A DNA stretch of 64,000 nt, from the NCBI GenBank assembly GCA_019187405.1, contig JABAQZ010000023.1, forward strand, positions 1 through 64,000, read 5' to 3'. Position 1 is the stretch's first letter. The number at the start of each line of letters is the position of its first letter. Positions 1-64,000 of the stretch are shown here, in pieces. A program made the position numbers and the translations under genes. Under the pieces are notes generated by a model, which was given only the letters and a program-made list of their open reading frames with translations, had not been told where the DNA came from and did not search any database. The stretch comes from Ignavibacteria bacterium (GTDB lineage: Bacteria > Bacteroidota > Ignavibacteria > Tepidaquicellales > Tepidaquicellaceae).

Positions 1-20
1 TTATGGGTTAATAAAGAACT

Positions 21-58
21 AAAATTTACCTGATCCATAGGTAAATTTTTTTCTTTTT
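21..58 (+). terminator. Hairpin with U-tract upstream of rpoC
   Basis: A perfect 10-bp stem (21-30 with 40-49) closes a 9-nt loop and is followed by a T-rich run to position 58. This is the layout of an intrinsic terminator or attenuator. By usual gene order rpoB should lie just left of the window, so this hairpin would sit in the rpoB-rpoC spacer. It could lower rpoC read-through or simply stabilise the upstream mRNA end. The upstream gene itself is not visible. Confidence 0.6.
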
Positions 59-122
59 AAAAAATCATAATATAAACCATTCAATATCTCAAAACGAAAA
101 CATCTCGAAGAGTTTTGAGACA

Positions 123-142
123 CTCTCCCTTGCAGGGGAGGG
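123..142. repeat. Short intergenic hairpin, CTCTCCC/GGGAGGG
   Basis: CTCTCCC (123-129) pairs with GGGAGGG (136-142), with one G-U pair and a short loop. It lies in the leader just before rpoC. It resembles the small GC-rich palindromes scattered between genes in many genomes, but no second copy of this exact sequence was noticed in the window. Confidence 0.4.
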
Positions 143-209
143 AAAGATGGGATTTTGGAAATAAAGAAAATGATATTAATTAAATAACAAATAAACAAAG
201 AGGTCAAAA

Positions 210-3200
210 ATGGCTTTTAAAACAGAGCACAAAAGAAAAAGATTCTCAAAGATTACGATTAATCTTGCTTCAACGGATTCGATAATCTCGAGATCTTTTG
301 GAGAAGTACTTAAACCCGAAACAATCAATTACCGGACATTCAAGCCGGATAAAGACGGATTGTTTTGTGAAAAAATCTTCGGTCCCGTTAGAGACTGGGA
401 ATGTCACTGCGGTAAGTACAAAGGCATCAGATACAAAGGGATCGTATGCGACAGATGTGGTGTAGAGATTAATCTTAAGAATGTAAGAAGAGAGCGTATG
501 GGACATATAACATTAAGTGTGCCTGTAGTGCATATATGGTACTTCAGATCATTGCCTACTAAAATCGGAAATGTCCTTGGCGTTACTTCAAAAGAGCTGG
601 AGAGAATCATTTATTATGAAACTTATGTCGTAATAAATCCGGGGAGCTCGAATTTCAAAAGACTTCAGCTCATCACTGAAGATGAATATAATGATGCGCT
701 TGATAAGATGACGGAAGAGGAACATAATCTCGATGATGACGATCCCAAAAAATTTTTAGCGGGACAAGGTGGCGAAGCAATTAAAGAGCTGCTGAAGAGA
801 GTAAATCTTGAAGAAGAAATCTCGAGATTAAGAGCTGAATTAAAAGATGATCCTTCCGCGCTGAAAAAAGCGGATAATATAAAAAGGCTGAAAATTCTTG
901 AAGCATTCAGGACAAAACCCGGCGGAAGACCTAATAAACCGGAATGGATGGTGCTCGATGTTATTCCCGTTATACCTCCGGAGCTGAGACCTCTTGTGCC
1001 TCTCGAAGGCGGAAGATTCGCAACGAGCGATCTCAATGATCTATACAGAAGAGTAATAATCAGAAACAACAGATTAAAAAGATTAATTGACATTAAAGCA
1101 CCGGAAGTAATTTTAAGGAATGAAAAAAGAATGCTTCAGGAAGCAGTGGATGCATTACTCGATAACTCAAGAAGAGTAACTGCGGTAAAAGCGGAAAACA
1201 GAGCGCTAAAATCTTTGTCCGACATATTAAAAGGAAAGCAGGGAAGGTTCAGACAAAATCTGCTCGGAAAGAGAGTGGATTATTCCGGAAGATCGGTGAT
1301 TGTAGTAGGACCGGAACTGAAACTTCATCAATGCGGGCTGCCTAAAGACATGGCGCTTGAACTGTTCAAGCCGTTTGTTATCAGAAGATTGATTGACAGG
1401 GATTACGTTAAGACGGTTAAGAGCGCAAAGAAGCTCATTGACAAAAGGACACCGGAAGTTTGGGACATACTCGAAAACGTAATTGACGGACATCCGGTAC
1501 TGCTTAACAGAGCTCCGACGCTTCACAGATTGAGCATACAGGCATTTCAGCCGGTGCTGATAGAAGGAAAAGCAATTACGCTTCATCCATTTGTCTGCAT
1601 TGCATTCAACGCTGACTTTGACGGTGATCAGATGGCAGTTCACGTACCGCTTTCTTATGAAGCGCAGCTTGAAGCATCAATAATGATGCTTTCGTCGCAC
1701 AACATACTTTCTCCTCAAAACGGCGCGCCGATTTTAATTCCCAATCAGGAATTAATTCTCGGATGTTATTATCTTACGAAGGAAATGAAAGGCGATAAGG
1801 GAGAAGGCAAAATGTTTTCCAGTCCGGAAGAAGTATTGATTGCATTTGACAACAAGGTAATTAATCTTCATTCGAGAATAAAACTGAGAGTAAACGGCGA
1901 GGTAATAGAAACTACAACGGGAAGGACGATATTCAATCAGATTGTTCCCAAAAGCATACCGTTTATCAACGAGCTTCTGAAGAAAAACAAAATACTCGAG
2001 ATAATACGAATGATATATAACAGAGTGGGTAATTATGAAACGGCAAAATTTCTTGACGAGCTGAAAGAGCTTGGATTTACGTATGCTACGCTTGGCGGAC
2101 TGTCGGTAAATATTGACGACATTGAAGTGCCGCAGACAAAAAACAAAATCATTGAAGATGCTCTAAAGAAAGTGGAGAACATAGAAAAATCCAAGCAAAG
2201 AGGTATTATTTCGGAGAATGAGAGATATAATAAGGTAATTGACATCTGGACACACGTCCGCGACGATGTGAAAAGGGATCTGATGCACAATCTCACTATT
2301 TCAAAGCACGGATTTAACTCATTGCACATGATGATTGATTCGGGTGCGAGAGGATCTGCCGAACAGGTTAGTCAGCTTGCTGGTATGAGAGGTCTGATGC
2401 AGAAGCCGCAGAAGTCATTGACAGGACAAGCCGGTGAAATCATCGAGAATCCGATCATTGCAAACTTCAAAGAAGGATTGTCAATACTCGAATATTTTAT
2501 TTCGACTCATGGTGCGAGAAAAGGACTTGCAGATACTGCATTGAAGACGGCAGATGCAGGATATCTTACAAGAAGACTCGTTGACGTTGCACAGGATGTG
2601 ATTATAACAGAAATAGACTGCGGAACAGTGAGAGGCGTAATGACTGAAGCATTGAAAGAAGGTGAAGATGTTAAGGAATCTCTTGCCGAAAGAATTCTCG
2701 GTAGAGTCTGTGTGAACGATATTGTTAATCCATTGACTAAGAAGCTTATTCTTAAAGCCGGTGAATTAATAACCGAAGAAATTGCAGCTCAGATTTCAGA
2801 AACACCGATAACACAGGTTGAAATAAGATCTGTTCTTACATGTGAAACGAAGAGAGGAGTTTGTTCAAAATGTTACGGAAGAAATCTTGCAACGGGTAAA
2901 CAGGTGGAAGTAGGAGAAGCAGTGGGTATTATTGCAGCGCAGTCTATCGGCGAACCGGGAACGCAGCTTACATTGAGGACATTCCATATCGGAGGAACTG
3001 CAAGTAAAATCATTACACAGTCACAGATAAATTCCAAATTTGAAGGCAAAGTAAAGTTCGACGGTTTTAAGATTGTGGAATATAAAGGAGGCGCTGGAGT
3101 AGAACATGTATCGCTCAGCAGAAACGGAGTGATATTGATAATGGATGAAAACAATTCGCAGCTTGCCAGATATTCTGTTCCTTACGGAGCTCATTTGAAA

Positions 3201-4481
3201 GTAAAGAATAATGAGAGAGTTCCGAAAAACGGATTACTTTATGAATGGGATCCTTACAACTCAGTGATTGTAGCCGAAGATGACGGAATCATTAATTATG
3301 TTGATCTCGAAGAAGGCAAACAATATGAGCTGGCAAAAGACGAGCAGACGGGACATTTTCAGAAGATAGTTATCGAGAGCCGGGATAAAACGAAGAGTCC
3401 TACTCTGCAAATCAGAAATCAGAAAAGCGAAAAGGTATTAAGTTCATATCTTATCCCTGCAAAAGCTAATCTGCTTGTAGATGATGGTGAAGAAGTAAAA
3501 GCAGGAACGATAATTGTAAAAATTCCGAGAGAGTCCGGTAAGACGCGCGATATTACGGGAGGATTGCCGAGAGTTACTGAGTTATTTGAAGCAAGAAGCC
3601 CGAGCGATCCGTCAAAAGTTGCAGAGATCGATGGAACGGTTGAGATCGGAAAAATATCCAGAGGAAGCCGCGAGGTAAAAATTGTAAGTCTTGACGGCAG
3701 CAAGGTGATTGACTACAAGATTCCCATTGGAAAGCACATACTTGTTAGACAGGGAGATGTAGTAAAATCAGGAGAGCCGTTAACAGGCGGAGCATTTGAC
3801 CCAGTTGACATTTTGAAAATCAAAGGTGTTGCCGAAGTACAGGAATATCTTGTAAATGAAATTCAGGAAGTTTACAGAATACAGGGTGTAAAGATAAACG
3901 ACAAGCACATTGAGGTCATAGTTAGACAGATGCTTCAGAAAGTAAAAATCACGGATCCCGGAGATACAAACTTCCTCGAAGGAGACGTAATACACAAAAA
4001 TCTTTTTGCAGAGCAGAATGAAAAACTGAAAGGCATATATGTAGTAACCGATACCGGAGGTTCGGATAAAGTTTCAGAAAACGACATGCTTACAAAGCAG
4101 GAAGTAAAAGATTTAAACAGCGAGCTGAAGAAAAAAAGCAAGACACAGTTAAAGACAAGAGAGGCAGTTCCTGCAACTGCGGATGCAGTATTGCTTGGAA
4201 TAACACAGACTTCGCTGACAACTGACAGCTTTATTTCTGCTGCATCATTCCAGGAAACAACAAAGGTTCTTACCGATGCTGCCATTAAAGGCAAAGTGGA
4301 TAATCTGCTTGGACTGAAAGAAAACGTAATCATAGGTCAGTTGATTCCTGCAGGAACAGGATTAAGAAAATACAGAGAGCTGATAGTAACCGAAAAAGAT
4401 ACATTGGAAATGATGGAAGAGGAATCAAAAGAAAAATCAAAATCCAAAAAGAAAAAAGTAAAAGAAGAAACTGACATTTAG
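210..4481 (+). CDS. rpoC: DNA-directed RNA polymerase subunit beta'
   Basis: This is the largest catalytic subunit of RNA polymerase and contributes the active-site magnesium loop. The 1423-residue product has the usual full length for the FCB group. The N-terminal zinc site is visible as cysteines 65, 67, 80 and 83. The absolutely conserved NADFDGD motif (residues 467-473) coordinates the catalytic Mg2+. A second Cys cluster ([11 protein letters not shown]) is present near residue 880. The C-terminus ends in a highly charged Lys/Glu tail. The ATG is preceded by AAGAGG at a usable ribosome-binding distance. The gene is normally cotranscribed with rpoB; here two hairpins lie in the leader. A strong terminator follows, so rpoC and the downstream cell-wall cluster appear to be separate transcription units. 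Confidence 0.99.
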
Positions 4482-4503
4482 TTTTCTTTTTGAGAAAAAT
4501 ATT

Positions 4504-4538
4504 AAGCCGCTTCTATTTAAGGAGCGGCTTTTTTTTTG
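4504..4538 (+). terminator. rpoC intrinsic terminator
   Basis: A 10-bp stem with one G-U pair (4504-4513 with 4521-4530), loop TATTTAA, runs directly into about ten T residues. It lies about 20 bases after the rpoC stop codon and should end the rpo transcript. Confidence 0.92.
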
Positions 4539-4625
4539 TCATTAAGGAAATATTTAAATTCTAAAACATCACATTTCATCTTAATACAAAAACCTCTAAT
4601 TCCATTCATTTCATGCAATTTTAAG

Positions 4626-4656
4626 TTTGACATTAATATATTTTTACTTATTTTTG
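4626..4656 (+). promoter_or_regulatory. Bacteroidota-type promoter of the dcw cluster
   Basis: TTTG (4626-4629) is followed after 19 bases by TATTTTTG (4649-4656). This matches the Bacteroidota housekeeping promoter pattern TTTG-N19-21-TAnnTTTG. The predicted start site near 4662-4664 falls on the first MraZ box, which suits direct repression by MraZ. The 5' leader to mraZ would be about 110 nt. Confidence 0.7.
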
Positions 4657-4663
4657 TATACTT

Positions 4664-4687
4664 GTGGAGAAAAGTGGAGGAAAGTGG
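4664..4687 (+). promoter_or_regulatory. MraZ operator: three GTGG boxes, 10-bp period
   Basis: GTGG occurs at 4664, 4674 and 4684, exactly one helical turn apart, inside a purine-rich stretch. MraZ is known to bind tandem TGGGA/GTGGG-like direct repeats upstream of mraZ in other bacteria. The position immediately after the predicted -7 element and 86 bases before mraZ fits autorepression of the cluster. Confidence 0.75.
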
Positions 4688-4772
4688 TTAATAATCCCTA
4701 AGATTTAGATAGATTTTAAGGTATTTCGGATACGATAATAAGTTACATAAACAAAAAATTTAAATAAGATTT

Positions 4773-5231
4773 ATGTTTCAGGGACATTCCATTTGTACAA
4801 TTGATGCGAAGTCAAGATTAATATTGCCTGCAAAATTCAGAAAATTCATAAAGCCGGAAGCGGGAAATAAATTAATTCTTACAAGAGGCATGGATGAATG
4901 TCTGCTTGTATATCCGCTTGACGAATGGGATAAAGTCAAATCAGGTTTAAGTAGTTACAATCAGTTTAATTCAAACCAGAGATTTTTTATCAGACAGTTT
5001 TTAAATTATGTAAATGAATGCGAGCTGGATTCACAAAACAGGCTGCTGATTCCGCCGCAGTTAATGCAGTTTGCAAAGCTTAACAAAGAAGTAATAGTAC
5101 TCGGGCTTCTTGATAAAATGGAAATATGGGATCCGAAGATAAAGGAAAACTATGACAAGTCAATGCCTGAATCTTATGAGCAGATTGCAGAAAAAGTTTT
5201 TGAACTAAGAAATTCCATCAACAGGAATTGA
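4773..5231 (+). CDS. mraZ: Transcriptional regulator MraZ
   Basis: MraZ is the DNA-binding regulator that opens most dcw clusters and represses its own promoter. The 152-residue protein shows the expected internal duplication of an AbrB-like fold: an IDAKSR...LPAKFR half near residue 10 and a LDSQNR...IPPQL half near residue 84. The D-x-x-x-R signature is kept in both halves. It is the first gene of a long cluster in which neighbours overlap, and the three GTGG boxes upstream are its likely target. The stop codon overlaps the TTG start of rsmH. Confidence 0.96.
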   Translation: MFQGHSICTIDAKSRLILPAKFRKFIKPEAGNKLILTRGMDECLLVYPLDEWDKVKSGLSSYNQFNSNQRFFIRQFLNYVNECELDSQNRLLIPPQLMQFAKLNKEVIVLGLLDKMEIWDPKIKENYDKSMPESYEQIAEKVFELRNSINRN

Positions 5232-6187
5232 ATACGATAAATACGGAAAATGATTTAGAATCTTTTCACGTACCTGTTCTTTTAAATAAGGCAGTTGAAT
5301 ATGTCTTAAACGAGAATCTTAATCAGCGGGTGATAATTGACGGGACGCTCGGCGGCGGCGGATATTCGGAAATGATATTAAAGTATCTCAGAGATGATGA
5401 TGTATTGATTTCAGTTGACAAAGATTTGAATGCAATCGGACATGCAAAAAAACTTCTTGACTTCAGATTGAATCAAGTTAAAATTGTGAATGACAATTTT
5501 GCCAATATAAAAAGCATCATGGAGAAATGCGGCTTTCATAAGTTGTCCGGAATCGTGCTTGACCTGGGATTATCATCTTATCAGCTTGAGAAAGAGGAAG
5601 GATTCAGTTTCATGAAAAATACGCCTCTGGATATGAGAGCATTTAAAAAAGACAATCTGAAAGCATCCGATATTCTGAATACATTTAACAAGCAGGAATT
5701 AACGGATATGTTTTCAAAATACGGAGAGATAAGAAATGCGGACAGACTTTCTAAAGCAATAATTGACAGAAGGAGGAATAAGAAATTCGTTATGACCTTT
5801 GATCTTGTGGAGACGGTAACGGAAGAATACAGGATAGGAAGGAAGGACAGGATGAATTTTCTTGCAAAGATATTTCAGGCTTTGAGGATTGAAGTAAATT
5901 CAGAGCTTGAAAATCTGGAAAAAGTTCTAAAGGAGGCATTTGAAATAATGATAAGCGGCGGCAGAATTGCAGTAGTATCTTATCATTCGCTTGAAGACAG
6001 GATAGTTAAAAATTTTTTTCGAGATAAATCAAAAAAGTTCATTGAAAGCAGCAATCCGTTTTACACAGAAAGAGCAGCGCCGGGGCTGAAAATACTAACA
6101 AAAAAGCCCGTTGTTCCTGCATATACGGAAGTTAAGTTAAATTTGCGATCAAGAAGCGCGAAGTTGAGAGCAGCGGAAGTTTTATAA
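5228..6187 (+). CDS. rsmH: 16S rRNA (cytosine(1402)-N4)-methyltransferase
   Basis: RsmH (MraW) methylates N4 of C1402 in the decoding centre of 16S rRNA, using S-adenosylmethionine. The 319-residue length is typical. The glycine-rich SAM loop DGTLGGGGYS lies near residue 37, followed by SVDKD, and the conserved SYHSLEDR motif is near residue 250. The reading frame has no early ATG; a TTG at 5228 overlapping the mraZ TGA is the best start. The overlap implies translational coupling to mraZ. Confidence 0.95.
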   Translation: MNTINTENDLESFHVPVLLNKAVEYVLNENLNQRVIIDGTLGGGGYSEMILKYLRDDDVLISVDKDLNAIGHAKKLLDFRLNQVKIVNDNFANIKSIMEKCGFHKLSGIVLDLGLSSYQLEKEEGFSFMKNTPLDMRAFKKDNLKASDILNTFNKQELTDMFSKYGEIRNADRLSKAIIDRRRNKKFVMTFDLVETVTEEYRIGRKDRMNFLAKIFQALRIEVNSELENLEKVLKEAFEIMISGGRIAVVSYHSLEDRIVKNFFRDKSKKFIESSNPFYTERAAPGLKILTKKPVVPAYTEVKLNLRSRSAKLRAAEVL

Positions 6188-6207
6188 ATTTCATTAATAA
6201 AAAACTG

Positions 6208-6522
6208 ATGAAAAAAAGCAGCGGAAAGAAAATATCGATATTTTATTTTTTAATTTGTCTTGTACTAACCTCGATAATTCTTGTAATTTACATCGGCAAC
6301 ATCATTCATATAAATGAAACTGCGGTATTAAATAATACTCTTAAAGAGGAAATAAACAGGAACATGCAGGTTAACAGCCGGTTGATGGTAGAAATTGAGC
6401 AGTTATCCGGATTTGAAAGGATTTCACAGTTAGCGCGTGATAAATTCGGAATTTCATACAAAGAGAATTCAATTGATCAAAACAAAAACATTGTAGTAAG
6501 AGAAAAGCTATTAAAAAAATGA
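6208..6522 (+). CDS. ftsL: FtsL-like divisome bitopic protein
   Basis: The 104-residue protein has a short basic N-terminus, one transmembrane segment (about residues 9-33) and a periplasmic helical tail with leucine-rich heptads (LNNTLKEEINRN...). This is the architecture of FtsL, which pairs with FtsB/DivIC to activate FtsW-FtsI. FtsL is poorly conserved in sequence, so the call rests on topology, length and position between rsmH and the penicillin-binding protein gene. An LARDKFGISY-like terminal segment, common in FtsL, is present. Confidence 0.8.
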   Translation: MKKSSGKKISIFYFLICLVLTSIILVIYIGNIIHINETAVLNNTLKEEINRNMQVNSRLMVEIEQLSGFERISQLARDKFGISYKENSIDQNKNIVVREKLLKK

Positions 6523-6528
6523 TTCATA

Positions 6529-8721
6529 ATGGATTACGGTAAGTACAAAAGTGCAGACAAAAATTTAATTCAGAGAAGAAAGATTAATTTCATTCTTTTG
6601 ATTCTGATTATTGTATTTGCCGCGGTGTTTCTTAAGCTTGTAAATGTGCAGATAATTGATTCGGAGAAGTATAAAATTGCTGCAAGAAAACAATATGAAA
6701 ATAAGATTACGCTTTCTCCTTTTAGAGGACTGATATATGACAGGAACATGAATATTTTAGTTTCTAATTCGTACGAATTTTCATTTGCAGCCGATCCAAA
6801 TATGATTGAAAAGCCGGAGGAAGTTGCAAAAATTTTTTCAAATGTATTCGGGAAAAGCGCTGAAGAGTATTTAAGCAAGCTTACAATGCCGAATACATCT
6901 TTTGTATATCTCGAAAGGAAAGTGGATGTAAATAACACAAAAGGGCTCGATACGCTGAACATTAACGGAGTGATTGTATTAAAGGAGCCGAAGAGAATTT
7001 ATAATTACGGCTCGCTTGCATCTCAGATAACGGGATTTACAAACATTGACAACAAAGGACAGACGGGAATAGAGCTTTCGATGGAAAGTGAGCTTGCAGG
7101 CAGGGAAGGGTTTGTTATTATGCAGCGAGACGGCAGAGGCAACAACAGACCTGCAATTGAATTTCCCAGAAAAGATCCTGAAAACGGAAACAGCATTGTG
7201 TTAACGATTGACGTGAACATACAAAAATTCGTCGAAGAAGAACTGCGCGACGGAGTAAACACATTCAATGCTGACGGTGGAAAGGCAATTGTATTAGCTG
7301 TTAAGACAGGCGAAATACTTGGAATGGCATCATATCCTTCTTATGACCCAAACAACATTACAATAAACGATACAATAGGAATGAAAAATTCCGTTATATC
7401 GGATGTGTTTGAACCCGGTTCGACATTTAAGTTGATCACTGCCGCAGCTGCAATCGAGGAAAAGTTTGAAGATAAAAATTCAGTCATTGAAACAGATAAC
7501 ATAAGCGAAGTACAAGGTCTTAAAATTACTGACGTTCACTCTGCAAAGAGCATGACATTTGAGAAGATTGTGGAACAGTCGAGCAACGTAGGGTTCAGTA
7601 AAGTATCACTGAAACTCGGAGCGGAAAGATTTTATAAATATGCCAGAGATTTCGGATTCGGAATTTACAGCGGCATTGAGCTTCCGGGTGAAAACAGAGG
7701 ATATTTGAAAAGGCCGATTGATTTCAATTCGTTTTCACTTCCTTATATGTCAATCGGTTATGAAGTGCTTGTAAATTCGCTTCAAATTGCAAATGCTTAT
7801 TCTTCAATTGCAAATAACGGAATGATGATGAAGCCGTTTATTGTAAAGAAAGAAATTTCAAATGACATGAGAATTATATATGAATCGAAGCCGACACAAA
7901 TAAGACAAGTAGTTTCGGAAAAAACGGCAAAGAGTCTGACGGAAATGTTTCAGAATGTTGTGGAAAGCGGGACTGGAACAAGTGCGGGAATTGAAGGAAT
8001 TAAAATTGCAGGAAAAACAGGAACTGCACAAAGACTTGTTGATGGAAAATACTCAAGTAATTCACACAATGCTTCATTTGTTGGATATTTTCCGGCTGAG
8101 AATCCTGGACTGATAATACTTGTTGCACTAAACAATCCGAAATCAGGAGATTATTACGGCGGTAAAGTTGCTGCTCCTATTTTCAAAAAAATAGCAGAAA
8201 GAATAATAGGATTTAAAGGTACATCCGACATATATCAGAGTACAATTGTTAGTACCGGAAATTTCGAACTTAAAGACGAAAAAATCATAACGGCAGGATA
8301 TTCCGACAATTCGGTTTTAATACCAAATCTTCTAAATCTTAAGCAGGAAGATGCAATTGAGATACTAAAGGAAAACAATATTAAATATCAGCTTATAAAT
8401 AATGAAGCCAAAGCTGGTTCCGGAAATAGTACGATAAGGGTAATTGAATCACAGATTCCTTTGCCGAATGAAAGAGTTGCGGATATAAATAGTTTAACGG
8501 TTTTGCTGACAGTAAAGGAAACAATAATTAGCAATGACAGGCTTGTTGCCGTTCCGGATGTATCTAATTTAAGTTTGAGAAAAGCAATTAACATACTGCT
8601 GTCAAACGGATTTGATTTTTTTGTCAGTGGTACGGGTAAAATTGCCGGACAGACTCCACCGCCCGGTACAAAGCAGCTGCCCGGATCAAAAGTAATTTTA
8701 TATTGCAGGAATCATCAATGA
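6529..8721 (+). CDS. ftsI: Division-specific transpeptidase (PBP) with two PASTA domains
   Basis: This class B penicillin-binding protein crosslinks septal peptidoglycan as the partner of FtsW. A single membrane anchor lies at about residues 20-40, followed by the PBP dimerisation domain. The transpeptidase motifs are STFK (nucleophile Ser298, Lys301), SSN (351-353) and KTGT (496-499). The C-terminus carries two PASTA repeats (about residues 590-665 and 665-730; the second ends in LPGSKVILYC). With 730 residues it is longer than E. coli FtsI because of the PASTA repeats, a layout frequent in Bacteroidota and Firmicutes. The stop overlaps the murE ATG as ATGA. Confidence 0.95.
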   Translation: MDYGKYKSADKNLIQRRKINFILLILIIVFAAVFLKLVNVQIIDSEKYKIAARKQYENKITLSPFRGLIYDRNMNILVSNSYEFSFAADPNMIEKPEEVAKIFSNVFGKSAEEYLSKLTMPNTSFVYLERKVDVNNTKGLDTLNINGVIVLKEPKRIYNYGSLASQITGFTNIDNKGQTGIELSMESELAGREGFVIMQRDGRGNNRPAIEFPRKDPENGNSIVLTIDVNIQKFVEEELRDGVNTFNADGGKAIVLAVKTGEILGMASYPSYDPNNITINDTIGMKNSVISDVFEPGSTFKLITAAAAIEEKFEDKNSVIETDNISEVQGLKITDVHSAKSMTFEKIVEQSSNVGFSKVSLKLGAERFYKYARDFGFGIYSGIELPGENRGYLKRPIDFNSFSLPYMSIGYEVLVNSLQIANAYSSIANNGMMMKPFIVKKEISNDMRIIYESKPTQIRQVVSEKTAKSLTEMFQNVVESGTGTSAGIEGIKIAGKTGTAQRLVDGKYSSNSHNASFVGYFPAENPGLIILVALNNPKSGDYYGGKVAAPIFKKIAERIIGFKGTSDIYQSTIVSTGNFELKDEKIITAGYSDNSVLIPNLLNLKQEDAIEILKENNIKYQLINNEAKAGSGNSTIRVIESQIPLPNERVADINSLTVLLTVKETIISNDRLVAVPDVSNLSLRKAINILLSNGFDFFVSGTGKIAGQTPPPGTKQLPGSKVILYCRNHQ

Positions 8722-10193
8722 AAGCCGGAAATTTATTTATGAAGAGCAATTATAAAATAGATATCGGAGAGTTTAATGATGCGGATATTTCCGGAATTAC
8801 ATACAACTCAAGAGATATAAAACCGGGAAATATTTTTTTTGCAATTAAAGGCTTGAAAGAAGACGGCAACAGATTTATCAATGATGCAATTAACAAAGGA
8901 GCAAAAATAATTTTTTCGGAATCTGAGAGCGGTCATTACGGCGACGCTATAATTGTAACCGTAAAAGATATAAGAAAAAAGATGGCTCAATTAAGCAAAG
9001 CATTTTATACAAATGGTTTAGAGAATATGAAATTAATAGGAATTACCGGAACCAACGGCAAAACCACGACAACATTTTTGGTTAAAAGCATTCTTGAGTA
9101 TTCGGGTTACAGCGCCGGGCTTATAGGAACAATCGGATACAAAATCGGAAACACAGAGTATCAATCGTCGCTGACAACTCCGGACTCTGTCGAGCTGAAT
9201 AAAATACTCGGACAGATGGAAAAAGAGAGAGTTCAATTCTGCGTAATGGAAGTATCGTCGGTAGCTCTTGAGTTTGACAGGGTTTACGGACTTGACTTTG
9301 ACTGTGCGGTGTTTACAAACCTGACAAGCGAGCACATGGATTATCATAAGACAATTGAAAATTATTTTTATGCAAAGAAAATTTTGTTTGACGGATTAAG
9401 CAGTAACAGTCTTTCAGTGTCGAATGGGGATGATGCATTCGGGCAGAAAATACTTGAAGATTCGAAATCGAAAAAATTTTATTATTCGATAAAAAACAAA
9501 AGTGATCTAAGAGCAATCAATGAATCATTGACAATGAGTGGACTCGAGTTTGATGCTGTGATAGGGAATAAATCAAATCATTTCAGATCAAATTTATCGG
9601 GAAGATTTAACATATACAACATTCTTGCATCTGTTTCTGCTGTATTAAAATATGACATAAGCATAAAATCTGCTGCCGATGCATTGCAGAATTTTGGAGA
9701 AGTAAAAGGAAGATTCAATAAAATAATGTTAAACAACGGAGCAGTAGCCGTAATTGATTATTCACATACATCGGATTCAATTAAGAATGCCATTGAGGCG
9801 GCGAGGGAGATCGTAAATGCGGAAAATAAAAACGGGAAAGTAATTACGATATTCGGCTGCGGAGGCGACAAAGATAAATCGAAAAGACCTGTCATGGGTA
9901 AGTTTGCTTCGGAGCTTTCGGATTTTGCAATCATCACATCAGATAATCCGAGAAGCGAGGATCCGTTTAGTATAATTGATGAAATAGTTTCGGGGATCAC
10001 CGGGGAAAAAAATTATGAAATAATAGAAGACAGGGACAAAGCAATCAGGCGAGGGCTTGAGATCTCGGAAGAAGGAGACATTGTGCTGATTTGCGGGAAA
10101 GGACATGAGAATTATCAGGAGATAAAAGGAAAGAAAATTCACTTTGACGATAAGGAAGTTGTGGAGAAATATATGAATATAACTGGAAAGTAA
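8718..10193 (+). CDS. murE: UDP-MurNAc-Ala-Glu:meso-diaminopimelate ligase
   Basis: MurE adds the third stem-peptide residue to UDP-MurNAc-L-Ala-D-Glu in the cytoplasm. The Mur-ligase ATP loop GTNGKTTTT starts near residue 111. DNPR near residue 409 is the signature of enzymes using meso-diaminopimelate rather than lysine, so the peptidoglycan is predicted to be DAP type. The frame is open from 8703, but the ATG at 8718 overlaps the ftsI stop as ATGA and is the natural coupled start; a second ATG lies 21 bases further on. murF begins one base after the stop. Confidence 0.96.
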   Translation: MKAGNLFMKSNYKIDIGEFNDADISGITYNSRDIKPGNIFFAIKGLKEDGNRFINDAINKGAKIIFSESESGHYGDAIIVTVKDIRKKMAQLSKAFYTNGLENMKLIGITGTNGKTTTTFLVKSILEYSGYSAGLIGTIGYKIGNTEYQSSLTTPDSVELNKILGQMEKERVQFCVMEVSSVALEFDRVYGLDFDCAVFTNLTSEHMDYHKTIENYFYAKKILFDGLSSNSLSVSNGDDAFGQKILEDSKSKKFYYSIKNKSDLRAINESLTMSGLEFDAVIGNKSNHFRSNLSGRFNIYNILASVSAVLKYDISIKSAADALQNFGEVKGRFNKIMLNNGAVAVIDYSHTSDSIKNAIEAAREIVNAENKNGKVITIFGCGGDKDKSKRPVMGKFASELSDFAIITSDNPRSEDPFSIIDEIVSGITGEKNYEIIEDRDKAIRRGLEISEEGDIVLICGKGHENYQEIKGKKIHFDDKEVVEKYMNITGK

Positions 10194-10194
10194 T

Positions 10195-11592
10195 ATGCTG
10201 AATGTATCCGACTTGTTTAAAATAAAAAATTGTGAAGTCAGGAGCATTGGAAAGAATGAGTTGTCGTTTAAAAAAAAATATAAGGGAGTTTCGATTGATT
10301 CAAGGAATGTAAAAAGAGGCGAGATATTTTTTGCAATAAAAGGAGAGAATACTGACGGTCACAGGTTTCTTAAAGAAGCATCGGCAAACGGCGCTGAAGC
10401 GTTTGTAATAAGTAAGAAGTGGTTTAACAGAAACAAAAATAGTTTAAAAGGAGGGAGTTATTTTCTTACGGATGATACGACTTTGGCATTAGGTGAGTTT
10501 GCAAATATTCACAGAAACAGATTCAGCATTCCGGTAATATGTATAGGCGGAAGCAACGGTAAAACGACAACAAAAGATTTGACGGCGGCTGTTCTTTCTC
10601 AGAAATACAATGTCCTGAAGACGGAAGGAAATTTCAACAACCACATTGGACTTCCGCTGACATTGCTAAGACTTCGCGAAAGTCATGAGATTTGCGTGCT
10701 GGAAGCGGGATGCAATCATTTTGGCGAGATGAATTATCTCTGCAAGGTTGCGGAACCTCAATACGGTATGATAACCAATATCGGGAAAGAGCATCTTGAG
10801 TTTTTTAGGAATCTGAAGGGTGTTGTCAAAGCTGAGTTTGAGCTGTATGAATATCTTAAACATAAGAAAAGCAGCTACATGTTCTTTAACAAAGATGATG
10901 AATTTATAAGAAATTTTTCAAAAGACATCAGCAGAAAAAAAAAACTGACTTATGCATACGGTTATAATGCCGATGTCAGAGGAAAGTTTGCCGGTTATAA
11001 TGAAAAATTTCAGCCGGGAATTGAGATTGCTTTTGGTAAATTAAAATTCAGAATTGAAATTTCGACTTTCGGAAAGCATTCAATTTACAACGGGCTTTCG
11101 GCGGCATCAATAGGACTGCATTTTAAAATCAGTCCGGGAAAAATTTCGAATGCGCTAAAAAATTTCAAACCGGCTTCTTCAAAAAGAATGGAAATAATAA
11201 ATCATAAAGGAGTAACATATATAAACGATACATATAACAGCAATCCCGAATCGGTAAGAATGGGGCTTGATACATTGATGGAGTATAAATCAAAAGGAAG
11301 AAAGTTTGCAGTAATTTCCGACATGCTGGAGCTGGGGAAGTCAAGCAGAAGAGAGCATACAGAAGCTGGCAAATATGCGGCAGCATTGAAGCCTGATTTT
11401 CTGATCACGACTGGTAAAGAGTCTGAGCAAATTTTCAAAGGGGCAAGAGAATTAAAGAACAACATATATTTCAAAGAAAAGGAGAGTATGATAACAATGC
11501 TTAAAGCAGTAATAAAAAGAGGCGACGTTGTTTATGTCAAAGGTTCACGCGGAATGAAAATGGAAGATGTAATAAGCGGAATCATAAACTGA
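10195..11592 (+). CDS. murF: UDP-MurNAc-tripeptide:D-Ala-D-Ala ligase
   Basis: MurF attaches D-alanyl-D-alanine to UDP-MurNAc-tripeptide, the last soluble step of the precursor. The ATP loop GGSNGKTTTKD is near residue 118, and the N-terminal MurE/F-type uridine-binding segment (SIDSRNVKRGEIFFAIKGE) is clear. The middle domain includes EAGCNHFGEM and NDTYNSNP. The 465-residue length is typical. It starts one base after murE and is followed by mraY after 15 bases. Confidence 0.96.
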   Translation: MLNVSDLFKIKNCEVRSIGKNELSFKKKYKGVSIDSRNVKRGEIFFAIKGENTDGHRFLKEASANGAEAFVISKKWFNRNKNSLKGGSYFLTDDTTLALGEFANIHRNRFSIPVICIGGSNGKTTTKDLTAAVLSQKYNVLKTEGNFNNHIGLPLTLLRLRESHEICVLEAGCNHFGEMNYLCKVAEPQYGMITNIGKEHLEFFRNLKGVVKAEFELYEYLKHKKSSYMFFNKDDEFIRNFSKDISRKKKLTYAYGYNADVRGKFAGYNEKFQPGIEIAFGKLKFRIEISTFGKHSIYNGLSAASIGLHFKISPGKISNALKNFKPASSKRMEIINHKGVTYINDTYNSNPESVRMGLDTLMEYKSKGRKFAVISDMLELGKSSRREHTEAGKYAAALKPDFLITTGKESEQIFKGARELKNNIYFKEKESMITMLKAVIKRGDVVYVKGSRGMKMEDVISGIIN

Positions 11593-11607
11593 AAATAAAT
11601 TTTTCTG

Positions 11608-12717
11608 ATGCTTTATAAATTAGCCGAAATAATAAATGCAAAGTTCAATCCGCCGGGATTTGATATTTTCAGGTTTATTACATTCAGATCGGCATTGGCG
11701 GCGATAACCGCGCTGCTCATCAGCTTTTTCATCGGACCAAAGATAATAAAGTATCTTCAGAAAAAACAAATCGGCGAAGCACGAAAGGAAGACGGTCCGC
11801 AGTTACATTGGTCAAAGGCTGGTACTCCTACAATGGGAGGATTCATAATTCTGTTTTCGGTTTTAATACCGCTATTGTTTTGGGGAGATCTCACAAATAT
11901 TTATATACTCATAATATTATTTGTAACAGTAGCACTTGGACTTGTAGGGTTCACCGATGATTATCTAAAAGTAGTAAAAAAGTACAAGAAAGGATTAGCA
12001 GAGAGATACAAACTTTTCGGACAGATCACGGTGGGACTTATTGTCGGATGCGCTATTTATTTTTTACCCCAGTTTGATGGAATAAATTCAATTACTACGA
12101 TACCGTTTTTAAAAAGCTTTGAGTTTGATTTTTCGTTTTTGTATATACCGATAATTGTATTTATAATTACTGCGACATCAAATGCTGTAAACTTTACGGA
12201 CGGTCTTGACGGACTGGCAGCAGGTACTGTCGGAATTGTTTCGCTTACGCTTGGGATAATAGCGTATGTATCCGGTAACATAGAAACTGCGAAGTATCTA
12301 AACATAATATATCTCAAAGGCAATGGCGAGCTTGCCATATACTGCTCGGCGCTGGTAGGAGCTGCGCTCGGATTTTTGTGGTTCAACTCATATCCGGCGC
12401 AGGTGTTTATGGGAGATACTGGTTCACTAGCGCTTGGAGGAGCAGTTGGAACGTTATGCGTACTTGTAAAAAAAGAATTCATGCTGCCGATACTCGGCGG
12501 TATATTTTTTGCTGAAGCATTATCTGTGATTTTTCAAAGATATTATTTTAAATATACGAGAATCAGAACAGGCGAGGGAAAGAGAATATTCAGAATGGCG
12601 CCGCTTCATCATCATTATGAAATGCTCGGTATTCCCGAACCGAAAATAGTAACGAGATTCTATATCATTGCCATAATACTTGCAATAATGACGCTTGCGT
12701 CATTGAAAATTAGATGA
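11608..12717 (+). CDS. mraY: Phospho-MurNAc-pentapeptide transferase (lipid I synthase)
   Basis: MraY transfers phospho-MurNAc-pentapeptide to undecaprenyl phosphate at the inner membrane, giving lipid I. The 369-residue protein is made of about ten hydrophobic segments. The family signatures are visible: GTPTMGGF, FTDDYLK (Mg2+/catalytic Asp pair), NAVNFTDGLDGLAAG and the loop histidines HHHYE near the C-terminus. The stop overlaps the murD start (ATGA). Confidence 0.98.
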   Translation: MLYKLAEIINAKFNPPGFDIFRFITFRSALAAITALLISFFIGPKIIKYLQKKQIGEARKEDGPQLHWSKAGTPTMGGFIILFSVLIPLLFWGDLTNIYILIILFVTVALGLVGFTDDYLKVVKKYKKGLAERYKLFGQITVGLIVGCAIYFLPQFDGINSITTIPFLKSFEFDFSFLYIPIIVFIITATSNAVNFTDGLDGLAAGTVGIVSLTLGIIAYVSGNIETAKYLNIIYLKGNGELAIYCSALVGAALGFLWFNSYPAQVFMGDTGSLALGGAVGTLCVLVKKEFMLPILGGIFFAEALSVIFQRYYFKYTRIRTGEGKRIFRMAPLHHHYEMLGIPEPKIVTRFYIIAIILAIMTLASLKIR

Positions 12718-14084
12718 TGGATTATAAAAACCGTTCTTTCACAATACTGGGTGCAGGCAGAAGCGGAATTGCAGCAGCAAGACTTTTGAAAAAGCATGGA
12801 GCCGATGTTTTTATAAGCGACGGAGGGAAAAAAGAAAATCTGATTTACCTCGACGAAAACATTTTGAAAAATGAGGGTATTAAATTTGAAACAGGCGGAC
12901 ATACAGAAAAAGTATTTAAGGCAGATGCTTTAATAAAGAGTCCGGGGATATCTCCGGATAGTGCAGTTATTCTTGGAGCGATTAAAAATGGCTTGAAAAT
13001 TTATTCTGAAATTGAAATCGCTTTTAATTTTTGCAAAGCGCCGGTAATAGCAGTAACCGGGACAAACGGCAAGACAACAACAACGGTATTGACCGGAGAA
13101 ATTTTCAGAAAAGCTGGCAGGAAAACATTTGTCTGCGGCAATGTTGGAACGGCTTTTTCGGAGATAGCCGAATTGACAGATGAAAATTCAATCGTTGTTC
13201 TTGAAGTAAGCAGTTTTCAACTTAATGACACGGAAACATTCAGACCTAAAGTTTCGGTAATGCTGAATGTAACGCCGGATCATCTTGACTGGCATAAAAA
13301 TTTTGAAAATTACATTAACGCAAAATTTAATATCATGAAAAATCAAAAAGCGGGTGACACGGCGGCAATAAACTACGATGACATTGCTTTGAGAGAAAAA
13401 GCCGGGAGAATGAAAAAAGATCTGGCATTTTTCAGCGTCAGAGAAAATCTGAAAAAGAAAGGAGTTAGGAAAGGAAGTTTTGCCGAAGAAGGTAAAATAT
13501 ATTATTTCGACAATGACAAAGGCATTGATGAGGAAATAATGCAAAGCAGCAACATTAACATAAGAGGTATGCACAATCTATATAACTCGCTTGCGGCAAT
13601 TATATCTGCAAGAGCATTTGAAATAAAGAATGAGATTATTGAAAACACTCTTAAGGAATTTAAAGGAGTCGAACACAGGATTGAGTTTGTAAATGAAATA
13701 AACGGAGTAATGTATTTTAACGATTCAAAAGCCACGAACATTGATTCTCTTATTGTTGCTCTCGAATCATTTGACAAAAATATAATCTTGATTTTGGGCG
13801 GAAGGGAAAAAGATAATGATTATTCAAAAGTTGAAAAGCTTATAGAAAGCAAAGTAAAGATGATACTTGCAATCGGAGAATCCCGGGATAAAATAATAAA
13901 TCATTTTGAAGGCAAGGTAAAAGTATTAAAGTCTGATTCGATGAAAGATGCCGTAAGAAAAGCTTATGAAAATTCAATTCGTGGAGACAAAGTGTTGTTG
14001 TCGCCTGCGTGCAAGAGTTTTGACATGTACGCAAATTTTGAAGAAAGAGGAAGAGATTACAAATCGGAAGTGAATAAACTTTAA
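12714..14084 (+). CDS. murD: UDP-MurNAc-L-Ala:D-glutamate ligase
   Basis: MurD adds D-glutamate to UDP-MurNAc-L-alanine. The N-terminal Rossmann-like motif ILGAGRSGIAAARLL is followed by the ATP loop GTNGKTTTT near residue 118 and the conserved NVTPDHLDWH and FNDSKATN segments. The 456-residue length is normal. Two consecutive ATG codons (12714 and 12717) could serve as start; the first overlaps the mraY stop. The murD stop shares one base with the ftsW ATG (TAATG). Confidence 0.96.
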   Translation: MMDYKNRSFTILGAGRSGIAAARLLKKHGADVFISDGGKKENLIYLDENILKNEGIKFETGGHTEKVFKADALIKSPGISPDSAVILGAIKNGLKIYSEIEIAFNFCKAPVIAVTGTNGKTTTTVLTGEIFRKAGRKTFVCGNVGTAFSEIAELTDENSIVVLEVSSFQLNDTETFRPKVSVMLNVTPDHLDWHKNFENYINAKFNIMKNQKAGDTAAINYDDIALREKAGRMKKDLAFFSVRENLKKKGVRKGSFAEEGKIYYFDNDKGIDEEIMQSSNINIRGMHNLYNSLAAIISARAFEIKNEIIENTLKEFKGVEHRIEFVNEINGVMYFNDSKATNIDSLIVALESFDKNIILILGGREKDNDYSKVEKLIESKVKMILAIGESRDKIINHFEGKVKVLKSDSMKDAVRKAYENSIRGDKVLLSPACKSFDMYANFEERGRDYKSEVNKL

Positions 14085-15199
14085 TGAGCCACAAATACAA
14101 AATAGACATCTGGATTTTAATTCCGGTACTGATATTAATGATATTCAGCATAGGAGCGGTATATAGCGCAAGCTCGACTTTCTCCCATGAAAAATATCAG
14201 GACAGCAATTACCTGTTCAAGCAGCACGGAATAAAAGTGCTTTTATCAATAATTGTAATTTTTGTATTTGCAAAAATAGATTACAGATATCTGGAGGATA
14301 TTTCAAAGCCGTTGATTTGGATAACAATTGCACTTCTAATATTTACGCTGATTGGCGGCAGAGGTCCGATAAAAGGAGCAAGCCGGTGGATAAATCTTGG
14401 TCCGCTTAGCTTTCAGCCATCGGAGCTTGCAAGATATTCAGTGATAATATATGTTGCAGTACTTCTGGCGAGGAAAAAGGAATACATTTATTTGCTGTAC
14501 AAGGGTTATCTTCCGGTATTGTTTTATATATTGTTAGTAACGGGGCTGATATTGATTCAGCCGAACTTTTCAGTATCGATGATTATATTTTCGACATGCA
14601 TGTTGATGATGTTTTTATCTGAAGTAAAGCTGAAGCATCTAATATTTACCATACTTGCATTGATTCCGTTTGCTGCAGTTTTTGTTCTTTCAAAAGATTA
14701 CATAATTGGAAGAATAACTTCTTATGCCGATTATCATAGCAGCGGAAACACAAGCTATCAGCTGCAGCAGGCATTGATCGGATTTGGAAACGGCGGACTT
14801 ACCGGAATCGGTCCCGGGAATTCAAACCAGAGGGAATTCTTTTTGCCGGAAGCTCATGGTGATTTCATTTATTCAATAATAGGAGAAGAATACGGATTCA
14901 TTGGAACGTTCATAATTTTGTTTTTGTATTTCATCATACTTTTCAGAGGATACAAAATTGCAAAAGAATTTAAGGATGACTTCGGAAGATATCTTGCGTT
15001 TGGCATTATAACTTTAATATCGCTGAATGCGCTTGTCAACATGTCGGTTGCAAGCGGAGTAATACCGACAACCGGAGTGACATTGCCGTTTGTGAGTTAT
15101 GGAGGAACATCAATAATCTTTACGTCAGCAGCAATCGGTGTATTACTGAATATTTCTTCGCAGAGAGATGAAGTTATTGAAGAGGTTGTAATTGAATGA
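14084..15199 (+). CDS. ftsW: SEDS-family peptidoglycan glycosyltransferase FtsW
   Basis: FtsW polymerises lipid II at the septum together with FtsI. The 371-residue protein has about ten membrane segments. SEDS hallmarks are visible: GASRWINLGPLSFQPSE in the large loop, QPNFSVSMIIF, and the C-terminal LPFVSYGGTS. Its place after murD and before murG is the classical dcw order. It begins on the last base of the murD stop. Confidence 0.95.
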   Translation: MSHKYKIDIWILIPVLILMIFSIGAVYSASSTFSHEKYQDSNYLFKQHGIKVLLSIIVIFVFAKIDYRYLEDISKPLIWITIALLIFTLIGGRGPIKGASRWINLGPLSFQPSELARYSVIIYVAVLLARKKEYIYLLYKGYLPVLFYILLVTGLILIQPNFSVSMIIFSTCMLMMFLSEVKLKHLIFTILALIPFAAVFVLSKDYIIGRITSYADYHSSGNTSYQLQQALIGFGNGGLTGIGPGNSNQREFFLPEAHGDFIYSIIGEEYGFIGTFIILFLYFIILFRGYKIAKEFKDDFGRYLAFGIITLISLNALVNMSVASGVIPTTGVTLPFVSYGGTSIIFTSAAIGVLLNISSQRDEVIEEVVIE

Positions 15200-15217
15200 T
15201 AAAAAATATTTACTTTA

Positions 15218-16324
15218 ATGAAGTACATATTTGCAGGCGGCGGAACCGGTGGGCACATCTTCCCGGCAATTGCAATTGCCGATGAGTTAAGGAAGCTCGA
15301 TAAGAATGCTGAAATCTTATTCATAGGAGCAAAAGGCAGAATTGAGGAAAAAATAGTACCGGCTAACAATTATGAACTTAAGACGCTTGACATAAAAGGA
15401 ATTGACAGAAAAGTATTTTATAAAAATTTTTTTTTACCGGTTAAGTTAATAAAAGCAGTGATTGATTCAGGAAAAATAATAAAGGATTTCAAACCTGATA
15501 CGGTGATAGGTACCGGAGGATTTGTATGCGGACCTGTGGTTTATGCTGCTGGAAAAGCCGGCATACCGACATTGATACAGGAAGGAAATTCATTTGCCGG
15601 CAGAACCATAAAATATTTATCTCTTAGATCGGATAAGGTTATTATCAATTTTGAAGAGACATCGGATTATCTGAAGAGGAAAGACAATATATTAAGGATT
15701 CCTCATCCGATTAGAAGTTCTTTAAAAAAATCCGAAAGGGATCAGGCATTAAAAGAATTTGAACTTGACGCAGACCGAAAAACCATATTCATATTTGGAG
15801 GGAGTCAGGGAGCAAGAGGCATAAACGAAGGAGTAGAGACTATGCTTGTCAGACTTTATGAAAAAGGATATAACATAATCTGGCAGACAGGAGTAAATGA
15901 TTACAATCAATTAAAAAAGAAATTTGCGGAATATGCCGGAAGAGTAAAGATATTTGAATTTATACTTGACATGGCAAAGGTTTATTCTGCAAGCGATCTT
16001 ATTATCTGCAGGGCAGGAATAACAAGCATAATGGAAATTGCATATTTTGGGCTGCCCGCAATATTTATTCCATTGCCCGGCTCTGCCGAAGATCATCAGT
16101 ACAGGAATGCAGAAAGTCTTGTAAAAAGAAACTCGGCAGTTTTGATTAAGCAGGATGAAATTAAGACAAAGCTTTATGATAAAATAATTGAATTAACAGA
16201 AAACGATATACTGATAAAAGAATTAAGAAAAAACATTTCCGAATTATCAGATGCTGATGCAGCGAAAAGAATAGCCGTAGAAGTTATAAAATTAACCGGC
16301 AATAATGAGCGAAAGAATATATAA
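15218..16324 (+). CDS. murG: UDP-GlcNAc:lipid I GlcNAc transferase
   Basis: MurG converts lipid I to lipid II at the cytoplasmic face of the inner membrane. The first glycine loop GGGTGGHIFPAIA lies at residues 6-18, the second (FGGSQGARGIN) near residue 190, and the UDP-GlcNAc-binding segment with GSAEDHQYRNAE near residue 290. The 368-residue length is typical. The end overlaps the next small gene by 20 bases. Confidence 0.97.
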   Translation: MKYIFAGGGTGGHIFPAIAIADELRKLDKNAEILFIGAKGRIEEKIVPANNYELKTLDIKGIDRKVFYKNFFLPVKLIKAVIDSGKIIKDFKPDTVIGTGGFVCGPVVYAAGKAGIPTLIQEGNSFAGRTIKYLSLRSDKVIINFEETSDYLKRKDNILRIPHPIRSSLKKSERDQALKEFELDADRKTIFIFGGSQGARGINEGVETMLVRLYEKGYNIIWQTGVNDYNQLKKKFAEYAGRVKIFEFILDMAKVYSASDLIICRAGITSIMEIAYFGLPAIFIPLPGSAEDHQYRNAESLVKRNSAVLIKQDEIKTKLYDKIIELTENDILIKELRKNISELSDADAAKRIAVEVIKLTGNNERKNI

Positions 16325-16775
16325 ATACAAGCTGGATTTTTATTATAAATCGCTTATAATTTATATGATAACTCTCATAGCTTATATATTGATTAAAGGA
16401 AATATAACAGGTGATCATTTTAAGTTTGTCGTCAAAGATCCGATAATTTATCTCATAATGCTGTTTATAATATTTTATTTGATACTACTTTTAATGAATG
16501 CAATAAGAGCGAGAGAGATAATAATTGACGATAGAAAATTAATATTCAAGAACAGGTTTGGGCAGAGGGAAGTAATGCTGAATGAAGTAATAAGGGTAAA
16601 GTTTTCGAGAGAGAAGAGAATACCGAGGCAGGAAAGAAGCGATGTAAGAATAGTAAAGCTGAAATTAAAAGGCAGAAAAAGATTTTTGAGAATCAGGTTA
16701 AATGATTTTCAGAATGAAAAAGGATTAATAATTGAATTCAGAAAAATTTCAAAAAATTTATCAACGGCAACATGA
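16305..16775 (+). CDS. Unknown small membrane protein inside the dcw cluster
   Basis: The 156-residue protein has two hydrophobic segments (about residues 15-32 and 47-66) followed by a strongly basic cytosolic half with beta-rich pattern (IIDDRKLIFKNRFGQ, then several Arg/Lys-rich strands). This resembles a bacterial PH-like membrane-attached domain, but the family was not recognised with certainty. It overlaps murG by 20 bases and overlaps murC by 4, so it is translated as part of the cluster. It sits where ddl or murB is absent but bears no resemblance to either. A role in cell-wall synthesis or division is inferred from position only. Confidence 0.75.
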   Translation: MSERIYKYKLDFYYKSLIIYMITLIAYILIKGNITGDHFKFVVKDPIIYLIMLFIIFYLILLLMNAIRAREIIIDDRKLIFKNRFGQREVMLNEVIRVKFSREKRIPRQERSDVRIVKLKLKGRKRFLRIRLNDFQNEKGLIIEFRKISKNLSTAT

Positions 16776-18163
16776 TCTCTGAAGACTATTTTGACGGGAA
16801 AAAGAAAATTCACATGCTAGGAATCGGAGGAATAGGAATGTGCGGGATTGCGGAATATCTTCATAGGAAAGGTTATGAGATAACCGGAAGCGATGCTGTC
16901 TCGAGTCAGAATACCAGAAGACTTGCAAACACCGGCGTTAATATTTCTTATGGTCATGCAGAAGACAATCTGCCTGAAGATACGGAGCTGGTCATATATA
17001 CATCGGCAGTAAATCCGCGAAATCATGAACTTGAAAAAGCAAAGCGGCTCGGAATAAAGCAGATAAAAAGAGCTGAAGCGCTTGGAAATATTGTTAATGA
17101 TAAATTTCTGATTGCAGTGAGCGGTACTCACGGCAAGACGACAACCGCATCAATGATTGCAAAGTTATTAATTGACAATAAATTTGATCCTGATGTATTT
17201 GTCGGGGGGAATCTGGATTTTCTAAACGACGGTACATCGAGGATAGGACATGGTGAATATGCGGTAGTTGAAGCCGATGAATATGACAGGAGTTTCCATT
17301 TCCTGAAACCCGACATTGCCGTGATTACAAATATAGAATCGGATCATTTGGATATTTACTTTGATATTGATGACATAAAGAATAGTTTCAGAAAATTTTT
17401 GGAATGCGGGAAAAAGGATTTAAAGATAATTGCATGCGGAGACGATCAAAATATTCAGGATGTTATCAAAAAATTTAAAAGCAAGACTACTTACGGCTTA
17501 GGAAAGAAAAACGATTACACTATTAACGAAGTCACACAGACAGAGAAAATGGTAAGTTTTTTTCTGAAGAATACGGAATTAAACATAAGAGTTTTCGGAA
17601 ATTACAATATACTAAATGCATCGGCTGCATATCTTGCCGGACAGGAGCTAAAGATAAGACAGGAAAACTTTAATCTTAGCATGAAGACATTTTCCGGAGC
17701 AAAAAGAAGGCTCGAGCTTAAATACGAAAACGGGATCAGGATATATGATGATTACGCTCATCATCCTACGGAAGTCAGGGCATCTTTGGAAACACTGAAA
17801 AAGATTTTCAAAAAACGAATCATCGTTATATTTCAGCCGCATTTATATTCCAGGACAAAAGAATTTTATAAAGAATTCGGCGAAGCATTTTCAATTGCAG
17901 ATATTCTTATGCTTGCAAAGATTTATCCGGCAAGAGAAGAGATGATAGAAGGAGTTACAAGCGGATTAATACTTAATGAATTTCTGAAATCGGGGAAAGA
18001 GGGATATTACTTTGAAAACAGCGATGTACTTATGAAGGAGCTTGAAAATATTTGCGGAAGCGAAGATGTGATAGTATTTCAGGGAGCAGGTGATATTACG
18101 GACATGTGCGACAGATTTGTAATTAAAATAAAAAATAAAACGAAAGATATTGTGCCGTTATGA
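16772..18163 (+). CDS. murC: UDP-MurNAc:L-alanine ligase
   Basis: MurC adds the first stem-peptide residue to UDP-MurNAc. The N-terminal IGGIGMCGIAEYL loop, the ATP loop SGTHGKTTTASM near residue 115, AVVEADEYDRSF and YDDYAHHPTEV are all family signatures. The 463-residue length is standard. Its start overlaps the upstream small gene and its stop overlaps ftsQ by 4 bases. Confidence 0.97.
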   Translation: MISEDYFDGKKKIHMLGIGGIGMCGIAEYLHRKGYEITGSDAVSSQNTRRLANTGVNISYGHAEDNLPEDTELVIYTSAVNPRNHELEKAKRLGIKQIKRAEALGNIVNDKFLIAVSGTHGKTTTASMIAKLLIDNKFDPDVFVGGNLDFLNDGTSRIGHGEYAVVEADEYDRSFHFLKPDIAVITNIESDHLDIYFDIDDIKNSFRKFLECGKKDLKIIACGDDQNIQDVIKKFKSKTTYGLGKKNDYTINEVTQTEKMVSFFLKNTELNIRVFGNYNILNASAAYLAGQELKIRQENFNLSMKTFSGAKRRLELKYENGIRIYDDYAHHPTEVRASLETLKKIFKKRIIVIFQPHLYSRTKEFYKEFGEAFSIADILMLAKIYPAREEMIEGVTSGLILNEFLKSGKEGYYFENSDVLMKELENICGSEDVIVFQGAGDITDMCDRFVIKIKNKTKDIVPL

Positions 18164-18930
18164 GAGGCAGATTATACATATTGTTGACAGTAATACTATT
18201 GATATTCGTTTCACTGCTCTTATCGATAAGCTGGAGAGGAAAAGAGCCTGTACAGAAAATTACTGTCATTGGAAATTATTCGATACCAAGAGAAGATTTA
18301 CTGTTTGCTGCAAGATTAAACGACAGTCTGATTTCTAATGAAGAAATAAACATAGATCTTATACAGGACAGGATATCAAAGCATCCCGAAGTCAAGAAAG
18401 TTTTTGTAAGCAGGGAAAATCCGGAAGAGCTTAAAATTGAAATTGTAGAGAAAAGACCCGTTGCAATACTAAACGGCGAAAACGAAATAAAACTTGTTGA
18501 TGATGAACCTGACGTATTTCCGTTAAAGGTTTCGCAAAAAATTTATGATCTGCCGGTTATCAGCGGAGTAAGAATGGACAACAGTATTAATCAGAAAAGC
18601 AAATATAACAAAGAAGATCTCAGGCTGGCGTTGTATATTATATTAAACGCATACAAGGAGAGTAAATATCTGTATAACAGCATTTCGGAAATAAATTTAT
18701 CCGATTCGGAAAAAGTAATTGTTTATTTATCCGAAGATTCAAGTCCCGTATATCTGCCGCGCGGAAAGAATAAAAATATTTCCGATGCAGAATACAGAGG
18801 CGGTCTTGATTACAAGATGAAAGTTTTTGATTCATATATTAGGAGTCTTGGTGATAATCATTTAAAAGAGAATGTACAGTATGTTGATCTAAGATTTTCA
18901 AACCAGATTATTGTTAACTCTACAAAATAA
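18160..18930 (+). CDS. ftsQ: FtsQ/DivIB-type division protein
   Basis: FtsQ links early and late divisome proteins in the periplasm. The 256-residue protein has one N-terminal membrane segment (about residues 6-24), then a POTRA domain (about 30-100, starting VQKITVIGNYSI) and the FtsQ beta domain (VDLRFSNQIIV near the end). Sequence conservation is low, as usual; topology and location between murC and ftsA support the call. No murB or ddl gene separates murC and ftsQ. Confidence 0.9.
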   Translation: MRGRLYILLTVILLIFVSLLLSISWRGKEPVQKITVIGNYSIPREDLLFAARLNDSLISNEEINIDLIQDRISKHPEVKKVFVSRENPEELKIEIVEKRPVAILNGENEIKLVDDEPDVFPLKVSQKIYDLPVISGVRMDNSINQKSKYNKEDLRLALYIILNAYKESKYLYNSISEINLSDSEKVIVYLSEDSSPVYLPRGKNKNISDAEYRGGLDYKMKVFDSYIRSLGDNHLKENVQYVDLRFSNQIIVNSTK

Positions 18931-18932
18931 AA

Positions 18933-20216
18933 ATGAGAGCAAAAAGAAAATCCGTTAAAAACAGCGATGATAATATAATAGTCGGTCTTGATGTAGGAAC
19001 TACGAAGATCTGCGTAATCGTAGCGAGAATTAAAGATGACAAGAATATCGATATACTTGGTATAGGCAAAGCTCCATCTTACGGACTTCACAGGGGAATA
19101 GTAGTGAATCCAAATAAGACAACCGATTCAATCAGGAAAGCCATTGAAGAAGCTGAGTTGAATTCTGGAGTTAGCATAAAATCCGTTTCAGTAGGAATAG
19201 CAGGTCATTACATAAGGTGCATTCATTCAAACAGCGCGGTGGGTATAAACAATGCGGAAAGGATCATACAGGAAGAGGACTTACTGAGACTTCTTGAACA
19301 GTCTAAAATCATGAAGCTGCCGAGCGATACGACAATCATCGACGTAATTCCGCAAGAGTATATTATCGATGGTAAAGACGGTATTTTCGATTCGCCAGTT
19401 GGAATGTTTGGTATAAGACTCGAAGCTAAAGTAAACATTATTACGGGGCTTGTATCATCGATTGACGATCTTTCCAAATGTGTAACAAGCTGTGATGTTG
19501 ACATTGATGATATAGTGCTGGAGCCGATAGCTTCATCGAATTCGGTGCTCGATGAAACGGAAAAGAAAGTTGGAGTTGCAATGATAGACATTGGCGGCGG
19601 AACATCAGACATAGCGGTATTTAAAAAAGGAGTATTGAAATATACAGCAGGTATAGGAATTGCGGGAAATCTTGTAACGAATGACATAGTAGAAGCACTC
19701 GGAATTTCTGAAACAGAAGCAGAAAGAATAAAGAGAGAATATGGATATGCAAAAGTTTCAGAAATATTAAATGATGCAGAGATAACAGTAGAATCTATAA
19801 AGGGCAAAATTCCGAAAAAATCCAGCAAGAGCATACTTGCAAGAATTATACAGGCAAGGATGCAGGACATTTTTGAGTTATCCGCAATTGAAATAAAAAA
19901 TTCGCAGATATCAAACGAGCTTCATGCTGGAGTAGTGATTACAGGAGGAGGTTCTTTAATCAAAGGGACTAAAGAGCTTGCAGAGGAAATACTCGGAATG
20001 GAAGTCAATCTCGGAATTCCAACTGGATTAACGGGAGGTTTAATAAAAGAAGTTGAGAATCCTATATTTGCTACGGGAGTAGGATTGGTGCTGCATAGAT
20101 TAAAGACATTAAATGACAACAGCAGGTATGAGAAGAACAGAAAAGAAATGAGAAGAAAGTCATTAACCGTAAAAAGTATATTCACGAAAGTCAAACAGTG
20201 GTTTGACGAATTATAA
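18933..20216 (+). CDS. ftsA: Cell division protein FtsA
   Basis: FtsA is the actin-like ATPase that anchors FtsZ filaments to the membrane. The nucleotide-binding motifs VGLDVGTTKICV (near residue 18) and MIDIGGGTSDIA (near residue 216) are clear, as is ITGGGSLIKG. The C-terminus IFTKVKQWFDEL forms the expected amphipathic membrane-targeting helix after a basic linker. It starts 2 bases after ftsQ. Confidence 0.97.
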   Translation: MRAKRKSVKNSDDNIIVGLDVGTTKICVIVARIKDDKNIDILGIGKAPSYGLHRGIVVNPNKTTDSIRKAIEEAELNSGVSIKSVSVGIAGHYIRCIHSNSAVGINNAERIIQEEDLLRLLEQSKIMKLPSDTTIIDVIPQEYIIDGKDGIFDSPVGMFGIRLEAKVNIITGLVSSIDDLSKCVTSCDVDIDDIVLEPIASSNSVLDETEKKVGVAMIDIGGGTSDIAVFKKGVLKYTAGIGIAGNLVTNDIVEALGISETEAERIKREYGYAKVSEILNDAEITVESIKGKIPKKSSKSILARIIQARMQDIFELSAIEIKNSQISNELHAGVVITGGGSLIKGTKELAEEILGMEVNLGIPTGLTGGLIKEVENPIFATGVGLVLHRLKTLNDNSRYEKNRKEMRRKSLTVKSIFTKVKQWFDEL

Positions 20217-20299
20217 AAAATAATTATTAAATAAAACATAAAAATTCTTAAATATATTATAAAATTTTTCTCATATAAATTTATTGAAAGGAAAATAAA

Positions 20300-21544
20300 A
20301 TGCCAATCAAAATAGCTACAAATATTCATTCCGGAGCTAAGATAAAAGTCGTCGGTGTCGGCGGCGGCGGCGGTAATGTGCTCAACTCTATGGTGGATAA
20401 AGGAATTGAAGGCGTAGAGTTCATTGCTATCAACACTGATGCGCAGGTATTGGAAGTAAACAGGGCCGAAACTAAAATCCAAATCGGAAGAAGTCTGACT
20501 AAAGGACTTGGAACCGGCATGGATGATGAAATAGGATACAAGGCAGTCGAAGAAAGCAGAAATGAAATTGAGGAAATACTTACCGGAAGCGACATGGTTT
20601 TCATTACTGCCGGAATGGGAGGTGGAACGGGTACTGGAGGTGCGCCTGCAGTTTCAAGAATTGCAAAAAGTCTCAATGCGCTTGTGGTTGCCATAGTAAC
20701 TACACCGTTTAATTTCGAAGGTAAGCCCAAAATGGAGCTTGCTAAAAAGGGAATAGAAAAACTTAAGAATGAAGTTGACAGTCTTATTGTTATTCCGAAT
20801 CAGAATATAACAAGACTAATCAGCAAGGATGCAACAAAAGCTGAAGCCTTTGATCTTGCCAACAAAGTTCTTTTTAATGCTGCAAGAGGTATTTCAAAAA
20901 TCATTACTGATATCGGCGATATTAATGTCGATTTTGCTGATGTGAGAACCATTATGAGGGATACTGGTGAAGCAATGATTGGAACCGGAATTGCAAGCGG
21001 AGAAAACAGGGCAGAAAGAGCTACACATGATGCGCTGGTAAATCCTATACTCGATGAAATAAATATCAAAGGTTCAAAATGCGTCTTAACAAACATCTGC
21101 AGCAACGGTAAAATTATTTTTACCGAAATAGAAAGAATAAATGAGATAATAAAAGAAGCAGCCGGTGAAGATGCAAAATTCATAATCGGACTTGTAGATG
21201 ATGAAAAAATGGGAGAGGAAATAATGGTTACGGTAATTGCAACTGGTTTTTCAAAAAAAGAAAACGCTGCAAGTAAGGAAACTGTCGAACAGAAAAAATC
21301 CGGGAAGTTTTTTGAAGGTTATGACAATCAAGCCGGTAAAATTACGAATATGCCGACTGTTGATGAAATCAAGATTTATGATACGCCGTCATATTTAAGA
21401 AGAGAAATAAAACTCAATGACGATTTAAGCGAGGATATTAAAAAAATAAAACCAAAGGAAGAGGAAGTAGATCTTGGATTTGAGGACTTTAACATTGATG
21501 ACGATTTTTCAAAGCCGGCGTTTCTTAGAAGACAGATGGATTAA
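20300..21544 (+). CDS. ftsZ: Cell division GTPase FtsZ
   Basis: FtsZ is the tubulin-like GTPase that forms the division ring. VGVGGGGGNVLNSM and the tubulin signature GGGTGTGGAPAVS mark the GTP site; NVDFADV and DTGEAMIG follow. The ordered core ends near residue 320. The tail carries the canonical C-terminal peptide KPAFLRRQ (residues 404-411), which binds FtsA. A second similar segment, TPSYLRREIK, lies earlier in the linker at about residues 362-371. AAGGAAAAT upstream of the ATG can serve as ribosome-binding site. An 83-base AT-rich spacer separates it from ftsA. Confidence 0.98.
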   Translation: MPIKIATNIHSGAKIKVVGVGGGGGNVLNSMVDKGIEGVEFIAINTDAQVLEVNRAETKIQIGRSLTKGLGTGMDDEIGYKAVEESRNEIEEILTGSDMVFITAGMGGGTGTGGAPAVSRIAKSLNALVVAIVTTPFNFEGKPKMELAKKGIEKLKNEVDSLIVIPNQNITRLISKDATKAEAFDLANKVLFNAARGISKIITDIGDINVDFADVRTIMRDTGEAMIGTGIASGENRAERATHDALVNPILDEINIKGSKCVLTNICSNGKIIFTEIERINEIIKEAAGEDAKFIIGLVDDEKMGEEIMVTVIATGFSKKENAASKETVEQKKSGKFFEGYDNQAGKITNMPTVDEIKIYDTPSYLRREIKLNDDLSEDIKKIKPKEEEVDLGFEDFNIDDDFSKPAFLRRQMD

Positions 21545-21561
21545 GCAAAACCAGTTTGCTT
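21543..21561 (+). terminator. Weak hairpin after ftsZ
   Basis: AAGCAAA (21543-21549) pairs with TTTGCTT (21555-21561) across a 5-base loop, overlapping the ftsZ stop codon. There is no T-run after it, so it may only protect the mRNA end. No better terminator was seen before the next transcription unit. Confidence 0.35.
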
Positions 21562-21736
21562 CAGGAAATAATACAAATGTAAATGCAATCGGTTAACAGG
21601 ATTAAGTTTAGTTTAAATAAGTTTGAATCAACAATTTAATTTTTTGCATAAGGTAAAATATTTTATTTGAATGTTATTAATTCATCTGATTTTAATAACA
21701 ATCAGTTTTTTGCGTCGAATGAGTTTTAGTTCACCT

Positions 21737-22168
21737 CTATATTTCTTCATGCAGTCTCGCAGCAGATTTTGTAAACGTTATATCGTTTTTTGTTCTTAAT
21801 AATTCGGCAGTATATTTCAGAAAATCATAATGAGTTTTCTAATATCCTTCATGAATGAGATTTTCGAATTTAAGATAAAGCCGGAATGCATCAATCATTA
21901 GAGAGCTTCTTCATTCAGATTCATTTCATAAAAAATTCTTATCGTAAAGTTTTTTAGGCTGACTTTCAAAGAGAAAAGAAAATTTTTTTAAATTATCACT
22001 CGAATATAATAAAGAGAGTAAACAAACTCGCAGTACTTTCTAAATTCATTTTTATCAATAGATTTACTACTGAAAAGAGCTTTGAAGTTTTCAAAAAATA
22101 ATTAGTTTTAGTAAACATTAAATTCGAAGACATTCTGTGAATTTGAGATTTACAATTATTAATTTCAT
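21737..22168 (-). pseudogene. Decayed gene of unknown family
   Basis: Reading the - strand from an ATG at 22168 down to a TAG at 21737, protein-like sequence appears in successive frames broken by stops and frame changes. Legible pieces include KALFSSKSIDKNEF and KYCEFVYSLYYI, then NFTIRIFYEMNLNEEAL, then MIDAFRLYLKFENL, HYDFLKYTAELL and AAARL-like residues before the stop. The amphipathic, helix-rich composition looks like a repeat-helix (TPR-like) protein, but the family was not identified. At least three disruptions are seen, so it is not expressed as a whole. It occupies most of the 700-base gap between ftsZ and the metH promoter. Confidence 0.65.
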
Positions 22169-22206
22169 TTTAAAAAATATAATATTATCACGGATATTAA
22201 ACTAAA

Positions 22207-22237
22207 TTGTTATTATCAGGTAATAAGTATATATTTG
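22207..22237 (+). promoter_or_regulatory. Bacteroidota-type promoter of the SAM riboswitch-metH unit
   Basis: TTG (22207-22209) and TATATTTG (22230-22237) are separated by 20 bases, matching the Bacteroidota promoter pattern TTG-N19-21-TAnnTTTG. Transcription would start near 22243, about 20 bases before the first riboswitch helix. Confidence 0.7.
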
Positions 22238-22261
22238 CAACGAATATTGTTCTTACAAATT

Positions 22262-22380
22262 CTGACTTATGGAGAAAGGTGGAGGGATTAGGCCCTGTGA
22301 AACCTTGGCAACCGTCTCATAATTTAATGTGAAGAAAGGTGCCAATTCCTATCCCTGCAATATGGGAAGAGATGAGTTAG
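22262..22380 (+). ncRNA. SAM-I (S-box) riboswitch aptamer
   Basis: The segment contains the S-box core: GGTGGAGGGA near 22278, CCTGTGAAACC and GGCAACC in the middle, and AGGTGCCAATTCC at 22337-22349. Helix P1 can form over 9 bp between 22262-22270 and 22372-22380 with two G-U pairs. The aptamer binds S-adenosylmethionine and here precedes metH, so methionine synthase is predicted to be shut off when SAM is abundant. GAAGAGAT (22366-22373) can instead pair with ATCTCTTC (22414-22421) to form an antiterminator. Confidence 0.95.
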
Positions 22381-22411
22381 AAGAATGAAATATTAAAAAT
22401 TTTATAATATT

Positions 22412-22448
22412 AAATCTCTTCAGACTTATCCGAAGAGATTTTTTTTTT
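22412..22448 (+). terminator. Riboswitch expression-platform terminator
   Basis: A perfect 10-bp stem (22412-22421 with 22432-22441) is followed by a run of T to 22448. Its 5' arm is complementary to 22366-22373 at the 3' side of the aptamer, so terminator and antiterminator are mutually exclusive. This indicates transcriptional OFF control by SAM. Confidence 0.92.
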
Positions 22449-22505
22449 GCAGGTAATTAGAAAAATATTAGATAAATTTAAAATATAAATTAAAAAAAAT
22501 TGTTT

Positions 22506-25500
22506 ATGAAAGATTTAAGAAATATTCTTAAAGAGCGAATACTTATACTTGATGGTGCGATGGGAACCATGATACAAAGTTACAAGCTTGAAGAAAGCGA
22601 TTTCAGAGGTAAAAAGTTTGCAGGACACGAACATTCGCTAAAAGGAAACAACGACATTCTTTCAATAACAAGACCAGAAGTTATAAGAGAAATTCATGAG
22701 AAATATTTTGAAGCCGGAGCTGACATTGCTGGCACGAATACATTTAGTTCTACTTCAATAGCACAGGCAGATTACAAAATGGAAAAATATGTTTATGAAA
22801 TTAATTTTGAATCGGCAAAAATTGCAAAGGAAGCTGCAGATAAATTTACAAAAATCAATCCAGGAAAACCAAGATTTGTTGCCGGCTCGATGGGTCCGAC
22901 TAATAAAACTGCATCGCTTTCGCCTGATGTAAACGATCCCGGATTCAGGGCAATTACATTTGATCAACTTATGACTGCGTATTATGAACAGGCGAAAGGT
23001 CTGATGGATGGAGGAGCGGACATTTTATTAATTGAAACTATTTTTGATACACTAAATGCCAAAGCAGCACTTTATGCTGCAGAAAAGTTATTCAAAGATA
23101 CGGGAAGAAAAATTCCAGTGATGGTTTCTGGAACAATAACCGATGCAAGCGGAAGGACGCTTTCGGGACAAACAGTGGAGGCATTTTTAATTTCTGTCTG
23201 TCATCATGATTTATTCAGCATAGGATTTAATTGTGCATTAGGAGCGAAGCAGCTGAGACCTCATATCTCTACTCTTGCGGAAAAATCAGAATTACCGGTA
23301 AGCGCACATCCGAATGCGGGTCTCCCGAATGAATTCGGACAATATGATGAAACTCCAGAGTCAACAGCAAAACAGATTGAAGAGTTTTTGAAGGAAGGGC
23401 TTATAAATATTGTAGGAGGATGCTGTGGTACGACGCCCGAACATATCAAGGCGATTGCCGAAGTTGCACAAAAATATAAACCGAGAATACTACCTGAGAT
23501 TGAGCGGATTCCAAGATTCAGCGGGCTTGAACCACTGGAAGTTTATAAAGGCAGTAATTTTGTAAATGTAGGCGAGAGAACAAATATAACCGGTTCGGCA
23601 GTTTTTAAAAAGCTTATCGTTCAGGGAGATTTCGAAGGGGCTTTGTCGGTTGCAAGACATCAGGTGGAAGGCGGCGCGCAAATTATTGATGTAAATATGG
23701 ATGAAGGCATGCTTGACTCTGAAGAAACAATGACAAAATTTCTTCATCTGATTGCATCCGAACCTGATATTGCCAAACTTCCGGTTATGATAGATTCTTC
23801 AAAATGGTCTGTGATTGAAGCCGGATTGAAATGTTTACAAGGTAAGTCGATCGTCAATTCGATTTCATTGAAGGAAGGCGAAAGTAAATTCAAGGAATAT
23901 GCCGAGAAAATAAAAATGTATGGTGCTTCAGTAATTGTAATGGCTTTTGATGAAAAAGGACAGGCAGATTCTTATGAAAGAAAAATTGAAATATGTAAAA
24001 GAGCATATGATATTTTAACAAAAGAGCTGAGTTTTTATCCGGAAGACATAATCTTTGATCCTAACATTCTCACGATTGCAACAGGCATCGAAGAGCATAA
24101 CAATTATGCAGTTGATTTTATCAAAGCAGCGAGGTGGATTAAGGAAAACCTTCCAGGCGCACAGGTAAGCGGAGGTGTAAGCAATATTTCATTTTCATTC
24201 CGAGGGAACAACGTTGTAAGAGAAGCAATGCATTCGGCATTTCTATATCATGCTATTAAAGCAGGTATGGACATGGGAATCGTGAATCCGGGAATGATTG
24301 AAGTGTATGAGGAGATTCCAAAAAATCTTCTTGAAAGAGTGGAAGACGTGATATTAAATAGAAGACCGGATGCTACCGAGAGACTTGTTGAATTTGCGGA
24401 GGGACTAAAGCAAAAAGGCAAAGTGCAGGTAAAAGATGAAAGCTGGAGGAAGCAGGATGTCAAGTCAAGACTCACACATTCTCTTGTAAAAGGAATTACA
24501 GAATATATTGAACAGGACACAGAAGAAGCAAGAAAGATGTTTGACAAGCCGATAAGCGTCATTGAAGGTCCTCTGATGGACGGAATGAACGTAGTGGGAG
24601 ATCTTTTTGGTGAAGGAAAAATGTTTTTGCCTCAGGTGGTAAAGAGCGCACGAGTAATGAAGAAAGCAGTTGCATATCTTCTCCCATACATTGAAGCCGA
24701 AAAAACTGCGGATAAAAAATCCAAAGGAAAGATTTTAATGGCAACTGTTAAAGGTGATGTTCATGATATTGGAAAAAATATTGTCGGGGTTGTGCTCGGC
24801 TGCAATAATTATGAAGTGATCGATCTAGGAGTAATGGCAACAAGTGAAAAAATTCTTGAAACTGCAAGAAAAGAAAAGGTTGATATAATAGGTCTTAGCG
24901 GACTTATAACTCCTTCGCTTGATGAAATGGTGCATGTGGCAAAAGAGCTGGAAAGGGAGGAGTTTGATATACCGTTGCTCATCGGAGGAGCGACGACTTC
25001 TAAAGTACACACGGCTGTAAAGATTGAGCAAAATTATAAAAGAGCTCAGACAATACATGTGCTCGATGCCTCGAGATCGGTTCCTGTGGTAAACAGTCTG
25101 CTCGGAGAAAATAAAAATAAATTTGTCGATGATATAAAGCTTGAGTATTTCAAACTTCGTGAGCATCATTTAAAAAACAGAACTCAAAAGCTCTTTCTTA
25201 ATATAGAAGAAGCGCGGAATAATAAACTGAAGATAGATTTCAGGCAGGAAGATGTAACAACGCCAGTTTTTACCGGAACAAAAGTGTTTAAAGATTACCC
25301 GCTTGAAGAAATATCTGAATATATAGATTGGACCCCTTTTTTCAGGACATGGGAGCTTGCAGGAAAATATCCTGAAATACTTGAGGATACGGTAGTTGGA
25401 AAGCATGCAAATGAGCTGTTTAATGATGCAAAGAAAATGCTCGAAGAAATCATAAAGGAAAAGAGACTTACCGCTAACGCCGTAGTAGGGATATGGGAAG

Positions 25501-26171
25501 CTAATTCAAGAGGTGATGACATTGAAGTATATACAAATGAAAAAAGGAATAAAATTAAAACAGTATTTCATACATTGAGGCAGCAAAGCCGGAAAAGCAA
25601 TAACATACCAAATTTTGCGCTGTCTGATTTTGTTGCACCAAAGGAATCAGGTATTAAAGATTACATTGGAGGATTTGCTGTTACAGCTGGAATTGGCATT
25701 GAGAAATGGATTAAGAAATATGAAAAAGATAATGATGATTATTCAAAAATAATGATGCAGGCACTTGCAGACAGGCTTGCAGAAGCTTTTGCGGAACTCA
25801 TGCATAAGCGTTTGAGAACAGAATTCTGGGGTTATTCAAAAGACGAAACATTTGATAACGAATCTCTTATCAGGGAAAAATACAGAGGTATTAGACCTGC
25901 GCCGGGATATCCTGCATCGCCTGACCATACTGAAAAAATAATTTTATTCAAAGAACTTGAGGCAGAAAAAAATGCCGGAATAAAATTAACCGAAAGTCTG
26001 GCAATGTATCCGGCATCTTCGGTCAGCGGATTATATTTTGCTCATCCGGATTCTAAATATTTCGGAGTTGGAAAAATCGGAAAAGATCAGATTGCGGATT
26101 ATGCAAAAAGGAAAGGCATGAGTTTGAATGATGCAGAGAAATGGTTGTCACCAAGTCTGAACTACGATTGA
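22506..26171 (+). CDS. metH: Cobalamin-dependent methionine synthase
   Basis: MetH methylates homocysteine with 5-methyltetrahydrofolate through methylcobalamin. All four modules are present in about 1221 residues: the homocysteine domain with zinc cysteines ([17 protein letters not shown]); the pterin domain ([10 protein letters not shown], then PVMIDSSKW); the cobalamin cap and Rossmann domain with [12 protein letters not shown], whose His is the axial cobalt ligand; and the reactivation domain with [12 protein letters not shown] for SAM binding. The frame is open from a TTG at 22500, but the ATG at 22506 is the better start. The upstream SAM-I riboswitch controls it. Confidence 0.98.
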
Positions 26172-26214
26172 AAAAAATTCTGTAGCTTAATTAAATTGAA
26201 ATTAAGTTAATATA

Positions 26215-26436
26215 ATGCAGTTAACCGGAAAGTTTTTAATAATAATTGGAGTAATCATAATAATATCAGGACTGATAATGACTTTCTACGGTAAAATACC
26301 GTTTTTAGGTAAACTGCCCGGTGATATCAGCATCAAAGGTAAAAACTATTCGGTGTATATACCTATTGCAACATCTTTGCTGATCAGTCTGCTGATTTCA
26401 CTTATTCTTTATTTATACAACAAACTTTTTAAATAA
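26215..26436 (+). CDS. DUF2905-family small membrane protein
   Basis: The 73-residue protein has two membrane segments (about 5-25 and 48-69) joined by a conserved loop containing LGKLPGDISIKGKNY. This matches the DUF2905 family (short bacterial membrane proteins with an LPGDI motif). Function is unknown. It lies 43 bases after metH and may share its transcript. Confidence 0.85.
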   Translation: MQLTGKFLIIIGVIIIISGLIMTFYGKIPFLGKLPGDISIKGKNYSVYIPIATSLLISLLISLILYLYNKLFK

Positions 26437-26481
26437 AAAAAAATCAGTAAGCGCTATTTTAAGAATTTCCATTTAAAGTAA

Positions 26482-27519
26482 TCAATCAATTTTTATCATA
26501 TTATTTTTCTCTCCCATATCAAACATATCCTGATAAGGTCCGTATTTATGTTGAACTTCTGAAAATCCGTCATCATAAGGCTGAAAAGGAAAATCAATAG
26601 GTTTTTGAAGTAAGTCGGGATAATCATCTTTGACACCAGGAAAATTACTTCTTGGCATAGTATTTATATATGCAGCTACATCATAAGAATCTTCAAGAGT
26701 CAAGTCAGCAGCATTGTAGGGCATTTTAGAATAAATAAATGAAGTTGCCATCAGCAGTCTGTACATTCCGGCTCCATCGTTAAAGCTCTTGTTACCCATA
26801 ATGGGAGGGAAATTATAACCCTGCGATGAATCGGCTTTAACATCGACATTTGACGAGCTATTCAAAACACCTTGCCCGTTTTCTGCATGACAAGTAGTAC
26901 AGTATCTGTTGAAAATAATTTTGCCTGCCGAAGGATCTGCAGCTCTGTTAATCAGATTAATTTTCGGAAGTCCTTGTTCTAAAGTTTTAGCGCCTTTGGG
27001 AACAAGTGAACTCAGCCATTTTATATACTCGACAAGTGCATTCATCTCTTCGGAATTTTCAGGCATTGGTCTGCCGTTCATACTTCTCATAAGGCAACTG
27101 TTAATTCTTTGCTGAATTGAAATCACTTTTGATGATCTCGGATCATATTCAGGATAATCATTATAGACACCAATAAGCCCAAGAACATATTTTATGGTTC
27201 CGCCTTTAAAATGACAATTCTGGCAGTCCATGTTTGTTCCGGTAAATCTTTTTGCGGTATCTTTTACATCCGGTCCGATATAATTATATGTATGAATAAA
27301 GATATATCTTCCAAGTCTTATCAGATCACCTTTTTCATCTTGTGGTATTGTATTTAAATCCGGAACTTTCCATTCAGCGATAGTATCCTTTTTTTCAGTT
27401 TTAACTTCTTTTTTACACGACAAAAAAGGATGTGAGTTGTATGAGATTAGATAGAGAGAGATGATTACTGAAAAAACAATAAAACCTAATTTTTGAGAGT
27501 TGGAAAAAAATGTTTTCAT
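26482..27519 (-). CDS. Diheme c-type cytochrome, TsdA (thiosulfate dehydrogenase)-like
   Basis: Two CxxCH heme sites are visible: CQNCH near residue 100 and CTTCH near residue 210. Between them, RINSCLMRSMNGRPMP is the conserved segment of the TsdA/SoxA-like cytochrome group, which oxidises thiosulfate to tetrathionate or acts in the reverse direction. The export signal (residues 1-35) ends in FLSC, so the protein may be lipid-anchored, although the lipobox is imperfect. The ATG at 27519 is preferred over an upstream TTG at 27543. Which substrate is used cannot be settled; the family also contains uncharacterised electron-transfer members. It is divergent from the sigma factor gene. Confidence 0.8.
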   Translation of the reverse strand: MKTFFSNSQKLGFIVFSVIISLYLISYNSHPFLSCKKEVKTEKKDTIAEWKVPDLNTIPQDEKGDLIRLGRYIFIHTYNYIGPDVKDTAKRFTGTNMDCQNCHFKGGTIKYVLGLIGVYNDYPEYDPRSSKVISIQQRINSCLMRSMNGRPMPENSEEMNALVEYIKWLSSLVPKGAKTLEQGLPKINLINRAADPSAGKIIFNRYCTTCHAENGQGVLNSSSNVDVKADSSQGYNFPPIMGNKSFNDGAGMYRLLMATSFIYSKMPYNAADLTLEDSYDVAAYINTMPRSNFPGVKDDYPDLLQKPIDFPFQPYDDGFSEVQHKYGPYQDMFDMGEKNNMIKID

Positions 27520-27680
27520 GATTTTTCTTTTAAATTTAATCAATTTAAATTTATTAAAATATCTATAAATTGATTTTATGTTGAATAAATCTGTCTTAAA
27601 TTTAAGCCGGAAATTATATACTGAAATTTGCGACTTTTTTTATCTTTAAAACGTCTAATGATCAAATAACTTATAGGTTA

Positions 27681-27690
27681 CGGTTAACCG
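27681..27690. promoter_or_regulatory. Perfect 10-bp palindrome before the ECF sigma gene
   Basis: CGGTTAACCG is perfectly self-complementary and ends four bases before the sigma-factor ATG; a half copy (GGTTA) precedes it. It could be an operator in the divergent promoter region, or chance. No confident promoter elements were found beside it. Confidence 0.3.
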
Positions 27691-27694
27691 ATTA

Positions 27695-28300
27695 ATGAAA
27701 AACAATAAAGATATCTTTATCGAGCTTTTAAGACCGGAGTATTCAGATGCTTTAAAATACTGCAAAGCACTTTGCTCAAAGCGATCGGCAGAAGATGCAC
27801 AAGACGTTCTGCAGCAATCTTTTCTGAAAGCTTTGGAAAACTTTGATTCGCTTTCGGATAAATCAAAATTCAAATCGTGGTTTTTTAAGATAATCACAAG
27901 AGAATTTTATAATTTAATTCGAAATGATTTTTGGAAAAAATTTCTGCCAGTTGGAAATCCGAAAAGTAACAATGAATTTCCCAATGTGTATTCAAGGCAG
28001 GATGAAAACGGTACTGGAATGCTTTTAAGAAAAGCTTTATCTGTTATTTCGAATGAAGAAAGATCAGCAATACTTCTTTTTGAAATCGGCGGGTTCAGCA
28101 TTGAGGAAATCAGAAATATTCAAAACGAGAAAAGTCTTTCCTCTATAAAATCAAGACTTTCGAGAGCAAGAAAAAAAATGAAAGACTTCATCGAAAAGGA
28201 AGAAGAAAATTTGAATAAACAAATTTTAAACAAGACTATTAACATAGGAGACATTAACAATGAAACAATCAGATTGTTACCGGAAACAGACGGAAAATAA
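27695..28300 (+). CDS. ECF-family RNA polymerase sigma factor
   Basis: The 201-residue protein has sigma region 2 near residues 13-80 (EDAQDVLQQSFLKAL, then FKSWFFKIITREF) and region 4 near 120-185 (ISNEERSAILLFEIGGFS, then SIKSRLSRARKKM). Regions 1.1 and 3 are absent, which defines the ECF class. It overlaps the next gene by 41 bases, as ECF sigma factors often do with their anti-sigma partner. It likely directs an envelope or stress regulon; the signal cannot be read from sequence. Confidence 0.93.
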   Translation: MKNNKDIFIELLRPEYSDALKYCKALCSKRSAEDAQDVLQQSFLKALENFDSLSDKSKFKSWFFKIITREFYNLIRNDFWKKFLPVGNPKSNNEFPNVYSRQDENGTGMLLRKALSVISNEERSAILLFEIGGFSIEEIRNIQNEKSLSSIKSRLSRARKKMKDFIEKEEENLNKQILNKTINIGDINNETIRLLPETDGK

Positions 28301-29261
28301 GTACAGTGAAATGTTTGATTTTCTGAAGCAGGAAAACTATGACGATTCTTTTTATAAATCTGAGATTTGGCTCCGAGGTGAAGAATCGTCAGATATTACA
28401 AAAATTAAAAAAAATGAAAGGATATTTATAAAAATGAAAAATTATTTTATTTCGCATAAGCTTAAAATAGCTTATTCATTTATTATGCTCGCATTTATTA
28501 TCGCAGCATGCAGCTACCCGGTTTCGCAGGAAAAAAATCTTGGAGATGTTATTTCATGGACAATTAACAAAAACAATACAGATGCATTAGAAAAAATAAA
28601 CAGCATGGAATGGATAAACACGGGAAATTTATATGTAAACGAAAAAAACATAAACGGAAATATCATCCTTGAATACAATCTCATATTGCCGAAGGATTCT
28701 CATGATAAAGCAGAAAGTTTGAGAAATCAGCTTGGTGCAATTTCAGGAATAAGTTCATTAAAGGTTGTTCCTCTAAACGAAAAAGTTACAAGACCTGTAT
28801 ATTCATTTGCGTTGAATAAAATTTTTAAAGTTGATATAAATGCAACAAACATGAGTAATGACGAGCTAAAAAATGAAATCACATCACAGCTTGAAAAAAA
28901 CGGAATTAACGGAGTTAAGATAGAAATCGAAAGCGGTAAAGACGGAAGAAGAATCTCGAGGATTTTTATTCCCGAGAGCAGCATTAAAGATGAAGGCGGT
29001 TTTGACATGACGATAAAAGACGGCAACAACGAGGAAAGAATTAAGGAGGTCAGAAAGAAAGGAAGCGAAGAAGAGATGTTAAGATTTAAGGGTAAATCTG
29101 ATGATGAAATTAAGAAAATGCTTATTGAAGAATTAAATGATAAAGGAATTACTGAAGACATGATTCAGATTGATAGAGATGGGGATAAGGTTATGATTAA
29201 AATCAATGCCGGGAAACAGGGGTCAGACAAAAAATATGAGTTTGAATCCGAGGAGAAATAA
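28260..29261 (+). CDS. Probable anti-sigma factor with single membrane span
   Basis: The 333-residue protein has a short cytoplasmic part (1-65), one membrane helix (about 66-86, IAYSFIMLAFIIAAC) and a large periplasmic domain of mixed alpha/beta with a charged, Lys/Glu-rich C-terminus. The start at 28260 lies inside the sigma gene and is preceded by a strong AGGAG at 8 bases, which supports coupled translation. No zinc-binding ZAS motif (HxxxCxxC) was seen in the cytosolic part, so it may represent a different anti-sigma type. The role is inferred from topology and coupling. Confidence 0.7.
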   Translation: MKQSDCYRKQTENKYSEMFDFLKQENYDDSFYKSEIWLRGEESSDITKIKKNERIFIKMKNYFISHKLKIAYSFIMLAFIIAACSYPVSQEKNLGDVISWTINKNNTDALEKINSMEWINTGNLYVNEKNINGNIILEYNLILPKDSHDKAESLRNQLGAISGISSLKVVPLNEKVTRPVYSFALNKIFKVDINATNMSNDELKNEITSQLEKNGINGVKIEIESGKDGRRISRIFIPESSIKDEGGFDMTIKDGNNEERIKEVRKKGSEEEMLRFKGKSDDEIKKMLIEELNDKGITEDMIQIDRDGDKVMIKINAGKQGSDKKYEFESEEK

Positions 29262-29283
29262 TTCAGAATTATAAATCGAGCAG

Positions 29284-29318
29284 AAAAAACGGGAGTTAAA
29301 AAACTTCCGTTTTTTTTT
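29284..29318 (+). terminator. Terminator after the sigma/anti-sigma pair
   Basis: A stem of about 14 bp with one G-U pair (29284-29297 with 29302-29315), short A-rich loop and T-run. A-run on the 5' side and T-run on the 3' side also let it act on the convergent queF transcript. Confidence 0.88.
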
Positions 29319-29339
29319 ATGGCAGTTCTGAAATTATTA

Positions 29340-29720
29340 TTACTTTTTTCCGTAACTTGCAGAAATTCTGGATTGGATACCGCCGCGAACTGAGAAATTA
29401 CCCGTTACCTCCATCCATTTTGGCTTCATAACTTTAACGAGATCGTCAAGTATTCTATTGATTACATTCTCATAAAAAATACCTTCGTTTCTGAAAGACT
29501 GCAGGTAAAACTTTAAAGATTTTAGCTCTACACATTTTTTATTTGCAATATATGAGATCGTAATGTTTCCGAAATCAGGCTGACCTGTCTTAGGACACAC
29601 TGAAGTGAACTCGCTTGCATTATGGATAATAATATAATCTCTCGCCGGATATGAGTTATCAAAGACTTCAAGCAAAGAAATCTTATCATCGGATGATTTT
29701 ACAGGATTAAATTTTTTCAT
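29340..29720 (-). CDS. queF: NADPH-dependent 7-cyano-7-deazaguanine (preQ0) reductase
   Basis: QueF reduces the nitrile preQ0 to preQ1 in queuosine tRNA modification. The 126-residue protein is the short, unimodular type. The catalytic cysteine lies in SVCPKTGQPDFG, and the QueF motif ELKSLKFYLQSFRNEG is intact. It is convergent with the anti-sigma gene and shares the bidirectional terminator. No other queuosine genes are in the window. Confidence 0.96.
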   Translation of the reverse strand: MKKFNPVKSSDDKISLLEVFDNSYPARDYIIIHNASEFTSVCPKTGQPDFGNITISYIANKKCVELKSLKFYLQSFRNEGIFYENVINRILDDLVKVMKPKWMEVTGNFSVRGGIQSRISASYGKK

Positions 29721-29819
29721 GCAGTTAATTTATTCAATGAATAAAAAATTTAAAAGACAGATTTTTTTATATCTGAAAAATATAATCTTTAATAGTTAAA
29801 TTGAACACAAAATTTTTCA

Positions 29820-30779
29820 ATGAAATCAAATAAATTATTAGACAAAAGAGTATTAATTACCGGCGCAGCCGGATTTCTCGGATCACATCTTTGTGACAGG
29901 TTTATAAATGAAGGTTGTCACGTAATAGGAATGGATAATCTGATTACGGGTTCGATGAGCAATATTGAACATTTATTTCCGCTTAAAGAATTTGAATTTT
30001 ATTTTCATGACGTAACAAAGTTTGTTCACGTTCCCGGAAAGCTTGATTACATACTTCATTTTGCTTCGCCTGCAAGTCCAATAGATTACTTAAAGATTCC
30101 GATACAAACATTGAAAGTTGGTTCGCTCGGAACTCACAATTTGCTCGGACTTGCAAAAGAAAAGAAATCACGATTTCTTATAGCTTCTACATCGGAAATT
30201 TACGGAGATCCGATGGTACATCCGCAAAAAGAAGAATACTGGGGAAATGTAAATCCAATCGGACCGAGGGGAGTGTATGACGAAGCTAAAAGATTTATGG
30301 AAGCCATTACCATGGCATATCACACATATCACGGGCTTGATGTGAGGATTGTAAGAATTTTCAATACATACGGACCGAGAATGAGATTAAATGATGGAAG
30401 AGCTTTACCTGCATTTTTTTCTCAGGCAATAAAGGGAGAAGATATAACAGTATTTGGTGATGGAAGTCAGACGAGATCATTTTGTTATGTTGATGATTTG
30501 ATTGAAGGAATATTCAGACTGCTCATGAGTGATTACATTTATCCGGTAAATATCGGAAATCCTGACGAGATAACAATTAAAGAGTTTGCAGAGGAAATAG
30601 TAAGTTTAACCGGTACTAAACAGAAGATAATTTACAAACCCTTGCCAAAAGATGATCCAAAACAGAGACAGCCGGATATAAGTAAAGCAAAAGAATTACT
30701 CGGATGGGAACCGAGAGTAACCAGAAAGGAAGGATTAAAAATCACGTACGATTATTTTAAGAAAGTACTTGGGAAGTAG
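29820..30779 (+). CDS. UDP-glucuronate decarboxylase (UDP-xylose synthase)
   Basis: This extended short-chain dehydrogenase converts UDP-glucuronate to UDP-xylose with bound NAD+. The NAD loop [16 protein letters not shown] starts near residue 14. The catalytic Tyr-Lys pair is in [12 protein letters not shown] (near 155-166). [10 protein letters not shown] and [14 protein letters not shown] are diagnostic of the UXS branch rather than generic epimerases. The 319-residue length is typical. Its last 25 codons have been copied several times into the tandem array just downstream. Confidence 0.93.
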
Positions 30780-31250
30780 GGGAGGTTTTTAAACCGTTTA
30801 AACGGTTTAAAAATCCTCTGCGCCTTCCCAAAGTTTTACCCGGATTAGAACCGAGAGTTAAAAAAAGGAAAGATCAAAAATCACGTATGATTATTTTAAG
30901 AAAGTACTTGGGAAGTAGGGGAGGTTTTTAAACCGTTTAAACGGTTTAAAAACCCTCTGCGCCTTCCCAAAGTTTTACCCGGATTAGAACCGAGATTTAA
31001 AAAAAGGAAAGATCAAAAATCACGTATGATTATTTTAAGAAAGTACTTGGGAAGTAGGGGAGGTTTTTAAACCGTTTAAACGGTTTAAAAACCCTCTGCG
31101 CCTTCCCAAAGTTTTACCCGGATTAGAACCGAGATTTAAAAAAGGAAAGATCAAAAATCACGTATGATTATTTTACGAAAGCACTTGGGAAGTAGGGGAG
31201 GTTTTTAAACCGTTTAAACGGTTTAAAAACCCTCCGCGCCTTCCCAAAAA
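30700..31250 (+). repeat. 139-bp tandem array built from the gene's 3' end and hairpin
   Basis: Four hairpin cores start at 30786, 30925, 31064 and 31202, giving periods of 139, 139 and 138 bp. Each core is a perfect 28-bp palindrome centred on GTTTAAAC and embedded in a longer imperfect hairpin whose outer arms are CTTGGGAAG and CTTCCCAA. The spacer in each unit is a decayed copy of the last 25 codons of the upstream decarboxylase gene (compare 30701-30780 with 30841-30917). The array therefore arose by tandem duplication of the gene's 3' end plus its terminator. It fills the whole gap up to rfbC. Confidence 0.95.
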
Positions 31251-31251
31251 A

Positions 31252-31806
31252 TTATTTCCTAAACTCAAAATCCCTTCCAATGTCACTAAACAACCCCGCC
31301 AACTTGTCTTTATCTGAAACAAGCGGTTTATCCGTCTTCCAATCAATCTTTAGATCCTTGTCTCCGTAAAAAATCGAGCGCTCATGTGTTTTGCTGTAAA
31401 CAGACGTACACTTATACGAAAATACTGCAGTATCGCTTAATACTGAAAATCCATGTGCAAATCCCGGCGGTATCCATATCTGATTGTGCCTTTCTTCATT
31501 GAGCTCAATACTGACATATTTCCCGAATGTGGGAGAACCAAATCTTATGTCAACTGCAATATCAAGAACTTTGCCGATAATTACTTGACACAATTTTCCC
31601 TGAGCAAATTCTCCCGTCTGATAATGAAGTCCCCTTACTGTATTTTTAACTGATTTTGATATGTTATCCTGTACAAAATCTGCAATAATACCGCCTGCAA
31701 TGTATTTTGTTTTATTAAATGATTCCAAAAAATATCCCCGATCATCTGCATATACATCTGGTTCAATTATAATTACATCTTCAATCTCAGTCTTAATAAA
31801 CTTCAT
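31252..31806 (-). CDS. rfbC: dTDP-4-dehydrorhamnose 3,5-epimerase
   Basis: RfbC epimerises dTDP-4-keto-6-deoxyglucose on the way to dTDP-L-rhamnose. The 184-residue cupin shows VRGLHYQ (catalytic His), GKVLDIAVDIR, and IPPGFAHGF, all family signatures. It lies 3 bases downstream of rfbA in the same direction, forming a two-gene unit, and reads into the hairpin array, which can terminate it. Confidence 0.96.
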   Translation of the reverse strand: MKFIKTEIEDVIIIEPDVYADDRGYFLESFNKTKYIAGGIIADFVQDNISKSVKNTVRGLHYQTGEFAQGKLCQVIIGKVLDIAVDIRFGSPTFGKYVSIELNEERHNQIWIPPGFAHGFSVLSDTAVFSYKCTSVYSKTHERSIFYGDKDLKIDWKTDKPLVSDKDKLAGLFSDIGRDFEFRK

Positions 31807-31809
31807 TAA

Positions 31810-32673
31810 TCAGTTCTCATTTAGAATTTTTTCAAGATATGTTTTGTAAAGTGAGTTCGGAATTCCGGCAACTATAGATTCAAACTTTTTCCGATCTATA
31901 AAATTTTTTTTTAATGCAATTTCTTCAAGACAGGCAACCTTCAATCCCTGCCGGTCTTCGATAACTCCGAAAAAATTAGAAGCCTGTAAAAGTGATTCGG
32001 GTGTTCCCGTATCGAGCCATGCCACGCCTCTCCCGATTTTTTCAACTCTCAATTTCCCGCTTTTCAAATATTCATTGTTAACATCTGTAATCTCAAGCTC
32101 GCCTCTTGCCGAAGGCTTTATACTCTTTGCAATGCTTACTACTTTATTGTCATATACATACAAACCCGGAACTGCAAAATTACTTCTTGGTTTTTTTGGT
32201 TTTTCTTCGATTGAAATAGCTTTGCCGCTGTCATCAAATTCTACTATCCCGTATCTTTCCGGATCTGTTACCCTGTAACCGAAAATGACCGCTCCATCAA
32301 TGTTATTCATTGCTCTATATATGAAGTCAAGATTCCCGTAAAATATGTTGTCTCCGAGTATCAGTGTTACTCCGTCTTTGCCGATGAATTTCTCGCCTAT
32401 GATAAAAGATTCCGCAATGCCGTTTGGAGCCGATTGAACGGCATATTCAATTTTAATGCCCAGTTCAGATCCGTTTTCAAAAAGCTTTTCATACAACGGA
32501 ATTGTTTCTTGATTTGATATAATCAGAATCTCCCTGATCCCCGAAAGCATCAGTATTGACAATGGATAGTATATCAAAGGTTTATCGTAAATTAATGTAA
32601 GCTGCTTGCTGTATATTTTGGAAACCGGATAAAGTCTTGAACCCGCACCTCCTGCTAAAATTATTCCTTTCAA
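31810..32673 (-). CDS. rfbA: Glucose-1-phosphate thymidylyltransferase
   Basis: RfbA joins dTTP and glucose 1-phosphate to dTDP-glucose, the first step of dTDP-rhamnose synthesis. The nucleotidyl-transferase motif ILAGGAGSRLYPVSK is at residues 5-19, and LILGDNIFYG and EEKPKKPRSNFAVPGLY are diagnostic of this family. The 287-residue length is normal. rfbC follows immediately; rfbB is encoded about 5 kb away on the other strand; no rfbD was seen. Confidence 0.96.
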   Translation of the reverse strand: MKGIILAGGAGSRLYPVSKIYSKQLTLIYDKPLIYYPLSILMLSGIREILIISNQETIPLYEKLFENGSELGIKIEYAVQSAPNGIAESFIIGEKFIGKDGVTLILGDNIFYGNLDFIYRAMNNIDGAVIFGYRVTDPERYGIVEFDDSGKAISIEEKPKKPRSNFAVPGLYVYDNKVVSIAKSIKPSARGELEITDVNNEYLKSGKLRVEKIGRGVAWLDTGTPESLLQASNFFGVIEDRQGLKVACLEEIALKKNFIDRKKFESIVAGIPNSLYKTYLEKILNEN

Positions 32674-32846
32674 TTATTCTTATGTTATTTTTAAGTTTAA
32701 TCAATTTATTTATAAAGCAGGAAAGTTTAAAGTTTATAATTATATCAGTTAAATTTTTTTCAAATAAATATCAATGAGCTTTTGCTACGATTTACAATTA
32801 GATTTATTATAATTTTATATTAAGCTATTTTTACAAAAAATTTAGC

Positions 32847-33371
32847 ATGAGAAAAATCTTCATTTTCTTTTTAATCTTTGCAAATACTTTTTTTATTTAC
32901 ATTTACTCGGGCTTTGCATACGAAAAGGTTTATTCAAAATCGGAAATTAATTCACTTGCACACAGGTATGTCAAAAATAATCTCGGCATTAAAAATCCAG
33001 TTGTTGTAGATATGGATTGTGACGGTGATTTTGATATTCTAAAGTTTAATAAAAATGGGAAAGTTGATTTTTACAAAAATTCCGGGAATACCGAATCTCC
33101 TTTTTTCGAACTGGAAAAGAAAAACTTCGATGACTATGAAGTGCATTCTCTGCTAAAAGGCGGTCTGCCTGCAACAATTTTTTTTGCTGATAACGACGGC
33201 GATGGCGATAAAGATGTTTTCGGTGTTTATGAAAACGGATTTGACGTGAAATCCGGAATTCAAAAATATAATGTTACTTATGCTGAAAATTCTTTCGATG
33301 TTTCACATTATACTTTAATTACAATAATTCTTGTGCTTATAATCATTCTGCTGATTGTCACAATTTTATAA
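32847..33371 (+). CDS. Secreted FG-GAP/VCBS-like protein with C-terminal membrane segment
   Basis: The 174-residue protein has an N-terminal signal or anchor (1-24), two Asp-rich calcium-type loops (DMDCDGDFDILKF near 53 and DNDGDGDKDVFGVYENG near 113) as in FG-GAP/VCBS repeats, and a C-terminal membrane helix (about 154-174) with almost no tail. The loops suggest an extracytoplasmic calcium-bound fold. Function unknown. It is divergent from rfbA, with an AT-rich 170-base spacer. Confidence 0.75.
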   Translation: MRKIFIFFLIFANTFFIYIYSGFAYEKVYSKSEINSLAHRYVKNNLGIKNPVVVDMDCDGDFDILKFNKNGKVDFYKNSGNTESPFFELEKKNFDDYEVHSLLKGGLPATIFFADNDGDGDKDVFGVYENGFDVKSGIQKYNVTYAENSFDVSHYTLITIILVLIIILLIVTIL

Positions 33372-33376
33372 TTTTA

Positions 33377-33448
<72 letters not shown>

Positions 33449-33492
33449 CTCGGTTTTATATTACCGCATTTGTCTAATCAAAACAGCTTCTA

Positions 33493-35385
33493 TTGAACGG
33501 CAAAATTAATTTTATCATAGACTTTGACAGTACTTTCATAAAAACTGAAGCTCTCGAAGAGCTTTTAAAAGTTTCTGTAAAAGATAAGAAAAACAGTCAG
33601 AAGATTTTAATTGAATTTTCACAGCTTACCAATAAAGGGATGGATGGCAAAATGCCTTTCAGAAAATCCTTAATCGACAGAATAAAAATCCTAAATGCTA
33701 ATAAATCTCACATTGACAAACTTGTAAAAAAGCTTATCAAGAATATCTCCTCGTCTGTAAAAAGAAATAAAGACTTCTTTAAAAAATATTCTGAAAACAT
33801 TTATATCATTTCCGGAGGATTCAAAGAAATTATTCTGCCTATTGTAAAAAATTACTTCATTAAAGAAGAAAATGTGTTCGCAAATACTTTTAATTTTGAT
33901 TCAAAAGGTAACATCACGGGAATAGATGAATCAAATCTCTTGAGCCATAATAACGGAAAGATTAAACAACTCAAAAAACTTAACCTGAAAGGAAACTTGT
34001 ATGTAATAGGTGACGGCTATACAGATTACGAATTGAAAAAAGCCGGGATTGCTCATAAGTTTTTTGCTTTTACGGAAAATGTCGAACGCAAAATAGTTCT
34101 GGAAAATGCAGATCATGTAACTCCAAGCTTCGATGAGTTTTTATATTTAAATAAACTTCCAATGTCAATTTCATATCCAAAAAACAGAATTAAAGTTCTT
34201 CTGCTTGAAAATATTCATCCCGATGCCGTTAAGATTTTTAAAGACGAGGGATATAAAGTGGAATCATATACCAAAAGTCTCAAGGAAGAAGAGCTGAAAA
34301 AAATTATCAGAGATGTTTCAATTCTCGGCATCAGATCAAAAACCCACGTCAGCAGGGAAGTGCTCGATAATGCAGGAAGACTTATTTGCATCGGAGCGTT
34401 CTGCATCGGCACAAATCAGATCGATCTCGATGCTGCTTTGATGAAGGGCATTGCCGTTTTTAATGCACCGTTCAGCAATACCAGAAGTGTTGTCGAACTT
34501 GCCATTGCCGAAATTATCATTCTCATGAGAAAAATATTTGATAAGAGCAATTCGCTTCATAAAGGTACATGGGACAAATCAGCTTCCGGAAGTTTTGAAA
34601 TCAGAGGAAAGAAAATCGGCATAATCGGTTACGGGAAAATAGGTTCGCAATTATCTGTGCTTGCCGAAAATCTCGGTATGGAAGTTTATTATTATGATAT
34701 CGTTGACAAACTTGCGCTCGGTAACGCAAAGAAATGTCATACTTTGCAGGAGCTTTTGAAGAAATCGGATATAGTTACTCTTCACATTGACGGAAGCAAA
34801 ATGAATACCGGATTTATTGATGAAAAAGAATTCAGACAGATGAAAGACGGTGTAGTGTTTCTCAATCTCAGCAGAGGTCATGTAGTCAACATAGACGCTC
34901 TCGCAAAATATGTTTTAAACGGGAAAATAAAAGGAGCTTCAGTCGACGTGTTTCCTTATGAACCCGTAGGCAATGATGAAGTCTTCGAATCTATACTGCA
35001 GAAACTTCCCAATGTCATTCTTACTCCGCACATTGGAGGCAGTACAGAAGAAGCCCAGAAAAATATCGGAAATTTTGTTCCCTCAAAAATTATTGAATTT
35101 GTTAACAGCGGGAATACATTTTACAGCGTTAACTTCCCCGAAATTCAGCTTCCGGAATTTCAGAATGCGCATAGACTGATTCACATCCATGAAAACGTAC
35201 CCGGCATACTTGCAAATATTAATAAAGTCCTCGCCGATCATAACATCAATATTATCGGCCAGTATTTGAAAACAAACGAACTCGTCGGCTATGTAATTAC
35301 AGACATAAGTAAAAAATATAATCCGGAAGTCATTCATGATTTGAAAAAAATAAAACACACCATAAAATTCAGAATACTGTATTAA
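33493..35385 (+). CDS. Fused phosphoserine phosphatase-phosphoglycerate dehydrogenase
   Basis: The 630-residue protein joins the last and first enzymes of serine synthesis. Residues 1-220 form a HAD phosphatase: DFDST (10-14; nucleophile Asp10) and the Mg2+ motif GDGYTDYE near 173. Residues 235-550 form D-3-phosphoglycerate dehydrogenase: GIRSKTHVS, the NAD loop IGYGKIGSQL near 380, and PHIGGSTEEAQ with the catalytic His near 514. An ACT domain follows (about 560-630; VPGILANINKVLADHNINI), the usual serine-feedback site. The TTG at 33493 is the only start that keeps the phosphatase intact. serC starts on the last base of its stop. Similar fusions exist in some Bacteroidota. Confidence 0.92.
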   Translation: MNGKINFIIDFDSTFIKTEALEELLKVSVKDKKNSQKILIEFSQLTNKGMDGKMPFRKSLIDRIKILNANKSHIDKLVKKLIKNISSSVKRNKDFFKKYSENIYIISGGFKEIILPIVKNYFIKEENVFANTFNFDSKGNITGIDESNLLSHNNGKIKQLKKLNLKGNLYVIGDGYTDYELKKAGIAHKFFAFTENVERKIVLENADHVTPSFDEFLYLNKLPMSISYPKNRIKVLLLENIHPDAVKIFKDEGYKVESYTKSLKEEELKKIIRDVSILGIRSKTHVSREVLDNAGRLICIGAFCIGTNQIDLDAALMKGIAVFNAPFSNTRSVVELAIAEIIILMRKIFDKSNSLHKGTWDKSASGSFEIRGKKIGIIGYGKIGSQLSVLAENLGMEVYYYDIVDKLALGNAKKCHTLQELLKKSDIVTLHIDGSKMNTGFIDEKEFRQMKDGVVFLNLSRGHVVNIDALAKYVLNGKIKGASVDVFPYEPVGNDEVFESILQKLPNVILTPHIGGSTEEAQKNIGNFVPSKIIEFVNSGNTFYSVNFPEIQLPEFQNAHRLIHIHENVPGILANINKVLADHNINIIGQYLKTNELVGYVITDISKKYNPEVIHDLKKIKHTIKFRILY

Positions 35386-36473
35386 TGAATAATAAAAAGA
35401 AAATTTATTTTACGCCTGGACCCACACAACTTCATCCATCTGTGGAAAAATATATCCGACATGCGCTCGATGAAAATGTCTGTTCGATAAATCACAGAAG
35501 TCAGGAGTTTATGGAAATCTTCGGCAATACAGTATGCTCTTTAAAAAAACTGATGAATATTCCCGAAGAATTCAGTGTATTCTTTTTGTCGTCGGCAACC
35601 GAATGCATGGACAGAATGATTCAAAACTGCGTTGAAAAAAATTCTCTACATTTTGTCAACGGCGCTTTTGCAGAAAGATATTTTAAAACTGCAGTTGAGC
35701 TCAATAAAAATGCGGAAAAAATCGAATCGGCTTTTGGCGAAGGATTTGATTTTAGCAATTTAAAAACAGGAAGTCTTCCTGAACTTGTTTGCATAACTCA
35801 AAATGAAACCAGCACAGGAGTCGCGTTGGATTTGAATGATATTTACAAAATCAAAAAATTATTTCCGGAAACAATTCTTTCTATTGACATAGTTTCGTCT
35901 GCCCCTTATGTAAATCCTGATTTTACAATTATAGACAGCGCTTTTTTTTCCGTTCAAAAAGGTTTCGGTCTTCCCGCAGGTCTCGGTGTACTGATTGTAA
36001 ATGAAAAATGCATTTCAAAAGCCCGTGTCATGCATTCAAAAAAAGTAGCAGGAAGTTATCACAATTTTGTTTCTCTTTATGACAATGCTCAAAAAAAACA
36101 GACATCGGAAACTCCAAACGTGCTGGGAATATTTCTTCTCGGAAAAATCTGTGAAGAGCTTATTCATTATGGAATCAAAAAAATCAGAAGCGAAACCGAA
36201 GATAAATCTAAATTGATTTATGACTGTCTCGACAAAAATTCAAAGTTAAATGCTTTTGTAAAAAGTAATGAATTAAGATCTAAGACAGTTATTGCAGTAA
36301 ATACCGGCGACAAACAAAAGATAGTTAAAAAAATGCTTCTTGATGAGGGACTCATTGTTGGTTCAGGTTACGGTAAGCTAAAAGATTCACAGATCAGAAT
36401 AGCAAACTTTCCGATGCATAAACATGAAGACATTAGCACAATTACCCAAATTTTGAATAATATGAAGGATTGA
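35385..36473 (+). CDS. serC: Class V aminotransferase, probable phosphoserine aminotransferase
   Basis: SerC converts 3-phosphohydroxypyruvate to phosphoserine with PLP. The 362-residue protein begins with FTPGPTQLHPSVE, has SSATECMDRM in the cofactor region, and has the candidate PLP lysine in FSVQKGFGLPAGLG. The ATG shares one base with the stop of the SerB-SerA fusion gene (TAATG), so the two genes supply the complete three-step pathway from 3-phosphoglycerate to serine. Sequence divergence from classical SerC leaves alanine-glyoxylate-type aminotransferase as the alternative name, but context makes SerC likely. Confidence 0.85.
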   Translation: MNNKKKIYFTPGPTQLHPSVEKYIRHALDENVCSINHRSQEFMEIFGNTVCSLKKLMNIPEEFSVFFLSSATECMDRMIQNCVEKNSLHFVNGAFAERYFKTAVELNKNAEKIESAFGEGFDFSNLKTGSLPELVCITQNETSTGVALDLNDIYKIKKLFPETILSIDIVSSAPYVNPDFTIIDSAFFSVQKGFGLPAGLGVLIVNEKCISKARVMHSKKVAGSYHNFVSLYDNAQKKQTSETPNVLGIFLLGKICEELIHYGIKKIRSETEDKSKLIYDCLDKNSKLNAFVKSNELRSKTVIAVNTGDKQKIVKKMLLDEGLIVGSGYGKLKDSQIRIANFPMHKHEDISTITQILNNMKD

Positions 36474-36650
36474 ATATTTTCAGTTAATATTCCATAATAA
36501 ACTTCAGTATAATATCGCTAATAAATTTAATATTCATTTCTTTTTTTGATTTTTGTTTTCCTTTTAAAAGTGCATTAAATTAGTTAGCTTATTCTCCTTT
36601 TAAATGTCAGCAGCAGTAAAGTTCAATTCTTATATATTAAGATAATCAAA

Positions 36651-37385
36651 TTGAAATACAGTTTAATAATTTTATTCATTGCCGTAATTTTATTGCTTCA
36701 TAAAGAATCACAGGCTCAGTTTTTCCCGAGATTTTCAATAGCAGGCGGTCCGACTATCGGCTGGCAGCTTCAGAATACGGATGATTTAAATGCTGAAATG
36801 AGAAAAATCGGAATACCGGAATTTTCAAATGACGGTTTCCTTGTTCTCGGTGGCGGAGGTTTTGTAGAATTGCCCATTAAAAGTCTCAATTGGCTGAGAA
36901 TCGGCGGTTCGGGTACAGGATTTACGGAAAAAAATACAGTTCAAGACGGCGATAAAACAAAAACCGTTTACTATTCCTACGGTGCAGGTGGTATTTCTCT
37001 CGATTATATTTTCAGACTTGGAAAAAAATTTGATATGACTTTGGGAACTTTCATTTCCACCGGAACTCTTACAATTGAAATGTATCAGAATACCCCCGGC
37101 TATGGAAACTGGAATCAAATATTTGGCGAATTACAAAACGGTTCATCTTCGGAAAATCTATCGAGAACTCTAAGCGTCAGATTCTGGTCGGCACAGCCGC
37201 AGATCGGATTCGGATTTTTTCTGATGGATTATTTATATGCAAAATTAAATGCGGGGTATCTGTTCTCGACTAACAATGATTGGGAAGTCGATGACGGAAT
37301 TCCCGTCTCAAATGCTCCCTCAGGCATAAAAGCTGACGGATTCAACGTTAACTTTGGACTTAATTTCGGATTATTCACAAAATAA
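36651..37385 (+). CDS. Probable outer-membrane beta-barrel protein
   Basis: The 244-residue protein has a signal peptide (cleavage near residue 22, after SQAQ), then alternating amphipathic strands rich in Gly, Tyr and Phe. It ends in a strand terminating FGLFTK, typical of small beta-barrel outer-membrane proteins. The start is a TTG at 36651, where the signal peptide begins. It lies 4 bases before rfbB, so the two may be cotranscribed. Specific function unknown. Confidence 0.65.
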   Translation: MKYSLIILFIAVILLLHKESQAQFFPRFSIAGGPTIGWQLQNTDDLNAEMRKIGIPEFSNDGFLVLGGGGFVELPIKSLNWLRIGGSGTGFTEKNTVQDGDKTKTVYYSYGAGGISLDYIFRLGKKFDMTLGTFISTGTLTIEMYQNTPGYGNWNQIFGELQNGSSSENLSRTLSVRFWSAQPQIGFGFFLMDYLYAKLNAGYLFSTNNDWEVDDGIPVSNAPSGIKADGFNVNFGLNFGLFTK

Positions 37386-37389
37386 CAAA

Positions 37390-38415
37390 ATGAAAAATAT
37401 ACTCGTAACAGGCGGCGCAGGATTCATCGGTAGTAATTTTATAAAGTATGCTCTTTATAATTACAATTACAATATTGTTAATTTTGATAAGCTTACTTAT
37501 GCAGGAAATCTCGAAAACTTGATAGATGTCGAATTCAACGACAAATACAAATTCATCAAAGGAGATATCTGCAATAAAAAAGAAACGGAATCTGCTGTCA
37601 GAGAAAATGAAATTGATACAATTATAAATTTTGCGGCAGAATCTCATGTTGACAGAAGTATTCTCGGAGCTAAGGAATTCATCAACACTAATGTAATGGG
37701 AACGCTTACCCTGCTTGAAGTCGCAAAAGACAACGGCATTGAAAAGTTTCTACAAGTATCAACCGATGAAGTTTACGGCTCGCTTCCCGAAGACAGAAAA
37801 GATCTTTTGTTTACGGAGAAAAATCCGGTAACGACTAACAGTCCGTATTCGGCAAGCAAAGCATCGGCAGATCTGCTGTGCAATGCATTTTATCATACAT
37901 TCAAACTTCCTGTGCTGATTACAAGATGTTCAAATAATTACGGACCTTATCAATTCCCCGAAAAACTCATCCCTCTGATGATTGCCAAAGCTATTAATGA
38001 TGAAAAACTTCCCGTTTACGGCGACGGAAAAAATGTCAGAGACTGGCTTTATGTGGATGATCACTGCTCTGCAATTTTTGAAACGCTTCACAAAGGCAAA
38101 TCCGGCGAGGTGTATAATGTCGGCGGAAATAATGAATGGTATAATATTGATATTGTAAAACTGATTTTAAATAAACTCGGTAAAAGCGAAAACTTAATTC
38201 AGTATGTAAAAGACCGTCCCGGACATGACAGGAGATATGCAATTGATTCATCAAAAATCATGAACGAACTCGGATGGAAACCTGCTTATAATTTTGAATC
38301 GGGAATAGAAAAAACCATCAGATGGTACACAAAAAATTCAGATTGGTGGAAAAAAGTAATGAGCGGCGAATATTTGAAGTATTATGAAGAAAATTACGGA
38401 AACAAAGTTAATTGA
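37390..38415 (+). CDS. rfbB: dTDP-glucose 4,6-dehydratase
   Basis: RfbB converts dTDP-glucose to dTDP-4-keto-6-deoxyglucose. The NAD loop VTGGAGFIGSNF begins near residue 6, AAESHVDRSI near 80, the catalytic YSASKASAD near 150, and RCSNNYGPYQFPEKL and DRPGHDRRYAID are diagnostic. The open frame extends upstream to 37354 inside the preceding gene, but the ATG at 37390 places the Rossmann loop at the normal distance, giving 341 residues. It complements rfbA and rfbC about 5 kb upstream. Confidence 0.96.
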   Translation: MKNILVTGGAGFIGSNFIKYALYNYNYNIVNFDKLTYAGNLENLIDVEFNDKYKFIKGDICNKKETESAVRENEIDTIINFAAESHVDRSILGAKEFINTNVMGTLTLLEVAKDNGIEKFLQVSTDEVYGSLPEDRKDLLFTEKNPVTTNSPYSASKASADLLCNAFYHTFKLPVLITRCSNNYGPYQFPEKLIPLMIAKAINDEKLPVYGDGKNVRDWLYVDDHCSAIFETLHKGKSGEVYNVGGNNEWYNIDIVKLILNKLGKSENLIQYVKDRPGHDRRYAIDSSKIMNELGWKPAYNFESGIEKTIRWYTKNSDWWKKVMSGEYLKYYEENYGNKVN

Positions 38416-38693
38416 AAGTACTTATTTTAAGTTTAAACGGCATTTCATTCTTATTTGTAAGTCAAAATTACTCTCCGTAAAAAGTTTATCCGTATGATTC
38501 TGAATTCATTGCAGAAAATGCAAAAATATTAATTATTTGAAATCGCGATTACTGTCAGAAAATGCGTAAAAAATGATTATTAAATAAAACTTGTTGATGA
38601 ATTTCTGATGCCTGTTTGATTTAAAATTGGTTTGAAATTGCAATCAGTAAAAATTATTTTAAATGTTGTAACTAAATAAAATTTCACAAAATA

Positions 38694-39638
38694 ATGTCTA
38701 TTAGAGTCAGTAACTTAACGAAATATTACGGTCAGCAGGCAGCTGTCAAAGATATTTCATTTAATATAAATACGGGAGAAATAGTAGGTTTTCTCGGACC
38801 AAACGGCGCCGGAAAATCAACTACAATGAAAATGATTACTACGTATCTCACCCCAAATTCCGGTAAAGTGGAAGTAAACGGAATGGATACCGAAGAAAAT
38901 TCAATTGAAGTAAGAAAAAAAATTGGATACCTCCCCGAACAGAATCCGCTGTATCTCGATATGAATGTTCTGGATTATCTCGAATATGCAGCTCAGCTTG
39001 AATCCGTTCCCAAAGAAAACATAAACAAATCCGTAAAAAACATGGTTGATATCTGCGGTCTCGGAGACGTTCAGCATAAAGATATTGGCGAGCTTTCAAA
39101 AGGATTTAAGCAGAGAGTAGGACTTGCGCAAGCTATGATTCATGATCCGGAAGTCCTCATACTTGACGAGCCGACATCCGGACTGGATCCGAATCAAATC
39201 ATAGAAATTAGAAGGCTCATTAAAAAACTCGGTAAGCAGAAAACTCTTGTATTGTCAACTCACATTCTTCAGGAAGTCGAAGCTACTTGCGATCGCGTGT
39301 TAATTATAAATAATGGCGAAATAGTTGCAGACGGAACTCCCGATTCTCTTCAGGATAAATTCCGCGGGCAGGTGCAGGTAAACATTGTCCTGAAAAATGA
39401 TTCGGTTGACAAAGAACTGATTATGAAAGCAGTATCTTCGATAAAAAATATCGAAAAAGCAAGGATCCTTAAAGAAGACGGAAATGTAATTCATATTATT
39501 GCTTCAGGTGCAAAAGGCGAGGATGTAAGAGAAGATATATTCAGGAAAATCGTATCATTGAATCTCATAATGCTCGGGCTTCATCAGGAGGAAACTTCTC
39601 TTGAAGATATTTTCAGACAATTAACAAAAAATAAATAA
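38694..39638 (+). CDS. ABC transporter ATPase, GldA-type
   Basis: The 314-residue ATPase has Walker A GPNGAGKST (near 36-44), the signature LSKGFKQRVGLAQAM, Walker B LILDEPTSGLD and the His switch STHILQE. A C-terminal extension after residue 220 matches the drug/gliding-type (GldA, CcmA) subfamily. It heads a four-gene unit with a GldF-like permease, a GldG-like protein and a DUF4340 protein. TTTG at 38631 followed 20 bases later by TATTTTAA could be its promoter. A gliding role is not certain: the same set occurs in non-gliding FCB bacteria. Confidence 0.9.
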   Translation: MSIRVSNLTKYYGQQAAVKDISFNINTGEIVGFLGPNGAGKSTTMKMITTYLTPNSGKVEVNGMDTEENSIEVRKKIGYLPEQNPLYLDMNVLDYLEYAAQLESVPKENINKSVKNMVDICGLGDVQHKDIGELSKGFKQRVGLAQAMIHDPEVLILDEPTSGLDPNQIIEIRRLIKKLGKQKTLVLSTHILQEVEATCDRVLIINNGEIVADGTPDSLQDKFRGQVQVNIVLKNDSVDKELIMKAVSSIKNIEKARILKEDGNVIHIIASGAKGEDVREDIFRKIVSLNLIMLGLHQEETSLEDIFRQLTKNK

Positions 39639-39653
39639 CGACTTTATATAAAA

Positions 39654-40361
39654 ATGAAAAACTTATTAACAATATTCAGAAAAGAATTAAGATCATATTT
39701 CAATTCCCCCGTTGCCTATATCGTAATAGTGGTTTTCCTGATAATTACCGGATGGTTTTTTACAAGCAGTCTGTTTATTACAGGCGTGGTAACGATGAGA
39801 AATGTATTTGACATTATACCGTTCATTTTTCTGTTTTTCGTACCGGCGATTTCCATGAGAACATTTGCAGAAGAAAAAAAATCCGGAACGATCGAGCTCC
39901 TACTGACAAAGCCCATTACCGATACCGATATTGTTGTGGGAAAATTTCTTGCAGCGCTTGCCCTTACAGGCATTGCTCTGCTGTTTACCCTGATTTATGT
40001 CATCAGTCTTTCATTCCTTGGCAGCATTGACCTTGGCTCGATTATCGGTTCATACATCGGACTTTTGCTTATGAGCGGAATTTACATCAGCATTGGAATC
40101 TTTGCTTCATCATTAACCGAAAATCAGGTCATTGCTTTTATAATCAGTTTCCTGATTGTCTTTGGTCTGTTTATGCTTAATAAAGTGCTGATTTTTCTGC
40201 CGACATCTCTTGCCTCGATTTTGGAATACATCAGCATTGATTATCATTTCGGTAACATTGCAAGAGGAATACTTGATACGCGGAACATAATTTATTACTT
40301 GAGCGGTATCTTCATATTTATTCTGCTTACAAGATTTTCTCTTGAAAGCAGAAAATGGTAG
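39654..40361 (+). CDS. ABC-2 type permease, GldF-like
   Basis: The 235-residue protein has six hydrophobic segments and the ABC-2 motif FAEEKKSGTIELLLTKPI between segments 2 and 3, which contacts the ATPase. It follows the ATPase gene after 15 bases. GldF with GldA and GldG forms an exporter needed for gliding in some Bacteroidota. Confidence 0.88.
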   Translation: MKNLLTIFRKELRSYFNSPVAYIVIVVFLIITGWFFTSSLFITGVVTMRNVFDIIPFIFLFFVPAISMRTFAEEKKSGTIELLLTKPITDTDIVVGKFLAALALTGIALLFTLIYVISLSFLGSIDLGSIIGSYIGLLLMSGIYISIGIFASSLTENQVIAFIISFLIVFGLFMLNKVLIFLPTSLASILEYISIDYHFGNIARGILDTRNIIYYLSGIFIFILLTRFSLESRKW

Positions 40362-40411
40362 CAAAGATATTTTAATTTTTTCAATCAAAGAATTTTTTAC
40401 TTATATATTAA

Positions 40412-42028
40412 ATGAATAAGAGAGACGCAATAATAAAACTGGCAATTATTTTAGGAATAATTGTAGTTGTTAACATTATTTCAAAAAGGGTATTTACAAG
40501 AGTTGACCTTACTAAAAACAAAAGTTATACTCTGTCACCAATCAGCAAGGACATTGTTTCCGGACTCGATGATAAGCTTCTTGTAAAAGCTTATTTCAGC
40601 AATAATCTTCCTCCGCCTTACAACAATCTCAGAAGACAGGTTCAGGATCTTCTTGATGATTTCAGATCATATTCAAAAGGCAACATGAACTATGAATTAC
40701 TTAATCCACCTTCTGAAGCAAGCGATACCGAAGCAAGTGAATTTGAAAAAGAAGCTCAGAAATACAACATTCAGCCGGTACAGATTCAGGTGATGGATAA
40801 TGACAAACTTGAAGTGAAAAAAGCTTATCTCGGACTCGTGTTTTTATACGGAGGAAAACAGGAAGTAATTCCCGTAGTTCAGACAGCCGAAAATCTGGAA
40901 TATCAGATAACAAGCATTATCAAGAAAATGGTAACTTCCGAAAAAAGAAAAATCGGATTTGTTACAGGCGAAGGCGAAGTTGACTTAAATAAGCTCGGAC
41001 AAATTCAGTCTGCTTTGAGCGATCAGTTTGATGTTTCTTCTATTGACCTTAAAACTACGGCAACTTTTGATCCTCTGATGTCGGCACTGATAATTATGGC
41101 TCCAAAATCGGCTTTCAGCGAAAGCGCGAAGTTTAAGATTGATCAGTTTATAATGAACGGAGGCAATGCAGCGTTTCTTATTGACAAAATTACGCCAAGC
41201 ATGCAGCAGCAGCAACAGATACTTCTCGGTAACGTGGTTATGATTAATCTCGATGACATGACTTCTAATTACGGATTCAGAATCAATAACGACCTGATCA
41301 AAGACCTGCAATGCTCGCCTGTGCAGATTCAGTCGCAGATAGGATTTCCGATATCGGTTAACTATCCGTTCTTCCCGCTTATTACAAATATTGCCCGCGA
41401 TAATCCGGCATTCCAAAATATAAAAAGCGTCGTGCTGACATTTGCTAGTTCGATCGATACATCTTCTGCTTTATCAAAAAACATTTCAGTTACTCCTTTG
41501 TTTGTAACTTCTGACAAATCCGCCGAAGTTAAGGATTTCTTCTTTCTTAATCTCGAGCAGTTTCAGAGCATGTCAAAAAAATCCGCAGACACGATTTTCA
41601 ATAAAAAAGGATATACCGTCGGCGCAATTTTAAAAGGAAAATTCAAAAGTTATTATGAAGGCAAAGAAATGCCCTCTGATACAGCACAAGGCTGGCAGCA
41701 GTATTCCGGAAACAGGCTTAACGAATGCGTTAAGGAAGGAAAAGTTATCGCTATCGGAGACGGCGAATTTGCAAACGAAGAAAATAAACCGCCAAGAGAA
41801 AATCTGACGTTCTTCGTTAACATGGTAGATTATCTTATGGATGACGTTGGTCTTGCACAGATTAGAACCAAAAGCGTTGCAGAAGCTCCGATTGAAGAGA
41901 CTTCGGATGAAACTAAAAAATTCATGAAGTATTTTAACCTGATATTCCCTCCTGCTCTCGTGCTGATTATCGGTCTGTATAAATGGAATCAGAGAAAGCA
42001 AAAGAAGAAGAATTTACAAATGAAATAA
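40412..42028 (+). CDS. GldG-like ABC auxiliary protein
   Basis: The 538-residue protein has an N-terminal membrane anchor (about 8-24), a large extracytoplasmic part starting RVDLTKNKSYTLSPIS, typical of the GldG/ABC_transp_aux family, and a C-terminal membrane segment (about 508-525) with a basic tail. It sits between the permease and DUF4340 genes and is thought to be the periplasmic partner of the exporter. Confidence 0.88.
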   Translation: MNKRDAIIKLAIILGIIVVVNIISKRVFTRVDLTKNKSYTLSPISKDIVSGLDDKLLVKAYFSNNLPPPYNNLRRQVQDLLDDFRSYSKGNMNYELLNPPSEASDTEASEFEKEAQKYNIQPVQIQVMDNDKLEVKKAYLGLVFLYGGKQEVIPVVQTAENLEYQITSIIKKMVTSEKRKIGFVTGEGEVDLNKLGQIQSALSDQFDVSSIDLKTTATFDPLMSALIIMAPKSAFSESAKFKIDQFIMNGGNAAFLIDKITPSMQQQQQILLGNVVMINLDDMTSNYGFRINNDLIKDLQCSPVQIQSQIGFPISVNYPFFPLITNIARDNPAFQNIKSVVLTFASSIDTSSALSKNISVTPLFVTSDKSAEVKDFFFLNLEQFQSMSKKSADTIFNKKGYTVGAILKGKFKSYYEGKEMPSDTAQGWQQYSGNRLNECVKEGKVIAIGDGEFANEENKPPRENLTFFVNMVDYLMDDVGLAQIRTKSVAEAPIEETSDETKKFMKYFNLIFPPALVLIIGLYKWNQRKQKKKNLQMK

Positions 42029-42049
42029 AAAATAATTTTATCCATATTA

Positions 42050-42958
42050 ATGAAAAGCAATAAAACATATATATATCTGATTATTTTTGCAGCATTACTT
42101 ATTGCTGCATATTTTCTGACAACTGACAGAGGCGAAAAAACTTCAAGCTATAACCTAAAAGAAAAAAAATTATTTGAAGTTGATTCGGCAAAAGTAGATA
42201 AAATCGAGATAAAAAATAAAGACGGCGATCTTGTTCTGTCTAAATCAACCGGCGAATGGCGCGTTGTCTCTCCTTATGATTACAGGGTAACTTCGGCTCA
42301 GGTTGAAAAAATAGTTTCTTCACTGAAAAACTTAAAACTCGAAAGCATCATCTCAAGCAATCCTGCAAAAAAGGAAACTTTCGGATTTTCTCCCGATAAG
42401 CAGGCAGAAATTTCCGTGTTTGAAGCAGGTGTCCTGAAAGGGAAATTTATTCTCGGAACTGAATCGGCTGGCTCGTCTTCTCATATCAAAAAACCGGATT
42501 CAGACGACATTTATATTGCCGATAATATTGAAAGAGTTGATTTCATTAAACCAAATATTAATGACTGGAGAGATAAAAATATACTCTCCGTCCCCAAAGC
42601 GGCAATTAACTCCATAGTGTTTATTTCCGGAGATGAAAACTTTTCCGTAAAGCGTGATTCTGCAGGGAAATATTTTATTGGAGCAGATTCGGTTGGAAGT
42701 AATTTCAGTTCTTTGGTAAATGTACTCGAGAGATTCGAAACTAACGGCTTTAAAGATACCGTTTTAGCGGATAATACTAAATTTGATAAAACCATCATTG
42801 TTGACTGGGGAAATAAATCTATAATAAATTTTCTTAAATTGAATCAGGAACCGGTGAAGTATCTTGTCAAAGTTGACGGCGACAAACAAATTTATGAACT
42901 CGATGAAGTATATGCAAATAATCTGCTTAAATCCAGAAAAGATTTGCTGGGTAAATAA
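42050..42958 (+). CDS. DUF4340 protein of the Gld-type exporter unit
   Basis: The 302-residue protein has a single N-terminal membrane segment (about 6-22) and two repeated alpha/beta DUF4340 halves, each with a pattern like VDKIEIKNKDGDLVLSKS and EWRVVSPYDYRV. DUF4340 genes commonly follow gldG-like genes. It is the last gene of the unit and is followed by a hairpin at 42980. Confidence 0.82.
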   Translation: MKSNKTYIYLIIFAALLIAAYFLTTDRGEKTSSYNLKEKKLFEVDSAKVDKIEIKNKDGDLVLSKSTGEWRVVSPYDYRVTSAQVEKIVSSLKNLKLESIISSNPAKKETFGFSPDKQAEISVFEAGVLKGKFILGTESAGSSSHIKKPDSDDIYIADNIERVDFIKPNINDWRDKNILSVPKAAINSIVFISGDENFSVKRDSAGKYFIGADSVGSNFSSLVNVLERFETNGFKDTVLADNTKFDKTIIVDWGNKSIINFLKLNQEPVKYLVKVDGDKQIYELDEVYANNLLKSRKDLLGK

Positions 42959-42979
42959 TCAGACGATTGTTCATTTATT

Positions 42980-43006
42980 GCGGAATAGTTATTGATTCCG
43001 CCTGTT
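42980..43006 (+). terminator. Hairpin after the Gld-type unit
   Basis: GCGGAAT (42980-42986) pairs with ATTCCGC (42995-43001) over an 8-base loop, followed by a short T-rich run. It is placed 22 bases after the stop codon. Confidence 0.6.
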
Positions 43007-43061
43007 TTACAAAATTAAAATCTTGAATTTCTTTTTAATATTATAACAATTAAGTTTCAAC

Positions 43062-43760
43062 ATGCTTAATCTAATCGGAATAATTGTTGTAAGCTACCTG
43101 ATCGGATCAATTCCGTCTGCACTTATTATAGGTAAAGTTTTCAAACAAATTGACATCAGAAGATTTGGAAGCGGAAACCTTGGCTCTACAAATGCATTCA
43201 GAGTACTCGGAGTTCCGCTCGGAATTCTCGTGCAGATCATGGATATTTCAAAAGGACTCATTGCCGTATTATTTGTTACAAAACTTTTTTATCCGAATCT
43301 GCCGTTTACAAATTATACTCCGTTTGAAGACATTACTGTCTTAAAAATCATTGCCGGAATCAGTGCAGTACTTGGACATACTTTTTCCGTATTTGTGAAT
43401 TTCAAAGGAGGAAAAGGAATAAACACCGCTCTCGGTATGCTTATTTCTCTAGCTCCGGTTGAAGTTGGCATCAGCGTGGGATTTTTTATTATCACAGTTT
43501 TATCTTCGGGATATGTTTCTCTCGGTTCGATTGTCGCCTCGTTTTTCTTCCCAGTAATAATGTTTATCAGGGAAAATATTTTCAAAGTGGATATTTATGG
43601 ATACAATACGCTGATATTCTTCAGCATCGGCGTTTCTCTGCTTCTTATTTATAATCATCGTGAAAACATAAAAAGATTGCTTTACGGAAGGGAAAACCGT
43701 TTTGAAAAATTATGGCTGATCCGCATATTTAAAATAAAAGCCCCGTTGGGTGAATCATAG
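43062..43760 (+). CDS. plsY: Acyl-phosphate:glycerol-3-phosphate acyltransferase
   Basis: PlsY acylates glycerol 3-phosphate at position 1 using acyl phosphate, in the inner membrane. The 232-residue protein shows the motifs GSIPSALIIGK, RFGSGNLGSTNAFR, and NFKGGKGINTALG with five or more membrane segments. gpsA, which makes its substrate glycerol 3-phosphate, follows about 300 bases later. Confidence 0.95.
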   Translation: MLNLIGIIVVSYLIGSIPSALIIGKVFKQIDIRRFGSGNLGSTNAFRVLGVPLGILVQIMDISKGLIAVLFVTKLFYPNLPFTNYTPFEDITVLKIIAGISAVLGHTFSVFVNFKGGKGINTALGMLISLAPVEVGISVGFFIITVLSSGYVSLGSIVASFFFPVIMFIRENIFKVDIYGYNTLIFFSIGVSLLLIYNHRENIKRLLYGRENRFEKLWLIRIFKIKAPLGES

Positions 43761-44063
43761 CTTAAGATTTAATTTACCGAACTTCCCTAAGTAAACATTA
43801 ATTCTTTTCTCCGTTTATTTTTCCATAACTGATTTTAATAAAATATTGTAATTTATTTTATAGAAGATTTTACCGATGACCACTCACTAAAACCCCTTTT
43901 TGCAAGAAGATGGCTCAGAATGGTTAGAAAATCTAATATAACTAAGGATATCTTTTGTAGAATAAGAAGAGAAAAATAGTCTTGAATAAATTTGATAATA
44001 GAACTGAATTTTTAATCTTATGACGGTACAACCGGAAATATTCTTAAATATCAAATTTCATCA
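43761..44063. other. Gap between plsY and gpsA with a short coding-like remnant
   Basis: This 303-base gap has no intact gene. A + strand frame from about 43864 to a TAG at 43980 reads as basic, protein-like sequence (LKPLFARRWLRMVRKSN, then KDIFCRIRREK) without a start codon, perhaps a fragment of a lost gene. A stretch TTTGTAGAATAAG (about 43954-43966) recurs, in inverse orientation, at 58379-58391 upstream of the Rhs gene, and a shorter TGTAGAATAAG occurs at 58579. Confidence 0.3.
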
Positions 44064-45062
44064 ATGAAAATTGCAGTCTTAGGCGCTGGCGGATGGGGAA
44101 CGACACTTTCCGTTTTGTTAAACGGAAACGGCTGTGATGTTTCTTTATGGGAATTCAATCCGGAATATGCAAAGACTCTTACAAGATACAGAGAAAATTT
44201 TTATTATCTTCCGAAAATTAAAATTCCAAAAACTGTTCACATTACAAACAATCTTGAAGAAGCTCTCTTGGGTAAAAATATTGTCGTCATTTCAACTCCG
44301 ACTCAGTTTATCAGAAAAAGTTTTGAAAGTATTTATGATTACGATTTCAAAAATAAGTTGATCCTAAGCGTTTCAAAAGGAATCGAAGATAAAACCTTTA
44401 TGCTTGTATCCGACATTCTCCTCGATATTTTCAAAAAAGCAGGAAGAAATAACATTCTTTCGCTTTCCGGACCTTCTCATGCGGAGGAAGTATCGAGAAA
44501 GATACCTACAGCCGTCGTTTGCGCCTCGGAAGATGCATCAAAATCACGAATCGTTCAAAAAATATTTTCAAATGATTATTTTCGCGTTTATACAAATGAC
44601 GACCTGACAGGAACTGAAGTTGCCGGCGCACTGAAAAATGTAATCGCAATTGCCGCAGGAATGTCAGACGGCGCAGGATACGGCGACAATACTAAAGCCG
44701 CCATTATGACAAGAGGCATAAATGAAATCATGCGCCTCGGTCTGAAATTAAAAGCAAAACGCGAGACTTTTTTCGGACTTTCGGGAATAGGAGACTTGAT
44801 CGTAACTTGCTCATCCAAACATTCCCGCAACAGATTCGTCGGCGAACAAATCGGCAGAGGCAGAAAACTCCAAGCTGTCTTGAAGGAAATGAAAATGGTC
44901 GCCGAAGGCGTTACTACCACTAAATCGGCTTTTGAACTGTCCAAAAAATTAAACATCGAACTGCCAATAACTCATCAAGTCTATGATATACTCTTCAAAA
45001 ATAAAGACCCGCACAAAGCAACGAAATCCTTAATGAAAAGAAATCTGAAAGAAGAGATTTAA
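44064..45062 (+). CDS. gpsA: NAD(P)-dependent glycerol-3-phosphate dehydrogenase
   Basis: GpsA reduces dihydroxyacetone phosphate to sn-glycerol 3-phosphate for phospholipids. The NAD loop VLGAGGWGTTLSVLL is at residues 4-18. LSGPSHAEEV and the catalytic-region motifs EVAGALKNVIAIAAG and FFGLSGIGDLIVTC are intact. The 332-residue length is normal. Confidence 0.97.
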   Translation: MKIAVLGAGGWGTTLSVLLNGNGCDVSLWEFNPEYAKTLTRYRENFYYLPKIKIPKTVHITNNLEEALLGKNIVVISTPTQFIRKSFESIYDYDFKNKLILSVSKGIEDKTFMLVSDILLDIFKKAGRNNILSLSGPSHAEEVSRKIPTAVVCASEDASKSRIVQKIFSNDYFRVYTNDDLTGTEVAGALKNVIAIAAGMSDGAGYGDNTKAAIMTRGINEIMRLGLKLKAKRETFFGLSGIGDLIVTCSSKHSRNRFVGEQIGRGRKLQAVLKEMKMVAEGVTTTKSAFELSKKLNIELPITHQVYDILFKNKDPHKATKSLMKRNLKEEI

Positions 45063-45151
45063 TATAATTTTTATTTAAATCCATTGAGATTATACAAAAT
45101 GCATTACCCGAACAACTTTTTTCCTGACTTCGACACCGGGACACCCAAGGT

Positions 45152-45312
45152 TTAGAAATTAAATAATTTTGCTAAATTTTTCTGCTCGTCTTTTAGTAAA
45201 AGTGTTTCAGTAACTGTTTCTCCTCTTATTGGTTCCACAACTCGTATTCTGTAGATTGTCTTTGCTATCTCTATTGCTTTTTCAGGACTAAGTCTTGATT
45301 TCTTTAGACTGT
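45152..45312 (-). pseudogene. C-terminal fragment of a transposase, IS1634-like
   Basis: On the - strand an open stretch encodes about 53 residues ending in a TAA at 45152. It includes LSPEKAIEIAKTIYRIRV and ends TLLLKDEQKNLAKLFNF. This pattern resembles the C-terminal end of IS1634/IS4-type DDE transposases, where a LLLxxEQKxLxxLF tail is usual. The 5' side is cut exactly where hairpin repeat B begins (45313), and no other part of the element remains. Confidence 0.55.
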
Positions 45313-45735
45313 GGCGTCAGGACTTTCGTCCTGACACAATACATTTAAAGCCTTCTCTTTCCAAAGCCCCAGCTTTGGAAAGTTGATTTAGAATTAAAGT
45401 TGATTTAGAATTAAATTTCCTTACCAAGCTGCTTGCCTCGCCTGTTTTTTGGCGGGGGGCTTGGTAAGGAGAATAGGGTCATACATTTAAAGCCTTCTCT
45501 TTCCAAAGCCCCAGCTTTGGAAAGTTGATTTAGAATTAAAGTTGATTTAGAATTAAATTTCCTTACCAAGCTGCTTGCCTCGCCTGTTTTTTGGCGGGGG
45601 GCTTGGTAAGAAGAATAGGGTCTTACATTTAAAGCCTTCTCTTTCCAAAGCCCCAACTTTGGAAAGTTGATTTAGAATTAAATTTCCTTACCAAGCTGCT
45701 TGCCTCGCCTGTTTTTTGGCGGGGGGCTTGGTAAG
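45313..45735. repeat. Composite hairpin-repeat array, left locus
   Basis: Three hairpin modules alternate. A: CCTTACCAAGC...GCTTGGTAAGG, about 51 bp, at 45419-45469, 45561-45611 and 45686-45735. B: GTCAGGAC-TTTC-GTCCTGAC at 45316-45335. C: CTTTCCAAAG-CCCCAG-CTTTGGAAAG at 45357-45382, 45499-45524 and 45641-45666. They are joined by the linker TTGATTTAGAATTAAATTTC. The same family makes the array at 59.5-60 kb. The array abuts a transposase fragment on its left, and its last A copy runs into the 5' region of the LytR_C-domain gene. Confidence 0.93.
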
Positions 45736-45778
45736 AAGAATAAGTTTTTTGCTTTCGGTTTTTTATTTAAAAGAAGTT

Positions 45779-46252
45779 TTGAAGAAAGGTTTACTGAATT
45801 ATTTTCTTAACGGTGTTATAATAATTGTACTCGTTGCAGTTGCATACCTTGCTTTTTCACTGATCAATAACTCAATAAAGTCTGAAAAGGGACCTAAGGA
45901 AATTACAGATACCACAAAGAGTGTAACCAATCAGCCAAATTCTAAAATCCAACTTGATGTTCAAAACGGCACCAATGAAAACGGCGCTGCATCCCAGTTC
46001 ACTGAATTCCTGAGAATGAAAGGGATGGACGTTGTTGAAATGGGGAACTATAAGTCGGGTGACATTGAACGAACACTTGTAATCGACCGGTCGGGAGATA
46101 AAGTGAAAGCAAAAAGAGTTGCATCAGTACTTGGAATAAGTGATAAAAATGTTATACAGCAAATCAACCCCGGACTTTACCTCGACGTTACTGTTGTTAT
46201 AGGGAAAGATTTTAACGAACTCAAACCTTACAATGAAAGAACAAATAAATGA
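45779..46252 (+). CDS. LytR C-terminal-domain (LytR_C) membrane protein
   Basis: The 157-residue product from a TTG at 45779 starts MKKGLLNYF, then one membrane helix (about 9-30), a short linker, and a LytR_C domain (about 70-150; IQLDVQNGTNENGAASQ, then VIDRSGDKVKAKRVASVLG). The frame is open further upstream to 45716, but that part is hairpin-repeat DNA, so the TTG is preferred. It overlaps rsfS by 4 bases (ATGA). LytR_C domains occur in envelope proteins; the exact role is unknown. Confidence 0.8.
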   Translation: MKKGLLNYFLNGVIIIVLVAVAYLAFSLINNSIKSEKGPKEITDTTKSVTNQPNSKIQLDVQNGTNENGAASQFTEFLRMKGMDVVEMGNYKSGDIERTLVIDRSGDKVKAKRVASVLGISDKNVIQQINPGLYLDVTVVIGKDFNELKPYNERTNK

Positions 46253-46593
46253 ATTCACAGGAGCTTGCCCTTAAAACTGCCAATCTTATCTTGCAAAAAA
46301 AAGGACTGAACATTCTGGTAATGGATCTTCGTGAACTGACAACGGTTACTGATTTTTTTGTGATCGCATCAGCATCTTCAGACACCCAGGTCAAAGCTAT
46401 TGCTGATTTTGTTAAAGAAGAAACAAAAAAAATAGATGAAAGACCCTGGCACAACGAGGGCTACTCAAACCTCAGCTGGGTTCTTCTCGATTTTGTAAAT
46501 GTGGTTGTGCATATCTTCCTTGATGATACAAGAAAATTCTATAACCTCGAAGGCTTATGGGCAGATGCTGAAGTAACAGAAGTTAAAGACTGA
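46249..46593 (+). CDS. rsfS: Ribosomal silencing factor RsfS
   Basis: RsfS binds ribosomal protein uL14 and blocks subunit joining when nutrients are scarce. The 114-residue protein shows the family pattern DLRELTTVTDFFVIASASSD and the tail VVHIFLDDTRKFYNLEGLW. It overlaps the LytR_C-domain gene and is directly followed by pdxA (last base of stop and ATG shared). Confidence 0.95.
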   Translation: MNSQELALKTANLILQKKGLNILVMDLRELTTVTDFFVIASASSDTQVKAIADFVKEETKKIDERPWHNEGYSNLSWVLLDFVNVVVHIFLDDTRKFYNLEGLWADAEVTEVKD

Positions 46594-47549
46594 TGTCACG
46601 CTCTCACAACAAGCCCCGTCTCATACTTACACTCGGAGATCCAAACGGAATAGGACCTGAAATAATACTCAAAATTTTTAACGACAAAAAATTTGTTGAG
46701 AATCTTGATCTGACTGTTGCAGGTTCATCAAAGATTCTGAATGAGTATGCAGAAATTCTGAATCTGAGTAAAATATCACTGGAAAAGATAATTGAAACAG
46801 ATGTTCCCACAAAATTCAAACTGTCACCGGGAAAGATTGACAAGTTAGCCGGAAAAATTTCCGGAGATTCGATAAGTGCAGCATGCGCGCTTTGCATGAA
46901 AGGAAAATTTTCCGGAATGATAACGCTTCCCATTTCGAAAGAAGCACTGAACAAAGGCGGCTATGATTTTCCGGGGCATACCGAAATGCTTACTGAAATG
47001 ACCGGCTCTAAAAACACGGCCATGATACTTTATTCAAAAAAATTTTCAACAACACCGATCACAGGACACATTCCCCTATCGGAAGTAAGTAAGAGTCTCT
47101 CAAAAGAATTACTGTTCAACAAAATTGTTACTGTCAACAATTCACTGGTTAAAGATTTTAAGATCAAGAATCCGAAGATCGCTGTCCTCGGGCTTAATCC
47201 TCATGCCGGAGACGGAGGACTTATCGGACAGGAAGAGAAAAAGTTGATAACTCCTTTGATAACTAAAATGAATTCAATGGGATTTAATATCCGCGGACCG
47301 TATCCTTCTGACGGTTTTTTTGCAAGCGGGCATTACAAAAATTTTGATATAACAATGGCGCTATATCACGATCAGGGTTTGATACCTTTTAAGATGATCT
47401 CGTTTGATGAAGGTGTGAATTTTACTGCAGGACTTAAGACTAGAAGGGCATCTCCCGATCACGGAACCGCCTTTGATATTGCAGGTGCAGGAAGAGCAAA
47501 TCCCGAAAGTACTATGCAGGCAATTTTATTGCTTGCTGAAATGCATTAA
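46593..47549 (+). CDS. pdxA: 4-hydroxythreonine-4-phosphate dehydrogenase
   Basis: PdxA oxidises 4-phosphohydroxy-L-threonine in pyridoxal phosphate synthesis (DXP-dependent route). The 318-residue protein has LGDPNGIGPEI at the start, the metal-binding and substrate segments YDFPGHTEML, TGHIPLSEV, LNPHAGDGGLIG, and YHDQGLIPFKM, and RRASPDHGTAFDIAG near the end. The 3' end overlaps by 4 bases a truncated gene on the opposite strand. Confidence 0.95.
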   Translation: MSRSHNKPRLILTLGDPNGIGPEIILKIFNDKKFVENLDLTVAGSSKILNEYAEILNLSKISLEKIIETDVPTKFKLSPGKIDKLAGKISGDSISAACALCMKGKFSGMITLPISKEALNKGGYDFPGHTEMLTEMTGSKNTAMILYSKKFSTTPITGHIPLSEVSKSLSKELLFNKIVTVNNSLVKDFKIKNPKIAVLGLNPHAGDGGLIGQEEKKLITPLITKMNSMGFNIRGPYPSDGFFASGHYKNFDITMALYHDQGLIPFKMISFDEGVNFTAGLKTRRASPDHGTAFDIAGAGRANPESTMQAILLLAEMH

Positions 47550-47980
47550 TTAATCCCGCTCAGATGACTCCGTATTCTTCCGGCAACAGTACTTCGTTGT
47601 GTTACAAAACCAACTTCATACTCCGAAACTACCTCTGGTTTGATCAACCGTTCAGCAAAGTAAGAATCATAATTCAAGAGAAGATTTGGAATTTCTCTTT
47701 TGTGAATAAATTCTTCTTTATTGAGAAACGTACTTTTAAGCAATGAAGCTGCCGCTCTAAGATCAACGTGTTTAAAGTGAGATACAAAGTTAATGACAGA
47801 ACAACTTTTAGATTCATCTTTAGGATCAAAAAATAAATTTTTTTCCAAAGAGATGATAAAGCCCTCACCTTTCAATTCTTTATTCTTTTTTTGATATGGA
47901 ATGTTTAACCAATCAAGAACTTTACTAAATGGAATCGATTTACTGATTTCAGCAAAGTTTAGAAATTCTTGTTTTGACAA
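47546..47980 (-). pseudogene. Truncated CHC2/TOPRIM primase-like protein
   Basis: The 144-residue frame begins with a helix-rich segment and a CHC2-like fold (VLDWLNIPYQKKNKELKG, then LFFDPKDESKSCSVINFV). It ends in PEVVSEYEVGFVTQRSTV-AGRIRSHLSGIN, which matches the start of the TOPRIM-side region (VGY...GRI..PI) of plasmid primase-like CHC2/TOPRIM proteins. The expected TOPRIM body is missing: the frame stops exactly at the pdxA stop codon. The zinc ligands are not all present. Most likely a 3'-truncated mobile-element gene; an intact short stand-alone protein cannot be excluded. Confidence 0.6.
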
Positions 47981-48028
47981 AGTACAACTCCTTTCATTTG
48001 GATTTGTATTTTATCTTATCATATAAAT

Positions 48029-48062
48029 GCAAAAAGGTCAGCATTAGATGCTAACCTTTTGC
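48029..48062 (-). terminator. Attenuator-like hairpin before the CHC2-like gene
   Basis: About 13 bp pair between 48029-48043 and 48049-48062, with one mismatch and one bulged base. On the - strand the 3' arm ends in a T-rich run. It lies 49 bases before the CHC2-like ATG and directly after a structured segment, so it may attenuate transcription of that gene. Confidence 0.5.
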
Positions 48063-48240
48063 TTAACACAACCGCAGACATACGCCAAAGTTTTTTTCAC
48101 GACCTAACTCAGGTGTCATGTCTAAGATAACCGAGGTCGTCTTCATATGTTGTTTACGGTAGCTTACCACCGGATCCCTTTCAGGATGCCACAGCATACA
48201 AATAACAGTTAGCTTATACTATTGGACTTTTCCCGAAATA
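48060..48240 (-). ncRNA. Candidate structured RNA (leader) of unknown class
   Basis: This stretch is visibly richer in G and C than its surroundings and has no open frame. On the - strand a hairpin CGGT/ACCG (48169-48172 with 48157-48160) is followed by a stem of 6 bp ACGACC/GGTCGT (48135-48140 with 48099-48104) that encloses further complementary bases. The terminator-like hairpin and the CHC2-like gene follow. The signatures of RNase P RNA, tmRNA and S-box RNA were looked for and not found. Whether it is a cis-regulatory leader or a mobile-element RNA is open. Confidence 0.4.
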
Positions 48241-48290
48241 CAGTAGCGGTCATAACTAATTCTAACAAAATAGCAGTCAAATCTAAATGA

Positions 48291-48400
48291 TTAACTCATC
48301 TCAGTTTCTGAAGTAATGCTTATTTCAACTGATCCTACATAAAAATCTTGAAGAACTATTTGTGTTTCTTTGAGTATGTTAATTTTCTACCGCTTTACAT
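48291..48400 (-). pseudogene. Short coding-like remnant upstream of the structured segment
   Basis: A - strand frame without a start codon reads about 33 residues including LKETQIVLQDFYVGSVEISI and TSETEMS, then TAA at 48291. The composition is protein-like, and nothing homologous was recognised. It is probably the 3' end of a gene lost when this segment was rearranged. Confidence 0.35.
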
Positions 48401-48431
48401 TATCCGACCTATTTAATATTGGAAATAAAAT

Positions 48432-48866
48432 TTATCTTAACTTAATAAAACCGAGCTTTTCATACTGATCATTAAATTGGATCATATCCGGATTTGGTAA
48501 TGTAACTTGAACAATCTTTATATTTGTATTAAAATTTCTTGGAACAATTGATTCTTTCATTGTATAAACAATCAATGAATCGTCAGTGAATTTGTAATAA
48601 AATGGGGACCAGCCCTTAAAAATAAAATCGTCAGAGGAATCTTCAAATGGATCAATTTCGGGAGTAGTTGAAATTAAAATAGTATTATGATCTCCTGTAA
48701 TTCCTCTGATAACATTCTTAATATAGAGCTTCTCATTTAAAGTTTGTGAATTTAGTTCAATTAACTTAGTAGTGGGCTCCATTGATGGTAGCTTAAAATA
48801 TAGATAAATTACTATTAAAATTATTACAATGAGAGTAACACTAAGAATTTTAAGTAAAGTTTTCAT
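48432..48866 (-). CDS. Small membrane-anchored protein of unknown function
   Basis: The 144-residue protein has an N-terminal membrane segment (about residues 6-27), then a soluble domain of about 110 residues rich in beta pattern (IIKNVIRG-like start, FIFKGWSPFYYKFTDDSLIVYT in the middle). No known family was recognised. It is on the same strand as the Rhs genes and lies downstream of them. An exported domain next to a polymorphic-toxin locus suggests an extra immunity gene, but this is inference from position. Confidence 0.6.
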   Translation of the reverse strand: MKTLLKILSVTLIVIILIVIYLYFKLPSMEPTTKLIELNSQTLNEKLYIKNVIRGITGDHNTILISTTPEIDPFEDSSDDFIFKGWSPFYYKFTDDSLIVYTMKESIVPRNFNTNIKIVQVTLPNPDMIQFNDQYEKLGFIKLR

Positions 48867-49335
48867 TTTTCAAATTTTATAGTTTACTTACTTGCAAAAC
48901 AACTTCACCTAATTTGTAAAACATTACCATCACCGATTCCATGTTGCTGATTGTCATCTGGATCAATTTAATTAATTGAATTATCAAGGGATAAATGTAG
49001 GTGTTGTATTGTAAAATATTGCTCAAAGTTCCTATCATCGTCTTCATTTATCCTATTAACTTACGCACAATCTCATCGCCTCATAATTCTCGCCTTCAAG
49101 CTTTTATCTCATGGAACATAGTCTTAAACTGAGAATGGAATTATTTTGATTTAGTTACAGCAGAGTTACTCGGGAAGATCTTGTATTGAATTATTTTAAG
49201 TTTACGTCATAATATTCATACTTTAGCTTATATTCCCTTTCACTTTTGTTGTTCAATGAATCAGTGAATTGATTTAGAAGTAGGAGTCTTCTCATTTTAA
49301 AAAAAGTAATTTTGTGTTCTCATAAATAAAATTAA
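48867..49335 (-). other. 469-base gap downstream of the Rhs locus
   Basis: No convincing full gene is present. One short - strand frame with ATG (49191-49295, 34 residues, MRRLLLLNQF...LKYEYYDVNLK) is protein-like and may be a gene remnant. Just below, another frame reads DPDDNQQHGIGDGN-like residues before a stop near 48910. The pieces look like debris of former Rhs tips or immunity genes, but this was not proven. Confidence 0.35.
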
Positions 49336-49713
49336 TTAATTGTCATCTGGAAGTTTTTTTCCAATTTGGTTTATTAATGATTTTAATGATTTTCTAGCTT
49401 CTTTGAGATGATTTTGGGAGTGTTCAAGCTTAATTTCTAACCGAATTAAACAAGTTTGTAAAAGTTCCAAATTTTTTGATCTGGAATTGTTTCCAATTAA
49501 CTTTAATAAGGACAAAATGTTATCATAAATAATTTCTTCCTCGGAATTCTTTATTCTTTTGGAATTTAACGTTTTATCTTGAAACACCATATCATTATAA
49601 ATTTCCCACAAATCAACAAACACATCCCTAATTTTTGAATCATAATTAGGCAATAGATATGAGAGCGATTCATAATAATAGTTTAATATTTTTGTTATTT
49701 CTTTATCAGTCAT
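49336..49713 (-). CDS. Small helical protein, candidate immunity to the second Rhs tip
   Basis: The 125-residue protein is acidic to neutral and predicted all-helical, with a long heptad-like segment near its end (LELLQTCLIRLEIKLEHSQNHL). It has no signal peptide or membrane segment. It begins 11 bases after the stop of the orphan Rhs tip gene, the usual place for a polymorphic-toxin immunity gene. No family was recognised. A cytosolic immunity protein implies that its cognate toxin tip acts in the cytoplasm. Confidence 0.7.
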   Translation of the reverse strand: MTDKEITKILNYYYESLSYLLPNYDSKIRDVFVDLWEIYNDMVFQDKTLNSKRIKNSEEEIIYDNILSLLKLIGNNSRSKNLELLQTCLIRLEIKLEHSQNHLKEARKSLKSLINQIGKKLPDDN

Positions 49714-49724
49714 AATAGTGACAT

Positions 49725-51185
49725 TTAAGGTTCGATTCCTTGTTTCTTAATTCTTTCCAACAATGATGAAATTTTTTCTTCGCTCCAGCCCATTTGCTTT
49801 AAAATTTGCTGTACACTTTTACCAATCTTCAATGCTTTTTCTTTAGCTTGATTCCAATTTCTTTGTATGTCAGTTTTCCATTTCTCTTTATCTTGTTTAT
49901 GTGGAGGACCAGGATATTTTGAGGTCTTACCTTCCAATAAGTCTAAGTGCTTTTGGACAGGATCCATTTTTCCCACTACAATTTTCTTAATATCTTTAGA
50001 TCTCGTTTCAAGAGTTGTTATATTAATTTCATCTATTGGTTGATCATATTCTAAGTATCCTTCTTCTCCAACAACAAAGATACTTTGGTTTTCTTTGACA
50101 TCCATAGTTCCAAGATTTCCCATAAAAACTTGTAAGAAAACATCCAATGGAGTTATTGGAATATCAAATACTGGAGATGCGATTCTTGTTGATTTGTAAA
50201 TTACTTCTTTGGCAAACATTCTAATTGCGACAGTTTGTCTACCATCTGGATCAATCAGTTTAAACGGGTTTCGTAATACATAATTATAAGGTGAATAATC
50301 AATATGCTTTTCCATTAATGGATCTGTACTTATCCAATTACCAATTCTCGCATCATAATACCTAGCCCCAAAATAATCATAATTATTTTCTTTATCTCTT
50401 TCTTTTCCTGTAAACTTGTAAATGCTCTCATCACTTTCGTAGGTTCTACTTTGTAACAAAAATCCCCAAGCATCATAGTCTTGTGCAGAAATGACAGAAT
50501 TATTTTCATCAGTAATTGCTCTTATAGAACCCAGATAATCTTTAACATAAAAATTTGGAAAGTCCAAATTAGTAATATATCCTTCATTGCCCAATCCCCA
50601 AATATTGTTCTGTTTCAAATTTCCATTTAGATATATAGCTAGTTCCTTACCATCAACTCCTCTTGAATAAATTTCATCATTTATTAACTCCCATATGCTT
50701 GGTGCGTCTCCAATGTCTTCAGTGTCAGGACTTGCCACACTATCCGGTTGCTGAATACCAATATACTGATAAACTTTCTTCCTTATCCGATTTCCAGCAT
50801 CGTCGTAGTAATAATATGTTAAATAGACCAAGCTATCTTCTATAGCTATTTTTTTATTTCTAATTTGAATAATCAGATTTCTGTTATCATATTTTATGTC
50901 GCTGTTTCTGTTTACTTCATCGGTCTTAATATTGCCATTTGCATCATAAGTATATTGGGAAGTAGAACCATACACCTTCTGAAGTCTATTCGTTCCCGAA
51001 TAATATGTATAGGTAAAATTGTCATCTAACGTTCCCGTGCTTCCATATCTTTTCAGAGTCATGATATTTCCATCCTTATCATAAGTATTTTCCAGATCAA
51101 ATGATTTGCTAGATAAACCTACAGTGTTCAAAAGACGATTTGATTTATCATAAGTGTAATCAAAACTTAAATATGCAGTGTTCAT
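49725..51185 (-). CDS. Orphan Rhs tip: core end plus a distinct C-terminal toxin candidate
   Basis: The 486-residue frame contains the last YD repeats and the Rhs core (YDYFGARYYDARIGNW at about 268-283), then DPDGRQ and a 170-residue variable tail ending in a helix-rich, basic segment (QKHLDLLEGK...SVQQILKQMGWSEEKI). The core is closely similar to that of the large Rhs gene (49725-51185 corresponds to about 52560-53500), with the same YSRGVDGKELAIY and FTGKERD segments, but the tail is unrelated. There is no signal peptide. The open frame continues in the same register upstream of the ATG to about 51290, without a start codon, so this is a displaced 3' cassette and not a full gene. The toxic activity is not recognised. 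Confidence 0.8.
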   Translation of the reverse strand: MNTAYLSFDYTYDKSNRLLNTVGLSSKSFDLENTYDKDGNIMTLKRYGSTGTLDDNFTYTYYSGTNRLQKVYGSTSQYTYDANGNIKTDEVNRNSDIKYDNRNLIIQIRNKKIAIEDSLVYLTYYYYDDAGNRIRKKVYQYIGIQQPDSVASPDTEDIGDAPSIWELINDEIYSRGVDGKELAIYLNGNLKQNNIWGLGNEGYITNLDFPNFYVKDYLGSIRAITDENNSVISAQDYDAWGFLLQSRTYESDESIYKFTGKERDKENNYDYFGARYYDARIGNWISTDPLMEKHIDYSPYNYVLRNPFKLIDPDGRQTVAIRMFAKEVIYKSTRIASPVFDIPITPLDVFLQVFMGNLGTMDVKENQSIFVVGEEGYLEYDQPIDEINITTLETRSKDIKKIVVGKMDPVQKHLDLLEGKTSKYPGPPHKQDKEKWKTDIQRNWNQAKEKALKIGKSVQQILKQMGWSEEKISSLLERIKKQGIEP

Positions 51186-51279
51186 AAAATTCCAGTCGTC
51201 ACTTTGACATATTTCACTTACTAGTTTGCCATCGGGATTAGTTCCACTGGTATATATTAATAAGTTTTTTCTGATATGC

Positions 51280-51960
51280 TCACCTAGTCTTCAACAAACC
51301 ACTCATTTTCATACCGAATGGCAAAGGTTCAGAATCTTCTAGTTTACTAAAATATTTCAATTTTGATATTGGAATAAATATATTCCAATTTATATATGTA
51401 TATTTATTATTGAGTAACTTTGGTGTTTTTATTTTCATAATTGATGTGTCAAATCGTGTTTTGAAAATTATGAAATACCTATCTTGATATACCCATATTA
51501 TTGAATTATCAAGGATATCAGTTGTTAATAAACTGTCATAGAGGTAAGTTGTAAAATACTCTCTATTTGCTTCATTAAAGTTTATGTAAAATTTTATAAA
51601 GTCTAAGATTTCCCTTCCCTTATTGTTTTTATTTATTTCAAATGTATTCGATTTGAATGCAAAACTAAATAAAGTAAAATTCTGAAAATATTGATATTCA
51701 TTATTTAAATTATTAAGTGAATTAATCCAAAATACCGGACAAGAATACGTAATTGTATCTGACTGTGTAATTTTATTTTTTTCCAATTGAACAATAAGGT
51801 AACCATCAAATTCATAATTCATCTTAGTAATTTCAATTAGCTTTGATGCAGTATTTATTGTTCCATTTAATAATGGCAAATTTTTTTTTAAAATCACAGT
51901 ATCTTGTGCAAAAATTAATTCTGTCAGTATAAATGAGATCATTATCATACCTATTTTCAT
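51280..51960 (-). CDS. Secreted small protein, candidate immunity to the metzincin Rhs toxin
   Basis: The 226-residue protein has an N-terminal signal peptide (residues 1-19, ending IFAQ) and a single soluble domain rich in aromatic and beta-forming residues. It overlaps the large Rhs gene by 4 bases (ATGA), so translation is coupled. Nothing was recognised by family. A periplasmic immunity protein is what a protease tip acting in the periplasm would require. It could instead be an accessory or assembly factor. Confidence 0.7.
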   Translation of the reverse strand: MKIGMIMISFILTELIFAQDTVILKKNLPLLNGTINTASKLIEITKMNYEFDGYLIVQLEKNKITQSDTITYSCPVFWINSLNNLNNEYQYFQNFTLFSFAFKSNTFEINKNNKGREILDFIKFYINFNEANREYFTTYLYDSLLTTDILDNSIIWVYQDRYFIIFKTRFDTSIMKIKTPKLLNNKYTYINWNIFIPISKLKYFSKLEDSEPLPFGMKMSGLLKTR

Positions 51961-54900
51961 CTCTCATATCCTCCTATGAATTGGGGTCCCGATATACTAA
52001 AATCTAAATTTGCTCTTCTAAATATATTACTAAATTCTTTATTACCCGGTGGATTTCTATCAATTGTGTAACTCATAATTGATTTACTCTTAGTTGAAGT
52101 AATGTCAGGTAATCCTAAAAGATGACCTATTTCATGTGCACCTGTATTCCATCTGGGATTAAGTTCATTCCCCACTCGCATAAACAATACCGAAATGGAT
52201 GAGCCAACTCCAATGTCACCTTCAATAAAGTCATTTGGTTGAGCATTTTTTACAATGTTTTGACCTTCATTTCTTTGTGTTTCTATTGCCGCATATGTAT
52301 AACTCTCATAAAGTACTAATTTAACAATCGTATTTACTTCATATTCTACTCCATTGATTTTAAAAGTTCCACTCCACAAATTTTGAGCATTTTCTTGAAA
52401 CTCCAATAAAGTATTATACTGTAAATCATTAAGACCAAATGGATTTAATCTGTTATATCGTGAATAATTAAGAGTGATATTAAGATTTATTTTTTTATTT
52501 TTTTCATCAATCTCTGCAATTGCATCCTTTCCATTTATGTCTCTAAAAACAAGAGGATTCAGAACAGCATAAGAATAGGGAGTAAATGAAAAGTATTTTT
52601 CCAAATTCGGTTCCACACTTCCCCACCTCCCGATCCTCGCATCATAATACCTCGCACCAAAATAATCATACAAGTTTTCCTCATCTCTCTCCTTCCCCGT
52701 GAACTTATACACACTCTCCTCACTCTCATAATCCCTACCTTCCATCAGGTATCCCCAGCAGTCATAGTCTTGCGCCGAGATTACTTCATCATTTTCATTC
52801 GTCACTATCCGTATAGAGCTGAGATGGTCTTTTAAATAAAAGTTAGGATAGTCAGAGTTGTCAATATATCCCTCATTTCCAATCCCCCAGATAGTAGTCT
52901 GCTTTATATTCCCGTTCACATATATCGCCAGCTCCTTTCCGTCAACTCCTCTTGAATAAATTTCGTCATTTATCAACTCCCAGATGACCGGTGTATCTCC
53001 GATATCTTCTTCATCAGGTGTCTCAACGCTGTCGGGATTCTGTGTTCCAATGTACTGATAAACTTTTTTTCTTATGCGGTTGCCTGCTTCGTCGTAGTAA
53101 TAATATGTTAAATACACCAAACTATCTTCGATAACTATTTTTTTATTTCTAATTTGAGTTATCAGATTTCGATAATCGTACTTGATGTCTTTGTTTCTGT
53201 TAATATCATCAGTTAACATATTTCCGTTTGCATCATAAGTATACTGCGTTCCCGAGCCGGTTACTCTCTGAAGTTTGTTTGTGTTTGAGTAATATGCATA
53301 GTTGAAATTATCCATTATCGAGCCGGCTCCGTCGTAGCGTTTAAGTTCGAGTATGTTGCCGTCTTTGTCGTATTTGTTCTCAAGTTTGAAATGATCTTTA
53401 TATTGCTGATTGTTATTCTCCGTTTCAAGCAGGCGGTTGGATTTGTCGTATTTATAATTTGAATTGAGATCGGTTGTGTTTGTAAAATTATCATTATAGC
53501 TTCCTGAAAATTGCTGAGACTTTACGTTTCCGTTTTTGTAATAAGTATTTGTATAGCCAAACAAACCGCCAGCTTCCTGAAGTTCTGAAATGCGGTTACG
53601 GTTATCATAGTAATAATTATTCTTTATTCCTCCATCATTAAGCTGTTGCTGGGAGACTTGAGAATTTTCATTATAAGAATAATCTGCAAGCGTAATATAA
53701 GTTGGATCAGGAGCATCAGGCCAGCCGATATAATATTCTACCTTATTAAGCCGTCCTGCGAAGTCATAAGAATATCTGAAAGTTTTTGCTTCAGCCGAGT
53801 TGTAGTGAGAATAAATTGTCATTTGATCCTGCGAGTTATACTGATACTCCGTTATCAAAGTATCAAATCCCGAAATTATATTCCACATCTTTATCACTCT
53901 ACCTCTTTTGTCGTATTTATAATACTTAAAATTCCAGTCGTCAGTATAACGAGTTCTGTACGCTGTTGCAGCCAGATTTCTCTTTGTATAAAGCGGAGAA
54001 GTATTACCCGCCGGTGTGAAGAAAAGATTTTGAACAATTGATGATGTAAGTGTGTCGTAAACGTTTACAGCAAGGTAAAAGTCGTCATCATCCGGGACGA
54101 ACTGGCTTCCGTCACTAGGCGCATCAATCTCAAATATATTCTCCCCGATTCCCGTCAATCTATTAAGTCCGTCATAATTTCTGAAAGTGTATTTAAAGGC
54201 GTTTTCATTTCTTTGATTGGCATCTTGTGTATATGTCAGATTATTATTGTTGTCATAAACATAATGAGTCTGACCTGCGTCGGGAGTAGTTTTTGCAGAC
54301 TGCCTTCCGTAGCCGTCGTAAGTGTATGAGATAATTTTACCTTCCGGAGATTTGACATGTGTAACTCTGTTCAAGCTTTCGTAATTATAATCGGTTATCA
54401 TCGAAGTCAGATTTTCCTGATTCGGGTCTTCCTGTATGAACTTCACTTCTCTCCTCAGATTTCCAACTGCATCAAAATATTTTTCAAAATCATTTCCTTC
54501 CTCATCCCTGAAGGTTTGTTTTTCGATTAAACCATTTACAGTACCGAAGTATGTACTCATACCATTGTAATAGGCATAGGAATTTAGTGTTGAACTTGTG
54601 TCAGGATTTTTAGTTTTAGTTAATCTTCCAAGTCCATCGTAAGAAAACAGAGTTGAATCATTTTTCGGATCAAAATTTCCGGATGGATTATTCATGTAAT
54701 TGAATCTGTACTTATAAGAATTATAATTTTCTGCATCATAGTAAATATCTTTTTGAGCGATGTTTCCAAAACCATCGACTGAATATTTAATTTTGCTATA
54801 GTCACTGGTAAGAGTATTTCTAATTGAAAGAACGTCAATTTTTTTATTCACATCATCGTACTTATATTTTATTGTACCGCCTTTAACAATCGGATATCTT

Positions 54901-57900
54901 AAAGTATCTGAAATATCCAGATTTCCATAAATAAACAAAACAGGTCGGTAAAGACTGTACCAATAATCCTCATTTCCATTTACTGTTTCTATGCAATTGG
55001 TAAAATTCAAATTGAAACTTGGACCAGCCGGTGGTGTCCCTATTCCGGTGTAATAAGAATGCATTGTTAAACCAACCAGCGGCCAATCGTTGGAAATGAA
55101 AGTATTTATTAAGTTTTTTACGTCAAATCTTTGTATTCGAAAATAGCAAATAGAAGAAGGACAATTGCTATTGATAGTGTCTAAATTAATTTCAGTATTT
55201 TCCGTGGTTATTTCAGCTGATTGAATTATGTTATGTGCATTGTACCCACAAGACTGCCAGGTGCTGTAACTGTTTAAGAAAGTTATTCCTTTTATTTGTG
55301 TATTAAAACTCGCATTAGAAATTGGATTTCCGTCATTAGCTGCTGAAAAGCAGATTGGTGAAAATTGAAGAATTGCTGAATCGATTGAAGTAAAATTGTA
55401 AATTTTGTTACTTGTGTCAAGCTTAATGAAAGCATACTTATTATTAGAACTATTAATCAGCATCTTAAACGGGTCACAGGATTTTAAATTGGAATAATTT
55501 TGTGTTTCAATATAAGTTACTTTTCCGTCTGATGTGTTATAGTTGCCCCAACCTTTAGTTTTCAACTCAAGACTTGTTTTAATATAGTGAGTATCAATTC
55601 TCATGAACGTGCTATCCGGAGATGTTGAGAAGTCTCCCGGAAGTGTTATTGAATTTATCCTGTGAATAGGCTGATATTTGAATTCGGTTACATATAAATC
55701 CTGATCAATTGTGCGTGTCGGATAACCGGCTATATTATACGATTTATAAATTCTCGAAAGTGTATCGACCTGCGCTCCATTGATTTTATAGTTATCAATT
55801 CGGATCGGGAATCTCGTATCCCACATCGTAGCATTAGTATCTTTCACAACTCCATTATTAAACTTCATTTTGATTAAGTGTCTTCTGTAGGGTTCTTCAT
55901 CTGTTAAATTTATTGTGTCCCCGGGATAAATTTCTGAGACAGAAACCATATGATAGAAATATTTTTCCTGTTCGCCATTTGGTCTTGTTATCGACTTTAA
56001 ATTTCCATTCTTATTCGGATAAAAATCCCAGTGATAAATTTCTGCAGCGCTGGTATCATTTCTATAATATTCATATTCAGTTTGAATAAAATCATTGAAA
56101 TTATAGTTGTTAAAAACTTTTTCTCTCCTTAATTGACCATAATATCCGATGGTCGAATCGTGACGACCGACATACTCAAAAAGTTTTTTTGACAGTATGT
56201 TATTTGAACTATCTTTTCTCAATTGCATGGAATCCGATTGGATTTTATAAAAACACATTTTATCATACACCTGATAGCTCCAAGTATTGCTTGCAATTTT
56301 ATAAGTGAAATCCTCTTCATAAAAATTAATGTAAGAGGTTAATGTTTTATTGTTAAAAGGATCTGTTTCTTCGAAAGACTTTAGAGGATTAATAATTCCA
56401 CTTTGATAAGTATATGAATAAGTCCACAAACGACTGATACCTTGCATTCTATTTCTTTTGCTCTTTATCAAAAATGAACCATCTAAACCTGGTAATCCAC
56501 TATTAATCATTTCTCCTTTCTCATAATAGTATTCATTGTATTGGGACACATTACTACTATAAGTTGTATCAGACATTAATTTTGTTATTCCTTGCAAATC
56601 TGGTTGTTCAAGATAATAATTGTAAGGATTGTGAAGTGGAAAGATTTTATACTTTTTAGTACTTGTAACATTTGAAGCAGAATTATTTAATGTGGAAGAT
56701 TCCAGTGATGAAACGCTTTTTGTAGTTGTATAACTATCTGTAGAATCAACATCGTAGTTGCCGCTGTATGGATAACTGAAGGTAGTATAAGATTTAGCTA
56801 TTCCGGTATTTGAATCTATTCTTGAATATAGCATGTTCGTATAAAACTCATCTCTGCCATAACCATTATATTTATTACTTTTTAATTTTGAATTTCCTGA
56901 TTCTGTAACAGAAATATTATCCGAAGAACCATACCCATAGGCCGTGCCTTTACCTAAAAAATTTCTGTAATAAATTATCCTCTTCATGTTTGTAATATCA
57001 AAGGTGTTTCCACTGACATTGTAATACACCATATTTTGAAATGTTCTTCTGTAATCATCGTATTGTATCGTTGTTTCTTGATTGAGAATATTTAAAATCT
57101 TCTTAATCGATGCTCTATGATTCCTGATCCCATTTTGATTCACAGGGACAACCACCACAGGTGTTTCATAGTAACATGTAAAACTTCCGTTTACTTCAGA
57201 AGAATGTTCAATCTTAACTCCGTATGTCGGATTTTGAAATCCTTCAATTATGCCGTATTCAAAGCTGACACCAAGATTTTCTTGACTATATCCATTAGCA
57301 CTTACACTGCTTAACAAAGGTCTTCCGTAAGCCTGAAGACTAAATGAATATTCAAAATTAATTTTATGTCCGAATCTTTCTGAGATTGATTCAAGCAATA
57401 ATAGCATTGGTTTTCTTCTCGCAGTAATATTTGCATCAATCGGAAGGTCTGCAAATACTCTTTTGTGTTCAATGAATGTGCAAACTGTTCCATCTCCTTT
57501 CAATAATTCAACCTTCCTTCTTCGAAAACCTGTATAACCTCCTGTTTCGATATAACTAACTTTTGCTCTATAGTACAATTCTTTTCCTTCATAAACATAA
57601 TCACCTACATATAAACTGTCGGTTTCGGTCTCAGTTGAAATTCGAACCAATGAAATTACAGATCCATCACCTGCTAAAATGTTTATTCTGTTTGGATTGC
57701 CTGAACCTGCTGCTTCTAAACTTCCATCAAAGTGATATCCCGGAATAAGAAGTTTTACACTGTCGTCATTTATATAATGAATATTTGGATCTGAAGATTT
57801 TGTTGTAAAAAAATTTGTTTCAAAATTTAATACCTGAATCGCAATACCATTAACACTAATAATCCATTCGGGAGCATTCATATTATATCGTTGCGGAAAA

Positions 57901-58325
57901 TTATTATATTCAGTAACTGTACCCAATATAAACTGATGACCTACAGAACCATTGTACGTTAGAGCCATATTGAAACTGAGGTCACCCGCAAGAGGATAGT
58001 TATAAAGCGGTATATTATAAATTAAGTTTCCATTGAAGTCATTTATAATTTCATTTTCATCAAAACTAAACCCGTTGGATTTATAAAAACCTCTTTCATT
58101 AAACATGTTTGCAATATCTTTAACACCATAATCTACGGGTTGATCACCTCCTCCGGAAGTATCTGCTGGTTCAGATGAATCCAGTGGATTAGGAAACCGT
58201 AAAATTCTTTCTTGAGAAGTAAACAAATTTATCTCATGTGGGAAAAAAATCTTATTAACATTTTCGAAAGAATAAAAACCTAGTGGAAGGAATACACAGA
58301 AAAAAATTACACTGAAATTTTTCAT
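51957..58325 (-). CDS. Rhs/YD-repeat polymorphic toxin with metzincin-like protease tip
   Basis: The 2122-residue protein has a signal peptide (1-20), a large N-terminal beta-rich region, many YD repeats (for example YTYDGYGRQSAKTTPD, YDKSNRLLE, YTYDANGNML) and the Rhs core GARYYDARIGRW near residue 1905, where the shell is normally cleaved. The tip after DINGKDA carries HEIGHLLGLPD at 2064-2074 and SIMSY at 2082-2086. That is HExxHxxGxxD plus a Met-turn, the metzincin zinc-protease signature (His2064, His2068, Asp2074 as ligands, Glu2065 catalytic). The gene is therefore a contact-toxin candidate that cuts proteins. The downstream gene overlaps by 4 bases. The usual T9SS sorting domain is not seen. 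Confidence 0.88.
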   Translation of the reverse strand: MKNFSVIFFCVFLPLGFYSFENVNKIFFPHEINLFTSQERILRFPNPLDSSEPADTSGGGDQPVDYGVKDIANMFNERGFYKSNGFSFDENEIINDFNGNLIYNIPLYNYPLAGDLSFNMALTYNGSVGHQFILGTVTEYNNFPQRYNMNAPEWIISVNGIAIQVLNFETNFFTTKSSDPNIHYINDDSVKLLIPGYHFDGSLEAAGSGNPNRINILAGDGSVISLVRISTETETDSLYVGDYVYEGKELYYRAKVSYIETGGYTGFRRRKVELLKGDGTVCTFIEHKRVFADLPIDANITARRKPMLLLLESISERFGHKINFEYSFSLQAYGRPLLSSVSANGYSQENLGVSFEYGIIEGFQNPTYGVKIEHSSEVNGSFTCYYETPVVVVPVNQNGIRNHRASIKKILNILNQETTIQYDDYRRTFQNMVYYNVSGNTFDITNMKRIIYYRNFLGKGTAYGYGSSDNISVTESGNSKLKSNKYNGYGRDEFYTNMLYSRIDSNTGIAKSYTTFSYPYSGNYDVDSTDSYTTTKSVSSLESSTLNNSASNVTSTKKYKIFPLHNPYNYYLEQPDLQGITKLMSDTTYSSNVSQYNEYYYEKGEMINSGLPGLDGSFLIKSKRNRMQGISRLWTYSYTYQSGIINPLKSFEETDPFNNKTLTSYINFYEEDFTYKIASNTWSYQVYDKMCFYKIQSDSMQLRKDSSNNILSKKLFEYVGRHDSTIGYYGQLRREKVFNNYNFNDFIQTEYEYYRNDTSAAEIYHWDFYPNKNGNLKSITRPNGEQEKYFYHMVSVSEIYPGDTINLTDEEPYRRHLIKMKFNNGVVKDTNATMWDTRFPIRIDNYKINGAQVDTLSRIYKSYNIAGYPTRTIDQDLYVTEFKYQPIHRINSITLPGDFSTSPDSTFMRIDTHYIKTSLELKTKGWGNYNTSDGKVTYIETQNYSNLKSCDPFKMLINSSNNKYAFIKLDTSNKIYNFTSIDSAILQFSPICFSAANDGNPISNASFNTQIKGITFLNSYSTWQSCGYNAHNIIQSAEITTENTEINLDTINSNCPSSICYFRIQRFDVKNLINTFISNDWPLVGLTMHSYYTGIGTPPAGPSFNLNFTNCIETVNGNEDYWYSLYRPVLFIYGNLDISDTLRYPIVKGGTIKYKYDDVNKKIDVLSIRNTLTSDYSKIKYSVDGFGNIAQKDIYYDAENYNSYKYRFNYMNNPSGNFDPKNDSTLFSYDGLGRLTKTKNPDTSSTLNSYAYYNGMSTYFGTVNGLIEKQTFRDEEGNDFEKYFDAVGNLRREVKFIQEDPNQENLTSMITDYNYESLNRVTHVKSPEGKIISYTYDGYGRQSAKTTPDAGQTHYVYDNNNNLTYTQDANQRNENAFKYTFRNYDGLNRLTGIGENIFEIDAPSDGSQFVPDDDDFYLAVNVYDTLTSSIVQNLFFTPAGNTSPLYTKRNLAATAYRTRYTDDWNFKYYKYDKRGRVIKMWNIISGFDTLITEYQYNSQDQMTIYSHYNSAEAKTFRYSYDFAGRLNKVEYYIGWPDAPDPTYITLADYSYNENSQVSQQQLNDGGIKNNYYYDNRNRISELQEAGGLFGYTNTYYKNGNVKSQQFSGSYNDNFTNTTDLNSNYKYDKSNRLLETENNNQQYKDHFKLENKYDKDGNILELKRYDGAGSIMDNFNYAYYSNTNKLQRVTGSGTQYTYDANGNMLTDDINRNKDIKYDYRNLITQIRNKKIVIEDSLVYLTYYYYDEAGNRIRKKVYQYIGTQNPDSVETPDEEDIGDTPVIWELINDEIYSRGVDGKELAIYVNGNIKQTTIWGIGNEGYIDNSDYPNFYLKDHLSSIRIVTNENDEVISAQDYDCWGYLMEGRDYESEESVYKFTGKERDEENLYDYFGARYYDARIGRWGSVEPNLEKYFSFTPYSYAVLNPLVFRDINGKDAIAEIDEKNKKINLNITLNYSRYNRLNPFGLNDLQYNTLLEFQENAQNLWSGTFKINGVEYEVNTIVKLVLYESYTYAAIETQRNEGQNIVKNAQPNDFIEGDIGVGSSISVLFMRVGNELNPRWNTGAHEIGHLLGLPDITSTKSKSIMSYTIDRNPPGNKEFSNIFRRANLDFSISGPQFIGGYER

Positions 58326-58651
58326 CTTATAGTAATTTTAAAAATCTCAAAAATAAAATTGAGAAAGGGATTTTCTAGCTTATTCTACAAAGGGATTGTT
58401 CATATTTCCGCCGTTGTTGGTGTTCCAAAAAGGAATGGGAGAATGTTCGCAAACAGACATCTAAGTTATTAGAATGTAGTCAAAAAGGATCTTCCCCATT
58501 CCCGATAGCTTCTTAAATTCTGAACAGTACTTAAGAATGCTAAATAAATTTATTAGCAATTCTGAATAAGACCACGAGTGTAGAATAAGAAGAAGCCTTA
58601 GCCTAATATTTGCAATTGACCTGTTTTAAAAATTAAACAAATAAATCAATT
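58326..58651. other. 326-base divergent region between Rhs and IS110 genes
   Basis: It holds the presumed Rhs promoter on the - strand (TATTTTTG on the - strand at 58355-58348 fits a -7 element, but no -33 element lies at the proper distance) and the non-coding left part of the IS110 element. The inverse TTTGTAGAATAAG motif occurs at 58379-58391 and again at 58579-58589. In IS110-type elements this non-coding flank encodes the bridge RNA in some groups. No fold was established here. Confidence 0.5.
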
Positions 58652-59473
58652 ATGAAACTCATTAAAAAAGTAATAGGTGTTGACATTTCTAAAGATTCCT
58701 TTACAGTTCGTTTTGGATCTTTAGATCAAGAGCTGAACCAGTCCATTAGCAAAGCGTTCAAGTTTACAAACAACCCTAAAGGATTCAACCAGCTTTTAAA
58801 AACTATTTCTAAAGTTCATTACTTTGACTCAGAGGATCTATCTTCCAAGGATATTCCTATCTGGTTTTTAATGGAAGCAACAGGTGTTTATTATGAAAAC
58901 CTTGCTTATTTTTTAGTTAAGAATAAATTTTTTTTGTCTGTTGTATTGGCTAAGAAAGTAAAAAACTTTTCTAAAACCTTAGATAACAAATCTAAAACCG
59001 ATGACATTGATGCTGCTATTCAAACTCAATATGGGCTTGAAAAGAAGCTTAAACCCTGGATTATTCCAACGGGAAATTTCAAAGAACTTAAAGAGCTTAC
59101 AAGAGAATATCGGTCAAGCAAAGAATCTATTGTCACTATAAAAAATCAGTTGCATGCTAAAAGCTACTCTTATTAAGCTAATAAAGAAACAGTAAAAAGA
59201 TTAAACCAACATAAAGAATTTTTACAGCAGCAGCTAAAACAGGTAATGGAGCAAATCAAAAAACTAATTAAATCCGATAATGAACTTAATGAAAGAATAA
59301 ATACTGTTTTAAGCATAAAAGGTGTTGGACTGATTACATTATTAACAACAGTCGCTGAAACAAATGGATTTGCTTTAATTAAAAATAAAAATCAGCTTAC
59401 AAGTTATGCAGGTTACGATATTATTCATGATCAATCAGGAACTCACACCGGTAAAACAAGAATATTGATTTAG
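58652..59473 (+). pseudogene. IS110-family transposase, interrupted and 3'-truncated
   Basis: IS110 enzymes are DEDD RuvC-like recombinases with a C-terminal serine-bearing Transposase_20 domain. The first part has DISKDSF near residue 8 (first Asp), WFLMEATGVYYENL (Glu) and KTDDIDA (two Asp). A TAA at 59174-59176 breaks the frame after residue 174; the same frame then resumes (ANKETVKRLNQH) and continues into the Transposase_20 start (LSIKGVGLITL, GYDIIHDQSGTH). The frame then ends in repeat DNA, where the linker TTGATTTAGAATTAAATTTC starts at 59465-59467. The C-terminal domain is missing. Confidence 0.85.
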
Positions 59474-60045
59474 AATTAAATTTCCTTACCAAGCTGCTTG
59501 CCTCGCCTGTTTTTTGGCGGGGGGCTTGGTAAGGAGAATTGGGTCTTAGACTATGGCATCAGGACTTTCGTCCTGACGCAATACATTTAAAGCCTTCTCT
59601 TTATTTAGAATTAAATTTCCTTACCAAGCTGCTTGCCTCGCCTGTTTTTTGGCGGGGGGCTTGGTAAGGAGAATTGGGTCTTAGACTATGGCATCAGGAC
59701 TTTCGTCCTGACGCAATACATTTAAAGCCTTCTCTTTCCAAAGCCCCAGCTTTGGAAAGTTTATTTAGAATTAAATTTCCTTACCAAGCTGCTTGCCTCG
59801 CCTGTTTTTTGGCGGGGGGCTTGGTAAGGAGAATAGGGTCATACATTTAAAGCCTTCTCTTTCCAAAGCCCCAGCTTATACATTTTAAACCTTCTCTTTC
59901 CAAAGCCCCAGCTTTGGAAAGTTGATTTAGAATTAAATTTCCTTACCAAGCTGCTTGCCTCGCCTGTTTTTTGGCGGGGGGCTTGGTAAGGAGAATTGGG
60001 TCTTAGACTATGGCATCAGGACTTTCGTCCTGACGCAATACATTT
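59474..60045. repeat. Composite hairpin-repeat array, right locus
   Basis: Four A hairpins (59484-59534, 59619-59669, 59779-59829, 59941-59991), three B hairpins (59559-59576, 59694-59711, 60016-60033) and C hairpins (59734-59759, 59896-59921, and a half copy truncated at 59878) alternate in the same order as at 45.3-45.7 kb. The half C copy at 59862-59878 followed by a restart shows unequal recombination. The first A copy is fused to the broken IS110 transposase. No protein is encoded; small frames through the array are shadows. Confidence 0.93.
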
Positions 60046-60070
60046 TATATTTACAGATAAATTTCAACAA

Positions 60071-60103
60071 TAAAAAAAGCCGGAGAATAACTTCCCCGGC
60101 TTT
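60071..60103 (-). terminator. Terminator of the T9SS cargo gene
   Basis: On the - strand AAAGCCGG (60103-60096) pairs with CCGGCTTT (60083-60076) and is followed by seven T residues in - strand sense. It lies 23 bases after the stop at 60126. Confidence 0.88.
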
Positions 60104-60125
60104 GCTTGTGCAGCTATTTTTTTTC

Positions 60126-61463
60126 TTATTTTATTAAGCTCATCTTGAGAACCTTTGTAAATCCATTAACTTCCATTCTGTAATAATACATTCCGCTTGT
60201 TAAATTCCTTGCGTCGAATTCAACATTATAGTAACCGGTATTCTTGAATTCATTTACAAGCGTAGCAACTTCCCTTCCTAAGATGTCAAAAACTTTAATT
60301 GAAACAAAACCGTCCTTGGCAAGATCAAAGTTTATTTTTGTCGCAGGGTTGAATGGATTGGGATAATTCTGATGAAGCATATAGGTTTCCGGAATTCCGG
60401 ATCCGGAACTATTTATTCCTGTCGTTTTGGAATATTTGTAAATATACTGACCGCTTGCATATCCCAGCGTATCGCCGAACATATGAAAATCATAAATACC
60501 CATTCCTATATTGGCATTAAACCAAGAATTACCCCCGTCAGTAGTTCCATAAGTAGGACTGAAATCCCCTCCAATCCAACCTGTATTAGGATTTATGAAT
60601 CCAATCCCAATTTCACTTGCATTCAAAAAGGGGAGTGCGACCCATGTATTGCCTCCGTCTGATGTTTTTGCAAAATATTTTGAGCTGTACACAAATCTTG
60701 TCATTGATACAAATCCGTTTTGATTATCAATGAAGCATATCTTAGTTGCTTCTTCTCTGTTTCTTCCTCCAAGAAAAGCAGTAGTCCAGTTTATTCCACC
60801 GTTTGTTGTTTTTAGAATTATAGATCCTCTGAATTCAGGCTGATCACCGATTGCTCCCACAACAAAACCGTTATTCTCATTAAAGAAATAACAATCCGTG
60901 AGATATTCCGCATGCATGGACATATCAATCACTGTCCAGTTCGCACCGCTATTTGATGTCTTAATGAAAAACGGAAGTTGTGAGTTGTCAAATCTTCCGC
61001 ATCCGTATATGAACTGACTATTCAAAGCACGGATTGAAACAACTCCGGGTGGAGCAGGAGATGGAAGATTCGGATCAATATTAAAATCAAAACCGCCATT
61101 GGTAGTTTTTAAAAGTGAAAATGCAACATTTGCGGATCCGACCCAGCCTGTATTTTCATTAATAAATGTAACCGAGTTAAATGATCCAAGATAAATGGAA
61201 TCCTGTCTTACCCAACTGTCTCCTCCATCGGTGGTTCTGTTGATATGACCATAATAACTAACAGCCCATCCGGTTTGCGCGTTAATGAAGAAAATATCCT
61301 GATAAGATGAGACTAAGTAAGAAGAATTCGGAAGCTGACGCCATGAATATGTTTGCGAGTATAGATTGTCTAAACTGATAAATATCAATATTAAGACACA
61401 TAAAGAAATGAGAATTTTACTTTTACTCGCAAACAACCCGAATAAATTATCTGCGTTTTTCAT
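60126..61463 (-). CDS. Secreted Ycf48/BNR-like repeat protein with T9SS sorting domain
   Basis: The 445-residue protein has a signal peptide (about 1-36, ending LYSQ), then several repeats of the BNR/Ycf48 type, recognisable as GWVG..., TTDGGDSW, KTTNGG, and TSDGGNTWVAL (beta-propeller, residues about 45-345). The C-terminus (about 360-445) is a T9SS type A sorting domain: NYPNPFNPATKINFDL, VFDILGREVATLVN, and LTSGMYYYRM. It is exported by type IX secretion and attached to the cell surface. The substrate or partner is unknown. Confidence 0.92.
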   Translation of the reverse strand: MKNADNLFGLFASKSKILISLCVLILIFISLDNLYSQTYSWRQLPNSSYLVSSYQDIFFINAQTGWAVSYYGHINRTTDGGDSWVRQDSIYLGSFNSVTFINENTGWVGSANVAFSLLKTTNGGFDFNIDPNLPSPAPPGVVSIRALNSQFIYGCGRFDNSQLPFFIKTSNSGANWTVIDMSMHAEYLTDCYFFNENNGFVVGAIGDQPEFRGSIILKTTNGGINWTTAFLGGRNREEATKICFIDNQNGFVSMTRFVYSSKYFAKTSDGGNTWVALPFLNASEIGIGFINPNTGWIGGDFSPTYGTTDGGNSWFNANIGMGIYDFHMFGDTLGYASGQYIYKYSKTTGINSSGSGIPETYMLHQNYPNPFNPATKINFDLAKDGFVSIKVFDILGREVATLVNEFKNTGYYNVEFDARNLTSGMYYYRMEVNGFTKVLKMSLIK

Positions 61464-61510
61464 AATCTAAAATTTTATAAGTTAAAAAGAATAATTTAAA
61501 GAATTTTCAT

Positions 61511-61850
61511 TCACTGAAACTCAACAGGGCATCTCTCAAAAATAATATTACAAGGCATAGGAGACGGCGGTTGTTCACCATAATACTCCCAAATACGAAC
61601 ACAACAAATACTATCAATCTCTAAACTTTGACCTAAACAGTTAATACCCCACCATTTGACCTGAAGTTGTTCTGGGATCTATATTATTACAGCAAGGTAA
61701 TGCTGCAATATCCGTTAAAATTAGTTTATTGTTGGCTGATTTATCAGTAAATAGATTATCGTAATTTTTGGTTGCATTTGCTGTGTATATTTCTGAAGCT
61801 AATAAAAACACACCAAAAATTGAAATAAAGATGAATATTAAGTTCTTCAT
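61511..61850 (-). pseudogene. Small secreted Cys-rich protein gene, frameshifted
   Basis: From the ATG at 61850 the frame encodes a signal peptide (1-20) and 49 further residues with a CC pair, stopping at 61641. Removing one C of the CCC run near 61682-61684 joins it to a second open frame (QLQVKWWGINCLGQSLEID, then ICCVRIWEYY, then CNIIFERCPVEFQ) that ends at a TGA at 61511. The combined product would be about 112 residues with seven or more Cys. A one-base error in the sequence or a recent mutation explains it equally. No family was recognised. Confidence 0.6.
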
Positions 61851-62403
61851 GATTATGTAGTTTAATTTGTAATAAAATCCTTCACATTAAAGTATAGTTT
61901 TTTTTTTTTTTTTTTTCAAAGTCAAAAAATTTCAATACAAGTAAATTCGACCCCATCCGTTCAAAACAATTTGAAATTGCAAAGTTAATCAGAAGTTTTA
62001 GGCTGTTAAACTATTTGAGAACATATTTAGGGAGAGGTTTTATAAAGATTAAAGAAAATTTGTTGACAATCATTTCTTAATTAAAGTTTTATTGAAATGA
62101 AAAAATAACTTGGAGACTAATGATTTAATATCCATATCAGCTCACCAACTCAGTTGCTTAAGAGTAACTTCAATTGTAAGGTTAAATTTAAAAATACAAA
62201 TATTGCAGATCACTTTAGCGAACTGTTTTATGACTCAATCCCTATCGCAGAATTGGGATGGAGTCTAAAAAAATTACGGATTACAAATCAAAAAAATGAA
62301 GAATCTCCTTTTCGAAAAGTAATCCGTAATCTTAATTTGAAACAAGTTTTTACATATTATTAACTTGTATCTATTTTTTTGAAACTTACAACCTATAAAA
62401 GCT
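61851..62403. other. 553-base gap with homopolymer and inverted repeat
   Basis: No confident gene was found. It contains a run of 19 T at 61898-61916, which could be a slippage hot spot or assembly-sensitive site. ATTACGGATTAC (62273-62284) and GTAATCCGTAAT (62319-62330) form a perfect 12-bp inverted repeat with a 34-base interior; it could be a terminator for the gene starting on the far side or the ends of a short insertion. Confidence 0.5.
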
Positions 62404-64000
62404 CTACGGACTTATCACGCCTATAAAGTTAGATGCATTATTATCAACAATCGCAGCATCACTTCCATCAATAATTTGATCACCGTTTACATCAGTTACG
62501 ACATACCCCGAGACAAAATTGCTGGCATCGTTATCTACAAGCGAGCCGTCACCTCCGTCAATTACTCCGTCTTTGTTTGCATCTCCGCTGTAAATAGCAT
62601 AATTAGCTCCCTTTAGAATTTGATTGTTTCCATAAGCCTGTGAAGCAGCAGTGGTAAAATCATAATCCAAAGAATCGCCGGTGAATGTGTTTCCTGAAGC
62701 ACTCCATGTAGTTATTGAGTTTCTGTGATCAAAAACTATGTAATAAGAAACTCCGTTAACTGCATTGCTAAAGCTGAATGTTCCCTGTCCGTTGTTATCC
62801 AAAACGGCAGTTGATGAATCAACGAGAGCATAAGGTGGAGAGCTGTTTCTCACGTAAACTTTTGCAGTATCGCTGATCATAAAATCTGTTTTTAATGCGC
62901 CATCATAAAATCCTTCTATCAAGGCAGTCAGCTCAAGTTCCCGGTTTGGTAATGCCTCCACTTCAACAACCGTAAAGTTTCCCTGCGAGCCTGTAGTACC
63001 GGTATAGCTGGATGTATAGCATGCACTCATTAATGTTCCATAACCTCCGGTAGTAGTTGTAAGAGCATCAGTGCTTCTTCCTGATCCCGAAAAGCCTGTA
63101 TGACGCAGCTCAATCAGCAGGTTTCCGCCGGCATAATACCATGGAGTATTAAACGTGATTGACGGACCAAATGCATTTGGTGAACTGCCGAAAGTATATG
63201 AGTTTGCGGGAATAAACAATGAACCTGAACGAACTTGTGTCTGTGGTCCGACAATATTATTTGCAAAGGTTAAACTTCTTGCACTTGGCTCTACGCTCCC
63301 GCTAAGATAAATATCGTAGTTAGTATAAGTGACATCTACCAGCGGCCAATTAGCTGTTGCAGATGTCGGTATTCTCATTTTGATTCCTGATAGATACTTT
63401 CCAGCAACATCTGTAAGCTGACTTGCCTGTATCAGGAATTGATAAGTCCTTGCAGTATTTGTAAGCGGACCTAAGAAAGAGCCTGTCCCCGGAATGAACT
63501 CGTAAGCATTAGGAACCACCTGTGAATTTGTGGGAGGATTTACCGTCAAACCCCTGGTTAAAGTGTCATTTGACAAATCCTGATCTGTGCCCAATTGAGT
63601 GTAACATTTTATTGTGTAAGTCCCAGCAGTATTTCCTGTGAATGAAGCAAAGTTTACATTTGTAATCGATAGTGGTCCCAAATTATTTACAACTTGAGTG
63701 CTTGAATATCCGCCCGGCTCTATTGTCATTGTAACATTAAATGTCTGTGTAGCTGAACCAAAATTAGATATTGTTGCCTGCGGAGTATGAGTCGATTGAA
63801 ATGATATGGTTGTAGGCGGACTATTTATTGAAGAAGTGCCGACATCATTGGTTAGCACTCCAACCGTATGCTTAAGATCATAACCTGTTACGGCATAATT
63901 TTGCCAATTTAAATATAGATAAACGTTTGTATCTGCAACTTCAACTTCAGCTCCGCCTGCAATGCCAATGTCTCCTCCTGTTAAAGTAAATGTATATGTA
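62404..64000 (-). CDS. Surface protein with dockerin-like C-terminus (5' part outside window)
   Basis: The frame is open from the right window edge (position 64000) to a TAG at 62404, so the N-terminus is missing; an internal ATG-like start near 63858 is not the true one. The visible 530 residues are beta-rich, Ser/Thr-rich secreted-type sequence containing Ig- or CARDB-like strands (for example TISNFGSATQTFNVTMTIEP, then NNLGPLSITNVNFASFTG). The end has two dockerin type I calcium loops, DANKDGVIDGGDGS and DVNGDQIIDGSDA. Dockerins normally bind cohesins; such ends are also common on secreted FCB surface proteins. No T9SS sorting domain is seen at the end. Confidence 0.85.
   Translation of the reverse strand, partial: TYTFTLTGGDIGIAGGAEVEVADTNVYLYLNWQNYAVTGYDLKHTVGVLTNDVGTSSINSPPTTISFQSTHTPQATISNFGSATQTFNVTMTIEPGGYSSTQVVNNLGPLSITNVNFASFTGNTAGTYTIKCYTQLGTDQDLSNDTLTRGLTVNPPTNSQVVPNAYEFIPGTGSFLGPLTNTARTYQFLIQASQLTDVAGKYLSGIKMRIPTSATANWPLVDVTYTNYDIYLSGSVEPSARSLTFANNIVGPQTQVRSGSLFIPANSYTFGSSPNAFGPSITFNTPWYYAGGNLLIELRHTGFSGSGRSTDALTTTTGGYGTLMSACYTSSYTGTTGSQGNFTVVEVEALPNRELELTALIEGFYDGALKTDFMISDTAKVYVRNSSPPYALVDSSTAVLDNNGQGTFSFSNAVNGVSYYIVFDHRNSITTWSASGNTFTGDSLDYDFTTAASQAYGNNQILKGANYAIYSGDANKDGVIDGGDGSLVDNDASNFVSGYVVTDVNGDQIIDGSDAAIVDNNASNFIGVISP

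Follow-up and report, generated by a model that had tools for sequence, protein, structure and literature searches.

What does a GC-richer, non-coding segment do between an RHS region and a truncated gene in the genome of an Ignavibacteria bacterium? In the window (the whole stretch of 64,000 nucleotides that was analysed, from contig JABAQZ010000023.1), the initial annotation placed a candidate structured leader RNA at 48029-48430, laid out as an attenuator or riboswitch ahead of a CHC2/TOPRIM-like gene. We find on the minus strand, at 48030-48251, a structured RNA of ~220 nt with its own terminator. The window copy is a decayed remnant and a second locus of its own genome: the fold is intact, the gene is truncated and the ATPase gene is absent.

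A pseudoknotted RNA with its own terminator

The segment differs from its surroundings in composition, as had been remarked earlier (GC 0.43-0.48 at 48050-48249 versus 0.23-0.33 around it), and is flanked by an RHS-region ORF (48432-48866, minus strand) and the short gene at 47546-47980 (minus strand). Folding of the minus strand of 48029-48240 yields -62.2 kcal/mol against -49.4 kcal/mol (sd 4.2) for shuffled sequences (z -3.06; 0/200 as low), whereas the full stretch 48029-48430 reaches a z of only -1.61, because 48256-48430 lies outside the RNA. Covariance model R2, which has the window copy itself among its training rows, matches at 48025-48255 with 203.4 bits; 63/67 consensus pairs are kept in this copy. 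A nucleotide search of its own genome (G000) returned a paralogue, 77% identical, at G000:C16:70324-70552. The features of the locus are as follows.

48030..48251, minus strand: pseudoknotted RNA, from P1 to terminator (covariance model R2, consensus pairs, paralogue)
48246-48251 with 48070-48075, minus strand: P1, closing stem (alignment pair counts)
48240-48245 with 48217-48222 and 48232-48234 with 48224-48226, minus strand: P0, 5' hairpin (alignment pair counts)
48206-48216 with 48123-48133, minus strand: Pa, long helix (one mismatch in the window copy)
48192-48202 with 48142-48152, minus strand: P5, inner helix (one mismatch; encloses hairpin 48167-48169/48160-48162)
48135-48140 with 48099-48104 in the H3 loop, minus strand: pseudoknot (alignment pair counts)
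48106-48117 with 48081-48092, minus strand: H3 hairpin (two mismatches in the window copy)
48033-48059, minus strand: intrinsic terminator hairpin and U run (10/10 counted pairs kept)
48259..48267, minus strand: extended -10 like promoter of the RNA, TGTTAGAAT, one mismatch to TATAAT (promoter-motif scan)
48013..48021, minus strand: degraded extended -10 like site, the second of the locus and assigned to the gene (promoter-motif scan)
47546..47980, minus strand: DnaG-like (pseudo-primase) gene, truncated, starting with TTG (profile match to positions 1-139 of 269, E 1.7e-57)

The structural elements described in the initial annotation are present: the helix 48135-48140/48099-48104 is the pseudoknot, the helix 48169-48172/48157-48160 extends the small hairpin 48167-48169/48160-48162, and the terminator-like hairpin lies at 48033-48059, where the terminator pattern has its single occurrence in the window (0 expected). 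Elsewhere in the same window there are a SAM riboswitch at 22264-22378 (plus strand; Rfam RF00162, 77.9 bits) and a large RHS/YD-repeat island at 49725-58325 (minus strand), whose C-terminal end is displaced and which has small ORFs next to the RNA. Similar RHS-like genes are the neighbours of RNA copies in G001, G016 and G000:C16.

One architecture emerges from two alignments (10 and 12 rows), consisting of P1, P0, Pa, P5 and a pseudoknot in which the strand before Pa-3' pairs with the loop of hairpin H3. In structures drawn by hand, with the sequences in view, before pairs were counted on the same rows (RNAalifold served for part of clade B), 93.7% of cells are paired over 72 pairs in clade A (alignment A10, 10 rows including the window copy), and 89.1% over 54 pairs in clade B (alignment A6, 12 rows; P1, P0, Pa, P5, pseudoknot, H3 and terminator), for which slid controls give 34-51%. 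Changes on both sides of a pair were found in clade A at 42/72 pairs (89 cells), a level reached by 0/500 shuffles, and in clade B at 36/54 pairs (82 cells), where the shuffles average 18.7 pairs and 27.4 cells and again 0/500 reach the observed counts. The outer stem of P0 is paired in 100% of cells, with double changes at 5/6 pairs; the weaker helices in clade B are P1 (79%), P0 (77%) and P5 (67%). An alternative pairing in clade B, UUGCC/GGCA, was also considered, but P1 covaries and was preferred.

The pseudoknot alone is paired in 98.3% of cells in clade B, with double changes at 3/5 pairs. Alignment A11 provides a fairer test: it was made with R2, which had no pseudoknot, and three of its rows had no part in training. 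Its pseudoknot cells are paired in 96.6% of cases, 4/7 pairs show double changes, 3/500 shuffles reach this and slid controls give 9-39%. One untrained row, G021, has its own compensated version. The versions recognised by eye are GACGACC/GGUCGU, GACGGUUC/GAACCGUC, GGACUC/GAGUCC, ACGCUCU/AGAGCGU and UGUCC/GGACA, and further UUCCC/GGGAA, CGGCC/GGCUG, CAGCC/GGCUG and CGGUC/GACCG. The comparison upstream of homologous genes, proposed earlier as the means of refuting a structured RNA here, was carried out, and the segment is conserved at that position with compensatory changes in its helices.

Distribution, transcription signals and gene module

A first nucleotide search gave a match in 5/59 genomes, the own genome included, with G030 matching by a 30-base terminator only; once aligned, these first matches had blocks of sequence in common, and several also an identical gene start downstream. 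Over the 341 genomes of the class, R2 (the clade A model) matched 27 at E <= 0.01, with (nearly) full-length matches in 9, and R1 (the clade B model) matched 10, with the full RNA at the module in 5 (G073, G078, G291, G311 and G130). The RNA is present in 14/341 Ignavibacteria-class genomes, its own included (9 by R2 and 5 others by R1, one of the two copies in G001 being cut by a contig end), and in nine phage contigs; 13/14 of the RNA genomes also have the DnaG-like gene. Short R2 matches (about 60-110 nt) in the other 18 genomes were set aside as terminator-only by length alone, and R1 matches in G026, G018:C17, G034, G131 and G331 (118-185 nt, <38 bits) after one rescoring.

Blind matches to untrained sequences were obtained with R1 in L059, L062, L091 and L016 (E 1.3e-7 to 0.0015) and, weakly, in L048 (E 0.025) and L051 (E 0.57), and with R2 in L045, L048 and L056 (E 3e-36 to 2e-23). 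The RNAs of L062, L048, L051, L045 and L056 sit between ATPase and DnaG-like genes, that of L059 before a DnaG-like gene at the contig end, that of L091 after the ATPase gene and that of L016 at a contig end. The RNAs of G229 and G322 were recognised weakly (E 0.57 in L051) and by eye.

Searches of Rfam (4227 families) at the gathering score returned no match at the RNA in the window, L067, L049, L056, L045, L062 or L048, and the GOLLD and ROOL models did not match it; at a relaxed E-value (551 window bases; L068, L043, L044) only weak, chance-like matches of 0.56 or worse appeared. No tRNA or tmRNA was found at the RNA, a conserved word of the clade A RNA had no match in viral contigs, and the RNA is named nowhere in the literature searched (titles and abstract starts, with a 2017 survey of 224 candidate RNAs falling outside it). 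The earlier view of a structured RNA matching no known family agrees with the Rfam results and the covariation: the RNA is a family outside the Rfam families searched, of uncultured Ignavibacteria phages and related integrative elements. Families of structured RNA that covary this strongly and have no Rfam entry are uncommon. A guide RNA was considered and rejected, the longest exact words common to the RNA and the rest of the locus being 10-13 nt, not above those of shuffled RNAs (11 loci).

An exact TGnTATAAT immediately precedes the RNA in 16/27 loci (shuffle mean 0.24, maximum 3) and between terminator and gene in 17/27 loci (shuffle mean 0.235, maximum 2), the second count also taking TGnTATAAT within 60 nt after the terminator; the window versions of both sites are weaker. 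In clade B the ATPase gene extends into the RNA promoter site. From the ATPase stop to the RNA there are -5 to 19 nt in 18/20 loci (1-19 nt in 17, a 5-nt overlap in one), and from the RNA to the DnaG-like start 4-57 nt in 18/22 loci and 185-519 nt in 4/22, namely in G004, G031, G008 and one locus with an inserted HNH-like ORF. By eye, such an ORF lies in L064 between the RNA and the DnaG-like gene (7719 to 8001) and in L092 after the RNA (after 2760). Since an extended -10 precedes each, the RNA and the downstream gene look like two transcription units.

Full copies of the module contain, in this order, genes for a winged-helix/restriction-fold-like protein, 1-2 variable proteins and a HerA/VirD4-like ATPase with a Walker A motif, then the RNA and the gene for the DnaG-like protein. 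For the winged-helix/restriction-fold-like protein there was no Foldseek match at E <= 0.001, and the best VIA rows, with Z 8.7 or below, were not decisive; among phages and plasmids the ATPase has distant relatives, at about 22-27%. Among 17 close ATPase matches (E below 1e-120), 13 are followed by the RNA and then the DnaG-like gene, the RNAs of G229 and G322 being recognised only from a weak score or on visual inspection. As to the remaining ones, the contig of G130:C47 ends within an apparent RNA, cargo comes first in G000:C16, and no RNA was found near the ATPase genes of G004:C379, where the contig ends soon after, and G016:C210. The RNA occurs without a DnaG-like gene at G016:C315:23970 and also in G001, whose contigs end there.

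A DnaG-like relative is encoded on ten viral contigs, in one case at no better than E 1e-4, and two further ones (L091 and L092) carry the ATPase gene and the RNA. The RNA is found in 9/12 of these contigs (L064-L070, L091, L092); L071 and L072 begin inside the DnaG-like gene. Terminase genes (TerS, TerL) follow the module in phage contigs and in genomes G008, G311 and G021, and portal, capsid, ERF and SSB genes were identified in single examples. The modules of G078 and G229 have no virion genes nearby, and a tyrosine integrase gene lies about 10 kb from that of G078. On contig C16 of the own genome the module is split by cargo, with the ATPase gene at 59668, defence genes, the RNA at 70319, RHS genes and, 10.4 kb from the RNA, the next DnaG-like gene at 80984, which is followed by three integrase-family genes.

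Several observations concern the cargo. The defence-like genes between ATPase and RNA on C16 (L012 538-7982) encode an SNF2 helicase, an N6/N4 methylase and a 969-aa ORF. Terminators like that of the RNA stand on both sides of the C16 RHS cargo (L046 4806-4940, L012 9820-10057), so that the 3' end of the RNA looks there as if it had served as an insertion site. In G016:C315 (L014 9895-16208), two RNA copies in direct repeat surround a run of genes that includes, by eye, a response-regulator-like ORF and a histidine-kinase-like one of 811 aa. CBASS-like nucleotidyltransferase (SMODS) and patatin genes occur on or near elements (L014 3335-4324, L066 3119-4000, L132 7588-8586). Replic_Relax (PF13814) was discarded as a candidate, with matches at 0.001 in 2/6 genomes, below the cut-off and at another gene, and in control genomes too.

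The DnaG-like protein and its link to the RNA

The gene after the RNA is truncated, as the initial annotation had it, with 144 aa versus 269-272 aa in intact relatives. Its description as CHC2/TOPRIM-like stands as far as the DnaG fold is concerned, but the family has no CHC2 cysteines, and the window protein stops eight residues past 'AGRI', before the TOPRIM part. Relatives of the protein were found in 15/341 genomes of the class and in 4/395 genomes sampled across the phylum, each of these four again belonging to Ignavibacteria. NCBIfam TIGR01391 matches two full-length relatives at E 2e-7 and 4e-8, far below the model cut-off. Against Pfam, NCBIfam and PADLOC, two full-length proteins gave primase-like families only, any other Pfam match being no better than E 0.068; no DnaG-like relative was matched in plasmids, and in cultivated phages there were primase-like matches only 24-25% identical.

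The predicted structure (pLDDT 87.9) aligns over 153 positions with the polymerase domain of DnaG (5guj; Z 14.2, rmsd 2.5) and over 83 with the fold of its zinc domain (1d0q; Z 9.7, rmsd 2.3), and both domains of the two-domain DnaG fold are thus predicted to be retained. Across 13 aligned proteins the zinc part has no conserved Cys or His at the CHC2 positions, and the TOPRIM Glu of the EGyfD motif is replaced in the alignment. At the DxD position of DnaG, a stretch outside the alignment showing this replacement, most rows read H-x-E-P-x-N. Lacking both the ligands for zinc and the acidic residues of TOPRIM, the protein probably binds nucleic acid without primer synthesis; judged from its sequence, catalysis is unlikely.

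The RNA type follows the DnaG-like protein and not the ATPase. In the DnaG-like tree, the 11 clade-B RNA loci make up one side of a branch with support 89/92 (not starred). The same 11 loci fall in two groups in the ATPase tree, where their togetherness is rejected (p-AU 2.6e-6) in a test set that includes the long branches G031, G130 and G229. Over 18 loci, distances correlate at 0.71 for RNA and DnaG-like protein, 0.45 for RNA and ATPase and 0.44 for ATPase and DnaG-like protein; within clade B alone no correlation is significant at 0.05 (RNA/DnaG-like 0.216, p 0.20). The RNA and the DnaG-like gene are neighbours, so linkage could account for part of their co-inheritance. The ATPase stop, however, is mostly nearer to the RNA than the DnaG-like start is, and plain linkage would thus give no preference for co-inheritance with the DnaG-like protein.

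Possible roles and related systems

The reading that we prefer, at a probability of roughly 55%, is that of an independently transcribed, trans-acting RNA of phage-related elements, which most likely forms a ribonucleoprotein with the DnaG-like protein and may handle element DNA. The RNA would be transcribed from its own promoter, which in most loci lies within the 3' end of the ATPase gene or directly behind it, end at its own terminator and fold into a P1-closed pseudoknotted core. Acting in trans, it would join the neighbouring DnaG-like protein in a ribonucleoprotein, the protein binding nucleic acid and making no primers; this particle, the ATPase and the winged-helix/restriction-fold-like protein may handle element DNA in replication start, segregation or transfer. 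The analysis shows the fold and how it is conserved, distinct transcription signals for RNA and gene, the arrangement of the module, and joint inheritance of the RNA with the DnaG-like protein. Beyond this we infer that the DnaG-like protein binds the RNA, and, more speculatively, the neighbouring genes suggest the DNA-handling role. A bolder proposal, which we consider unlikely, is a ribonucleoprotein of a new kind, in which the non-catalytic primase and the pseudoknotted RNA would load or steer the HerA/VirD4-type motor on element DNA (an RNA-directed replication start or packaging/transfer choice), the RNA possibly multimerising via the loop-strand pairing.

It is rather unlikely that the pair resembles type III toxin-antitoxin (AbiF-like) systems, with the RNA inhibiting a DnaG-like protein that is toxic when free and the pair protecting or stabilising the element. 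RNA and protein types do travel jointly, but a DnaG fold is not known among the toxins of type III toxin-antitoxin or AbiF systems, the two full-length DnaG-like proteins match no known toxin or Abi family in Pfam, NCBIfam or PADLOC, the RNA has no evident repeats, and the upstream ATPase module would be left unexplained. The order of RNA, terminator and gene on a mobile element is that of AbiF/RCd22 and ToxIN, although a promoter of the gene is predicted here after the terminator (exact in 17/27 loci), where the AbiF paper reports none (PMC12373285). That the RNA acts in cis on the DnaG-like gene, be it as a leader, an attenuator or a riboswitch, was originally supposed from the layout but is improbable in our judgement: the spacing of 4-57 nt in 18/22 loci, with the terminator between, would suit it, yet the gene has a separate predicted promoter, the spacing grows to 185-519 nt in 4/22 loci (one with the HNH-like ORF) and to 10.4 kb in the C16 module, and G016:C315 has an RNA copy without an adjoining DnaG-like gene.

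The pRNA of phi29 is a small phage RNA that serves the DNA packaging motor, and copies of the present RNA might similarly join via H3 loop/strand pairing into a ring on the HerA/VirD4-like ATPase, which we hold to be quite unlikely. The RNA promoter at the end of the ATPase gene and the phage copies directly before terminase genes are consistent with a motor RNA, as is a pseudoknot pairing that could presumably also form between molecules, but the RNA type does not track the ATPase, the phages have ordinary terminases, and the RNA is kept in elements without virion genes nearby (G078, G229). That the RNA gene is solely an integration or recombination site, conserved as the place where cargo inserts, seems very improbable. 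Cargo does lie beside or between RNA copies (defence and RHS genes in G000:C16, a kinase operon in G016:C315, RHS genes in the window and G001), and the RNA-like terminator flanks the C16 RHS cargo on both sides; a DNA site, however, needs neither compensatory changes in all helices nor conserved promoters.

The ribonucleoprotein reading names a testable candidate partner, a primase fold without catalytic residues whose type tracks the RNA even where the ATPase is exchanged. It offers a concrete RNA-protein pair for studying the use of RNA by mobile elements, from phages to cargo-carrying integrative elements.

Among known systems, GOLLD and ROOL, the best-known large phage RNAs, are structured phage and prophage RNAs without known function, ROOL having several pseudoknots; many GOLLD members are >800 nt, and both often lie near tRNA islands (PMC12286853). 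The Ignavibacteria RNA is likewise a structured phage RNA, with pseudoknotting as described there for ROOL, but unlike these larger RNAs it measures ~220 nt, lies between ATPase and pseudo-primase genes and has no Rfam match. With AbiF/RCd22 and type III toxin-antitoxin systems it shares a short RNA, a terminator and a protein gene on a mobile element, whereas the gene here has its own predicted promoter, repeats are not evident and the protein has a DnaG fold (PMC12373285). The likeness to phi29 pRNA lies in the position beside an ATPase gene, and the difference in the ordinary terminases and in an RNA that tracks the DnaG-like protein instead of the ATPase. The DnaG-like protein itself, although without the zinc ligands and TOPRIM acidic residues of DnaG and T7 gp4 primase, resembles both in its two-domain fold.
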